Origin: a virus
Direction: 5' to 3' (one strand)
Length of the DNA stretch: 43,038 nt
Virus record (IMG/VR): IMGVR_UViG_3300046834_000029
Location: 1 to 43,038 of that record
Each line of letters starts with the position of its first letter. Position 1 is the stretch's first letter. Below the pieces are notes generated by a model, which made no database searches, was not told the origin of the DNA, and saw only the letters and a list, made by a program, of their open reading frames with translations. This document shows, piece by piece, positions 1 through 43,038 of the stretch. The position numbers and the translations under genes were made by a program.

Positions 1-420
1 GTTGGAGCTGGAGCCCGAGCCCGTCGTCTTTGAAGCCATGAAGACTGGGGTATACCCCGCCAGGAAATCTCCCCCTGGTTGGGTATACCCTCCCTGGATG
101 TCACCGATGCGCCCGATCCAGGTAGGGTATACCCCACCTGGGACATCGCCGGTTACCCCGTCCGGGGTAAACCAGATAGACGGACGCACAACGTTGGAGC
201 TGAAGCCCATCATGCGAGACCGCCTGCGCGGGCCGCCTGCGATCCCGCCGATGCGGGTGTGCGCGACCCTCGATGGGGTAAACCCTTTCCGGGGTAAACC
301 CGAAACCCTAACGCACAACGTTGGAGCCTGACCCAAGCAATCCCAATCGCCGGTACAAGCGCGCCCGCCCCCGAAAACCACCGCCCCCTGCGTAACCCGA
401 AAAACCCCCGAAAACCATTT
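1..420. repeat. Gene-free left edge with GGGTATACCC palindromes and GTTGGAGC repeats
   Basis: No convincing gene: the open frames here lack family features and ribosome sites. The palindrome GGGTATACCC occurs at 47-58 (as GGGGTATACCCC), 81-90 and 125-134, and related GGGGTAAACC strings occur near 163, 275 and 293. The sequence ACGCACAACGTTGGAGC occurs twice (184-200 and 311-327), and its tail GTTGGAGC also opens the window at position 1. Function is unknown. The repeat content suggests a regulatory or replication-linked spacer rather than protein coding. Confidence 0.6.
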
Positions 421-717
421 TGGTAGCGTGGTAGCGTATTTTCTGACCCTTATATTATACAATACATTTACCCTCTATTTTTCCCCTCTTATATTATTAT
501 TACTTACTTACATACTAACTAAAGAAAAATGATACCATGCTACCAAACAAGCAAATAAGCCCCATATTTTAAGCCTTATTTTGTGGCAGCGTACCCTACC
601 ACAACGCTCCCAACACGCTACCAAAACACCCCTTATCCCTAATAAGAGTTGACAGCCCCCAACAGGTTCTATTAACTTTACCCCCAAATGGTAGCGCGAA
701 AAATCACCTGTGGTAGC
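421..717. repeat. TGGTAGC iteron cluster in AT-rich tract (candidate origin/operator)
   Basis: Exact copies of TGGTAGC are at 421-427, 429-435, 689-695 and 711-717, and of its complement GCTACCA at 539-545 and 617-623. The first two form a direct 8-bp tandem (GGTAGCGT twice). Near matches lie at 584-592 (TGGCAGCGT) and 604-612 (ACGCTCCCA). Between 440 and 570 the DNA is strikingly AT-rich for this genome. Repeats of both orientations around an AT-rich stretch next to the replication genes fit a phage replication origin, an operator array, or both. The next gene encodes a ribbon-helix-helix-like protein, the obvious candidate ligand. The repeats are seen directly; the function is inferred. Confidence 0.6.
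649..677 (+). promoter_or_regulatory. Candidate sigma70-type promoter of the rightward operon
   Basis: A perfect TTGACA -35 box lies at 649-654. Possible -10 boxes are TATTAA at 670-675 (15-bp spacer) or TTAACT at 672-677 (17-bp spacer). The first rightward gene starts at 736. TGGTAGC repeats at 617-623 upstream and at 689 and 711 downstream bracket the promoter, so a protein bound to them could block initiation or elongation. Confidence 0.45.
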
Positions 718-735
718 ATAAAGGAACCAAACAAA

Positions 736-1572
736 ATGCCCAAGACACCCCCCAAACTGAACACCGCGACCTTCGTCCTCGAAGAAGCCCAGATCGAAGC
801 CCTGCGCGGCGTGGCCCAAGCCCTCGATATGTCTGCCTCGAAACTTGTCCGCACCCTCGTCGGGAGCTACCTCGGTGACGCCACCCAGATTGAAAACTTC
901 GCCGAAGACATCCTGAACCCCACCTCCAACTCAAGAGACTATGCCGCCGCCACCGAACACGCCCGCAACGAACTTCACTTCCCCGGCTGCTATGTCTTCC
1001 ATGACGCGCCGGACCCTTCCAACCCCACCAAGCATGGCCCTTGGCGGTCGATAAAAGTTCGCGGGCATAACTGGCGCGACGACTGGGAGCGCGACCACGG
1101 CAACGACCTCGCCCCAACCCCGACCCCGATCCCCGTCAGCATCACGACCCTCGACAAGCTACGCACCCCCATGCCCAAGCCACCCTTCCCCAACCAGTCA
1201 AGTCGCTATCCTCTCCTCGGCGGCGACGAAGACCTCGTCTTCAAACGTGCCTTCCAACGTGCCCTCTCCACCCCCATCGGCGAAGACCCCGTCTCTACCG
1301 CCATGAACCCCAAAACCGTCCTCAACCAAGGCGTCTACGACCCCAACGACATCGAACTTTTCGACGACGGCCCCACCCCCGACTTCTTCGACGACCCCTT
1401 TGAGGAAGCCTACCCTGACCCCGTCCCCTATACTCAACGGAGACGAACACCCCCCGTCACCACCCTCGACGATCTCTTCAACGACCTCGAAACCCCAGCC
1501 CCCGAAACCCCCTCATTCAGCGACGAAACCTATGACGGCCTCGGACGCGCCAACGATTACATCAACGATTGA
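736..1572 (+). CDS. Ribbon-helix-helix-like DNA-binding protein
   Basis: A 278-aa protein. The N-terminal segment, about residues 7-50 (TFVLEEAQIEALRGVAQALD then MSASKLVRTLV), has the strand-helix-helix pattern of MetJ/Arc ribbon-helix-helix repressors. The rest is Pro- and Asp-rich and probably largely disordered. I chose ATG 736 over the in-frame ATG at 688 because AAGGAA lies about 10 bases upstream and because 688-720 carries two copies of the TGGTAGC repeat. As the first gene of the rightward operon, directly after the repeat array, it may be an autoregulator or an origin-binding protein. The DNA-binding role rests on the pattern only. Confidence 0.6.
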   Translation: MPKTPPKLNTATFVLEEAQIEALRGVAQALDMSASKLVRTLVGSYLGDATQIENFAEDILNPTSNSRDYAAATEHARNELHFPGCYVFHDAPDPSNPTKHGPWRSIKVRGHNWRDDWERDHGNDLAPTPTPIPVSITTLDKLRTPMPKPPFPNQSSRYPLLGGDEDLVFKRAFQRALSTPIGEDPVSTAMNPKTVLNQGVYDPNDIELFDDGPTPDFFDDPFEEAYPDPVPYTQRRRTPPVTTLDDLFNDLETPAPETPSFSDETYDGLGRANDYIND

Positions 1573-1607
1573 CTTTATCCAGACCAACACCTATAAATAC
1601 ACCAACA

Positions 1608-2303
1608 ATGGCAAGGCATCTTTATATCGGCGTTGACCCCGGCGTGACCGGGGCTTTCGCCGTTCTTGAGGACCGTCACCCAACCCCAACCGGCAAGGCC
1701 GAGTTCGTGGCCATCCACGACCTCCCAACCGACCCACTCAAACCAAACCGCATCGACCCGGTCGTTTTCCACGACCTCATCAACCCCTACATCCTGCCCA
1801 ACCCCAAGCTCTGGCCCCCCGCCACCACCCTCACCCTGATCCTTGAGACTTCACAGGGGCTCAAGTCCCAGTCCGCCACCAGCATCTTCAATTATGGGGT
1901 AACCACCGGAATTCTCAGGGCGACCCTGCTCATACTTATCAACCAGCTTCCTTTCCCAGCCCACATCATCGACGTTCAACCCCAGACATGGAAACGTGCG
2001 CTTTCACTCTTGTTCGATCCCACCGCCCCCGATCCAATCTTCGATCCCACCCTTTCCCCATCCACCCGGCGGTCAGCCCACGCCAAGGCTCAATCTCTCC
2101 AGAAAGCCCTCGACCTCTACCCACAATCCTTGGGAGAAATCACCCATCGCAAAGACCACAACAGGGCGGAGGCGCTCCTGCTCGCGCACTACGGGCTTCT
2201 CCTTTCCACCGATCAGATACTCGGGCCGACCTTGCATCATATCCCCGGCGAAAAGCGCCTCAAGCCCAAGACCCTGAAATTCGACGCCGGAGACCCCCAA
2301 TGA
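1608..2303 (+). CDS. RuvC-like Holliday junction resolvase / RNase H-fold nuclease
   Basis: A 231-aa protein. It opens with the RuvC signature YIGVDPGVTGA, placing the first catalytic Asp at residue 10. A second acidic site is in LILETSQG (Glu about 79), and the C-terminal acidic site is in HRKDHNRAEALLLAHYG (Asp about 183). This order of acids matches RuvC-type RNase H-fold endonucleases that resolve branched DNA before packaging. ATG 1608 is preferred over the upstream frame because the first strand of the fold begins there. The stop overlaps the start of the helicase gene by ATGA, indicating translational coupling. Confidence 0.82.
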   Translation: MARHLYIGVDPGVTGAFAVLEDRHPTPTGKAEFVAIHDLPTDPLKPNRIDPVVFHDLINPYILPNPKLWPPATTLTLILETSQGLKSQSATSIFNYGVTTGILRATLLILINQLPFPAHIIDVQPQTWKRALSLLFDPTAPDPIFDPTLSPSTRRSAHAKAQSLQKALDLYPQSLGEITHRKDHNRAEALLLAHYGLLLSTDQILGPTLHHIPGEKRLKPKTLKFDAGDPQ

Positions 2304-3697
2304 CCAGACCCACATCCAAGCCCCCGATGATGAAACATCAGATAGACGCCCAGTCACTCCTGAAAGACCCCTTCACCCCCAACGTCCTCGTCGCTTTCCA
2401 GCCCGGGCTTGGCAAGTCACGCACCGTCATCGAAGCCCTGACCACCTCCGCCCACTTTCCTGTTCTCGTTGTCTGCCCCGCCATCGCAAGGGACAACTGG
2501 CGAAATGAGTTCAAGCTATGGTCCCACCCCAAGATACACGGCTCCCCCGACCCTACCCAGCCGTCCTTCCTGACCATCGTGTCCTACGACCACCTCTCGA
2601 ACCTTGAGCCCGGGCACTCTACCCTGAACAAAACCAAATGGGGCACCATCATCCTCGACGAATGCCATCGTCTCAAGAACCTCAACGCCAAGCGCACCAA
2701 ATTCGTCTACGGTCATCGCGCCAAGAACCAAGGCCCAACCGCCCTCGTGCATAACGCCAAGAGGGTATGGCTTCTCTCCGGCACCCCGGCCCCCAATCAC
2801 GTAGGGGAGCTTTACCCTCACCTCCGGGCGCTCTGGCCTGATCTGATTACCCTTCCCCTCGTCTCGACCGGCCCGATGGGGCTCATGGAGTTTGAAGACC
2901 GCTACTGCTCGGTGACCAACTCTTATTTTGGAAGGCAAATCGTGGGTTCACGCAACGTGAAGGAACTCAAGGAGCTTATCAAAAAAGTCAGCATCTTCAG
3001 GCGTGAAGACCAGTGCCTCGATCTTCCACCCCTCGACATCCAAGTTTACCCTCTACCCCACGATGACATCCCCAAGAGGGAACTAAAGGCGATCGACGAC
3101 GCCCTCAACAACGTCGTCTCCCAAATGGAACACGCCCAAGACCCGATAAAAACCCTGTCCACCCTCGGGCTGCACAACGCCATCGAAAGGCACATACTTG
3201 GGGTTCTCAAAGCCCCGCTCGCCAGTGATCTGATCTACAACGACCTCGTCAACGATCCAGACCCCCAAGCCAAGGCCCTCGTGTTCTTCCATCATCGTGA
3301 AGTGGGGAAAATCCTCCACCGGATACTCACCTCAAGAGCCCTCAACCCTGTCCTCATCGACGGCAGCACCCCAAGCAAGCAAAGAACCCTCAACATCGAG
3401 AAGTTCCAGACCAACCCAAAAGTCCGGGTTATGATTGCCCAGATGACTGCCGCTGGCGAAGCGGTAAATCTTACCAAGGGGCGCGAAGTCTACCTCGTCG
3501 AACCCTCGTGGGTGCCGAAGGACAACTACCAAGCGATCAAAAGGGCCCATCGTATTGGCCAAGCCCGGTCGGTAAGGGCCCGGTTCCTCACCATCGGCGG
3601 CTCCCACGATGACAAAATCATGCGTACCGTGGCGAAAAAGACCAAGGACTTGCTGCCACTTTATGCAGACGAAAAAGAAAGTGAAAGCGCAGCCTGA
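2300..3697 (+). CDS. SNF2-family DEAD/DECH-box helicase
   Basis: A 465-aa superfamily 2 ATPase. Motif I is QPGLGKSRT (residues ~33-41), Ia is VLVVCPAIARDNW, II is LDECH (~119-122), III is WLLSGTPAP (~160) and VI is AIKRAHRIGQ (~410), the last typical of SNF2/Rad54-like enzymes. Phage proteins of this length and type sit with replication and recombination genes and are thought to remodel branched DNA or displace proteins. The start ATG 2300 overlaps the upstream stop (ATGA). The open frame extends 104 codons upstream across the RuvC-like gene, but that extension shows no homologous features. Confidence 0.9.
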   Translation: MTRPTSKPPMMKHQIDAQSLLKDPFTPNVLVAFQPGLGKSRTVIEALTTSAHFPVLVVCPAIARDNWRNEFKLWSHPKIHGSPDPTQPSFLTIVSYDHLSNLEPGHSTLNKTKWGTIILDECHRLKNLNAKRTKFVYGHRAKNQGPTALVHNAKRVWLLSGTPAPNHVGELYPHLRALWPDLITLPLVSTGPMGLMEFEDRYCSVTNSYFGRQIVGSRNVKELKELIKKVSIFRREDQCLDLPPLDIQVYPLPHDDIPKRELKAIDDALNNVVSQMEHAQDPIKTLSTLGLHNAIERHILGVLKAPLASDLIYNDLVNDPDPQAKALVFFHHREVGKILHRILTSRALNPVLIDGSTPSKQRTLNIEKFQTNPKVRVMIAQMTAAGEAVNLTKGREVYLVEPSWVPKDNYQAIKRAHRIGQARSVRARFLTIGGSHDDKIMRTVAKKTKDLLPLYADEKESESAA

Positions 3698-3698
3698 A

Positions 3699-4559
3699 AT
3701 GAGTAAGAAAAGTAAGGAAGATAACGTCCCCCCAGACACTTCTGTCCTCCACACCCCTACCCCGGCGACCACGGGGTACAAAAGGGTACGGCCAAACCCG
3801 AGTAAACATATATCTCCTAAACTTCCACCTTATGGGTTGGCCGAGCCAGTCTCCTACAAGCCACCGTCCCGCAACCCCAACTGGAACAAGCCCGGCGGCA
3901 AGCGGGGCCGCGAGCATACCCTCGGCGATCGGCATGTCCCACCTGAAGAAGTCTTCGGGGCCCTCGCCCAAGTCCGCGATCCAGATAGACACTTGAACGA
4001 ACTCGCCGAGCCCCCTGCCCTTGACTTCGAGGCCCTCGAAGCCCTCGGAATTCTCCCACCTGAAGATAACTTCCTGCCCCTGAGCATTGAGGAATTCGAA
4101 ATGAAGACATCCGCAAAAGCCCTACCCCCAGGGTACACGAGACTGGATACCGGCGAGGTCGTGCCCTCGCTCGAACCAAGACCTCCTGAAGAACAACAGA
4201 AAACCAACCATCTGGAGCTGAACATAAAAGGCGCGTCTTTTCCCGACCTGAAGAAATCCGTCGTCGAGATACTCGACGCCCTCGCCAGCGCACATCCTGA
4301 AGCCTCTGATCCCCAGCGCCACGCCGCCACCGATGGCAGGGTAAACCCCAAGGCCATGTTCGCGCTCCTGCAAGCATGGGTTCACAACCACGGGGGCAAA
4401 CTTGTCGTGACCATGCGCGTTCCTTTTGGAAGACCCGTGAATGTCACCATAGAAGACCTTCTTGAGCTGCGCCGCAGGGAAGCCGAGGCCAACCTCTCCA
4501 TCCAGAAACCAGTAAAGCATTCCGCGACGAAGATCACGGTCAAAGGAGAAAAACAATGA
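3699..4559 (+). CDS. Hypothetical protein, Pro-rich N-terminus
   Basis: A 286-aa protein that I do not recognise. The first ~170 residues are Pro-, Lys- and Glu-rich and look disordered. Residues ~195-270 look folded, with HLELNIKGASFPDLKKSVVE, then a helix ending ALASAHPEA, then VVTMRVPFGRPVNVTIEDLL. ATG 3699 is the first start after the helicase stop (TGAAATG); an in-frame ATG at 3663 would overlap the helicase gene. It sits between the helicase and a small gene in one transcription unit. No function is assigned. Confidence 0.65.
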   Translation: MSKKSKEDNVPPDTSVLHTPTPATTGYKRVRPNPSKHISPKLPPYGLAEPVSYKPPSRNPNWNKPGGKRGREHTLGDRHVPPEEVFGALAQVRDPDRHLNELAEPPALDFEALEALGILPPEDNFLPLSIEEFEMKTSAKALPPGYTRLDTGEVVPSLEPRPPEEQQKTNHLELNIKGASFPDLKKSVVEILDALASAHPEASDPQRHAATDGRVNPKAMFALLQAWVHNHGGKLVVTMRVPFGRPVNVTIEDLLELRRREAEANLSIQKPVKHSATKITVKGEKQ

Positions 4560-4795
4560 ACATCTATTGGGTATATGACGGAGGCGAAGACTTGCACTTC
4601 GGCGGCGAAGACGACGCCCGGACCCACATCGCCACGCTCAAGGAAGCGGGGAAGTGGGGTACGGAAGGCCACCTGACACGGCTGACCATGCTCCCGGCGG
4701 ACCCGTATGCCATAGCCTCTGTGTTGAACCATTTCCACGGCGGCAACCCCGGCGTCTCCCCCGAGGGTTGGTCCATGATGGAACTACCCTTGTGA
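4556..4795 (+). CDS. Small hypothetical protein (79 aa)
   Basis: A 79-aa acidic protein with aromatic residues near the N-terminus (MNIYWVYDGGEDLHF). Its ATG overlaps the previous stop (ATGA), and GGAGAAAAACA provides a ribosome site just upstream (AAAGGAG). No membrane segment and no family were recognised. It is the last gene before a hairpin at 4811-4831 and a convergent small leftward gene. Confidence 0.6.
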   Translation: MNIYWVYDGGEDLHFGGEDDARTHIATLKEAGKWGTEGHLTRLTMLPADPYAIASVLNHFHGGNPGVSPEGWSMMELPL

Positions 4796-4810
4796 CGAAG
4801 ATCGGGGTGA

Positions 4811-4831
4811 AGGGGGTAGATAATACCCCCT
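4811..4831. terminator. Hairpin between convergent genes
   Basis: AGGGGGTA (4811-4818) pairs perfectly with TACCCCCT (4824-4831) around the 5-base loop GATAA. It lies between the end of the rightward gene at 4795 and the end of the leftward gene at 4838, where a bidirectional terminator would be expected. No T-tract follows on either side, so intrinsic termination is uncertain. It is one of several hairpins here built from the GGGGTA/TACCCC motif. Confidence 0.4.
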
Positions 4832-4837
4832 CCCCGG

Positions 4838-4987
4838 TCAGTAAGCCTTCTGGCCGGGTTTTACTTCAGGCTCGGGGGCAGCCTCGGTTTCCGCATCCGG
4901 GACGGGCTCCGGGGCCGGGGTTTCCGGGGTTTTCTTCTCGTTTTCGTAATCCTGATCCCGGTCACGCTTGCCTGGCTTCGGTGTCAT
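4838..4987 (-). CDS. Small Pro/Glu/Lys-rich protein (49 aa), leftward
   Basis: A 49-aa highly charged protein beginning MTPKPGKRDRDQDYENE, followed by a Pro/Glu/Ala-rich tail; probably disordered. The start is decided by a strong ribosome site read leftwards (AAAGGAGAAAGCACC before ATG at 4987). It is the only leftward gene within the rightward replication block and lies back to back with the small exported protein at 5149. The opposite orientation suggests an independent insertion (moron-like). Function unknown. Confidence 0.55.
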   Translation of the reverse strand: MTPKPGKRDRDQDYENEKKTPETPAPEPVPDAETEAAPEPEVKPGQKAY

Positions 4988-5148
4988 GGTGCTTTCTCCT
5001 TTGTGAAAGATCAACTCTCGGTAACCTCGGCGCGTCCCTTGCGGTTCCACCGCGCCCGCGTCATCCTGCCACATTCTTTTTTCGTCTCCAAGAGACTAAA
5101 TCGAGAGGACTGACCTTAAACCCAAACCCAAAAAGGACCACCACCACC

Positions 5149-5298
5149 ATGAAATCCCTCCCTTTCCCACTTCTTCTCGCTTTGACCGTCCTTAGTGCCA
5201 AGCTCATGCTGGCCTCCCCCGCCTTTGCCTGTGAGCGGGACTTTCCGAAACTCCCGGTGACTTGCATCACCACCGGCAGCACGACCCAGTGTTTTTGA
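5149..5298 (+). CDS. Small secreted Cys-containing peptide
   Basis: A 49-aa protein with a classic signal peptide: MKSLPF, then a hydrophobic core LLLALTVLSAKLML, then SPAFA before a Cys at residue 28. Cleavage after AFA would release a 22-residue peptide with three cysteines (positions 28, 38 and 48 of the precursor). AFAC is a poor lipobox because Phe is at -2, so signal peptidase I is more likely than lipidation. AAAAAGGACC precedes the start. Divergent from the leftward gene at 4838. An envelope- or periplasm-directed role is inferred; the function is unknown. Confidence 0.6.
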   Translation: MKSLPFPLLLALTVLSAKLMLASPAFACERDFPKLPVTCITTGSTTQCF

Positions 5299-5311
5299 AA
5301 GGACCATCCCT

Positions 5312-5575
5312 ATGAGAAGGGTTATCCACAAGTACCAGTTCGATCACGGCTACGCTCTCCTCGGTGATGCCCTTCTCCCCGAGGGGGCGCATGTTGTCCT
5401 CGTCGGTGAGCAGAACGACCGGCCCGCCATCTGGGCCCTCGTTGATCCCAGTATCGAACCTTCGGTGAAATACCGCATCTTTGCTACCGGGGAGCCCTGC
5501 CCCCCGATGGAAGACCATGTAGGGTCGCTGATAAGCTACCCCTGCGTTTGGCATGTTTTCAAGGGGACCCCATGA
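5312..5575 (+). CDS. DUF7352-like small phage protein
   Basis: An 87-aa protein starting MRRVIHKYQFDHG, the pattern of a small phage family (DUF7352-like) of unknown function. Downstream are short strands such as AHVVLVGEQNDRPAIWALVD. The ribosome site GAAAGGACC lies about 8 bases before ATG. The stop overlaps the next start (ATGA). Family assignment is from memory of the N-terminal pattern. Confidence 0.65.
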   Translation: MRRVIHKYQFDHGYALLGDALLPEGAHVVLVGEQNDRPAIWALVDPSIEPSVKYRIFATGEPCPPMEDHVGSLISYPCVWHVFKGTP

Positions 5576-5856
5576 GCAACCCCGGAGACGGTGAAATGGT
5601 TGACCGCAGGATGAAAACCGTCCGCAAGGCCGCCGAGGACGCCCTCGCCGCCATCCCCAAGGAAAATTGGGGGGAGCTGGGCGCGGTCAACTGGGGCGAT
5701 ATTGGCGTGACCGAGGTCCGTTTCTGGGTCAATGACCAAGGTGGAATGGGCTACACCGTAACCCTTGAGGAAGCCTCCCCCGGCTGCGCCTTGGGCCCGG
5801 CGGTATGGGATGAGATGGGCTCCCCCGAAGATGTTGAAATCGTGTGCGAATGGTGA
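5572..5856 (+). CDS. Small hypothetical protein (94 aa)
   Basis: A 94-aa acidic protein with no recognised family. It has a helical N-terminus (MVDRRMKTVRKAAEDALAAI) and a likely beta region (VTEVRFWVNDQGGMGYTVTL). ATG 5572 overlaps the upstream stop by ATGA, which favours this start over the in-frame ATG at 5548. The C-terminal strand pattern resembles that of the small protein at 13263, which also has GVGYTM; the two may be distant paralogues. Confidence 0.6.
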   Translation: MSNPGDGEMVDRRMKTVRKAAEDALAAIPKENWGELGAVNWGDIGVTEVRFWVNDQGGMGYTVTLEEASPGCALGPAVWDEMGSPEDVEIVCEW

Positions 5857-5860
5857 CCCC

Positions 5861-6055
5861 ATGAGACGCCCTGACACCATCATCGAAGGCCACCGGGTTT
5901 TGAGCCGCACCCTCGCGGGGCTGGAAGAACTCGAAAAGCAGTATGGCTGTTATGTCCCCTCGACCCCCAAGGGCCGGTACTACCGCGTCCGGCGTCATGG
6001 GGTGCAATACTACATGCTGGTCCGCCGGAACCCCGGCGCGAAGGTGAGACCATGA
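5861..6055 (+). CDS. Small basic hypothetical protein (64 aa)
   Basis: A 64-aa basic protein (MRRPDTIIEGHRVLSRTLAG, then GRYYRVRRHGVQYYMLVRR). The Tyr/Arg-rich second half looks like a small beta-sheet nucleic-acid or protein binding unit, but no family is recognised. It begins five bases after the previous stop and overlaps the next gene by ATGA. Confidence 0.6.
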   Translation: MRRPDTIIEGHRVLSRTLAGLEELEKQYGCYVPSTPKGRYYRVRRHGVQYYMLVRRNPGAKVRP

Positions 6056-6264
6056 GACGCATGTTCAAGATTACCGTGGAGTGGAATAACGCCAACTGGA
6101 GCCCTCCCCTGCTTGCCGAATACATCGCTGACTGGGTAAGGATGGGGGAAGGCCATCTCCACCCTCTCGACCGCCCCGAAATCAGCGAAGTCACCATCAC
6201 CACCCAAGCCCCCGGCAGCCTCGTTGCCACGACTGTCACAACAATAAAAGGACTGACACCATGA
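6052..6264 (+). CDS. Small hypothetical protein (70 aa)
   Basis: A 70-aa protein (MRRMFKITVEWNNANWSPPL, then ISEVTITTQ) with probable alpha/beta composition and no recognised family. It is coupled by ATGA overlaps to genes on both sides, so it is probably translated with the nuclease gene that follows. Confidence 0.58.
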   Translation: MRRMFKITVEWNNANWSPPLLAEYIADWVRMGEGHLHPLDRPEISEVTITTQAPGSLVATTVTTIKGLTP

Positions 6265-7496
6265 GCCCCGCTATCCAACACGCCCGACTTGGCGCTTCTT
6301 CTTCCTCCATCTGGATGAACTGCACCGGAGCCCCAAATCTCTGGGACTTGCTGCCGCCATCCAAGAAAGGCAAACCCTCGTACTGGGCCGCCGAAGGCAC
6401 CGCCGCCCACATGGTCGCCGAGAGCGAACTCCGCCGCGAGGGGCTCTACCCTGTCGGCGGCAAAATCCAGATAGAAGACTTCGAGATCACCGTCACCAAA
6501 GACATGATCGAGGCGGTCAGCCACTACGTCGAGGAGTGCGAGCGCATCTCCAAGGATGCCGACTTCACTGAACTGGAGCATCAGGTAAACCTTGACCCGC
6601 TTTTCGCCCCCAATGGCCCGCCCGAACCCCTGTTCTCGACCACCGACTTTGTGGCGGTCAAGGGTCCAACCATGTTTCTCCGCGATTATAAACACGGCGC
6701 TGGCATCGTGGTTGAAGCCACCACCTCACAGCTCAAATACTACGCCACCGCCGCTTACTTTGGGCTCCCCGCCAACCTCCGGGGGCAGATCGTCACCGTT
6801 GACATGGGCATCGTCCAGCCCCGCGCCCATCACCCCGATGGCCCGGTCCGCAACCATGTTATGACCCTCAAGGAACTCGCCGACTGGGCCAAGAACGAAC
6901 TCAAGCCCAAGATCATCGAAGTGCAAACTTCAAAAACCCTCGTCACGGGCGATCATTGTAAGTTTTGCCGGGCGCTGGCGCTTTGCCCTAAAGTTCTGGA
7001 AAGAACACAAGCCCTTGCAAGAGCCAGTTTCTCGGCGAACCCGATCCAGGCTCTACCCCCTACCCCGGCGGCGAACCCTGTACCCCAGAACCCCCAGACC
7101 TTGACCAACCAGCAGCTCGCCGAGGTTCAGAACTTCGCGTCCACCATAAAAGGCTGGCTCGAAGCGGTCCAAGCCGAAGTCCAGACCCGTCTCGAAAGTG
7201 ATACTCCAGTCCCCGGCTGGAGACTTGTCCCCGCGCGGAAGCGCAGGGTGTGGCGTGATGACGCAGAGGCCCTGAGATACCTTGTTGTCACTTGCGGCAT
7301 CGACCCCAAGCTAGTATCTCATATCAAGGTGGCAGGAGTTCCTGACATCGAGAAGCTCTTGAAGCACAACCATCCCGGTGTGTTCCAGACTATGGGGCCT
7401 CTCATCGACCCCGGTGGTGATGGCCAAACCATCGCCCCGACCGACGACCGCCGCAAAGCCAAGGCTTTCGCGGGGGCCGAACTACCCGAAGCCTAA
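6261..7496 (+). CDS. DUF2800 family PD-(D/E)XK (Cas4/RecB-like) nuclease
   Basis: A 411-aa protein matching the phage DUF2800 family, which has the Cas4/RecB-like nuclease fold. The N-terminal motif is EGTAAHMVAESE (residues ~45-56). The catalytic core is D129 in STTDFVAV, then D142-x-K144 in LRDYKHG, followed by the Gln/Lys helix SQLKYYA. Cysteines C233, C236 and C242 (CKFCRALALC) fit a Cas4-type iron-sulfur or zinc site; a fourth Cys would be needed for a full cluster. In related phages this gene stands directly upstream of the ssDNA-binding protein and DNA polymerase, as here, suggesting a role in recombination or end processing. Start is ATG 6261, ATGA-coupled. Confidence 0.88.
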   Translation: MSPAIQHARLGASSSSIWMNCTGAPNLWDLLPPSKKGKPSYWAAEGTAAHMVAESELRREGLYPVGGKIQIEDFEITVTKDMIEAVSHYVEECERISKDADFTELEHQVNLDPLFAPNGPPEPLFSTTDFVAVKGPTMFLRDYKHGAGIVVEATTSQLKYYATAAYFGLPANLRGQIVTVDMGIVQPRAHHPDGPVRNHVMTLKELADWAKNELKPKIIEVQTSKTLVTGDHCKFCRALALCPKVLERTQALARASFSANPIQALPPTPAANPVPQNPQTLTNQQLAEVQNFASTIKGWLEAVQAEVQTRLESDTPVPGWRLVPARKRRVWRDDAEALRYLVVTCGIDPKLVSHIKVAGVPDIEKLLKHNHPGVFQTMGPLIDPGGDGQTIAPTDDRRKAKAFAGAELPEA

Positions 7497-7543
7497 AGCC
7501 TAAAGACTACCTAACCCTCAAACAAAATGGAAAACCAAGTATT

Positions 7544-8221
7544 ATGGCAAGTCTCGAAAAAGCCTTTACCCCACCCGCCGTGATGATGTTCAACAACCTC
7601 TTCGCGCCCCGTCAGAACCAAGATGGAAGTCTTGGCAAATACGACATCCTCATGGTTGTAAAGCCGAAGGAACAGAAGTCGCCCTACTGGGTTGACCTCG
7701 TCAACAAGATCAAGGCCGCTGCCGCCCTCACCCACCCCAAACTCCCTCTCAGCAAGCTCACCCTGCCCATTCAGAAGCCGGATGCGCTCCTTGAGAAAGG
7801 CTATGACGGGGTCGAGGAAGGCGACATGATTATCAAGGCGGCTTCCAAGGAAAAGCCCGGCATCGTGGACCGGAACGCGCAGGACATCATCAACAAGTCC
7901 GAGGTCTGGTCCGGGCAGATTGTCAGGGCCGAAGTCGCTGTCGGCGGCTACGACGTGAACGGCAAGAAGGGGGTTACCCTCTACCTTGACAATGTTCAGG
8001 TCTTGAAAAGCAACATGCCGCGCCTCGATGGCCGCAAATCCGCCTCGGCGACTTTCGCCGCCGCGCCGCCGGTCACCGGCTACGACGAGGACGATAGCGA
8101 CGACAACACCGCCCTCGAAGACACGCTCTCTACCCCTGCCCCCGCCCCCGCCAAGGCGGCGAAGGCAAAGGGCAAGTCCGCTGTCGCCACCGTGACCGAC
8201 AATGACGACCTTTTCGGCTAG
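7544..8221 (+). CDS. ssDNA-binding protein, Enc34/DUF2815 family
   Basis: A 225-aa protein of the phage Enc34-type ssDNA-binding family (formerly DUF2815). It has the typical N-terminus with FTPPAVMMFNNLFAPRQ, a central OB-fold-like region, and an acidic low-complexity C-terminus ending DNDDLFG. The acidic tail ending in an aromatic residue resembles SSB tails that recruit replication partners. It lies between the DUF2800 nuclease and the polymerase, the usual order for this replication module. The preceding 47-base gap has no clear promoter. Confidence 0.87.
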   Translation: MASLEKAFTPPAVMMFNNLFAPRQNQDGSLGKYDILMVVKPKEQKSPYWVDLVNKIKAAAALTHPKLPLSKLTLPIQKPDALLEKGYDGVEEGDMIIKAASKEKPGIVDRNAQDIINKSEVWSGQIVRAEVAVGGYDVNGKKGVTLYLDNVQVLKSNMPRLDGRKSASATFAAAPPVTGYDEDDSDDNTALEDTLSTPAPAPAKAAKAKGKSAVATVTDNDDLFG

Positions 8222-8263
8222 GCCATAGAAGGCCCCTTCATAGCTAATCCGAAGAGAAAAGAG

Positions 8264-8294
8264 GGGGCTGTCTAAGTTGGTCCTTGGCAGCCCC
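8264..8294 (+). terminator. Weak hairpin after the SSB gene
   Basis: GGGGCTG (8264-8270) pairs with CAGCCCC (8288-8294) around a 17-base loop, followed by TTCCC rather than a T-tract. It could act as a partial terminator or mRNA-stabilising hairpin that sets SSB levels above those of downstream genes. It lies in the 102-base gap between the SSB gene and the next gene. Confidence 0.35.
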
Positions 8295-8323
8295 TTCCCA
8301 ACCCCCCGACTGGAGTATCCCCG

Positions 8324-8725
8324 ATGAGCCCTTGCGACGACCGCCGCACCACCCACGACCCCCGGGTGCCGTACCCTTTCGTTGAGAACGGTGCCGAAGG
8401 GTCCACCAAGCGCCCCGAATACGTCACCGCAGCCGCCGAGAAACGCGCCGAGCGCGACCCTTGGGTGTCCCGGCGCTACGAGAACAAGACGCTCAACGAG
8501 CGCAACCCCACGCATGGAAATTTCACCGATAACGCCGCCCTCTCGCAAGCCCTCAAGGAAAGCATTGCCCTTCATACAAGGGCCATCCTGAGTGCGGTGC
8601 AGCAGGAAGCCATCGACATGATCGTTTTGAAACTCTCGCGCATCGCCACCGGCAACCCGAACGAGCCTGACCACTGGCGTGACATTGCTGGCTACGCTGA
8701 CCTTGCGAGGGCGGAGCTGAAATAA
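8324..8725 (+). CDS. DUF6378-like protein
   Basis: A 133-aa protein. Its C-terminal half (residues ~70-133) reads like the phage DUF6378 domain, with a helix IDMIVLKLSRIATGNPNEPD, then HWRDIAGYADLA. This small helical domain is common beside phage replication and nucleotide genes; its biochemical role is unknown. The N-terminal ~65 residues are charged and probably flexible. It sits between the SSB and polymerase genes. Confidence 0.68.
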   Translation: MSPCDDRRTTHDPRVPYPFVENGAEGSTKRPEYVTAAAEKRAERDPWVSRRYENKTLNERNPTHGNFTDNAALSQALKESIALHTRAILSAVQQEAIDMIVLKLSRIATGNPNEPDHWRDIAGYADLARAELK

Positions 8726-8757
8726 ACCCCAACCATCTACCTGAAAGGACCAAAGTT

Positions 8758-10740
8758 ATGCCTATCCTCCACGTTGATATTGAAACCGCTTCTGAGATCG
8801 ACCTCCGGGAAGTCGGGGTACACACTTACGCTGAACACCCCTCCACTGTAATAACCGTCATCGCCTATGCCCTCGACGACGGCCCGGTAAAGACCATCAA
8901 CCCCGGCAGCGCGAGGACCACCGGCACGGCCCTTCACGTAGCGAAGGAAGTCGCCGAGTTCGTCCAGATCGCCTCGCGCCCCGATGTGGTCATTCACGCT
9001 TTCAACGCTGAATTTGAATTTACCCTCCTGCGAAGCGCCTTCAACAATGTGCCGCCGTTCAACCTCGATGATGTCAAACTCAAGTGGCGCTGCACCATGG
9101 CGCAAGGGCTCTACTGGGGCCTTCCCGCCGCCCTCGACGATGCGGGCCAAGCCCTCGGCGCACCCACCAGCATGATGAAAGACAAGACGGCACACGGCCT
9201 GATGATGCGGATGTCCCGCCCCCGCTCCCGCGCCCCCAACCTCGCGTGGTGGCATATCGACGACCCGCAAAAGCTGGCCGAGCTTACCGAATACTGCAAG
9301 CAGGATGTCGAGGCCGAGCGTTGGCTCTCCAAGAACCTCGACCCTCTCCCACGGACGGAACACAAGATGTGGGCGATCAACGTCGAAATGAACGCCGCCG
9401 GGGTAAACATAGACCACCCTTTCGTCGATGCGCTTCTTAAAGTCTCGGAAGAACTGCGCGACGAAACCGACAAGAAATTAAGCTATATCACCGGCGGAGA
9501 AGTAACTTCCTCGACACAGCTTCCCAAGCTCCGGGCCTGGGCCCTGGCGCGGGGGTACACCCCGCCCTCCCTTGATCGTGGGAGCATCGAGAATTTTCTC
9601 AGGTCAAACCCCAACGTGGACCCCGACCTCAAGATTGCCCTGAACCTAAGGCTCGATGTCTCCAAAAGCTCCACCAAGAAACTGGAGCGCATCAAGAAAG
9701 TCGCGGGCGGCGGCGATGTATGCCGGGGTCTTATCTCCTACTATGGCGCGGCCCGAACCGGGAGATACTCGGGCAAGCTCATCCAGCCCCAGAACCTCCC
9801 GCGCGGGAACCTCAAGCCCCAAGATGTCGAAGCCATTCGTGGGGTTCTCGTCGGCTTTCCGCCCATCCCGACACCCCCGATGACCCTTGACCAAGTCTCG
9901 TCATGTGTCCGGGGCACGATCATTCCACCCAAAGACCATTTCATGCTCTCCGGGGACTTGGCCCAGATCGAGGCGAGGGTTCTCGCATGGCTGGCAGGAC
10001 AAATGGATATTCTCGGGGTTTTCGCCAACGGCGGCGATGTCTACACCTATGCCGCCGCCAAGCTCGGCTCCCCCGACCGGCAGCTTGGCAAGGTCGTGAC
10101 CCTCGGCCTCGGCTACGGCATGGGGTACATCCGCTTCATCGACACCGCCAAGACCTACAAGATCGTCCTCAATGCGGTGCAAGCCAACGCTATCGTGACG
10201 CTGTGGCGGGACAACAACCCGAGCATCGTCAAGTTCTGGATTGATGTCGAGCGGGCTTTCCGCCGGGCGATCAACCAGCCCGCCGGGATCGCCTATCCTG
10301 CCGGTGACAAGATAAGCATTACTTCCTATGAGGAAAACGGCCAGCGCAATGTGGTTGTCATCCTGCCCTCGAAAAGGCTTCTGGTTTATCGTGATTGCCG
10401 GGACGACCCTAACGAGGGGCTCTCCTACCACGGGGTAGACCAGAAGACCACGGTTTGGGGCGAGATCAGGACTTACGGGGCCCGCGTTGTCGAGAATATC
10501 ACCCAAGCCGTGGCCCGCGATGTCATTGTCCGCGCCCTGTATTACACCGACGACGACGAGTATCTTACCCCTGTCCTGACCGTGCATGATGAAATAGTTG
10601 TGACTTGCCCGTTTGCCAGCTTGTCCATCACTGACGCGAAGGATAGGCTGCACAAGCTCCTGACACAAAAAGGAACGTGGATGACTGGCCTGCCGGTCGC
10701 CGCCACCGTCACCGCGCTTAACAGATACGCCAAGATTTAG
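8758..10740 (+). CDS. DNA polymerase I (family A) with 3'-5' exonuclease domain
   Basis: A 660-aa replicative polymerase. The exonuclease domain has ExoI LHVDIETAS (D7, E9), ExoII HAFNAEFEF (~82-88) and ExoIII EYCKQDVEAE (~180-189), so proofreading residues are present. In the polymerase domain, motif A is LSGDLAQIEARV (~398-409), motif B RQLGKVVTLGLGYG (~441-454) and motif C LTVHDEIVV (~606-614). The length matches the phage group that pairs PolA with DUF2800, Enc34-SSB and a primase-helicase. The ribosome site is AAAGGACC, about 8 bases before ATG. Confidence 0.95.
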   Translation: MPILHVDIETASEIDLREVGVHTYAEHPSTVITVIAYALDDGPVKTINPGSARTTGTALHVAKEVAEFVQIASRPDVVIHAFNAEFEFTLLRSAFNNVPPFNLDDVKLKWRCTMAQGLYWGLPAALDDAGQALGAPTSMMKDKTAHGLMMRMSRPRSRAPNLAWWHIDDPQKLAELTEYCKQDVEAERWLSKNLDPLPRTEHKMWAINVEMNAAGVNIDHPFVDALLKVSEELRDETDKKLSYITGGEVTSSTQLPKLRAWALARGYTPPSLDRGSIENFLRSNPNVDPDLKIALNLRLDVSKSSTKKLERIKKVAGGGDVCRGLISYYGAARTGRYSGKLIQPQNLPRGNLKPQDVEAIRGVLVGFPPIPTPPMTLDQVSSCVRGTIIPPKDHFMLSGDLAQIEARVLAWLAGQMDILGVFANGGDVYTYAAAKLGSPDRQLGKVVTLGLGYGMGYIRFIDTAKTYKIVLNAVQANAIVTLWRDNNPSIVKFWIDVERAFRRAINQPAGIAYPAGDKISITSYEENGQRNVVVILPSKRLLVYRDCRDDPNEGLSYHGVDQKTTVWGEIRTYGARVVENITQAVARDVIVRALYYTDDDEYLTPVLTVHDEIVVTCPFASLSITDAKDRLHKLLTQKGTWMTGLPVAATVTALNRYAKI

Positions 10741-10752
10741 GGGGAACCCCAA

Positions 10753-13266
10753 GTGACACCGCTCACCAACCACGAATTCCTGACCACCGTCTTCGGCAAG
10801 GACGCTGACTTAGCCTATGTCTGCGCCTTCCCCGGCGACCCTAACTCCGCTAACAACCCCGAACGCTGGGCAGGGAGGACATACCGGGGTATAGATTTCA
10901 AGAACCCCCAGACCCTAAATACCTATGTCACCGTGAGCGTTTTCTCCAAGGGCCGACGCCGCGACCCCGAAGCGACCGCCATGTATGTGATGATCGTCGA
11001 TGATGTCGGCACCAAGGTAGATCAAAAACTATGGGAAAAGCTCTTTCCCATCAAGGATTTCCCGCCAACATGGGTGTTCGAGACTTCAAGGGGAAATTAC
11101 CAGTGGGGCTACGCCATCAAGGGCGGTTTCCGGGGTTATCCCTTGGCGAAGTTCATGGAGCAGTCATGGAAGGCGGCGGTCAAGAGCATCGCCAAGGGGG
11201 GCAAAGACCCCGGCGTCGGCGACCTGACCCGCTATTTCCGCTTGCCCGAGGGCATGAACGGCAAGGCCAGCGCCAAAAACTGGCCAGTAAAAGTCACCCA
11301 CTGGGAACCAAAAGTCCTCTACAAGCCAGAGGCTTTCGCGCTTAAAGTCCTGAAGGTAGACCCCCAAGCCTTCCAGGATGCCCAGAGCGGGGCGTACACG
11401 GCGGTTCCCGTCGGGGCTACCCCACAGGCTACCCCGGACGACGACCCCACTGGCTGGGGCGCTGCGCTGGCCAAGCATGGCCTTCTGCACCACCAGATCA
11501 AGCCGGGGGTCTGGGCGATGGAGTGCCCCTTCATCGAGGAACACTCCACAAGTGACCCGACCGGCTTCGCCTATATCGGCGATGGCTGCTTCCATTGCTT
11601 TCACGGACATTGTGAAGACCGGAAACCCGACGATTTCAGGAACGGGCTCAAGGAGCTGCACCCCGGTCTCGCCGGGGATGTGGCCCGGGTGGTGTTCTCA
11701 CAGAAGCCTCTTGCCCCGGAAGACCTCGACCTCACCGACCTCGCCGCCGGGGTAGAAGCCGTCGCCGCCAAGGTGCAAGCCAGAATTATCCAGATAGACG
11801 CGGGCAAACTCGATGAACGCTACGTCTGGCTCCCTCCCTTCTATGAGTGGTTCGACACCAAGGACCGGGGCTCTCTGTCGGTCCAGTCCTTCGACCAGAC
11901 CTACCACGCGCTGCAAGAGGTAATCGCCCGCGATTACGGCAAATGGACGGGGAAGGGCGTGATGCCGAGCCCCTCCCGCAGCCTGATTAAAGCCGACAAC
12001 ATCAAGCACTCATACACGAAGACCTATTCCCCCGGGCACCCCCCGGTGTTTCAAAAACCGGGGAGCCAGAAGTGGATAGTCAATACTTGGGTGGCTTCGG
12101 AATATGGCCAGCACAATCCCGCCTTCGCCTGTACCCCGGCGGAGAAGCTGGACGCCATCGACGACTTTACTCGTGTCGTGAAACAGGTGGTGGGCCCCGA
12201 CATGCTGGACCATTTCCTCGACTGGTCGGCCCTTGTCGTCGCCGACCCCAAGGAGAAGCCCAACTACCACTGGCTGATTATAACCAGCCCCGGCATGGGC
12301 AAGGACAGCCTCTCGAAAATCATCAACGCTCTCGTTGGCGAGAGCAACAGTGTCACGGTCACCAGCAGCCATGTCTCATCGGGGTTCAGCACATGGGCGG
12401 CATCGAAATTTATCACGGTGAATGAACTCTCCCCCGCCACCGCTGGCAAGAAAGCCGGGATCGTCCTATTCGATGCCCTGAAAACCTTCATGGCCAAGCC
12501 TCCCGATGAGGTTTCCATCAACACCAAATTCGAGAAACCCTACAAAGCCCCGAACACCGGGGCCTATGTCCTGTTCTCCAACCACGCCAACCCCATCGTC
12601 CTCGACAAGGGGGAGCGCCGCCTCGTCGTGGTTGATCGTCTCAAGGCCAAGAACGAGATCGAGGCCGACCCGGTCCGCGACTGGGGGTATATGAACCGGG
12701 AGCTTATGGGTAACCCCAAGGCCCTCGAAGCGGTCGCGGTGTTCCTGCGCGAACGCTACAAGGCGATGAGCGATGCCCGGCGCAAGGCGTTGTTCTCCCC
12801 CGCGCCCATGACAAAGGCCAAGAGCATCCTGATCGAGGGCGATACCCCGAGCGAGGAAGCCTTCATCAGCGACTTCATCGACGAGCAACGCGCGGCGAAC
12901 CGGCAGTTGTGGACCGGGGACGAGCTGCGGGCCCTCTATGATGCCGAGCATAACCGCCGGGGTAATGACCTGAAGTACACCAACTTTCAGCAGTTTACCA
13001 AGGGCCTGTTCCAGGCCGGGGCGTGGAAGCCGTATTCTCTGCCGAAAGGCGACGAGCATGGCCGCGTCACTTTGTCACCTGGGAAGAAAAGGCAGATGGT
13101 CTATGCTCTGTACGAAACCCCGGAGTTGCCTTCTGGAGCTTTTATGAAGGCCCCGGAGATCATCGCGGTGTTCAAGGCCCAGAGCGCCGCGACCAGTGCC
13201 AATGTGGTTGCGTTCCCTGACCACGAAACCCTCGACCCCGTTGCGGGGAAGGAGAAAAAGAAATGA
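10753..13266 (+). CDS. Primase/SF3-type helicase (DUF5906-like), GTG start
   Basis: An 837-aa fusion. The N-terminal ~220 residues resemble RepB/AEP-type primases (YVMIVDDVGTK at ~77-87, then TSRGNYQWGYAI and DLTRYFRLPEGMN). A zinc-binding segment follows at ~255-286 (ECPFIEEH with later CFHCFHGHC). The C-terminal half is a DUF5906-like SF3 helicase, with Walker A IITSPGMGKDSLSK (~510), a conserved ITVNELSP acidic site and VLFSNHANPIVLDKGERRLV (~610-629). It would unwind and prime the template for the polymerase just upstream. The start is GTG at 10753, fixed by MTPLTNHEF and the preceding GGGGGAA. The stop overlaps the next gene by ATGA. Confidence 0.9.
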   Translation: MTPLTNHEFLTTVFGKDADLAYVCAFPGDPNSANNPERWAGRTYRGIDFKNPQTLNTYVTVSVFSKGRRRDPEATAMYVMIVDDVGTKVDQKLWEKLFPIKDFPPTWVFETSRGNYQWGYAIKGGFRGYPLAKFMEQSWKAAVKSIAKGGKDPGVGDLTRYFRLPEGMNGKASAKNWPVKVTHWEPKVLYKPEAFALKVLKVDPQAFQDAQSGAYTAVPVGATPQATPDDDPTGWGAALAKHGLLHHQIKPGVWAMECPFIEEHSTSDPTGFAYIGDGCFHCFHGHCEDRKPDDFRNGLKELHPGLAGDVARVVFSQKPLAPEDLDLTDLAAGVEAVAAKVQARIIQIDAGKLDERYVWLPPFYEWFDTKDRGSLSVQSFDQTYHALQEVIARDYGKWTGKGVMPSPSRSLIKADNIKHSYTKTYSPGHPPVFQKPGSQKWIVNTWVASEYGQHNPAFACTPAEKLDAIDDFTRVVKQVVGPDMLDHFLDWSALVVADPKEKPNYHWLIITSPGMGKDSLSKIINALVGESNSVTVTSSHVSSGFSTWAASKFITVNELSPATAGKKAGIVLFDALKTFMAKPPDEVSINTKFEKPYKAPNTGAYVLFSNHANPIVLDKGERRLVVVDRLKAKNEIEADPVRDWGYMNRELMGNPKALEAVAVFLRERYKAMSDARRKALFSPAPMTKAKSILIEGDTPSEEAFISDFIDEQRAANRQLWTGDELRALYDAEHNRRGNDLKYTNFQQFTKGLFQAGAWKPYSLPKGDEHGRVTLSPGKKRQMVYALYETPELPSGAFMKAPEIIAVFKAQSAATSANVVAFPDHETLDPVAGKEKKK

Positions 13267-13526
13267 GCAATAAAGACCCAGTACCCAAGGAAACCACCGA
13301 AGCCCTGCTCCGCCTGATGGCCAAGTTCTGTCGCGGCCTTGGCGGCATCGGGGTCGCCGGGATGACCATGTCCATCGTCGTCCCCGACGAGGAAGGGGTA
13401 GGCTACACCATGCACACATCATGGGGCCTGACGGATGAGCAGCGCCGCGTGGTGCTTGACAGCGCGATGAATGACGCCACCGGGGGAAGGGTATCCACCG
13501 ACTGCGGCCTCCACCCCATTAACTGA
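13263..13526 (+). CDS. Small hypothetical protein (87 aa)
   Basis: An 87-aa protein (MSNKDPVPKETTEALLRLMA, then GMTMSIVVPDEEGVGYTMHT) with a helix followed by beta strands. ATGA overlap with the primase-helicase gene and GGAGAAAAAGA upstream support the start. It opens a run of small accessory genes. No family recognised; the GVGYTM strand echoes the protein at 5572. Confidence 0.6.
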   Translation: MSNKDPVPKETTEALLRLMAKFCRGLGGIGVAGMTMSIVVPDEEGVGYTMHTSWGLTDEQRRVVLDSAMNDATGGRVSTDCGLHPIN

Positions 13527-13543
13527 AACAAGGAACCCCTGAC

Positions 13544-13900
13544 ATGAATATCAAGGAATTAGAGCAACTCTCCGCCCAGCACCGCGCCGACCTTGAGAAC
13601 CAGCTCAAGTATGTCGAGCAAAATCTGAGCAACCTCGACCGCATCGCGCATGACTATTTCACCATCATCAACGAGCGGGCCGAAGCCGACCGCTATGCCA
13701 TCGCGCATGTCTTTCAGGAGATCGCCGCGCATCAGGAAACCCAGCGCCAGAAGTTGCGGGACGAGCTTGGAATGTCGCCCCAGAAGGGTGCCCTGCCCGA
13801 GCAGATGGACCTCCTGCGGGAAGTCCCGCCACAGGACCAAGACCCTGCCCCGGCGATAGAGCTGGTCCGCCAGCACAAGACGGCGCGGGGGGCCCGGTGA
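13544..13900 (+). CDS. Coiled-coil hypothetical protein (118 aa)
   Basis: A 118-aa protein, almost entirely helical over residues 1-75 (MNIKELEQLSAQHRADLENQ and onward), with heptad-like spacing expected of a coiled coil. The C-terminus is Pro- and Arg-rich. The ribosome site is AAGGAACC, about 8 bases upstream of ATG. No family recognised; perhaps an oligomeric adaptor. Its stop overlaps the next ATG (TGATG). Confidence 0.6.
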   Translation: MNIKELEQLSAQHRADLENQLKYVEQNLSNLDRIAHDYFTIINERAEADRYAIAHVFQEIAAHQETQRQKLRDELGMSPQKGALPEQMDLLREVPPQDQDPAPAIELVRQHKTARGAR

Positions 13901-14139
13901 TGACCAAGTCTTTTGACCCGACTTTCTTGCGTGGCGAACCCCCCGCTGTAGATTACCCCGCTGCCCCGGAGCATAGCCCACAGGCGCGGCGGGACCGGGG
14001 TGAGCTGCGCTACGACTATGACCTCGCGCCCCAGTACCGCCCCCGGCGACCGGGTCTTCCCGCGCCCGTCAAGGTTATCATCGGGATTGTCATGGGGCTT
14101 CTGGCACTTCTCTTTGGAGCTATCCTATGGCCGACATGA
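13900..14139 (+). CDS. Small single-pass membrane protein (79 aa)
   Basis: A 79-aa protein with a polar, Arg/Pro-rich N-terminal ~55 residues and one C-terminal transmembrane helix (VKVIIGIVMGLLALLFGAIL) ending WPT. This tail-anchored layout would leave the N-terminus in the cytoplasm. ATG 13900 follows a TGATG junction; GTG at 13897 is an alternative one codon earlier. It could act on the membrane or a membrane enzyme. It is far from the putative lysis genes, so holin is not my first choice. Confidence 0.55.
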   Translation: MTKSFDPTFLRGEPPAVDYPAAPEHSPQARRDRGELRYDYDLAPQYRPRRPGLPAPVKVIIGIVMGLLALLFGAILWPT

Positions 14140-14261
14140 AACGCCCCAAGCCGAAGATCAAAGTCCCATTCCGCCACAACACGGCGAAGGCCCTGAGAAA
14201 AGCGCGGCGGACCCGCGCTGCCCTCCGTGAAATCAGATTGAAACGTGAAGGAGTTAAATGA
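14127..14261 (+). CDS. Small Arg/Lys-rich protein (44 aa)
   Basis: A 44-aa very basic protein: MADMKRPKPKIKVPFRH, then NTAKALRKARRTRAALREIR. It overlaps the end of the membrane protein gene by 13 bases (ATG 14127, upstream stop ending 14139) and ends just before the HTH gene. The second half should be an amphipathic basic helix, suggesting nucleic-acid or RNA polymerase binding. GGAGC lies about 6 bases upstream of the ATG. Short genes of this type are easily over-predicted, but the fit in the gene chain is good. Confidence 0.48.
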   Translation: MADMKRPKPKIKVPFRHNTAKALRKARRTRAALREIRLKREGVK

Positions 14262-14262
14262 A

Positions 14263-14544
14263 ATGAGCGATATTCCAGAAGTCCGAAAGATCATGGAAGA
14301 AATTCTTGTGAGAAAGACTTTCGATGCCATCACAGTTGCCGAATTGCACCGGGGGCTGCGGCTTACGTGGCGCAAGCATGTCAAGCCGAAGACCGCACCC
14401 CGGTCGCAACGGCTGACCCCGAAACTGGCCTCCGAGATAAGGAGATACACCCGGAGCCACCCGAAGGCGTCCGCGCAGTACATCGCCAATCACTTCAATG
14501 TAAATCCGGGGCGGGTCACTGACGCCCTCATGGGGGTAAAGTAA
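14263..14544 (+). CDS. Helix-turn-helix DNA-binding protein (93 aa)
   Basis: A 93-aa protein. Residues ~60-90 (LASEIRRYTRSH, then ASAQYIANHFNVNPGRVTDA) form a clear helix-turn-helix with a resolvase/homeodomain-like pattern. The start at ATG 14263 is favoured by AAGGAG at 14248-14253; GTG 14245 lies ahead of that ribosome site. It abuts the GcrA-like gene, so two DNA-binding regulators are encoded side by side. Its targets are unknown. Confidence 0.65.
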   Translation: MSDIPEVRKIMEEILVRKTFDAITVAELHRGLRLTWRKHVKPKTAPRSQRLTPKLASEIRRYTRSHPKASAQYIANHFNVNPGRVTDALMGVK

Positions 14545-15069
14545 ATGGCATGGAGAACTGACCAGCGCCACGATCAGGCAGTCAAGGACGAGGTCGCCCG
14601 GCTTTGGGCCGAAGGCCACTCTGCGAGGGACATCGCCGCGATGATGGCCCGATTTCCGGGGTTGCTGCGCCCCCTGACCCGGAACGCGGTGATCGGCATG
14701 GTCCACCGGGCGCGGGTCAAGAGTGGCGGAGCCGCGACCCGCAAGGCCCTCAAGCCCCGCAAACTCAGCAAGCCCCGGAAACCCCCGGCGAAGCTACAGG
14801 AGCCATACCTCCCGCCTAAGCCCCCGGTGGAGAAGAGCGAGCATCGGCCCAAGGCGAAGTACCCGCCGAGGCCGGTCGAGGTGGCGAAGAAACCCGCCAA
14901 GGCCTCCGTGCGTTGGGTTCCGATACTCAAGACCGGCCTGATGACCTGTCGCTATACCACTGACGGGAAAGCCTTTTGCAACTCCCAAGAGGGACACCCC
15001 TGGTGCCCCGAACACCGGAAAGTGGTCTTCACTCCCGGGGGTAAGTACCCCATGCGGAGGGTGGCATGA
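14545..15069 (+). CDS. GcrA-family cell-cycle regulator homologue
   Basis: A 174-aa protein. The N-terminal domain (residues 1-58) matches GcrA: a W near the start, LWAEGHSARDIAAMM, and the recognition segment TRNAVIGMVHRARV. A basic Pro/Lys linker follows (~60-130). The C-terminal ~35 residues (TCRYTTDGKAFCNSQEG, then WCPEHRK) match the Cys/His-rich GcrA C-terminal region. Host GcrA of Caulobacter-type bacteria binds sigma70-RNA polymerase and activates promoters with methylated GAnTC sites. A phage copy could redirect host or phage transcription. It places the host in Alphaproteobacteria. ATG 14545 directly follows the HTH gene's stop. Confidence 0.85.
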   Translation: MAWRTDQRHDQAVKDEVARLWAEGHSARDIAAMMARFPGLLRPLTRNAVIGMVHRARVKSGGAATRKALKPRKLSKPRKPPAKLQEPYLPPKPPVEKSEHRPKAKYPPRPVEVAKKPAKASVRWVPILKTGLMTCRYTTDGKAFCNSQEGHPWCPEHRKVVFTPGGKYPMRRVA

Positions 15070-15242
15070 ACCCGTACCCCGTACTCGCGGTGATCTTTCT
15101 CGTGGTCGCCCCAGACCTCGGGGTTGGCTCATGTGAGAGCAACTCCAGTGTCTTCCGCGAGGAGCGGCTCACCGTGATCTACAAGCAAACGAAAGCCTGT
15201 TCGCAGTACCATCTTTTGAAACTCAATGGAGAAAGCCAATGA
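15066..15242 (+). CDS. Small putative lipoprotein (58 aa)
   Basis: A 58-aa protein, MNPYPVLAVIFLVVAPDLG followed by VGSC at residues 20-23. The hydrophobic N-terminus plus VGSC fits a lipobox with lipidation at Cys23, although a positively charged n-region is lacking. The mature part is 36 residues with one more Cys. ATGA overlaps on both sides. A role in the envelope, such as superinfection exclusion, is possible but not shown. Confidence 0.5.
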   Translation: MNPYPVLAVIFLVVAPDLGVGSCESNSSVFREERLTVIYKQTKACSQYHLLKLNGESQ

Positions 15243-15523
15243 CCCCCAAGGAAATCCTCGAGATCCATAACCTTGTTGATCGTGCCGATGCCGCCATAAA
15301 ATACTGCATGGACCACAGTTTCGCCAGTCAGAAGCCCCTATTCACCGCCATTAGCGTCGGCTTCGACATCCTGAAACGCCAGCGCGATTTGCGCTACGAC
15401 ACGGAATATCTCGCCGACCGGCAACGCGGTGAACCGCCCGAAACCGAGGAGGAGCGCCTTGACCGGAGATCGGACAAGCATATCAAGCGGGCCATCCAGA
15501 GCGGCGGGAGGGTGCCGCAATGA
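15239..15523 (+). CDS. Small helical hypothetical protein (94 aa)
   Basis: A 94-aa charged, helical protein (MTPKEILEIHNLVDRADAAI, then GFDILKRQRDLRYDTEYLAD). No family or membrane segment recognised. GGAGAAAGCCA precedes the ATG. Coupled by ATGA to its neighbours on both sides. Confidence 0.6.
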   Translation: MTPKEILEIHNLVDRADAAIKYCMDHSFASQKPLFTAISVGFDILKRQRDLRYDTEYLADRQRGEPPETEEERLDRRSDKHIKRAIQSGGRVPQ

Positions 15524-15762
15524 ACCACGCCCAGCGAAAGAGAATATCGGAAGCCGCCGAGCGGGCCGGGGCGGTCGTCGTCGAAATGCTAGGGGGCGGC
15601 GAGCGCCATGCGAAAGTGCGTATCCGGTCCAAGGACGGGCTCCACGAGGGCATGGTTATCGCCGCGTCAACCCCGGGCGACTACCGGATGGTGATGAATT
15701 TGGCGGGTGACATGCGTAGGGCCCTGCGTGAAGGCGCACGGCCCCGCGAGGGTTCCCGTTGA
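15520..15762 (+). CDS. Small protein with HicA-like pattern (80 aa)
   Basis: An 80-aa basic protein: MNHAQRKRISEAAERAGA, then KVRIRSKDGLHEGMVIAAST and PGDYRMVMNLAGDMRRAL. The order helix, strands, ASTPGD turn, helix with Arg-rich end resembles phage-encoded relatives of the HicA dsRBD-like fold. The conserved HicA catalytic His context (KGSH) appears instead as RHAKV, so toxin activity is doubtful, and no HicB-like partner is adjacent. RNA binding is a reasonable guess. ATGA-coupled upstream, TGATG downstream. Confidence 0.5.
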   Translation: MNHAQRKRISEAAERAGAVVVEMLGGGERHAKVRIRSKDGLHEGMVIAASTPGDYRMVMNLAGDMRRALREGARPREGSR

Positions 15763-16097
15763 TGTGCGCCCCCTCTCCGAAGATGGTGGGAAGCATCGTG
15801 TCGGCGATTGCCGCCCAGAGGCAAGCCCAAGCCGAGGCTGAATATCGGGCCCGGCTGAACGCGGCGAAGGCAGAGGAGGTAGAGGATGATGACGACTGGT
15901 TCGCGCCTAAGCCAAAGCCCAAGCCCAAGCCCCCAGACCCGCCCGCGCTCGTACCCTGGGCCCCGACCCCGCCGCCGCCCCTGCCGCCGAGCCAGCGGTT
16001 CGACCCCATGAAGTACCCCCTGCCCGACATCAGCTTTGGCTGGTGGTTCTTCTGGATTTTAGTGATCTACTGGTTTGTTTCAGGAAGGCTATTCTGA
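15762..16097 (+). CDS. Pro/Lys-rich tail-anchored membrane protein (111 aa)
   Basis: A 111-aa protein: a charged helix (residues ~10-40), an acidic patch EEVEDDDDW, a run of KP repeats and a Pro-rich segment (~49-77), then an aromatic C-terminal transmembrane helix (FGWWFFWILVIYWFVSG). The Pro/Lys spacer before the membrane helix resembles TonB-like or spanin-like periplasm-crossing designs, but orientation is unclear. Start ATG 15762 overlaps the upstream stop (TGATG). Confidence 0.55.
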   Translation: MCAPSPKMVGSIVSAIAAQRQAQAEAEYRARLNAAKAEEVEDDDDWFAPKPKPKPKPPDPPALVPWAPTPPPPLPPSQRFDPMKYPLPDISFGWWFFWILVIYWFVSGRLF

Positions 16098-16459
16098 TGG
16101 ATACAATCGAAAAATTGCAGGACATTCTGGCTCCCCGCAACCGCGCACCGCAAGACCCGGGGGTTCTCGACATCTCCCGCGAGATGATAAATTTAGTTGG
16201 GAAAATCACCTGCAAGGACGGCTTTCATGTTTCCGTGCAGGCGTCCAAGTACCACTATTGCAGCCCGCGCGACAGCGTCGGGCCGTGGAAGTTGGTGGAG
16301 CTTGGCTTCCCGAGCGAGAAGGTCTTGGCATGGCAAAGGTATGCCGAAGACAAAAGAGACCCGACCCGCACCGTCTATAGCTATGTTCCGCTGTATGTCG
16401 TGGCCCGGGCTCTGGACCGCCACGGCGGCATCGTCTCTGTAGGAGAGAAAACACCATGA
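16097..16459 (+). CDS. Hypothetical protein (120 aa)
   Basis: A 120-aa protein (MDTIEKLQDILAPRNRAPQD, later CKDGFHVSVQASKYHYCSPR and VYSYVPLYVVARALDRHGG). It is soluble and alpha/beta, and no family is certain. ATG 16097 follows a TGATG junction with the membrane protein gene; the upstream in-frame start at 16043 lies inside that gene. Confidence 0.6.
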   Translation: MDTIEKLQDILAPRNRAPQDPGVLDISREMINLVGKITCKDGFHVSVQASKYHYCSPRDSVGPWKLVELGFPSEKVLAWQRYAEDKRDPTRTVYSYVPLYVVARALDRHGGIVSVGEKTP

Positions 16460-16632
16460 CCTATGCTCTGGCTTTTTTTACCCTGTGGTTCTTCGGAACC
16501 AACGGCCATGTGGTTCGTGGTGACACCTATAGAAGCGAAACCGAGTGCGTGGAGGTGGTCGAAGCCTACAAGAAAGCCGCCAAGACCTACCAGATCGACG
16601 CCATCTGCATCCGCGCGGGGAAGTACCCATGA
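16456..16632 (+). CDS. Small exported or membrane-linked protein (58 aa)
   Basis: A 58-aa protein with a hydrophobic N-terminus (MTYALAFFTLWFFGTNGHVV), which could be a short signal or membrane anchor, then a polar helical part with Cys31 and Cys51 (ECVEVVEAYKKAAKTY, then AICIRAG). The two cysteines could form a disulfide if exported. AGGAGAGAAAACACC precedes ATG. ATGA overlap at both ends. Confidence 0.5.
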   Translation: MTYALAFFTLWFFGTNGHVVRGDTYRSETECVEVVEAYKKAAKTYQIDAICIRAGKYP

Positions 16633-16787
16633 AACGCTGGCCCATCATTCGGCACGTCCGCTATTTCTATGTCAAATGGCAGATGATCCGGCACTACGAT
16701 GCGTGGCAAAGCCTCGGCTTTGGCTACTTTGGCTGGAACAAGAGCGACATCGACGGCCTGAACGAAATCTGGAGAGGAGAACGGTAA
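16629..16787 (+). CDS. Small aromatic-rich protein (52 aa)
   Basis: A 52-aa protein rich in Trp, Tyr and Phe (MKRWPIIRHVRYFYVKWQMI, then HYDAWQSLGFGYFGWNKSDI). No family recognised. The start is set by the ATGA overlap with the preceding gene; the in-frame upstream extension to 16545 overlaps that gene and is unlikely. Confidence 0.5.
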   Translation: MKRWPIIRHVRYFYVKWQMIRHYDAWQSLGFGYFGWNKSDIDGLNEIWRGER

Positions 16788-17002
16788 TGGAAGACTTTAA
16801 GCAATATCGGCGGAAGCAGATCGCGGAGCTGCGGCCCTGGACCCCGGAGGAAGACATGGAGCGCGTCAGCGTGTCCGCCGCCGACCGGGAGGCTGGTTCT
16901 CCCAAGGAGGGCGACATGATCGCCCGCAACCCCATGAACCATGACGGCGACAAGTGGCTCGTCGCGGCCAAGTATTTCGCCGACAACTTCGAGCCATTGT
17001 GA
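16787..17002 (+). CDS. Small hypothetical protein (71 aa)
   Basis: A 71-aa charged protein (MEDFKQYRRKQIAELRPWTP, later GDKWLVAAKYFADNFEPL). The early part recalls small phage proteins carrying a RPWxPGE-like element; none has a known function to my knowledge. AGAGGAGAACGGTA before ATG provides a good ribosome site. TAATG and TGATG junctions join it to its neighbours. Confidence 0.6.
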   Translation: MEDFKQYRRKQIAELRPWTPEEDMERVSVSAADREAGSPKEGDMIARNPMNHDGDKWLVAAKYFADNFEPL

Positions 17003-17448
17003 TGCCTATTTTGAACTACACGACAAGCGTCAAGGCCAGCCAGAGCATCGCGGAAATCTGTGCCAAGCTGGCCAAGGCCGGGGCGGGCAAGATCATGCAG
17101 GAGTACCGGGACGGGGTGGTGGTCAGGATCGCCTTCACGATCCATACCCCGCACGGCGAACACGCCTTTACCCTGCCCGCCAACATCGAGAAAGTCCACG
17201 CCCACATTGTCGGCACCCAGAGGGTAGAGGCGCGGTTCCGCACCTATGAACACGCTGGCAACGTGGCCTGGCGCATCCTGAAAGACTGGGTCGAGGCCCA
17301 GCTCGCCATCATCGAAACCGACATGGTCACCATGCCCCAGATATTCCTGCCCTACATGCAAGTCGGGCCGGATGAGACGATCTACGAACGCTTCGAGAAG
17401 CAAGGCTTTCCCCGGCTGGCCCCGCCATCCAGCAAACCCGCAGCATGA
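17002..17448 (+). CDS. Conserved phage hypothetical (TTSVKASQSIAEI type)
   Basis: A 148-aa protein starting MPILNYTTSVKASQSIAEIC, a pattern I know from widespread uncharacterised phage proteins. It includes a strand region (VVVRIAFTIHTPHGEHAFTL) and a conserved helix (AWRILKDWVEAQLAIIETDM). The family is common in phages of very different hosts, suggesting a general but unknown function. ATG 17002 follows a TGATG junction. Confidence 0.65.
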   Translation: MPILNYTTSVKASQSIAEICAKLAKAGAGKIMQEYRDGVVVRIAFTIHTPHGEHAFTLPANIEKVHAHIVGTQRVEARFRTYEHAGNVAWRILKDWVEAQLAIIETDMVTMPQIFLPYMQVGPDETIYERFEKQGFPRLAPPSSKPAA

Positions 17449-17459
17449 AGGAGAATGAA

Positions 17460-17708
17460 ATGAAGGACAAAGACACGGGTGGATCAGCGTTTCCAAACAT
17501 CACGCCAGATATGAATGTTGATGGCGGTCCCGGCATGACCCTGCGCGATTGGTTCGCGGGACAGGCGCTTGCTGGATGGCTGGCAAGCTATAGCAAGGAT
17601 GCCCACCATCCGGCATCGGAGGGGGAAAACCAGTCAGAACACCTTGCGGGATTTTCCTACGACCTTGCCGACGCCATGATGGCCGAAAGGGCCAAGGAAT
17701 TGCCGTGA
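17460..17708 (+). CDS. Small conserved phage protein (GMTLRDWFAGQAL type)
   Basis: An 82-aa protein with the recurrent phage pattern GGSAFPN near the start, then GMTLRDWFAGQALAGWL and a C-terminal AGFSYDLADAMMAERAKEL. Function is unknown despite broad distribution. ATG 17460 is preferred because AAGGAG (17448-17453) sits 6 bases upstream; the ATG at 17445 precedes that site. It is the last gene of the rightward unit and is followed by a terminator. Confidence 0.65.
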   Translation: MKDKDTGGSAFPNITPDMNVDGGPGMTLRDWFAGQALAGWLASYSKDAHHPASEGENQSEHLAGFSYDLADAMMAERAKELP

Positions 17709-17726
17709 CCGCCATCACGGCAAGGG

Positions 17727-17780
17727 CCCCGGCGGCACCGAGGGGTTTTAGCCTCCCCCAGCCGCCGGGGTTTATTTTTA
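17727..17780 (+). terminator. Rho-independent terminator of the rightward operon
   Basis: CCCCGGCGG (17727-17735) pairs perfectly with CCGCCGGGG (17762-17770) around a 26-base loop, followed at once by TTTATTTTTA. It lies 18 bases after the last rightward gene and just before the end of the convergent leftward unit, exactly where the two arms meet. Read leftwards the T-tract is absent, so it should act mainly on rightward transcripts. Confidence 0.8.
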
Positions 17781-17784
17781 ACCC

Positions 17785-18159
17785 CTAGACGTTCAGTACG
17801 GTGACGGCGATGGCCTGATCGACGAAGCCCCCACCGGGGGCGTCGTCGGTGGCGCGGACCGTCACGTTGTAGACGTTATCATCGCCAATATCATCGGGGG
17901 CCGAGAAGTTCTTCACCCCGTTGCCCAGCCAGCGCAGGGTATGTCCCCCGAAGATTTCAAATCTTATCCTGTCGCCGCCAGGGCGAAGTGACCAGGTCAC
18001 GGTTTCATTGGCGGTCAGGACATGGGCGAGGACCGTACCCTCGGGGTTGGAGATCGCCGCGACTGAAGTGATAACCGGCGCGACGCCCGCGTCGATCTTC
18101 TGCACCCGGCGGCGGCGGGCGAAGTACATCGCGGCTTGTTGCTTGTCAGTATATCCCAT
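17785..18159 (-). CDS. Ig/cadherin-like domain structural protein (124 aa)
   Basis: A 124-aa protein, the last gene of the leftward arm. After a basic N-terminus (MGYTDKQQAAMYFARRRRVQ), residues ~30-124 form a beta-rich domain: NPEGTVLAHVLTANETVTWS, then NVTVRATDDAPGG and AIAVTVLNV, the pattern of cadherin/Ig-like domains in phage tail and cell-surface proteins. Likely a minor virion or fibre-associated protein. GGAG lies a few bases ahead of the ATG. Confidence 0.62.
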   Translation of the reverse strand: MGYTDKQQAAMYFARRRRVQKIDAGVAPVITSVAAISNPEGTVLAHVLTANETVTWSLRPGGDRIRFEIFGGHTLRWLGNGVKNFSAPDDIGDDNVYNVTVRATDDAPGGGFVDQAIAVTVLNV

Positions 18160-18174
18160 CGGGGGCTCTCCGTT

Positions 18175-18324
18175 TCATTGTCTCTTGGGCTTGGGCCGGG
18201 GTACGGGCGGCGAGTTCTCGTTGTTGGTGCAACTGATGACGCATGTCGGATTATTGAAATTCCGGTCGCCATTGCTGCACCCCAACAGGGTCAGGAGCAG
18301 CACGATGACCAGCGGCGTCTTCAT
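18175..18324 (-). CDS. Small lipoprotein, candidate outer-membrane spanin
   Basis: A 49-aa protein, MKTPLVIVLLLTLLGCSNGD: a Lys, a hydrophobic core and the lipobox LLGC with Cys16. The mature part has two further Cys and a Pro/Lys-rich end (SPPVPRPKPKRQ). A short Pro-rich lipoprotein next to a small hydrophobic two-helix protein resembles the Rz1 part of a lysis cassette, but no Rz-like inner-membrane partner is adjacent, so the spanin call is tentative. Its ATG overlaps the upstream stop (ATGA). The longer frame to 18414 lacks a signal-peptide logic and overlaps the holin candidate. Confidence 0.55.
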   Translation of the reverse strand: MKTPLVIVLLLTLLGCSNGDRNFNNPTCVISCTNNENSPPVPRPKPKRQ

Positions 18325-18491
18325 TTGAAGTTGATCCCGGTGTTCACCCCCGCCAGGTTGAGAAGCAGGATAAGACACACGATGGCCACCAACCCCGCGA
18401 GGACATAGTTCCACGGCGCGGGAACCCTGGGGTAGGCCCAGCCGATGCCGATGGCGGCGGCAATGAGAACCAGAATGGTTGTTAAGTCCAT
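18321..18491 (-). CDS. Putative holin, two transmembrane helices (56 aa)
   Basis: A 56-aa protein with two hydrophobic helices, residues ~4-20 (TTILVLIAAAIGIGWAY) and ~29-48 (YVLAGLVAIVCLILLLNLAG), joined by PRVPAPWN. This is the layout of small class II holins. A very good ribosome site precedes it (AAAGGAGAAAGATC before ATG 18491). It is followed with ATGA overlap by a lipoprotein gene, supporting a lysis cassette. It lacks the charged C-terminal tail of classical holins. No endolysin gene is adjacent. Confidence 0.58.
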   Translation of the reverse strand: MDLTTILVLIAAAIGIGWAYPRVPAPWNYVLAGLVAIVCLILLLNLAGVNTGINFK

Positions 18492-18507
18492 GATCTTTCT
18501 CCTTTAA

Positions 18508-19299
18508 TTAGAGCCAACTCCCGATGACCATTGATTTGGCGGCTCCTGAACTGTAGTCGTCAACAGAGGAGGTTGCGGTATTGACGTGGTGAGCTGCATA
18601 TTGCCCGCTATTGCTTTCAACAAGAGCGTTGAAGTCCTGGATAATAGCCTCGGGGCCTGTCTGTGTGACAGTTATAAGTGTACCGCTGCTGTTGAAGGCT
18701 CCAATGACAGTAAAGCCTCCGATAGTTTTTATTAGGTTTAAGATATTGGGGGTGCCCGCCGCGAAGCCAGTGGGTGTTTGGCTTGCGGGGTAGAGTGCGA
18801 AAACATGGATAGTGGTATTCTGCTCACCGGAGGTGTGCGTACATTGGATTGTTCCCGTGGGATTGAGCGTCGAAGCTGCCCGCCACATGGAGATTTTTTG
18901 TGAGCCACCAGTAACGGCGGCGACTGAGATTGCTCCTGTGCCATCAACATTCAAAGCGGTTACATTGGCATCAAGGCACATGGCAACGACAACAACCATG
19001 CGGGTGGCATGGGGTGTGCCAAGATCACAAGCAGCGAAAGCAGGATTGAGGGGCGGCGCGGTGTTGACGTAGGTGTTGCGGTAGCCGGGGACCAGAGCCA
19101 CCGCCGCCGGGGGTTTCAGCATCCCCAGCGTGAGGGGCATCGCCAGCAGGAGTTTCTCCTCATGCGGCTTCCAGAACCCGGCGGGTTTGATTATTGCCGG
19201 GGCCTGGGGTACGAAGATCGCGGACTTGCCTTGCGCCGGGGTAATGATCCCGGCGCTGATGACAGCGGCCAATACGGCTCTCTTGGTGTGGCGGTTCAT
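18508..19299 (-). CDS. Fibre-associated or virion structural protein (263 aa)
   Basis: A 263-aa protein with a signal-like N-terminus (MNRHTKRAVLAAVISAGIIT). A long beta-rich domain follows, including TRMVVVVAMCLDANVTALNV and GTGAISVAAVTGGSQKISMW. This looks like the repeated-strand domains of phage tail-tip or fibre-associated proteins, but the family is unknown to me. ATG 19299 overlaps the tail-fibre stop (ATGA), which supports this start over the longer frame and suggests a partner of the fibre. An N-terminal hydrophobic segment is odd for a virion protein; secretion is an alternative. Confidence 0.55.
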   Translation of the reverse strand: MNRHTKRAVLAAVISAGIITPAQGKSAIFVPQAPAIIKPAGFWKPHEEKLLLAMPLTLGMLKPPAAVALVPGYRNTYVNTAPPLNPAFAACDLGTPHATRMVVVVAMCLDANVTALNVDGTGAISVAAVTGGSQKISMWRAASTLNPTGTIQCTHTSGEQNTTIHVFALYPASQTPTGFAAGTPNILNLIKTIGGFTVIGAFNSSGTLITVTQTGPEAIIQDFNALVESNSGQYAAHHVNTATSSVDDYSSGAAKSMVIGSWL

Positions 19300-21131
19300 C
19301 ACGCTGCGATGTCTCCGATAAGGGCCCAGGTGTCGGCGGCTTTCTTCCACAGGGTAGCCCCGGAATACTGCCCGGTGAGTTTTTTCTTGCCACCCGACGA
19401 AAGAATGGTCACTCCGGCTCCACCGACCGTGACTTGCCCAGCGCCCTCTTGCCAGAGGTCGATGCGGGTATTCAGGGGGAAATTCGCCACGGCATCAGTA
19501 GGAAGGGTCAGGGCGATGGCCCCGGCATTGTTCATGGCGACCAGCTTGCCCCGGTCGGCGAGGACCAGGGTATAGCTGGTCCCGGTCTGGGGGTTCTCGG
19601 GGACGATGCCCTTCTGGTCAACATCGAGGGCGGTGCGCCCTGCCACCGCGTCGGCCCAGTTGAGGATACCCCGCCCGAAGGCAGTCGTGGCGATGGTGGC
19701 GAAAGTGTCTGCCGCCGTCGAATAGATCATGCTCCCCACCCCGGTGACAAGGGCCGCGAGGGCGGTGAGGGTTCCATCAATCGGTTGCTTGTTGGACAGG
19801 GCGACATCGAGCCCGGTCACATCGGTTATCGCATGGGTATGCCCGACATCGGTCTTCCCAGCGAGGGCCGAGGACAACCCAGTCACTTCCGAGATCGGGT
19901 GGTTGTGCGCCGCCGGGGGGAAGGTCGAGGGCTTGCCGCTGATGGCGGCCCACGCGATGAGAACCCAGCCCGTGTCCTTGCGGCCATAGGTCTGCCCGTC
20001 GGTCGGGGCTTCCGATACCCCGGACGCGGTGTGGTAGAAGGTTATGACGAAGTCGTTGTTGTTGGTGGGGTTATTGCCGGTGATGGTGCTGCCGGGGTTC
20101 ACCGTGACGGTGAACAGCGAGAACCCCGCGCCACTGTGATCGACCGCCCCGACGGTATAGCTGCCGTACCCCAACTGGCTCTGGTTGGCCAGGGTGATGA
20201 CATCGCCGACCTGTACCCCCTCAAGGTTTGGCGACCTTCCATCGAGGTCCACGTTGGAGAACACGATCTCCGTCACGCTGAGAAAGACCACGTTGTTCAT
20301 GCGGAAATTGCCGACCCCGGGGTCGGTCATCGAGACGTTGTTGGAATAGTTGTAGAGCCTTTCCGCCGTGGAGGTGCTGCTACCCCCACCGGTCGCGGTA
20401 CCGACGATGAGCCCGGTGGCGTCATCATAGGTGAAGCTCATGTTGACATGCCCGGCGTGGACCAGCATGGACGCAACCAAGTCCTGGGCCTGTTCCGCCG
20501 CATCGGTGATCTCGCCCCAGACATGGGTGTGCGAGGCGGGCGGGAAGACCACCGGCTTGCTCTGGATTTCGGTCCAGTTGTGGACATGCGCGGCGGGTGG
20601 GAAAAGGGTCGGCTTGTTCTGGATTTCAGACCAGGTGTGGGCATGGTCGAGCTGCGAATAGAAAGCCGCGTAATCAACGATCTGGGCGACGACATTGCCG
20701 TCGCGGCCAAATACCGAGAACACCGTCCCCGACCCGGGAGGAGTGCCGGGGCTGAAAGCTATGTTCGTCGCAATCTGCTTGATTTGCACGGAAAGACGGT
20801 CGAGGGCCCGCTCGTGAGCCTCGGCGGGAAAGGGCCCATGCGCCTGATACTGGACAACTTGACCAAGGGGTACATTGCCGAGGATGTCGAGCTGCGCCGT
20901 GGACGGTGGCGCGACCGCCAAGGTTACTTGCCCAAAAGTGCCGTTGCCGCCGGTCACGGTGAAGTCCACCCCGTAGACAAGATTGACGAAGTCATCGGGG
21001 AACCCGGCGACATCGGGAAAGAGCTTGAGGTAAAGATCAGTCAGCGCGAAGAACTCGAAGGGGACCGCGAATACCGTGGTCACCCCGTTGCCGACGTAGC
21101 TGGCCGTCATGGAGGCGTTGGAGATGGTCAT
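19299..21131 (-). CDS. Tail fibre protein
   Basis: A 610-aa protein. Its N-terminal ~140 residues (ASYVGNGVTTVFAVPFEFFA, later ALDRLSVQIKQIATN) match the virion-attachment domain of T7 gp17-type tail fibres. Repeated short elements follow: WSEIQNKPTLFPPAAHVHNW, then WTEIQSKPVVFPPASHTHVW, and later SGKPSTFPPAAHNH and KTDVGHTHAITDVTGL. These H-x-H/KP repeats are typical of trimeric fibre shafts. The C-terminal ~110 residues likely form the receptor-binding or capping region. It would bind the host surface. The C-terminal LALPTDAVANFPLNTRIDLW-like region is common to many phage fibre tips. Confidence 0.85.
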   Translation of the reverse strand: MTISNASMTASYVGNGVTTVFAVPFEFFALTDLYLKLFPDVAGFPDDFVNLVYGVDFTVTGGNGTFGQVTLAVAPPSTAQLDILGNVPLGQVVQYQAHGPFPAEAHERALDRLSVQIKQIATNIAFSPGTPPGSGTVFSVFGRDGNVVAQIVDYAAFYSQLDHAHTWSEIQNKPTLFPPAAHVHNWTEIQSKPVVFPPASHTHVWGEITDAAEQAQDLVASMLVHAGHVNMSFTYDDATGLIVGTATGGGSSTSTAERLYNYSNNVSMTDPGVGNFRMNNVVFLSVTEIVFSNVDLDGRSPNLEGVQVGDVITLANQSQLGYGSYTVGAVDHSGAGFSLFTVTVNPGSTITGNNPTNNNDFVITFYHTASGVSEAPTDGQTYGRKDTGWVLIAWAAISGKPSTFPPAAHNHPISEVTGLSSALAGKTDVGHTHAITDVTGLDVALSNKQPIDGTLTALAALVTGVGSMIYSTAADTFATIATTAFGRGILNWADAVAGRTALDVDQKGIVPENPQTGTSYTLVLADRGKLVAMNNAGAIALTLPTDAVANFPLNTRIDLWQEGAGQVTVGGAGVTILSSGGKKKLTGQYSGATLWKKAADTWALIGDIAA

Positions 21132-21144
21132 GGCCGGTTATCCC

Positions 21145-24100
21145 TTAGAGTGCATTGCTGACGTTTTCAATTGTATCACTTATTGGACCCTTGGGGTCAT
21201 CCCTTATGTAAAAATGCTCGGCGAGTGGTTTTACCAGCGGGTACGTGTACCCCGGTATTAGGCGGGAGAGCTTGCGGCGCTTGCTCTCGGTGAACGGCTT
21301 ACCCTCGGTGGCCAGGTTTCCGAAAGCTATCATCACGTCGGCTATGTCCTCGGCGAGCCCCGCCGCCGGGCCCGCCAGCGTTCCGAAGACATTCGCCTGG
21401 GTCTGCTTGCCGGTGCCGGTGAGGGTAGGGCCGCCCATTGCCTGCGCCGCCATGTGGGCCGGGTCGGGGATGAAGCGCCCGGACATCCGGTGCGCCATGT
21501 TGTATATCTGCGACGGCAGGGCCAGGAAGAGATTGCTCTCGACCGCCATTGCGTTCCACTGGGCGAAGGAATTGTCGTCGCGGGTGAGATCGTTGGGGTC
21601 TTCGCCCTTGGCCAAACGCTTGATATAAATTTCCATCATGTGGACGACATGCGAGGCCAGCAGCTCCGAGAGAAGCCAGAGCTTGGGCCCCTGCAACCCG
21701 GCGAGAGTGGCTTTGTGGAGGGCGGTGAACATGAAGGACTTGAACGCCAGCACCATACGCATGACCGGATGCCCCGCCGCGAGGGGTACGCTGCCGTGCC
21801 CCGGGGTAACGACCCGGCGGTTGGTTTCGCTGATGATCGCCTGCTGGAAGCGGCTCAACACATCATCGGCCCGGCGCTTCAGGCCGGTAAGCTGAAGCTC
21901 CCTGAGTTTCTGGAGGTCAGAGAGTTTCTTGGTGTGGGCTTCCTTGGCATCGGCGATATGTTTGACCCTTGCTTCCTCTTGCCTTTTGGCTGCCACGACA
22001 TAGGTGTTGCGGAGTGTACCCTTTGCGGTAAAGGGGCTCGGCAGCTTGGGGTAGAGGGTATTCGCCTCGTCGGTTACTGTCTTGAGATCGAACTTCGCAT
22101 CGTGGGCGGCTTTTGCATCAGCGATTTCCTTGAGCCGTGCTGCTTCCACTTTTTTGGCCGCCGCTTTACCATTCGCCGAATTGCCGCCCGGCAGCTTGGG
22201 CCAGTTGGCATCCGCCGCCGCCGTGACTTTCTTGAGATCGAACGTCGCGTCGTGGGCGGCTTTCGCGTCAGCGATATGCTTGAGCCTTGCGTCATCCTGT
22301 TTTTTGACCGCTGCGGTCTGGGCGGTAAAGAGCTTACGCGCTGCCGTCTTGTTGGTGGGTATCTTGGGGTAGAGGGCATCGGCCCGGGCGGTTGCTTTCT
22401 TGAGATCGAACTTCCCGAGTTTTTTAATATCGGCATCATGTAGGGTAGCCATCTTGCTGATGGCCGCCGTGCTTTCCGATGAGGCGTCCCAGTCCCATTT
22501 GTTGAAAGTCCATGACCCCCATTCGTCCTTCTTGATGATCCCGTCCTTGGTCAGCGATTTTATGAACGCCTGATCGTCCGCCGACAGGTTAAGCCGCGAC
22601 ATCCAGCGGATGTCGCCCTTGGACTTGGCCCCGCCACTGTTGATAATCCGCATCATGCGGGCCGACGACACCGTGGCGCTGACGGTTTTCCAGTAGTCCG
22701 TCCATACCGGAAGCCCCGTAAACCTGTAGAAACCCCTATTGAGCCACTGTGAGCCGCGATCCCACCTGTTCTCCCCGATGCGATATTCTATCGCGTCGCT
22801 GAAGGCGTGGGTCCGGCTGTGGTTGGCCCGTTCGATGCCGATGCCGATGCTACGCAGTTCGCTGACAAAGTCACCGCGCTCCATGTCCGTGCTGCGAAGG
22901 GGGATGTTCCTGAGGGCTTTCTTCATGGCCGGGAACCCGTCGCGGAAAGCCGCCCTCACGCCATAACCCAACGTCGCACGGACCCCATCGGTGGCGCTGG
23001 TGATAAGAACCCCGCCCATCGTGAAGATCGGCAGCATGTTGTTGCCGACCCGCATCCACATGCCGCGACCCGTCATGTTGAAATCCTGATGGTAAGTGCC
23101 GCGATGCTTCTGCACCAGGCCCTCGACGTTCCGAATTACCTTGTCACGCTGCTTGCTCAGTTTGAGGATGCGCTTGAGGTCGCCGTTCGCCGCGTCGATG
23201 AGGTCTTTGTACTCCTGCTGGATGGCGGTGATGTCGTTGCCGAGGTCAGGACGCCCTTGCTGGAACCCATTGGCGTCGGCCTTGTTCGGGGTAGAGATGC
23301 CCGCGAGTTCCACTTCCGCCCCATAGGCCCGCGAGTGCCGGTCCAGAATGATAAACGGGTTCCTTTCGATGTAATCCTCGAAGGCGATGCGCTTGCCAGT
23401 CTCGGGGTCGATTGTCTCGAAAAGATCGGAGATATTGTAGGTCCGGTCCTTGGCCGGGCCCTTGAGCATGGGGGCCGGGAGCTGGTCGCCCGGGACAGAG
23501 TAGTCGGTGACCTGGTTGTGCGCCAGGGTATCGTAGAGCGCATCAACCACTTCGTCGATGCCGCTGTCGCCCGGGGCGGGGTTCATCAGTTTCGGGTCAT
23601 GCTTAAAGCTCTCGCGGATGAGAATTTTCATCAGGCGCGGCTCGCTCCTGATCTTGTCGGTTTTGTAGATGCGGGTCATCCAGTTGCCGCCGCCAGCCGC
23701 CCGCTTCGGGCCCCTGAAACCCTCGGGGTGCAGCCGGTTGGCGATGCCACGCTCCAGCGACCAGTCAGTGTACTTGAGCAGGGCCCGCGAGGCGTTGTTG
23801 AGGAACTCCTGATACGACCCCGGCGCGGCAGGGGCAGCCTTCTCGTCGAGACGGACGGCGTTCTTGGTGACGGCCTCCCCGAAAGCCTCCATGCTCCCTA
23901 TGCCCTCTTTCCCCAAAGCCTTTTTGCCGAGGCGGTACTGGCGCTCGATCTCAAGAGCCGCCTCGCCGGATTTACCGGCCCAGATTTGCCGGGCGCTTTC
24001 GACGTTGCTGTTGACCGTCATCCCCGTGTCGTGGAGATTGTAGGCCATCCCGGTGTTGGTGAGCTTCAGGTTAAGGAGGTTCGCCGCCCGGCTCTCCACC

Positions 24101-25281
24101 GAGCCGAGGTAAAGCCCCGGGGTAAAGTTGACCGCCCGCAGCAGGGAGGTGGCCTGCCGGGCGCTGAACCCGGCGATCTTGAAATCGTCAGCCGTGAGTT
24201 CATCCACATCCTTGGCCCCGGCGGCCTGGAACTGCCGGACGGCCCGGGTCGCGTCGCCGATGGCCCCGTGCGTATTGGGGATTTGATCCTGAAGGTTCCC
24301 GATGACCTCCTTGGTGATGTGCTGCATCTGGGCGTGGGTCAGGTACTTCGCCGCCAGGCCGCCGATCCCGGCGGTGAGGACGGAACTCAGGGCAATGTTG
24401 GAGACATCGCCGAACACGGTGCTATCGGTGCGGTACTGGCGGTTCAGCGCGACGACCCCCGCCGCGTCAACCGCCCCGATGGCGGCACCCACAGCGGCGG
24501 TACGTCCTACTGAATAGCCTACCGCCGCCTTGGCGGCCATCAGGCCGCCCTTGCCAAGCCCTACCCATGCCGTCCCTGCCCCGGCGGTAAGGTAGGTCAG
24601 GGGGTCGCCCATGACCTCAATCGGAAAAAGCGTGAACTTCTGGAGCCATGAACTGTTGGCAAGTATTCTCTCGTTCTCCGCCTCGCGGTTGATCTCCGAC
24701 TTGAGGATCGCCGCTTTTTCATGGTTGGCCATCAGGAGAAACTCATCCCGGTGCCGGGCATAGAGGGGGTTGGCGTCGATCTCCGGGTCCATGACACTGT
24801 CGTACCCCGTGTCTTTTGTCAGCGACCGATAATGGGCGTCCTGGGCGCTTTCAAAGAAGCTCCCGATTGCCGTGCCGGAGGCGGTCGCGGCGACGACTTC
24901 GCCCCAGCCGGAAGGGTCGAGGCTCTCTGCGGCGAATTCTTCCGGGGTGCCCCAGACCGACCCGGCGTTCAAGGGAAGTACATCCGATGCCGAGGCAGGC
25001 GGCATCTCTGAGGCCGGGACAAAGCCCGGAGGCATCTCTGCGGGTACGGGTGCAACCGGAACCGGGGTTATGGGGGCAACACTGGCTTCGTTCACCGGGA
25101 CCACGGCAGGCCCTTGAACTGGAGGAGGCTCGGCAGCCTGAACCGGAGTAGTGACTGGCGAGGCCGGTGAGGCGGCAGGGGCCCTCACAGGCTCGATTTT
25201 CGGGGTAGACCCCGGCGTGGGTGGGGCTCCCGTCAAAACGGCGTCTATGGGCTTCTGTGGGGTTATGAGAGGGCTTGCCAT
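21145..25281 (-). CDS. Large internal virion / DNA ejection protein (1378 aa)
   Basis: A 1378-aa protein, the longest here, placed where podoviruses encode their largest ejection protein (T7 gp16 position). The N-terminal ~100 residues are Pro/Ala-rich. Glycine-rich hydrophobic segments occur at ~250-330 (including AAVGYSVGRTAAVGAAIGAV). Residues ~950-1125 contain degenerate tandem repeats of about 50-56 residues with FDLKKVTA, LYPKLP and ARLKHIADAKAAHD. I see no transglycosylase motif; the lysozyme lies in the neighbouring 904-aa protein. It probably enters the cell envelope at infection. GGAAGGGCGGG lies upstream of the start. Confidence 0.75.
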   Translation of the reverse strand: MASPLITPQKPIDAVLTGAPPTPGSTPKIEPVRAPAASPASPVTTPVQAAEPPPVQGPAVVPVNEASVAPITPVPVAPVPAEMPPGFVPASEMPPASASDVLPLNAGSVWGTPEEFAAESLDPSGWGEVVAATASGTAIGSFFESAQDAHYRSLTKDTGYDSVMDPEIDANPLYARHRDEFLLMANHEKAAILKSEINREAENERILANSSWLQKFTLFPIEVMGDPLTYLTAGAGTAWVGLGKGGLMAAKAAVGYSVGRTAAVGAAIGAVDAAGVVALNRQYRTDSTVFGDVSNIALSSVLTAGIGGLAAKYLTHAQMQHITKEVIGNLQDQIPNTHGAIGDATRAVRQFQAAGAKDVDELTADDFKIAGFSARQATSLLRAVNFTPGLYLGSVESRAANLLNLKLTNTGMAYNLHDTGMTVNSNVESARQIWAGKSGEAALEIERQYRLGKKALGKEGIGSMEAFGEAVTKNAVRLDEKAAPAAPGSYQEFLNNASRALLKYTDWSLERGIANRLHPEGFRGPKRAAGGGNWMTRIYKTDKIRSEPRLMKILIRESFKHDPKLMNPAPGDSGIDEVVDALYDTLAHNQVTDYSVPGDQLPAPMLKGPAKDRTYNISDLFETIDPETGKRIAFEDYIERNPFIILDRHSRAYGAEVELAGISTPNKADANGFQQGRPDLGNDITAIQQEYKDLIDAANGDLKRILKLSKQRDKVIRNVEGLVQKHRGTYHQDFNMTGRGMWMRVGNNMLPIFTMGGVLITSATDGVRATLGYGVRAAFRDGFPAMKKALRNIPLRSTDMERGDFVSELRSIGIGIERANHSRTHAFSDAIEYRIGENRWDRGSQWLNRGFYRFTGLPVWTDYWKTVSATVSSARMMRIINSGGAKSKGDIRWMSRLNLSADDQAFIKSLTKDGIIKKDEWGSWTFNKWDWDASSESTAAISKMATLHDADIKKLGKFDLKKATARADALYPKIPTNKTAARKLFTAQTAAVKKQDDARLKHIADAKAAHDATFDLKKVTAAADANWPKLPGGNSANGKAAAKKVEAARLKEIADAKAAHDAKFDLKTVTDEANTLYPKLPSPFTAKGTLRNTYVVAAKRQEEARVKHIADAKEAHTKKLSDLQKLRELQLTGLKRRADDVLSRFQQAIISETNRRVVTPGHGSVPLAAGHPVMRMVLAFKSFMFTALHKATLAGLQGPKLWLLSELLASHVVHMMEIYIKRLAKGEDPNDLTRDDNSFAQWNAMAVESNLFLALPSQIYNMAHRMSGRFIPDPAHMAAQAMGGPTLTGTGKQTQANVFGTLAGPAAGLAEDIADVMIAFGNLATEGKPFTESKRRKLSRLIPGYTYPLVKPLAEHFYIRDDPKGPISDTIENVSNAL
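21903..22430 (-). repeat. Coding tandem repeats in the ejection protein
   Basis: Within the 1378-aa gene, the string CTTGAGATCG (read on the + strand) recurs at 22081, 22231 and 22399, giving periods of 150 and 168 bases. Each unit encodes about FDLKKVTAxADALYPKLP, an Ala/Lys-rich helix, then EARLKHIADAKAAHD. A final degenerate half-unit lies near 21950. Periods are multiples of three, so the frame is kept. The units look like coiled-coil helical repeats. Confidence 0.75.
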
Positions 25282-27996
25282 TTACCGTCCCGCCCTTCCA
25301 CCGCCGCGTGGGAACCCGCCACCGGTTTCTTCGGCCTTGACGACGCCCCGCGCCCTGGCTTGCGCCTCGTGGCGCATCTTGTCGATGTCCTTCTTGGCAG
25401 CTATCGCATCGGGGCGGAAACCGTCGGGGAGGTAATAGATTTCCCCGTCCTTCATCTCCAGGGCGATCTGGTAATAGGGAAGGGGTACGCCATTGTTGAT
25501 GTCGTTGGGGTCGAGCTTCTCCGACTGGATGGTGGTTTTCCACTCTGTTGCTGATTTCTCGGTGTGCGGCCCGGCCACGAGGATGGGCATGACAGTCTCG
25601 TCGAAAAGCGCCCGGCTCGCCGGGTCCATGCGGGCCAGCGCCATGTCGGCGACCTTCTGGGCCTGATAAACCACCCAGTTGTGCCCCGGGGGTTCGGTGT
25701 CGCCCCCTGAGGCCCACTCGAAGAACCCCCGCGTATGCTGGAGGTCAGGGAGCGCCGGGGTAAACTTGTCGGGAGCCCAGGTCATCACCTGGGTCCTGCC
25801 GTCCTGCGTCTTACCGACCGGGCTGTGGATCGCGGCAAATTCCTCGTTGGCCACCTTGGCGGCGGCGTCGGCGTCGCCTTTCTTGCCGAGTTCCTTGAGA
25901 TACATCTCGTTCCACATGCCCTGTGCCGCCATGTCGTTGGGGAACGCGAGTTTCTTGTAAGACAGGCCGCCGAGGCGGAACTCCCGGTGGTAGGTGGTGC
26001 CGTCCCCCACGCGCTTCACGGCATCCTTGTAGTTCTGGGTTTCCTTCATGGCCTGGATGGCCTGTTGCCGCTCCGGGTCTTTGGTCAGAAGATAGTCGTC
26101 GATGGCCCGCTGCGCGGGATCGGTGACGCCCCAACCCCGGTACTGCCGCGTGGCGGTCAGCATGTCGGTGGCTTCCTTGCTTTCCCCGTGGTTCCTGAGA
26201 TCGCCGGGGGTGCCGTCGATCTGGCCCAGGATTGACAGCCTGCGGTGCAGCGCGGCGGTGTCCACGTTGCCATTCTTGTCGCGCTTGCCGGGGGAGAAAT
26301 CGAGGGTAGCTATCGTCGCGTTGAGGTCGCCGATCACATCGTCGGGAACCCACCCGGTCATCTGGATGTAGTTCTGGGCGGTTTTCGTTCCGGCCCCGCC
26401 GTCGTAGTAGCTGGCCCCGCCCATCTCGATGTCGAAGGCGTCATTCGCGCCTTTCTTGATGTCGGGGTTCGACATATCCATCGCCCCGCCGGTCCCCAGG
26501 CGGTTTTGCAGGGCGGCGTTGAATTCCCGCCCGGCCTGGTTCTGGCTTTTGACCTTGTTGTAGAGTTCGGCGAGGGTGCCCTCGTCGGTGATGCCCCCAG
26601 CCCGCCCCATCTCTACCGCCATCTCGGGGTCGAATATCCCGCCCCGGGCGATGTGAAGCTCGATGGACCCTTTCGTGGCGGCTTCCTGCGTCGCCTGGGC
26701 CTGCCGCAAGGCGGCAGCGGCGGCGCTCTGGCCCTGTATCGCATCGGTGTAGAGAGCCTGCCGGGACGCGAGAGGCAGCGAAGCGTAGCGCGGATTGACC
26801 GAGGTGGTCGATGCCTGGGTCTGCAACACCCCGCCGGGGATATTGGCCATCCCGGTGAAAGCCTCCATTGCGAGGCGGCGTTCACGGTTCCACTGGCCGA
26901 TGCCGCGTGAACCTCCGGGGATGGTCTTGTCGCCGTGGGCCTGTGGGTTGAGATTTGGACCACTTTCTTGCATCAGTGATCCCACGAACCCCGACGCCTG
27001 GACCGGGGTATACCCCACGCTCTCATAGTAGGAGCGGGCCTGCATGGCTCTTGGAGGAGCTTTTCCAGCCAGCACAAGGCGGGCATTTTCGATCCTCCCG
27101 GCACGGTTGGCGTACTTCGGGTTCGGGCGCTCATAGGAAAGCGCCGCATCAACGGCTCCCTCGATGCTGGTGGCCGCCTTGAGGCGGCGGCCCGCCTCGA
27201 CCTCTACCCCGGTCAGCTCATGCTGGCTGAAAGCCAGTTGCTTGCCGAAGAAGGCATCTTCATTGGCCGGAACCTGAACCATCCCCGGTTTCTGGGGCAG
27301 TCCAAGGTCCGCCGCCATAGCTTCAGGGTTGTTGGCGTTGCGGATGGCGACCTCGTAGGCGCGGGCTTGGTTGGTGAGGTCTTGGATGGCGAGGTTCTTG
27401 TCCTCCGTGGTCAGGCGGTTCGCGCTGTTGATCGTGGCGATCTGTTCCTGAAGGTAGAGGTCATTGGCCGCGAGGCTCTCGGACATACGGTTGACCGTTT
27501 CCTCGGAGGTGGTCTTGATGAAGTTCTTGTCGTGGGTGACGCCCATGTTGTAGGCATCGGCCCGCATCTTGACCGAGAGGTCTTGGTTCCAGCCATTGGC
27601 CTTGAGCTGGAGTTCCGCCGCGAGGTCGTGGTGGCCCGCTTTTTCGAGGGTTGCGATCCGCGCGTTCACCGCTTCGGACTTGGCCTTCATGTCCTCGATG
27701 CCCGCTTCGTGCAGGCCCTTTCCGTCAGCCTCCGCCTGGGTCGCGGCGGTCGTCGGGGTATTCGCGGTCACGGTCTGGTAGTTGTGGAGAACCTGGTCGT
27801 TCTCGAACTTCAGGGCTGACTTCTCGGCTTCGAGCCTTTTGTCGCGGAGCGCATTGAGGTCTACCCCGAGCCCGGCAATCGACGAGCCTACCCCGCGCAG
27901 GGCTTCGCCTATGGCGACATAGCCTTGCTGGTTCATATTTGGTGAGCCGCCGGGGAGTTGCAGCCGGGTTTCGCGCTCTGGAAGCTGGATCGCCAT
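25282..27996 (-). CDS. Internal virion protein with lysozyme domain (904 aa)
   Basis: A 904-aa protein. Residues ~320-430 match the phage tail lysozyme family: RSYYESVGYTPVQASGFVGS, then LMQESGPNLNPQAHGD with Glu344 as likely catalytic acid, then RGIGQWNRERRLAMEAF. The N-terminal 300 residues are helical and coiled-coil-like; the C-terminal part is mixed. Virion-borne lysozymes of podoviruses cut peptidoglycan locally during DNA ejection. Two genes overlap or abut here (start 27996, upstream stop at 27998). It is the only peptidoglycan hydrolase I recognise in the window and might also contribute to lysis. GGAGGGCCGAGGTAGC precedes the ATG. Confidence 0.85.
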   Translation of the reverse strand: MAIQLPERETRLQLPGGSPNMNQQGYVAIGEALRGVGSSIAGLGVDLNALRDKRLEAEKSALKFENDQVLHNYQTVTANTPTTAATQAEADGKGLHEAGIEDMKAKSEAVNARIATLEKAGHHDLAAELQLKANGWNQDLSVKMRADAYNMGVTHDKNFIKTTSEETVNRMSESLAANDLYLQEQIATINSANRLTTEDKNLAIQDLTNQARAYEVAIRNANNPEAMAADLGLPQKPGMVQVPANEDAFFGKQLAFSQHELTGVEVEAGRRLKAATSIEGAVDAALSYERPNPKYANRAGRIENARLVLAGKAPPRAMQARSYYESVGYTPVQASGFVGSLMQESGPNLNPQAHGDKTIPGGSRGIGQWNRERRLAMEAFTGMANIPGGVLQTQASTTSVNPRYASLPLASRQALYTDAIQGQSAAAAALRQAQATQEAATKGSIELHIARGGIFDPEMAVEMGRAGGITDEGTLAELYNKVKSQNQAGREFNAALQNRLGTGGAMDMSNPDIKKGANDAFDIEMGGASYYDGGAGTKTAQNYIQMTGWVPDDVIGDLNATIATLDFSPGKRDKNGNVDTAALHRRLSILGQIDGTPGDLRNHGESKEATDMLTATRQYRGWGVTDPAQRAIDDYLLTKDPERQQAIQAMKETQNYKDAVKRVGDGTTYHREFRLGGLSYKKLAFPNDMAAQGMWNEMYLKELGKKGDADAAAKVANEEFAAIHSPVGKTQDGRTQVMTWAPDKFTPALPDLQHTRGFFEWASGGDTEPPGHNWVVYQAQKVADMALARMDPASRALFDETVMPILVAGPHTEKSATEWKTTIQSEKLDPNDINNGVPLPYYQIALEMKDGEIYYLPDGFRPDAIAAKKDIDKMRHEAQARARGVVKAEETGGGFPRGGGRAGR

Positions 27997-27997
27997 G

Positions 27998-28585
27998 CTA
28001 CCTCGGCCCTCCGAAAGTCAGGCGCGGGGCATTGACCTTGCCCCCGCCGGAAACATTATAGGCGGGCGCGACAACGGCGGGCGACATCTGGGCCTGGCCC
28101 ACCTTGTTGGCGGCGAAAGCCCCACCAATAAGGGAAGTCCCGGAAATCCCGCCGATCATGCTGCCTACCCCGGAGATGACGCTGCTGACCGCCCCGAACA
28201 TCCCGGCTTTCTTGGTGGCGGCGGCCTGGGCCCGGAGGTTCTGGGCTTCGGCCAGAGCCTTGAGCTGGTGTTCCTGACCCCGGGTGCGAGCCCCCTGAAT
28301 GTCCATTCCGACTTCCTGGTTGGTGGCGAGCGCGACTTGCAGGGGCGTACCCCCGGCGGTGTCTACCCCGGCCCCGGCGTACTGGGCGGTCTGGGCCCCA
28401 AGGGCGATACTTGCTTCGCGCTTCTTGTTGGCGATCTCGTAGGAAGTCTCCATCTGGCTGACGGCGGCTTCGCGTTCTTTCCATTCGGCCTCGGATTTCA
28501 TCCCGGCGGCCTGGGCATTGGCGGAGGCCATGCTGCCAATCGCGCCAACCACGCCGCCGATCAGTCCAAGCATCGGGCCGCACAT
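27998..28585 (-). CDS. Internal virion protein B-like (195 aa)
   Basis: A 195-aa Ala/Gly-rich protein. It begins with a glycine-zipper-like hydrophobic stretch (MCGPMLGLIGGVVGAIGSMA), then a long helix (AEWKEREAAVSQMETSYEIA, then NKKREASIALGAQ), and a second hydrophobic Gly-rich region (~125-155). This is the usual layout of the small internal ejection protein (T7 gp14 type) that forms a channel in the outer membrane. Position and order (tail tubular B, this gene, lysozyme protein, large protein) match podoviral ejection modules. A strong AAGGAGGATGAAGC site precedes the ATG. Confidence 0.8.
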   Translation of the reverse strand: MCGPMLGLIGGVVGAIGSMASANAQAAGMKSEAEWKEREAAVSQMETSYEIANKKREASIALGAQTAQYAGAGVDTAGGTPLQVALATNQEVGMDIQGARTRGQEHQLKALAEAQNLRAQAAATKKAGMFGAVSSVISGVGSMIGGISGTSLIGGAFAANKVGQAQMSPAVVAPAYNVSGGGKVNAPRLTFGGPR

Positions 28586-28588
28586 GCT

Positions 28589-31117
28589 TCATCCTCCTTG
28601 TTTGCGAGCATTTCCGGGCTCGCTGTCAACTGCACTGGTAACTGAAAGAATGGTGCATGGGTGCGGAGTGTCAGAGATGAACTCCAACGCATCCGGTATC
28701 ATCCATGAGCTATCAATAGGCACTTTCGACACGCCCGTAAAGAGTGGGGCCAGGGTGTTCATCGGGTCTTCGCCTTTCCGCAGGGTCAGGGGGTCGGACG
28801 GGAGCTGCGGCGAGGCCCGTACCCGCACCGCCCGGCTGTTGAGCAGGGCAACGAGGACACTGTCGGTGGTGGACAGGCGGCCATAGCTCGACCCGTCGGG
28901 GCCATTCACCGCGTAGTGCAGGAGCCGGATGTAGGCGAGCATGGGAATTCCGACCACGCACTCACTCACCGGTAGGGGGAGAATGATCTCGCCATTCCTG
29001 ACGGTATAGGTGATCGCAATGTCACCAGTGATTGAAAGGGATGTCGGGGTACTGACCGGGGTAGGGCCGAGGGTACGGTTATAAACCTGGACCACCTCCC
29101 CCTCAAGATGATCGAGCCCGCTGATGGTCTTGGTCGCCGGGCCGGAGTATTTCAGGGCGCTGTCGAGGAACCACGCATCGGCGTCGGTGTCGTAGTTGAA
29201 GAAAGGCTGCATCCGCTCGATGTAATGCACCGGCACCCCGTCGATGACGCGCTCCATGACGAAGTACAGGGTGTCGGCCCCGTCCTCGGGGATGATCGCC
29301 AGGGACTTGACCTTCCCACCCTCGAACTCAAGAACGCTGTGGCCGACAACTTGCTGGGCGCTTTCATAGACAACACCGATGACCGTGCCGTTGTTGGAAA
29401 CCATATAAGCGGTGTCCAGCGGCGACTGGCCGAAGGCGAGGTCGAATACCCCCGGCTTATAAAGATGATCGGCGAGAACCGCGATGTCATTGGCATCGTA
29501 GCCGTTGGCCTGTGACGAATACATCAGCTCGCGGACACAGGTGTTATGGTTCCCGATAAACAGGATAACCGCCCCGGCGCGGATGGGGAGGGTGTTCGGG
29601 GTAGAGCCGAAGCCGGTATGGACCCGCTGCCTGATGTTGGTCGGCGAGATCACGTTGCTTTCGGTGCCGCCGACCGAGACAATGCTGTCCGAGGTTCCGA
29701 TCATCAGGAGGTCCTCGGCCTCCTCCAGCCAGTTGATCGCGTCGTGGCGCTCCCCCGCGATGGTGACGGTGATCGGCGCGTCGTCGGTCAGGGGATCGGG
29801 GATTTCAAATCTCTCGAAATCGTCGGACCAGGACATATAAACGGTGCGCGGCTTCGACTTGGTCCCGGCGAAACACAGCCGCGACTGGTACAAAGTAACC
29901 GACGAGGGATACCCCGACGCCTCGGAGAAGGCCCCGAGGGCCCAGGTCTGGCTGCCGTCGAGGACATAGGCCCAGAAGCCGTCCCATGTCCCAGACAAGG
30001 ATACCGGGGAGTTTACCCCGGTGATGGTGAAGACCCGCCAGAAGCCATCGGTGCCCTGCCAGCGGATTTGCCGCCCGATGTCGTCGTCGGTGAACCCGGC
30101 ATCGCCGTTGATGTTGGTAGTGTTGTCGAAGATCAGGGTGCCGGGGCGGTCCTTCAGGTAGAGCATGACCTCGGCGATATAGGTGCCCCACTTGCTGCCA
30201 TTGTCTGAAGTGATGGTCAGGCGGTACTGCGAGCAGATGCGGTCACTGGTGAAATAGTATTCACGGACCTCGCCATTTTGCCAGTCGGTTTCAGCGATGC
30301 GCCGGTCGAGGACCACCCACCCCGTCGGGGTATTGCCCTCGAAGTACCAGCTACGCGGCACGGTAGTAGGGACATTGGTGGCTTCGAGCCCGGTGCGCTC
30401 CTTGTTGACAAGCGCCTGGACCGTGTACCCCGCGCAGGCCAGCGGGGTAGCCAGGGTAAAGACAAGTGGCAGGGTCGCCGGGGGGTTCTTGGTCGAGCGC
30501 CAGAAGGTCGCCTTGTTGCCGTCGAGGATTTCAGATGTCGGTTCGAGGTCGCCGGGGATCGGGGCCACGGTGATGGCTGGCTTGCCGATCCCGGTGGGGG
30601 TGCAGGCGTTTTCCTTGACGTTGACATCGAGCCACGGGCCGTTGTCGAGATGCAGCGGGGTCAGGGTCCAGTTGATCTCGCCGAACCGCGCCAGCTTGTG
30701 GATGGGGTAGTCGCGGTGAACAAGGTAGACCACATCGGCGGACTGGACATAGGAAATCCCGGCGAGGTCGGCCTCGGCATAGGGGCTGTCGATGGTGTAA
30801 CGCACCGGGCCGGTGGCGATGAGGCCGCCGCCCCGTGCAAAGCCGAGCTTGAGGTGGCTGAACTCCAGAATGTACCCCTGGGTGGCGGAGAACACGAAAG
30901 GAATAAGCCGCGAGGCAAAGGTCGAGGCCGGGGCCTTCAGGGATTTCCCGCAATAGAGGGTCCCCGATCTCTTGGAGACGCCGCCGTGGACAAGGACATG
31001 GAAGTTCCGGCAGGCCGCCAGCCCCGCCGCATACTGGTCGGCATCGGCGCGGGCGTGCAGCTTCGGGGTGATCTCCCCCTTGTTGAAGATGGCCTGCTGG
31101 TAGTTGACTTGCGGCAC
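28589..31117 (-). CDS. Tail tubular protein B / nozzle protein, GTG start
   Basis: An 842-aa protein with the podovirus nozzle signature at its N-terminus: MPQVNYQQAIFNKGEITPKL, then HARADADQYAAGLAACRNFH and GGVSKRSGTLYCG. It later has LPFVF-type and WSDDFERFEIPDPLTDDAPI elements. The family (T7 gp12 type) closes the short tail below the adaptor. The start is GTG at 31117, directly after the upstream TAG, with GGGAGG about 10 bases ahead; no earlier ATG exists in frame. Confidence 0.88.
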   Translation of the reverse strand: MPQVNYQQAIFNKGEITPKLHARADADQYAAGLAACRNFHVLVHGGVSKRSGTLYCGKSLKAPASTFASRLIPFVFSATQGYILEFSHLKLGFARGGGLIATGPVRYTIDSPYAEADLAGISYVQSADVVYLVHRDYPIHKLARFGEINWTLTPLHLDNGPWLDVNVKENACTPTGIGKPAITVAPIPGDLEPTSEILDGNKATFWRSTKNPPATLPLVFTLATPLACAGYTVQALVNKERTGLEATNVPTTVPRSWYFEGNTPTGWVVLDRRIAETDWQNGEVREYYFTSDRICSQYRLTITSDNGSKWGTYIAEVMLYLKDRPGTLIFDNTTNINGDAGFTDDDIGRQIRWQGTDGFWRVFTITGVNSPVSLSGTWDGFWAYVLDGSQTWALGAFSEASGYPSSVTLYQSRLCFAGTKSKPRTVYMSWSDDFERFEIPDPLTDDAPITVTIAGERHDAINWLEEAEDLLMIGTSDSIVSVGGTESNVISPTNIRQRVHTGFGSTPNTLPIRAGAVILFIGNHNTCVRELMYSSQANGYDANDIAVLADHLYKPGVFDLAFGQSPLDTAYMVSNNGTVIGVVYESAQQVVGHSVLEFEGGKVKSLAIIPEDGADTLYFVMERVIDGVPVHYIERMQPFFNYDTDADAWFLDSALKYSGPATKTISGLDHLEGEVVQVYNRTLGPTPVSTPTSLSITGDIAITYTVRNGEIILPLPVSECVVGIPMLAYIRLLHYAVNGPDGSSYGRLSTTDSVLVALLNSRAVRVRASPQLPSDPLTLRKGEDPMNTLAPLFTGVSKVPIDSSWMIPDALEFISDTPHPCTILSVTSAVDSEPGNARKQGG

Positions 31118-31732
31118 CTAGTAGTACCCTCCCATCGTGTCGTAGTAGCGGGCGTCGTCGTAGGTGGTGGCGTATTGCGCGGCGTGGGTGCCTTCCGCCC
31201 CGTCTATGGAGGCTGCCATCAGGATGGCCTCCTTGTGCAGGGCGACGGCCAGCTCGACCATCGCCTGCTTGCCCGTGATGAAATGCGCCGAGCGGGCGGC
31301 GAGCTTGGTCGATACTGCATCGACGAACAGCGGCGGCCACAGGGCGGGGTTGGCGACAACCTTCAGGTAGCGGACAAAAAGAGGGCCGCCCGCGTTGGTG
31401 AGGATGAAATCACCTTCGACGACATGGGGTATGAGGCGGCCATTGAGTGTGCCGCCTTCCCGCAGAGGGAGAACCCGCAGGCAGTCGGTCGGCTTGCGGA
31501 AGCGATGCTCCCACTCGAAGTCGGGCTTCGCAGGGTCTTCGGCAATGCGGGCCCGGTCCATTGCGAATTTCCAGATGTGGGATACCATGACCATGTTGCG
31601 GGTGGCGACATAGTTGCGGGCCATCCACCGCGCCGGGGCGCGGTTCTCGTCGAGGCTGGTGATCGGGCTCTCTTTCAGGTGATCGAGGGCGAGATTACAG
31701 ACCTCCAAATCGGTTGCGACAGTCGGCGTCAT
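31118..31732 (-). CDS. Tail tubular protein A / head-tail adaptor
   Basis: A 204-aa protein (T7 gp11 type adaptor). The signature is LEVCNLALDHLKESPITSLD near the start, then RNYVATRNMVMVSHIWKFAM and FEWEHRFRKPTDCLRVLPL, typical of adaptor proteins that dock on the portal and hold the nozzle. AGGAGGG lies 8 bases upstream of the ATG. It ends directly before the nozzle gene. Confidence 0.85.
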   Translation of the reverse strand: MTPTVATDLEVCNLALDHLKESPITSLDENRAPARWMARNYVATRNMVMVSHIWKFAMDRARIAEDPAKPDFEWEHRFRKPTDCLRVLPLREGGTLNGRLIPHVVEGDFILTNAGGPLFVRYLKVVANPALWPPLFVDAVSTKLAARSAHFITGKQAMVELAVALHKEAILMAASIDGAEGTHAAQYATTYDDARYYDTMGGYY

Positions 31733-31744
31733 CGGTGGTCCCTC

Positions 31745-32182
31745 CTAGAAAGGGTTTCCGACCGTGGCGCAGGCCGCCGAGGCGGAAACCATGCTGTCCG
31801 CCGGAGCGGTCATGGTGATAAGGACAGCGGGGGAGCCATTTACCACGCCCACCGTGCTGTCCACCCCGGCGAGGACGGTTATCGCCGCACTAAGGGCTGC
31901 CGCGATCACCGACGGGGATGACCGTGCCGGGATCGGGATGGCCCCGGTCGCCAGTGTGGTGGGGACGGTGGCAAGGATGGTCTTGATGGTGACGGTGACA
32001 GTCGAGTTGACCCCCGGAGACGGCTCATTGATGACGATGGAGCCCTTGCCATTGGCACCGGGGGTAACGCCAGTAGCTACACCGGGGAATTTCGTGGTCG
32101 TCTGTCCGAGGACAAGTGACCGGCGAAGATGACGAAACCGCTGGGGGTAACGGTTTGAATACTTCAAAAGATTGCGTCCCAT
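31745..32182 (-). CDS. Small structural protein, possible capsid decoration (145 aa)
   Basis: A 145-aa protein with a basic N-terminus (MGRNLLKYSNRYPQRFRHLR) and a beta-rich Thr/Val/Ala region (VNSTVTVTIKTILATVPTTL, later DSTVGVVNGSPAVLITMTAP). The gene lies between the major capsid and adaptor genes, a usual place for decoration or head-completion proteins. No family recognised. AAGGATAAGACAT precedes the ATG. Confidence 0.55.
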   Translation of the reverse strand: MGRNLLKYSNRYPQRFRHLRRSLVLGQTTTKFPGVATGVTPGANGKGSIVINEPSPGVNSTVTVTIKTILATVPTTLATGAIPIPARSSPSVIAAALSAAITVLAGVDSTVGVVNGSPAVLITMTAPADSMVSASAACATVGNPF

Positions 32183-32216
32183 ATGTCTTATCCTTATGTT
32201 TCATGGGGTTAGCGTA

Positions 32217-32244
32217 GTACCCCACCCCCAAAGGGGTGGGGTAC
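32217..32244 (-). terminator. Perfect 12-bp hairpin after the capsid gene
   Basis: GTACCCCACCCC (32217-32228) pairs perfectly with GGGGTGGGGTAC (32233-32244) around the 4-base loop CAAA. It sits between the stop of the major capsid gene (32254) and the next leftward gene (starts 32182). There is no T-tract on either side, so it may be a partial terminator or a 3' stabiliser that lets capsid mRNA accumulate. The arms begin with the recurrent GTACCCC/GGGGTAC motif. Confidence 0.6.
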
Positions 32245-32253
32245 AGGGTAGGC

Positions 32254-33231
32254 TTAGAGGTTGGTAATCAGGATGGCGATACCAACATTCTTGCGGGGCG
32301 CGTTACGGGTCCATGCCGTAGCGACCTCCATTTCGAGGTTGGTTGGGGACTGCCCCACCATTCCGGCTCCGGGGGCCGCGATGGCCCACGAATATCCATA
32401 GGGGTGGATGACGAATTCCCGGCGCGACCAGAGCTGCTCGACGCCGCCGCCGTTGCCCCCGGATGGGAAACGGTCAACTTCGACGGGATGCTTCGGCGTA
32501 CCCTCGCCCCACGCAAAGGCGTCGCGGGCGACGAGGTAGGTGTGGGTGATGGTGCCATTCTGGAAGCAGTCATCATCGCGGATCACGTTGTACCCGAGGT
32601 AGCTCGGGAAGCGCACGCGCCCCTCGCTGTCGGGAATGAAGTCGATGAGGTTCAGCTTGGCAAGGCGGGCGTAGGTCTTGGAGTGCATGATGATCGCCGC
32701 GAGGCGTTCATCCGCGTCCCCCATCGTCGCGCCCGCGTCGATGACCAGTTCGGCGGAGATCGTCGAACCGGTGGCATCGACAACCATGTCGCCAGCGTTG
32801 GCGGCGATGTTGTCGGCGGTCAGGCCCTTCAGGGTAGAAACCACCAGCTTGTCGAACTGGTTGGCCCAGTAGGTGCCGACGCGCTGTGACACGACCTTCA
32901 GCGGGTCGTCGCCAGCCAGGGCTTCCGCGAGGTCCGAGGCTGACCAGCCCTGGTTGCGGTTCTGGCGGATGGCGACATCCTTGGTGGTTGTCAGCTTGAG
33001 GGGCGAGGCGTTCACGGTTTCGTCATCGGACGAGATGTTCTCCACCCCGGACAGGTCGGTCCAGTATGGGAGGTTGACAGTCCGGCCACCGCCAGCGAGG
33101 AAGCCGGTGATGACGGGGTTGGAGCCCATGATGCCAGCCTGGAAAATCCGGGCTTTCTCCATGGTCTCACGGATCATGTATTTCTGGAATACTTCTGGGA
33201 CGATTACGTCGGAGATGCGGGTATTGGGCAT
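32254..33231 (-). CDS. Major capsid protein
   Basis: A 325-aa HK97-fold-type coat protein. The N-terminus (RISDVIVPEVFQKYMIRETM) and internal elements GGGRTVNLPYWTDLSG, QRVGTYWANQFDKLVVSTL and AAIIMHSKTYARLAKLNLID match the phage coat family that includes Mcp13-like proteins. It has no long N-terminal delta domain, consistent with a separate scaffold gene just upstream. Ribosome site GAAGG upstream; hairpin directly downstream. Confidence 0.88.
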   Translation of the reverse strand: MPNTRISDVIVPEVFQKYMIRETMEKARIFQAGIMGSNPVITGFLAGGGRTVNLPYWTDLSGVENISSDDETVNASPLKLTTTKDVAIRQNRNQGWSASDLAEALAGDDPLKVVSQRVGTYWANQFDKLVVSTLKGLTADNIAANAGDMVVDATGSTISAELVIDAGATMGDADERLAAIIMHSKTYARLAKLNLIDFIPDSEGRVRFPSYLGYNVIRDDDCFQNGTITHTYLVARDAFAWGEGTPKHPVEVDRFPSGGNGGGVEQLWSRREFVIHPYGYSWAIAAPGAGMVGQSPTNLEMEVATAWTRNAPRKNVGIAILITNL

Positions 33232-33248
33232 TTGACTATACCTTCAGG

Positions 33249-34184
33249 TCAATCCGCCAGCCCGTACTCGCTTGGCTTCATGCCAGCGGCGCGTATCAGG
33301 ATGGCTGCTTTGGCCGGATCGTTCCTTACGAGTTCGCCTTGCCGGGTCACGTTCTCAGTCTTCTCGGAGAAGGGGTTGTCCGCCGACATGCCGGGACCGG
33401 CATAGATGGCGTCTTCTCCGAACTGCGACGCACCGACACGAGACAGAGCAAAAGCCAGCTTCGCGTCAGTCACCATTCCAGTCACGGGGTCGATCAACCC
33501 CGCGCCCTTCAGGGTGGCCCCAAGCTCCAGGTGGCTTACCGCGCGTTTGGCGAGTTCCACGTTCCGCTTGTAGCCCTCCGTCTCGGGTGTCCCCCAGACC
33601 TTCGTCAGCTCGCCGTGCGCCGATGTGATCTTGCCGTTGGTCTGCTCACGATGGGCGGCGAGCTTCTCGGCGGTAGACTTCAAATAGGCGTCGTGCAGGC
33701 CAGCGGCCTGTTTGGGGGTCAAACCGTTCTGGTGTGACCAGGTCTTGAATTGCGTAGCGAAATCCGCATCATAGGGCATGTCAGCCGGGACACCCTCGGG
33801 TACGCCAAACTGGTAGGCGTCGGGGGTATCAGGCCGTCCAATGCCCTTGAAGAAGGCTTCCAGCTCTTCCGGTGAGGCATCAGCCGCCGGGGGCGTAAAA
33901 GGCTTCCTTGCACTGAATTCGGTCTGCAAGTCTTTGTAGGACTTCACGGCTGAATTTAAGTCTTTCCAGCCTTTTGCCTTCCAGGTTTCCCGGTTCTCGT
34001 CCGTAAGGTACGCCAGAAAATCTGCCTGTCCGTCCTGATCCGATCCGTTCAAATCAGTGCCGGATGCTCCAGCGGCGGTATCCCCGGGGGGCGCGGCTTT
34101 CGCGTTGTCTGCTAGTGCTGCTGCTGCGGCGGCGGCTGCTGCGGTATCCCCTGCGGGCGCATCAGTCTGGGCTTGCGGCGTCAT
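33249..34184 (-). CDS. Capsid scaffolding protein
   Basis: A 311-aa acidic protein. The N-terminal ~45 residues are Ala-rich and disordered. DFLAYLTDENRETWKAKGW, then a helix and FKGIGRPDTPDAYQFGVPEG, are typical of podovirus scaffold proteins. A helical C-terminal half ends RAAGMKPSEYGLAD, which likely contacts the coat protein. Its place directly before the major capsid gene is standard. Confidence 0.82.
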   Translation of the reverse strand: MTPQAQTDAPAGDTAAAAAAAAALADNAKAAPPGDTAAGASGTDLNGSDQDGQADFLAYLTDENRETWKAKGWKDLNSAVKSYKDLQTEFSARKPFTPPAADASPEELEAFFKGIGRPDTPDAYQFGVPEGVPADMPYDADFATQFKTWSHQNGLTPKQAAGLHDAYLKSTAEKLAAHREQTNGKITSAHGELTKVWGTPETEGYKRNVELAKRAVSHLELGATLKGAGLIDPVTGMVTDAKLAFALSRVGASQFGEDAIYAGPGMSADNPFSEKTENVTRQGELVRNDPAKAAILIRAAGMKPSEYGLAD

Positions 34185-34202
34185 AAATAAAAATCTCCCT
34201 GT

Positions 34203-34556
34203 TTAGATACTAAGTTCATAGGCGTCGGTCAAGGCTTCTGACCGGGTGGCGATTTCGAGGGCGGCCCGCTCATTGTCGGTGAGGTAGACCTTGGCGACGA
34301 TTTCACCGAAAAGTGAACGCCTTCCTTCGTTGTAGGAACGCTCATCGGGGGTCATCCCCGGGCCCGTGACCCGGTAGTACCCCGAAGCATTGGCGAGATG
34401 GACGAAGACCATGTCACGTTGGGCGTTGGTCGGGTTCCCGAAGAACACTGAACGGTAGGCGTCGGCGAGGGCGAGCTGAACGTCCGCCCCACGCCGCCGC
34501 CCGGCGGGACGGTCAGCCCCGGGGCCGATCAGGCTCAATGGTGTGGGGCGCTTCAT
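34203..34556 (-). CDS. Bbp19-like virion protein (117 aa)
   Basis: A 117-aa protein. The core (residues ~30-100) reads LADAYRSVFFGNPTNAQRDM, VFVHLANASGYYR and RSLFGEIVAKVYLTDNE, the pattern of the Bbp19-like phage domain known from Bordetella phage BPP-1. It lies between portal and scaffold genes in such phages. The precise role in the virion is not known to me. Start ATG overlaps the preceding stop (ATGA). Confidence 0.72.
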   Translation of the reverse strand: MKRPTPLSLIGPGADRPAGRRRGADVQLALADAYRSVFFGNPTNAQRDMVFVHLANASGYYRVTGPGMTPDERSYNEGRRSLFGEIVAKVYLTDNERAALEIATRSEALTDAYELSI

Positions 34557-35275
34557 CAGTGGCCGTATTTACCTTCCTGGCCGCGCAGCTCGCGCTGGAC
34601 CTTGGTGCGGTTGAACTCGGCAAGCCGCTGGCGGTAGGTGTAGAGGGCGGCCTTCTGGTCCCTCCCGCCGGGGTTCTTGACCTTGCCCTTGGCCTTTGTG
34701 CCGGGAGGATCGACGCGGTAACGCTTCGCCGGTTTCTTGGGTGGGCGCGGCTTCTCAGCAGAGGCAGCGGCGGCGGTGGACCTCGAAAGAGCCGATCCGC
34801 CCCGGCGAATGACTGCCGGAGCCGCCCCGCCGTGGCCAAAGGATGAGCTGTCGCGTTTCGCCGAGGTTTTGGGGATATGGTTTTCGGGTGGCCGGTAGTC
34901 CCGCTTATTCTTGGCCCTTTTCTCCTTGGTGTTCCACAGATCATCGGCACTCACCCTCTTCGTCGGTGCGGGCCCAGCCCGCCCGACGCGGCCACCCCGA
35001 TTACCGGAGTTCGGCTGCACGGTGCGCTGGGGGGCGGGGGACGGGTCTACTGCCGGGGACCGTCTTGCCTTGGCCTTTGGCTTGGCGACGCGGCCACCCC
35101 GATTGCCGGAGTTCGGCTGCGCGGTGCGTCCGGGGCTCGACGGCGCGGCCTCCACCGGGGGGTTTACCTTCATAATGGTAGGGGCCCGGGTGTCCGGGGT
35201 AAGGGGACCGGCGGCGTTGGGAGAGAGGCCGGGCCAGGCTTCGTCGTCAGGGTTTGGTCTTTTGATGTCGGGCAT
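34556..35275 (-). CDS. Basic low-complexity protein with duplicated motif (239 aa)
   Basis: A 239-aa very basic, Pro/Ala/Lys/Arg-rich, apparently disordered protein. The element RTxQPNSGNRGGRV appears twice (residues ~50-63 and ~84-97), mirrored by two near-identical DNA stretches near 34985 and 35090. The C-terminus (~205-239) is more regular and helical. It sits in the head gene cluster, so DNA or capsid-interior binding is plausible. GAGGA lies upstream of the start, within the end of the previous small gene. Confidence 0.6.
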   Translation of the reverse strand: MPDIKRPNPDDEAWPGLSPNAAGPLTPDTRAPTIMKVNPPVEAAPSSPGRTAQPNSGNRGGRVAKPKAKARRSPAVDPSPAPQRTVQPNSGNRGGRVGRAGPAPTKRVSADDLWNTKEKRAKNKRDYRPPENHIPKTSAKRDSSSFGHGGAAPAVIRRGGSALSRSTAAAASAEKPRPPKKPAKRYRVDPPGTKAKGKVKNPGGRDQKAALYTYRQRLAEFNRTKVQRELRGQEGKYGH

Positions 35276-35277
35276 GA

Positions 35278-35394
35278 CTACTTCCTCTTCTTGCGTTGCG
35301 TGAAGTAGGCTTGCGGGGCGTTCTTCACTGGTTTCCGGGTTTCCTCCGCGACTGGGATTTTCGCGGCTTTTGCTGATTTCTTGGGTTTTTTCAT
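35278..35394 (-). CDS. Tiny Lys-rich protein (38 aa)
   Basis: A 38-aa protein, MKKPKKSAKAAKIPVAEETR then a Lys/Arg-rich end (FTQRKKRK). GAGG lies about 8 bases upstream of ATG 35394, just after the portal gene's stop, and its own stop is 2 bases before the next ATG. It fills exactly the gap between portal and the basic protein, which supports it as a real gene. Likely nucleic-acid binding; no family. Confidence 0.5.
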   Translation of the reverse strand: MKKPKKSAKAAKIPVAEETRKPVKNAPQAYFTQRKKRK

Positions 35395-35403
35395 AGAGTT
35401 ACC

Positions 35404-37152
35404 TCACTGTACTGTTTGCGGCATACCGCCGAGTTGTGGCATCGCCCCGGCCAGCCCGGCCATGTTGCCGAGGGCCGCTACGCCCTCCGCCGCATCGGGG
35501 AGCTTGCCAGCGGTTTCGACGGCTTGCGCCGCTTGCTGGGCGGTCTGCTGGACCTGGGCCGCCTTGGCCCTTTCCTTGCGAAGCCCCTTGACATGCTCGG
35601 GCTTGCGTTGGGCCAAAGGTGGCGCTCCGAGAAGGTAGCGGGCCCGTGTGACCATCGCATCGGTGTCGAACTGGTCCAACACATCGGGGGCGAAATTCGC
35701 CAAAGCGCCAGCAAATTCAAGGGTTTGCTGCATACCAGTGACTTCTGGCATCTGCCGCGCCCGGTCAATTGGCGAAGTGAAGGTGACATCAAGGACGCGC
35801 CCCGCCATGCTCTCAGGGGGCGCGAAGATGGCATCGGCGGAGAAAGCCCCCTTGCGGGAGAGGATCGCCATTTCACGGTTGACGCAGCGCGACAACCCGA
35901 TCTGGATGCGCGAGGCCGCCGGGCCGAGCAGCTCGCCCTTTTCCTGGTTGCGGATCATGGCTTCCGTCGCCGACATATTGGGTTTATTGGCTAACACATT
36001 GAAAAGATCGGAGAAAAGCGCCGCGCGTACCGCTTGCCGCCTGAGTTCCATCGTGGCTTCAAAGAGCCGTGGATCGCCGGGGGAAAGGAGGGGTACGACA
36101 AGGGGCTTGCCGGTGTTGGGATCGACCATCTTGGGGTTGATCGCCCCGGGGTTGAGGTTGACAGGCCGGTCCAGCTCGAAGGCGGTGCCCACTGGGGGGC
36201 GGATACCAAGTTGTGAGGCAAGAAGCGCGTCGCGCGACATCAACTGGAGGGTCTTCATTTCTGGGAGCGCGACCATCGCCGGGCTCTCGGAGTAACCGGT
36301 CGAGGTCGGGGTAGACCAGGTGTAGATCACGAAGGGGAACTCGAAGAAGCCGCCCTCGCTTATGAGGCTCCGGCTGTCATAGTCGAGATACAGGGAAGTG
36401 AATGGAAAGAAGGGGTTAGCGCCAGGGATTTGCTCGCTGGGAACCACCGCATGAAGGATTTGATAAGTGTTATCCATCGTCGCCGGGGTTTCGGCGGCAA
36501 TCCTGATCTTGTCTGGGGTCTTCTTTCCGAACTTGGCAAGGCATTGCACGGCGGTCAGCCTGAACGACCGGATGCAAGTGTCGTATTCGCCATAGTCGCT
36601 GACCGCCAGGTAGGCTTCATTGAGGGGCACCGGGCAGTAGTGGAAAGGGACTTGGATTTCATTGGCATCGCGGGTGCCATAGGCCTCCTCGATGTAGTAA
36701 ACCCCGGTGCCGAGGGCGAGGGTAGAGGAAAGAGCCCTTTGGTGTGAGAGAAGCCAGCCGGTGCGGGGGTTGTATCTCACCTTGAAAAGGTACTCGGTTA
36801 CCTGATCCATCCAGGCTTCTTCATCGAGGGAAGGCGTGGGGGTATAGGGATCAGCGAAAGAAAGCTCATGCCATTGCTGGGCCTGCGGGGTAATGAGGCT
36901 TTCTACCCCGGCGGTGGCGCGGTCGAGAGCTATGACGCCCGTCGTGTCATAGATGCGTGGAGCCCGGCGGGCTGTCTCAGGTTGCCGCCAGACATCTTCA
37001 GTGCGCTGGCCGCCGTTGCCGTTGCCGGTCGATTGGCGTGGGCCACTGGGGTAACAGACCGCGTTGATCTGGTCCCAGACCCCCTCCCACCCCGCCCGGT
37101 TTGATGAGAGCGTCTCGAAACGGTCGAAGATGAATTTGGGGGATACGGGCAT
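35404..37152 (-). CDS. Portal protein (head-tail connector)
   Basis: A 582-aa protein of the podovirus connector family (T7 gp8 type). It opens MPVSPKFIFDRFETLSSNRA, has WEGVWDQINAVCYPS, and later ALGTGVYYIEEAYGTRDANE and GYSESPAMVALPEMKTLQLM, which are conserved in these portals. Length is typical. The C-terminus is Ala/Gln-rich and helical (barrel). It forms the dodecameric ring at which terminase packages DNA. Confidence 0.92.
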   Translation of the reverse strand: MPVSPKFIFDRFETLSSNRAGWEGVWDQINAVCYPSGPRQSTGNGNGGQRTEDVWRQPETARRAPRIYDTTGVIALDRATAGVESLITPQAQQWHELSFADPYTPTPSLDEEAWMDQVTEYLFKVRYNPRTGWLLSHQRALSSTLALGTGVYYIEEAYGTRDANEIQVPFHYCPVPLNEAYLAVSDYGEYDTCIRSFRLTAVQCLAKFGKKTPDKIRIAAETPATMDNTYQILHAVVPSEQIPGANPFFPFTSLYLDYDSRSLISEGGFFEFPFVIYTWSTPTSTGYSESPAMVALPEMKTLQLMSRDALLASQLGIRPPVGTAFELDRPVNLNPGAINPKMVDPNTGKPLVVPLLSPGDPRLFEATMELRRQAVRAALFSDLFNVLANKPNMSATEAMIRNQEKGELLGPAASRIQIGLSRCVNREMAILSRKGAFSADAIFAPPESMAGRVLDVTFTSPIDRARQMPEVTGMQQTLEFAGALANFAPDVLDQFDTDAMVTRARYLLGAPPLAQRKPEHVKGLRKERAKAAQVQQTAQQAAQAVETAGKLPDAAEGVAALGNMAGLAGAMPQLGGMPQTVQ

Positions 37153-37158
37153 ATCTGG

Positions 37159-37389
37159 TTACTGTAGCCTTACGCCAACTGAGGGACCGGACTTGAGGGC
37201 TTGCGTGACCACGTTCCTGCCCGCCTGGACATCGCCAAGGGGAGAAGTCAGGACCGTGCCGCTGGGGTTGGTGATCCCCGCTTTCTTTCGCCGAAGGGCG
37301 TCCTGCGAGGCCATCAAGCCTTCTTCGCGTGTCGATGGGGGAAGCGGGATCGGCGGAGGCTTTGGGATTTTTGGGCTACTGAAGCACAT
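37159..37389 (-). CDS. Small conserved podovirus protein (76 aa)
   Basis: A 76-aa protein, MCFSSPKIPKPPPIPLPPS then a short helical region (MASQDALRRKKAGITNPSGT). The Met-Cys-Phe N-terminus with a Pro-rich run is a recurrent small gene beside podovirus portals; the role is unknown, probably head-tail region. ATG 37389 is chosen because AGGA lies about 7 bases ahead and homologues begin MCF. Confidence 0.65.
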   Translation of the reverse strand: MCFSSPKIPKPPPIPLPPSTREEGLMASQDALRRKKAGITNPSGTVLTSPLGDVQAGRNVVTQALKSGPSVGVRLQ

Positions 37390-37405
37390 ATATTCCTGCT
37401 CCCTC

Positions 37406-37900
37406 TTATAAGCGACTGAAATCATTGTGAAATTGCTGGACGACAGAGGCGCGGGCCGTTGCGGCCTCAAGGAGAGAACCGAAGCCCTTGCGGTACACCC
37501 GCCGCCCGTTGACGGTGATCTCCGCGATCCATTTTCTGTTGTAGAACGACACGCCTTTCACCCCGGAGCGGTTGCGGCTCTGGGCTTTGGTGTTCCGCAT
37601 GTTCTCGCTATTGGTGGCGAGGCGCAGATTTGCCTCCCGGTTGTTCAGGCCGTCGCGGTCCTCGTGATCGACAAAAACCGAGGGCCATACCCCGTGAATG
37701 TAGAACCACGCAAGCCGCGCAGCGCGATACTTGCGGCCATCTATGGTTATGCAAAGGTAGTCAGTCTTGTCTTTTTGCTGCTTCAGCCACCCGGCGACCT
37801 TACCGGCGGCACAGCGATTGCTGAGAGTTATCAACCACATAAACTCCCCAGTCTCCGGGTCATACTGGAGAACCTCACGAAGTCTTTCGTATGTCAGCAT
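37406..37900 (-). CDS. HNH homing endonuclease with AP2-like domain
   Basis: A 164-aa protein. The HNH_3-type core is VDHEDRDGLNNREANLRLAT (residues ~78-97), with His79 and the conserved Asn residues, then NSENMRN. A C-terminal AP2-like DNA-binding segment follows (GVKGVSFYNRKWIAEITVNG, ~113-132, then RVYRKGF). Free-standing enzymes of this type nick or cut DNA and spread between phages. It is wedged between two virion genes, a typical site of insertion, and no intron or broken gene is visible around it. Confidence 0.9.
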   Translation of the reverse strand: MLTYERLREVLQYDPETGEFMWLITLSNRCAAGKVAGWLKQQKDKTDYLCITIDGRKYRAARLAWFYIHGVWPSVFVDHEDRDGLNNREANLRLATNSENMRNTKAQSRNRSGVKGVSFYNRKWIAEITVNGRRVYRKGFGSLLEAATARASVVQQFHNDFSRL

Positions 37901-37978
37901 GGTGGAGCGGCATCCCTGGTTTTTTCAGTCCATAGACCCAAACCCCGGTTATGTCGAGAGGGTTTTGGTGTCGGGGGG

Positions 37979-38497
37979 CTACTTGCGGGGTTTGGTAATT
38001 GACCAAAGGGTAAAATCTTCGCCCCCGGTGCCGTATTGGGAGAGGGGGCCATCCTTGGTGAAACCCAATTGAGGAAGCCACCGGTTGGCATAGTCGTGGT
38101 TGGAAAGTGACCGAACCTCAAGACGACGCGGGTTCTGGTCCATGATGAATTGCCGCCGTGCGGTAGTTTGTATGAACCTTGTGATCTTGGGGATCGCCTT
38201 CAGGGTGTGTTGGTGGTTGATGCCAAAACCCCAGGCGGAATAGAGCCCCGGATTATCAGAAGCCGACACCCCGAAGGCCATCAAGGGGATGGCATCAAAG
38301 GGAGGAACAAGGGGGGTGGGTTGATGCCGCGCCACCCACGAAAGGCCGGGAACCGCCGTCTCGAAACACCAGACCGCGATGGATTGTGGGGTAAGGTTGG
38401 GAGGAAGTTGACAGGTGAGTTCGTGGGCGTCGCGCTCCCTCATGTGGGCCCCGATATACGAGACATCGCGTAAGGTGGCTTTTACTATTGTTATCAA
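37979..38497 (-). CDS. Internal virion protein A-like (T7 gp13 type)
   Basis: About 172 aa if read from TTG 38497 (ITIVKATLRDVSYIGAHMRE). The opening with VSYIGAHMRERDAHEL, followed by FGVSASDNPGLYSAWGFGIN and a C-terminal GNAT-like end (NRWLPQLGFTKDGPLSQYG), matches the acetyltransferase-like internal protein A of podoviruses. There is no ATG near the expected start. TTG begins 5 bases after the previous stop, while an open extension to 38611 overlaps the upstream gene by more than 100 bases and looks wrong. The start is uncertain; the family is fairly secure. Confidence 0.65.
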   Translation of the reverse strand: MITIVKATLRDVSYIGAHMRERDAHELTCQLPPNLTPQSIAVWCFETAVPGLSWVARHQPTPLVPPFDAIPLMAFGVSASDNPGLYSAWGFGINHQHTLKAIPKITRFIQTTARRQFIMDQNPRRLEVRSLSNHDYANRWLPQLGFTKDGPLSQYGTGGEDFTLWSITKPRK

Positions 38498-38501
38498 GAG
38501 C

Positions 38502-38750
38502 TTACTTGGGATGCCCAATTCGGCGGTTGGCGGTCTTGGAGAGGACTTTGGTGGTTTTTCCAAGTGAGCCGGACTTGCCTTGGGGGTTGGTGTGGTGAAG
38601 TTCTTTCCCATCGTGTTTCTTGACGCGGCCCTCTTTCTGGGCGTCGTAACGGTCCTTCATGCGTTGGCGATGACGCTCGGCTTGTGAGGGGGTCGCGTGT
38701 TGCTTGGCCTCCTTCTTGTAGTTTCGCTTCGACACCGGGACGTTGGTCAT
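38502..38750 (-). CDS. Small basic hypothetical protein (82 aa)
   Basis: An 82-aa Lys/Arg/Gln-rich protein (MTNVPVSKRNYKKEAKQHAT, later DGKELHHTNPQGKSGS). ATG 38750 is 2 bases after the terminase stop and is preferred to the in-frame ATG at 38768, which would overlap it. The ELHHTNPQGK element resembles part of an HNH motif but the remaining residues are missing, so nuclease activity is not claimed. Its position between terminase and internal protein A is conserved in some podoviruses. Confidence 0.6.
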   Translation of the reverse strand: MTNVPVSKRNYKKEAKQHATPSQAERHRQRMKDRYDAQKEGRVKKHDGKELHHTNPQGKSGSLGKTTKVLSKTANRRIGHPK

Positions 38751-38752
38751 GG

Positions 38753-40219
38753 TTAGCTGTACTCCCACTGGTCAAGGGTTTCAAAAGGATCAATCATCGG
38801 GGCGATCTGGCCACGGTTATAGCCTTGGCGGTTATTGAGGCGCTCGATGTCGGTTAAAGGCAGGATTTGGGCGAAAGTCAAGGCGACCGCGTCGGCGATG
38901 TCGGGTGAAGGAAGACCCCTTGACTTGAGTTCATCCTTGCCCTCGATGGCCAATCTTCCTTTGTTATCAAAGAAATAGTTGAGGGTGGCGCAATCATCGG
39001 CGAAGGCTTCACGAAGCTGAAAGTTTTGATGGATGGCGGCCCTTTCTTCGAGCCACTCTTTCATCCTGACATAGCACTCGGCGCGGAGATTGGCATATTT
39101 GCGGTCGTCATTGGCACGGCGGCCCACGTTGACATCCTCGACGTTGGAGTAACCAAGATGCCGGAGCCGGTCCACCACCCCGCCACCTACCCCGACGCCA
39201 TCGACGAAGATCATTCGGGGCTTGTAGAGGATGGCAAGGTTGGCGGTTTGCTGGGCGGTGTACATGAGGTCTTGCCCCTTCCACGCCTTGCCATCGACGA
39301 GGCGATCGCCTTGGCGGACCACCACGACAGTCCGGTCATCGCCGAAACGGGCGACATCGACGCCCAGGGTAGTGGGCTGGTTCGGATCACGGTTGACTTG
39401 CCGGTGGAGGGCCTCCTCAAGTGTGATGCCTGAAATAAGTTGGTCGTAACCCTCGACCTCGAAAGAACATTCCAGCTCGCGGGCGTATTCATTGGCACCC
39501 ATCGTGCGCTTCATGTGTTCAAGCTCGGAGTGGGGCAGGATGTGGGTTTCGGAGGCGCGGAGGACTTTGGTGAACCAGTTCAGGGGGTCTTTGGTGCCTT
39601 TACGGTAAGCAGCGTAGAAAGCGTCCCTGCCCTTGGCCGTCCCGATGATGGTCAGCCAGCCAAGGCGATCCGCCAGGGCAGGGCGAATGACCTCGGTCAT
39701 CGCGCGGGGGTCGCAGTCTGAATACTCGTCGATGACGCAGCCGTCGAGGTAGATGCCCCTCATCCGGTCATAGGCGGAACTGTCAAGGGAGTAAAGCCGG
39801 ATCACCGCCCCATTGAAGAGGGTGACCGAGAGTTCCTGCTCGTTGACCCGTGTGTTGGGAAGTGGGTAGGTGAACCGCTTGAGGTAAATCCAGACCACAT
39901 CCTTGATCTGGGCGTGAGTGGGTCCGCAAAAAGCATAGCGGGCGTCGGGCTTGGAAACCTTGAGGGCGCGATGGATGACATCCATCAGGGCGGCGACCGT
40001 CTTTCCCGCCCGGCGGTGGGCGACAATCGCGGCAAACCGCTGGGCCCGGCGGTGGAAATCATCGAAGTATTTGCGAGCTTTGTAGTCGAGGGTGATGACG
40101 CGGCCAGCGGAGGGGGTGCCTGGGTTGCCCCTCAGAGAGGCAAGGACGGGGTCGGCTTGGAAGGGTATGATACCCTCCGGGGTGGGGGCAAAAGGGCGTG
40201 AGCGGTCACTTGTGGGCAT
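38753..40219 (-). CDS. terL: Terminase large subunit
   Basis: A 488-aa packaging ATPase-nuclease. Walker A is AHRRAGKTVA (~67-76), Walker B is CVIDEYSD (~161-168) with catalytic Glu165, and coupling motif III is TIIGTAKGRD (~190-199). The RNase H-like nuclease domain begins TTLGVDVARFGDDRTV (Asp288), continues MIFVDGVGVGGGVVDRL, and ends near SPDIADAVALTFA. Length and motifs are typical. It overlaps the small-subunit gene by 14 bases and powers DNA translocation through the portal. Confidence 0.95.
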   Translation of the reverse strand: MPTSDRSRPFAPTPEGIIPFQADPVLASLRGNPGTPSAGRVITLDYKARKYFDDFHRRAQRFAAIVAHRRAGKTVAALMDVIHRALKVSKPDARYAFCGPTHAQIKDVVWIYLKRFTYPLPNTRVNEQELSVTLFNGAVIRLYSLDSSAYDRMRGIYLDGCVIDEYSDCDPRAMTEVIRPALADRLGWLTIIGTAKGRDAFYAAYRKGTKDPLNWFTKVLRASETHILPHSELEHMKRTMGANEYARELECSFEVEGYDQLISGITLEEALHRQVNRDPNQPTTLGVDVARFGDDRTVVVVRQGDRLVDGKAWKGQDLMYTAQQTANLAILYKPRMIFVDGVGVGGGVVDRLRHLGYSNVEDVNVGRRANDDRKYANLRAECYVRMKEWLEERAAIHQNFQLREAFADDCATLNYFFDNKGRLAIEGKDELKSRGLPSPDIADAVALTFAQILPLTDIERLNNRQGYNRGQIAPMIDPFETLDQWEYS

Positions 40220-40829
40220 CTGGAGGGGGTTCCGTCACACGTTGGGGGCCCGCGAGGGGGTCTTCGTCGAGGTTTTGGACAAAAAGCCGGTCATTTGGGG
40301 TGAGGTCGAGCGTGGTTTCCGCCGAGGGAGGGCTTGGGAGGGCGTTTTGCGGGTGGGCTTCAGGAACTCCGGTGATTATCGTGATCTGGGCCGAGACGCC
40401 CACGGCGATTGGAGGCCCGGGGCGGTCCTGCCACGCCTGGGGGTCGGCATTTTTCAGGGCAAACATGGAGGCCGCCACCACAGGGGGGCTCCTTGAATGG
40501 AGAAGGCCCCTTTCGAGGTAGTGAAGCCTGCGGAGCTTGGCAATATCGAGATGCTCGACGAAGTGGGGGTTCGCCGCGAAGGCCGGGGCGAGGAGCGAGG
40601 GGTTAAGTTTGAGCGCACCACAGGCCGCATAGAGGGTAAGGCCGGTCGCCATGAGTTCGGAAAGCTCGTGAATGTGAGTTTCCGTGATGATTTCGGTCAG
40701 GGGGGCCAGGACGGGGCCGCCTTTTTGCTTTTTTAGCCTCTTTTGCTGGACGGGACGGCCCTCCGAGAACGCCTTGGCGTTCTCAAAAACGTCTTGCTTG
40801 CGCTGTCGTTGAGCGAATGATGCTGGCAT
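40206..40829 (-). CDS. terS: Probable terminase small subunit
   Basis: A 207-aa protein. A helical DNA-binding region at residues ~55-105 (HELSELMATGLTLYAACGAL, then KLNPSLLAPAFAANPHFVEH) is followed by LRRLHYLERGLL, the HTH-plus-helix order of small terminase subunits. The C-terminus is Pro-rich. ATG 40829 (MPASFAQRQRKQDVFE) is chosen; the frame stays open upstream through the minisatellites to 41216, but that part has no protein-like composition. It lies immediately before terL. No convincing ribosome site precedes the ATG. Confidence 0.72.
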   Translation of the reverse strand: MPASFAQRQRKQDVFENAKAFSEGRPVQQKRLKKQKGGPVLAPLTEIITETHIHELSELMATGLTLYAACGALKLNPSLLAPAFAANPHFVEHLDIAKLRRLHYLERGLLHSRSPPVVAASMFALKNADPQAWQDRPGPPIAVGVSAQITIITGVPEAHPQNALPSPPSAETTLDLTPNDRLFVQNLDEDPLAGPQRVTEPPPDAHK

Positions 40830-40952
40830 GGAGGGTGGGATTAGCCCTTTTTGGGGGGTTTTGCAAGGATGGGTGTTTATTCCTAGTGGTTGGGGTGATT
40901 TTGGGGTGAGTAGGCGTCTTGCACCCCCGCGACCGGGGGGCCTTTCCGGGGG

Positions 40953-40979
40953 CCGGGGTACTCCGTACCCCGGTTTTTT
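40953..40979 (+). terminator. Hairpin with T-tract, rightward orientation
   Basis: CCGGGGTAC (40953-40961) pairs perfectly with GTACCCCGG (40965-40973) around TCC and is followed by TTTTTT (40974-40979), a textbook intrinsic terminator for rightward transcripts. No rightward gene lies before it, so it would stop antisense transcripts from the terminase region. Read leftwards it lacks a T-tract. The arms again contain the GGGGTAC motif. Confidence 0.6.
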
Positions 40980-40992
40980 ACCCCGGCAGGCG

Positions 40993-41102
40993 CACCCTCG
41001 CACCCTCGCACCCTCGCACCCTCGCACCCTCGCACCCTCGCACCCTCGCACCCTCGCACCCTCGCACCCTCGCACCCTCGCACCCTCGCACCCTCGCACC
41101 CT
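40993..41102. repeat. Minisatellite, 8-bp unit CACCCTCG x 13
   Basis: Thirteen perfect head-to-tail copies of CACCCTCG fill 40993-41096, followed by a partial copy CACCCT (41097-41102). There is no variation between copies, which implies recent slippage expansion. Because 8 is not a multiple of 3, a change in copy number would shift any reading frame crossing it. Confidence 0.95.
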
Positions 41103-41109
41103 TACCGCC

Positions 41110-41171
41110 GGGGCAGGCGGGGCAGGCGGGGCAGGCGGGGCAGGCGGGGCAGGCGGGGCAGGCGGGGCAGG
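41110..41171. repeat. Minisatellite, 9-bp unit GGGGCAGGC x 6
   Basis: Six perfect copies of GGGGCAGGC fill 41110-41163, and a seventh (41164-41171) is complete except for its last base. It starts only 8 bases after the 8-bp repeat array. The unit is G-rich on the + strand, with regularly spaced G4 runs that could fold into G-quadruplexes in single-stranded DNA. Confidence 0.93.
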
Positions 41172-41245
41172 GGCAAAAACCGGGGTTTTTGGGGTATAGC
41201 TGCGGCATTCTGCCATAAGCTAGAAGCCCCTGTAATACCCCGCCA

Positions 41246-41295
41246 AACCCCGATTTGGTTTTTGATAGCTAGGTATCAAAAACCAAATCGGGGTT
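41246..41295. repeat. Perfect 22-bp inverted repeat with 6-base loop
   Basis: The left arm 41246-41267 begins AACCCCGATTTGG and ends TTGATA. The right arm 41274-41295 is its exact reverse complement, and the loop is GCTAGG. Each arm contains a run of five T (or A) near the loop. This is the longest perfect dyad I found in the window. It may be a strong bidirectional terminator, a protein-binding dyad, or a replication or packaging structure. It lies between the divergent operons. Confidence 0.92.
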
Positions 41296-41515
41296 GGAGG
41301 GTATACCCTAGCCTCAGAGAATTAGTCGCAAAACATATGTGATTGGATAAGTTACCGAAAAAACATGGTTTTTCAGGTTTAGCTATGCGTTTCACGCAGC
41401 GCCATTCTGACGCACCCGCCGGGGTAAATAGTCCAAGACTTTATCGGGGTTGACGTGCTAAAAGCAGGGTTGGTTTTGCCATTGGGGCGAGACTAGGAAC
41501 AAAAGGATACTAGGT

Positions 41516-43027
41516 ATGAATAGCTTTATTAGGATTATATCGACGCCCATTGGACAATTTGCGGGCAAGGATGATTTACGAAAAACCGTTCGGGCACATA
41601 AAAACTGGGTTCCTATTCGTGACACATCTGGGCGGGTTCTCAATCCTAGCGTCTCGCAATGTATTGATTTCATTGAGAAAAATGACTTCTCAAATCATCC
41701 CGTTGCAACCCCGCAACCCGCAACCCCTGAAACCGCAACCCCTGAAACGGAAACCCCAATGACCCTGATAGATGATACCGAACTAACAACCCCGGAAGCG
41801 GGCGAGACGCCAAAAACCTTGCGGGATATAGCCGAGGATTGCCTTGCGGATATCTCGCCATTTTTGGCAAACGATAAAACTAGCGCCATTGTGGACAAGG
41901 TTCTCGATGCAATCCAAAATGCTCAGATAGACGCCCACAATTCGGCCCTTGCCAGTGTCGCGGCAACCCCGGCGGGCGGCAATGCGCCCGCCTTGCGGCA
42001 ACCCCGGGCGGTTCAAACCTCAAATGTTGCAAAGGTTTTTGGCGTCAAGGGCAATCGGGCAAAAGAGGTTAATTGCACTATTTTCGATTATCCTTTTGCG
42101 CCAAAAATTGACAAGTTTTACGAATTCCCGGCGGATTTGACGCCCGAAATAGTGGCGGCAATCGAGCGGGGCAATCAAGGGGTTTGGATTGGCGGCGCGC
42201 CCTCAACCTCTAAGAGTTCACTATTGACGCAAATTGCCGCCCAAACCCGCCGCCCTCTATTTGTGATCGAGGGCAGCGCGGCGTTGGACATGGCCGAAAT
42301 TTTCGGCGGGATTGGATTAAAGGACGGGCAAACCTTGTTTAAAGAGGGACTGTTTACCAAGGCAATTCAAGTCCCTTACGCCATTATTGTTTTGGACGAA
42401 TGCCACAAAATCCCGCAAGCAAGCGCAAGCGCATTGCAAACCAGCATGGCCTCAAAAGAGGTTCACATTGCCGCAACCGGGCAAGTTATTCAATTTGCAA
42501 AGGGCGTAACTATTCATGCAACCGCGAATGATATGGGATTTTCAGACGAAACCGGGAACCATTTTGGCAATGAGATGGATACCGCATTCATAGACCGCTT
42601 CGACATGATTTTGGCGTCAAGCTATATGCCAAAAGAGGCAGAGGCGCGGGCATTGGCCGGGCATTTGGGCGTCTCGCCCGATAAGGTTGCGCCTTTTGTG
42701 GATTTGGCAAACCTTTCCCGCAAGGCAATGATTGACGGAAAAACCCATCAAGCAATCACCTTCCGATCATTGCGGGCATGGGTTCAGGCCCTTCTTAATG
42801 GAACGCCCGAACGCATGGCGTTTGAGGTTTGCATTGCTAACAAAATGAAGCCCGCCTATTCCGAAACCCAAAGGCAACTATACAAGGCGGATTTTGCGGG
42901 CAAGGCCGCCGGGGCGGTTGCCGCCTTGCGGGGTATCTCAACCCCTGCCCTTGCCCAAAACCCCGCCTCTGCCCGTCCTAGCGCCGCCGGGGCACGTTTC
43001 CCGAATGACGTTGAAACCTTAATCTAA
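41516..43027 (+). CDS. MoxR/CobS-like AAA+ ATPase
   Basis: A 503-aa protein. The N-terminal ~60 residues (IRIISTPIGQFAGKDDLRKT) may form a small separate domain. Residues ~70-170 are Thr/Pro/Glu-rich linker and helix. The AAA+ core spans ~185-440, with Walker A GGAPSTSKSSL (226-236), Walker B IIVLDECHK with Asp294-Glu295, a sensor-like IHATANDMGF, and arginine-finger-region TAFIDRFDMIL. The fold resembles MoxR/CobS ATPases that phages also carry. Both inner glycines of the usual GxxGxGK[ST] loop are Ser here. Codon use is more A/T-rich than elsewhere (AAA, TTG, ATT common), suggesting recent acquisition. Substrate unknown; any VWA-type partner would lie outside the window. Confidence 0.82.
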   Translation: MNSFIRIISTPIGQFAGKDDLRKTVRAHKNWVPIRDTSGRVLNPSVSQCIDFIEKNDFSNHPVATPQPATPETATPETETPMTLIDDTELTTPEAGETPKTLRDIAEDCLADISPFLANDKTSAIVDKVLDAIQNAQIDAHNSALASVAATPAGGNAPALRQPRAVQTSNVAKVFGVKGNRAKEVNCTIFDYPFAPKIDKFYEFPADLTPEIVAAIERGNQGVWIGGAPSTSKSSLLTQIAAQTRRPLFVIEGSAALDMAEIFGGIGLKDGQTLFKEGLFTKAIQVPYAIIVLDECHKIPQASASALQTSMASKEVHIAATGQVIQFAKGVTIHATANDMGFSDETGNHFGNEMDTAFIDRFDMILASSYMPKEAEARALAGHLGVSPDKVAPFVDLANLSRKAMIDGKTHQAITFRSLRAWVQALLNGTPERMAFEVCIANKMKPAYSETQRQLYKADFAGKAAGAVAALRGISTPALAQNPASARPSAAGARFPNDVETLI

Positions 43028-43038
43028 GCAAATCAGAT

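Follow-up and report, generated by a model that had tools for sequence, protein, structure and literature searches.

We analysed the whole of a 43,038-base viral record (the window) and conclude that the interval 419–547, together with satellite sites extending to 717, is probably the replication origin, or the initiator-binding core, of a phage of the D5/SF3-type primase-helicase kind. This conclusion draws on sequence comparison with other replicons, which lends good support to the origin reading put forward in a first-pass annotation (iterons plus an AT-rich unwinding region).

The TGGTAGC repeat array at the left end of the window is real. The six exact copies that the annotation had placed within about 300 bases were all recovered, at 421, 429, 689 and 711 on the plus strand and at 539 and 617 on the minus strand, and no further exact copy is found beyond 421–717 in the rest of the record. 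The annotation had counted two near matches; here four copies carry a single mismatch (584 on the plus strand and 531, 595 and 606 on the minus strand). There are therefore ten sites with 0–1 mismatch in 300 bp, compared with approximately 0.8 expected from the genome-wide rate, an expectation that rests on 109 such sites in 43 kb. In 2,000 dinucleotide shuffles of 401–735 the exact word occurred on average 0.05 times and at most once. It is the clustering that is significant and not the genome-wide count, where the six copies observed compare with 2.75 expected from shuffles and have no significance. Among the dispersed two-strand 7-mer clusters of the genome the array ranks first; only tandem microsatellites at 40.99–41.17 kb score higher, and the remaining strong clusters in the record are either those microsatellites (40,991–41,171) or weaker ones, all cluster p-values being Poisson approximations. 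An 11-bp periodicity was detected by TRF at 596–627. Many copies of one short repeat are thus clustered in non-coding DNA, as at iteron origins. No Rfam match and no tRNA was found, a BLAST search with the array DNA as query returned only AT-rich noise, and the literature searched contained nothing relevant on TGGTAGC or GGTAGC iterons.

The AT-rich surroundings that the annotation had described are equally clear, since no other 150-bp stretch of the genome is as AT-rich as 437–586 (GC 0.287, compared with 60% GC overall). What had been overlooked is that this stretch is enclosed by two 8-bp-spaced pairs of repeats (421/429 and 531/539) in opposite orientation (Table 1). The arms at 419–441 and 525–547 are 83% complementary with 83 nt between them, the GC content of the loop between the 18-nt arms at 420 and 529 is 0.24, and the second iteron of the right arm is imperfect. 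When single-stranded, the arms pair as a stem-loop (−14.2 kcal/mol, z −4.65), in keeping with the pRN1/BPP-1 type, in which the stem-loop measures approximately 100 nt and its stem approximately 20 bp.

Table 1. Positions of the proposed origin elements and of the replication genes in the window.
Feature	Position	Strand	Remarks
Left arm, tandem pair of 8-bp iterons (TTTGGTAGCGTGGTAGCGTATTT)	419–441	+	pairs with 525–547
AT-rich loop, candidate DNA unwinding element	442–524		AT-richest 150 bp starts at 437
Right arm, inverted tandem pair (TGGTAGC 539–545, TGGTATC 531–537)	525–547	-	stem-loop with left arm
Four further iterons (584+ TGGCAGC, 595- TGGTAGG, 606- TGGGAGC, 617- exact)	584–623		
Possible weak promoter (TTGACA 649–654; poor -10, TATTAA 670 or TTAACT 672)	649–677	+	absent from promoter scan
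Two exact iterons (689, 711) between possible promoter and RHH-like gene	689–717	+	
CopG/RHH-like protein (278 aa) that may regulate the replication genes	736–1572	+	
RuvC-like Holliday junction resolvase	1608–2303	+	PHROG 1770, E 7.5e-13
SNF2-type helicase	2300–3697	+	PF00176, PHROG 62
DUF2800 exonuclease	6261–7496	+	PF10926 E 3.5e-61, PHROG 69
Enc34-type ssDNA-binding protein	7544–8221	+	PF10991, PHROG 112
Family A DNA polymerase	8758–10740	+	PF00476, PHROG 17
Primase-helicase (RepB-type primase + DUF5906 SF3-type helicase), proposed initiator	10753–13266	+	PF16793, PF19263

Plus-strand genes start at 736 with a ribbon-helix-helix (RHH)-like protein and continue through replication genes up to the primase-helicase; that replication genes follow the RHH-like gene had been proposed from the translations and is borne out by Pfam and PHROG matches. 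The 10753–13266 product combines a RepB-type primase with DUF5906, and so supplies the window with a D5/SF3- or DUF927-type replication helicase; a match to the PDB 6k9c primase is further evidence for its primase part, and no winged helix was identified in it. Structural genes occupy the minus strand from approximately 17.7 to 41.2 kb. GC skew tracks gene direction, its extremes falling near 0/41 kb and 17 kb, and alone cannot place an origin. A GcrA-like cell-cycle regulator at 14545–15069 (PF07750, E 1.4e-12) suggests an alphaproteobacterial host.

Several other features were observed towards the ends of the record. At the right end, a CobS/MoxR-like AAA+ ATPase is encoded at 41516–43027 (PF07728; PHROG 249, labelled porphyrin biosynthesis), and a 50-bp near-perfect loopless palindrome (41246–41295) lies between the leftward structural genes and this rightward gene. 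The perfect microsatellites at 40991–41171 comprise 14 copies of CGCACCCT followed by 7 of CGGGGCAGG, and overlap the 5' part of ORF 40206–41216. The left end holds a second repeat family (47–301), with GGGGTATACCCC-type palindromes at 47, 80 and 124 and GGGGTAAACCC at 275 and 291; GTTGGAGC repeats occur in addition at positions 1, 193 and 320. Assembly of the record may have stopped within these repeats.

An experimental precedent is pRN1, where replication depends on a 100-nt stem-loop located 3' of orf904 and the origin has been genetically mapped. Phage BIP-1 was proposed to have a similar stem-loop origin, and the search for iterons in that study reportedly found none (PMC4234260). On our reading of the sequences, the pRN1 arms consist of tandem TGTCCA repeats with a period of approximately 9 bp, and those of Bordetella phage BPP-1/BIP-1 of tandem TTTGCCTCG octamers with an 8-bp period, in each case inverted around the loop. 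Both replicons also encode a primase and an SF3-type helicase, and pRN1 has a copy-control gene beside its rep gene. In contrast to the window, whose element is beside the RHH-like gene, theirs lies 3' of the rep gene (by ~0.5 kb in BPP-1); the iteron words also differ, and the window adds satellite iterons. SaPI and SCCmec origins, which are served by the self-loading helicases Rep, Cch and Cch2, likewise pair a short-repeat array with a D5_N- or DUF927-type helicase in the same element. In these systems binding has been demonstrated, SaPI Rep and SCCmec Cch2 binding iterons directly downstream of their own genes (PMC7581432), whereas binding in the window is inferred and both word and distance differ.

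Relatives of the primase-helicase were chosen without regard to repeats. In the closest one found, MW202483 (E 1e-35 against the 10753–13266 protein), TTGGTAGT iterons spaced by 8 and 11 bp flank AT-rich DNA on both sides, approximately 3.5 kb beyond the helicase gene. Beside them, 14 GTAAAC copies in ~360 bp make up another array (10212–10570 of this record, our L354), and some of these copies form GTTTACGTAAAC palindromes. Among phages with related primases, Curvibacter phage PCA1 carries tandem GGTTCC octamers, inverted relative to each other, immediately 3' of its primase, and inverted CCTACGCAAT pairs occupy the same position in Serratia phage JS26. Pseudomonas phage Ppu-503 gave a weak array candidate only, and no such array was detected by these methods in Vibrio phages MZH0603 and 1.021.A. 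PCA1, BPP-1 and the pRN1 origin share with the window the order tandem pair, loop, inverted tandem pair. The annotation had suggested that the module could be previously undescribed, which is an overstatement given that its architecture belongs to a known kind.

When IMG/VR was scanned for TGGTAGC pairs and triples, many hits were repeats within coding sequence, but two-strand arrays in the non-coding DNA of unrelated phages were found as well. Six of these GGTAGC arrays (G001, G005, G011, G012, G014 and G015) have a primase-helicase gene 0–460 bp away, and most of the six lie by the 3' end of that gene. In G003 the corresponding gene is ~5 kb away, in G002 a D5 gene lies 1.4 kb from the array if the contig is circular, and in G010 only a D5-type primase N-terminus is present, at ~0.5 kb. 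DUF5906 was found in 6/11 array records (the window counted) compared with 1/41 control records from the same scan, and the helicases beside same-word arrays fall into several lineages. Three candidates were set aside, G013 (L262) as doubtful, no primase-helicase being seen nearby, and L228 and L120 because they carry direct repeats only. The recurrence of TGGTAGC itself is partly due to selection by searching for that word.

Since these scans had searched for the TGGTAGC word, VapE-type helicase loci were also drawn from GTDB genomes, with repeats playing no part in their choice. Most of them carry a two-strand repeat cluster; a strong one, at p<1e-10, was present at 40/70 of the VapE loci and 16/165 background loci (Fisher 6e-14, the loci not being phylogenetically independent); a looser threshold of p<1e-6 flagged 57/165 background loci, and the stricter one was relied on instead. 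Many of the clusters begin at the helicase stop codon, and in 36/79 loci the cluster starts within −250 to +500 bp of the stop, where uniform placement would give about 5. The words include GTAAAC, GGTGAC, GTCCCA, GTTACA, CTACAA, GGTAGC and others, so TGGTAGC was rejected as one universal iteron. From the excess of clusters and their differing words, iteron arrays linked to these helicases are a general architecture in which the word is lineage-specific. The VapE-type prophage arrays (L274–L353) resemble that of the window in having iterons clustered on both strands in linkage with an SF3-type helicase gene, and those of Lachnospiraceae L274 and L275 also in their GGTAGC word; they differ in having more copies, a lineage-varying word and a position at the helicase stop codon or 1–3 kb beyond. 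They too would be origins. Ten loci, mostly Rhodobacterales (L316, L322, L326, L330, L331, L335, L337, L348, L350 and L353), carry a CCCAAC array approximately 1.8–3.4 kb past the helicase stop. Two background phages have dense two-strand GTACCA arrays (L246 8566–8908, 13 copies; L249 1806–2154, 21 copies), perhaps further iteron origins.

The main oddity of the origin reading is distance. The array (421–717) lies neither directly downstream of the helicase gene, which ends at 13266, nor 3' of the rep gene as in pRN1 and BPP-1, but 10 kb upstream and ahead of the replication genes, whereas most comparators have array and gene no more than 0.5 kb apart. Near the primase-helicase 3' end there is no two-strand cluster to rival the array, and no array at 13–15 kb. 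Alignments of the SNF2, PolA and primase proteins gave no useful close relative covering the array region; a capsid protein search found a record with 80% identity (L005), which holds the structural half only. If the origin reading is correct, the RepB-primase/DUF5906 protein would recognise the TGGTAGC iterons of both oppositely oriented arms and form two rings there. It would then open the AT-rich loop that separates the rings and prime DNA synthesis, to be carried on by the polymerase, SSB and accessory helicase that the phage itself encodes. The iterons at 584–717, around the leader of the RHH-like gene, may then let either the initiator or the RHH-like protein adjust replication-gene expression.

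The RHH-like gene could point to a different function. RHH repressors bind short tandem or inverted sites, and the array might be the operator of the 736–1572 protein and no origin, with RHH dimers side by side on TGGTAGC half-sites repressing an early promoter. As at CopG and omega repressor operators, an RHH-like gene lies directly downstream of short sites, both tandem and inverted, that flank a possible promoter, two exact sites fall between that promoter and the gene, and the N-terminus of the protein resembles CopG. This resemblance is a 34-residue ungapped alignment, equalled by none of 1,000 shuffles, to what we take to be the CopG sequence. The ribbon-helix-helix assignment in the first-pass annotation holds to that extent, but it is weak: Pfam gave sub-threshold matches only, a structure model and fold search of the N-terminus were uninformative and left the RHH fold unconfirmed, and no homologue was found in INPHARED or IMG/VR. 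The TTGACA hexamer of the promoter that had been called is likewise present, but it has no convincing −10 element. Same-word arrays in other phages adjoin primase-helicases without an RHH-like gene, and in the window the AT-richest 150 bp lie within the array, which is built as the same unit as the mapped pRN1 origin; we therefore regard a pure operator as unlikely. Among the phages with same-word arrays the repeats do not travel with an RHH gene. Nor is the RHH-like protein a good candidate for the initiator, as had also been suggested, since comparable arrays adjoin primase-helicase genes and none inspected had an RHH-like neighbour; being only weakly CopG-like and not common to other arrays, it is more likely a regulator.

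As such it could plausibly repress the replication genes near the array, by analogy with orf56 beside the pRN1 rep gene. A dual role, in which an origin for the primase-helicase is subject to RHH-like copy-number control through iteron competition or repression of the operon promoter, overlaps with the preferred reading and is possible but doubtful. The leader of the RHH-like gene lies amid satellite iterons, and pRN1 unites a small copy-control gene, a primase-helicase gene and a stem-loop origin; the role is nevertheless one that we infer, and pRN1 keeps copy control and origin at different places. Iteron arrays with an RHH-like gene next to them are also a typical par layout, which would fit a partition centromere bound by a protein of the ParG/ParR kind, but the subset of ORFs scanned yielded no ParA/ParM/TubZ-type NTPase and no integrase or plasmid-like lysogeny gene, making this very improbable. 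We give as little credence to a chance or compositional pile-up of functionless short repeats in non-coding DNA. The strong two-strand clusters at background loci show that such clusters do occur elsewhere, but the exact copies here are confined to the array and are not reproduced by shuffles, and inverted arms with an AT-rich loop arose in none of 30 whole-window shuffles, which also even out local composition.

A primase-helicase origin thus being the preferred reading, the array gives an uncultivated phage an origin that can be tested. It is conceivable, though we would stop just short of calling it probable, that a single grammar, with paired iterons spaced by approximately 8–11 bp and inverted across an AT-rich loop, is common to D5/VapE/DUF5906/DUF927 origins of phages, satellites and archaeal plasmids, with words diverging between helicases, and that the window is a relocated example under an RHH-like regulator. 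The 'stem-loop' origins of primase-SF3 replicons such as pRN1 and BPP-1 are on this proposal suggested to be inverted iterons bound as duplex DNA. If this is true, arrays would be predictable for many prophages with VapE/D5-type helicases, and initiator-iteron specificity would become testable over many natural pairs.
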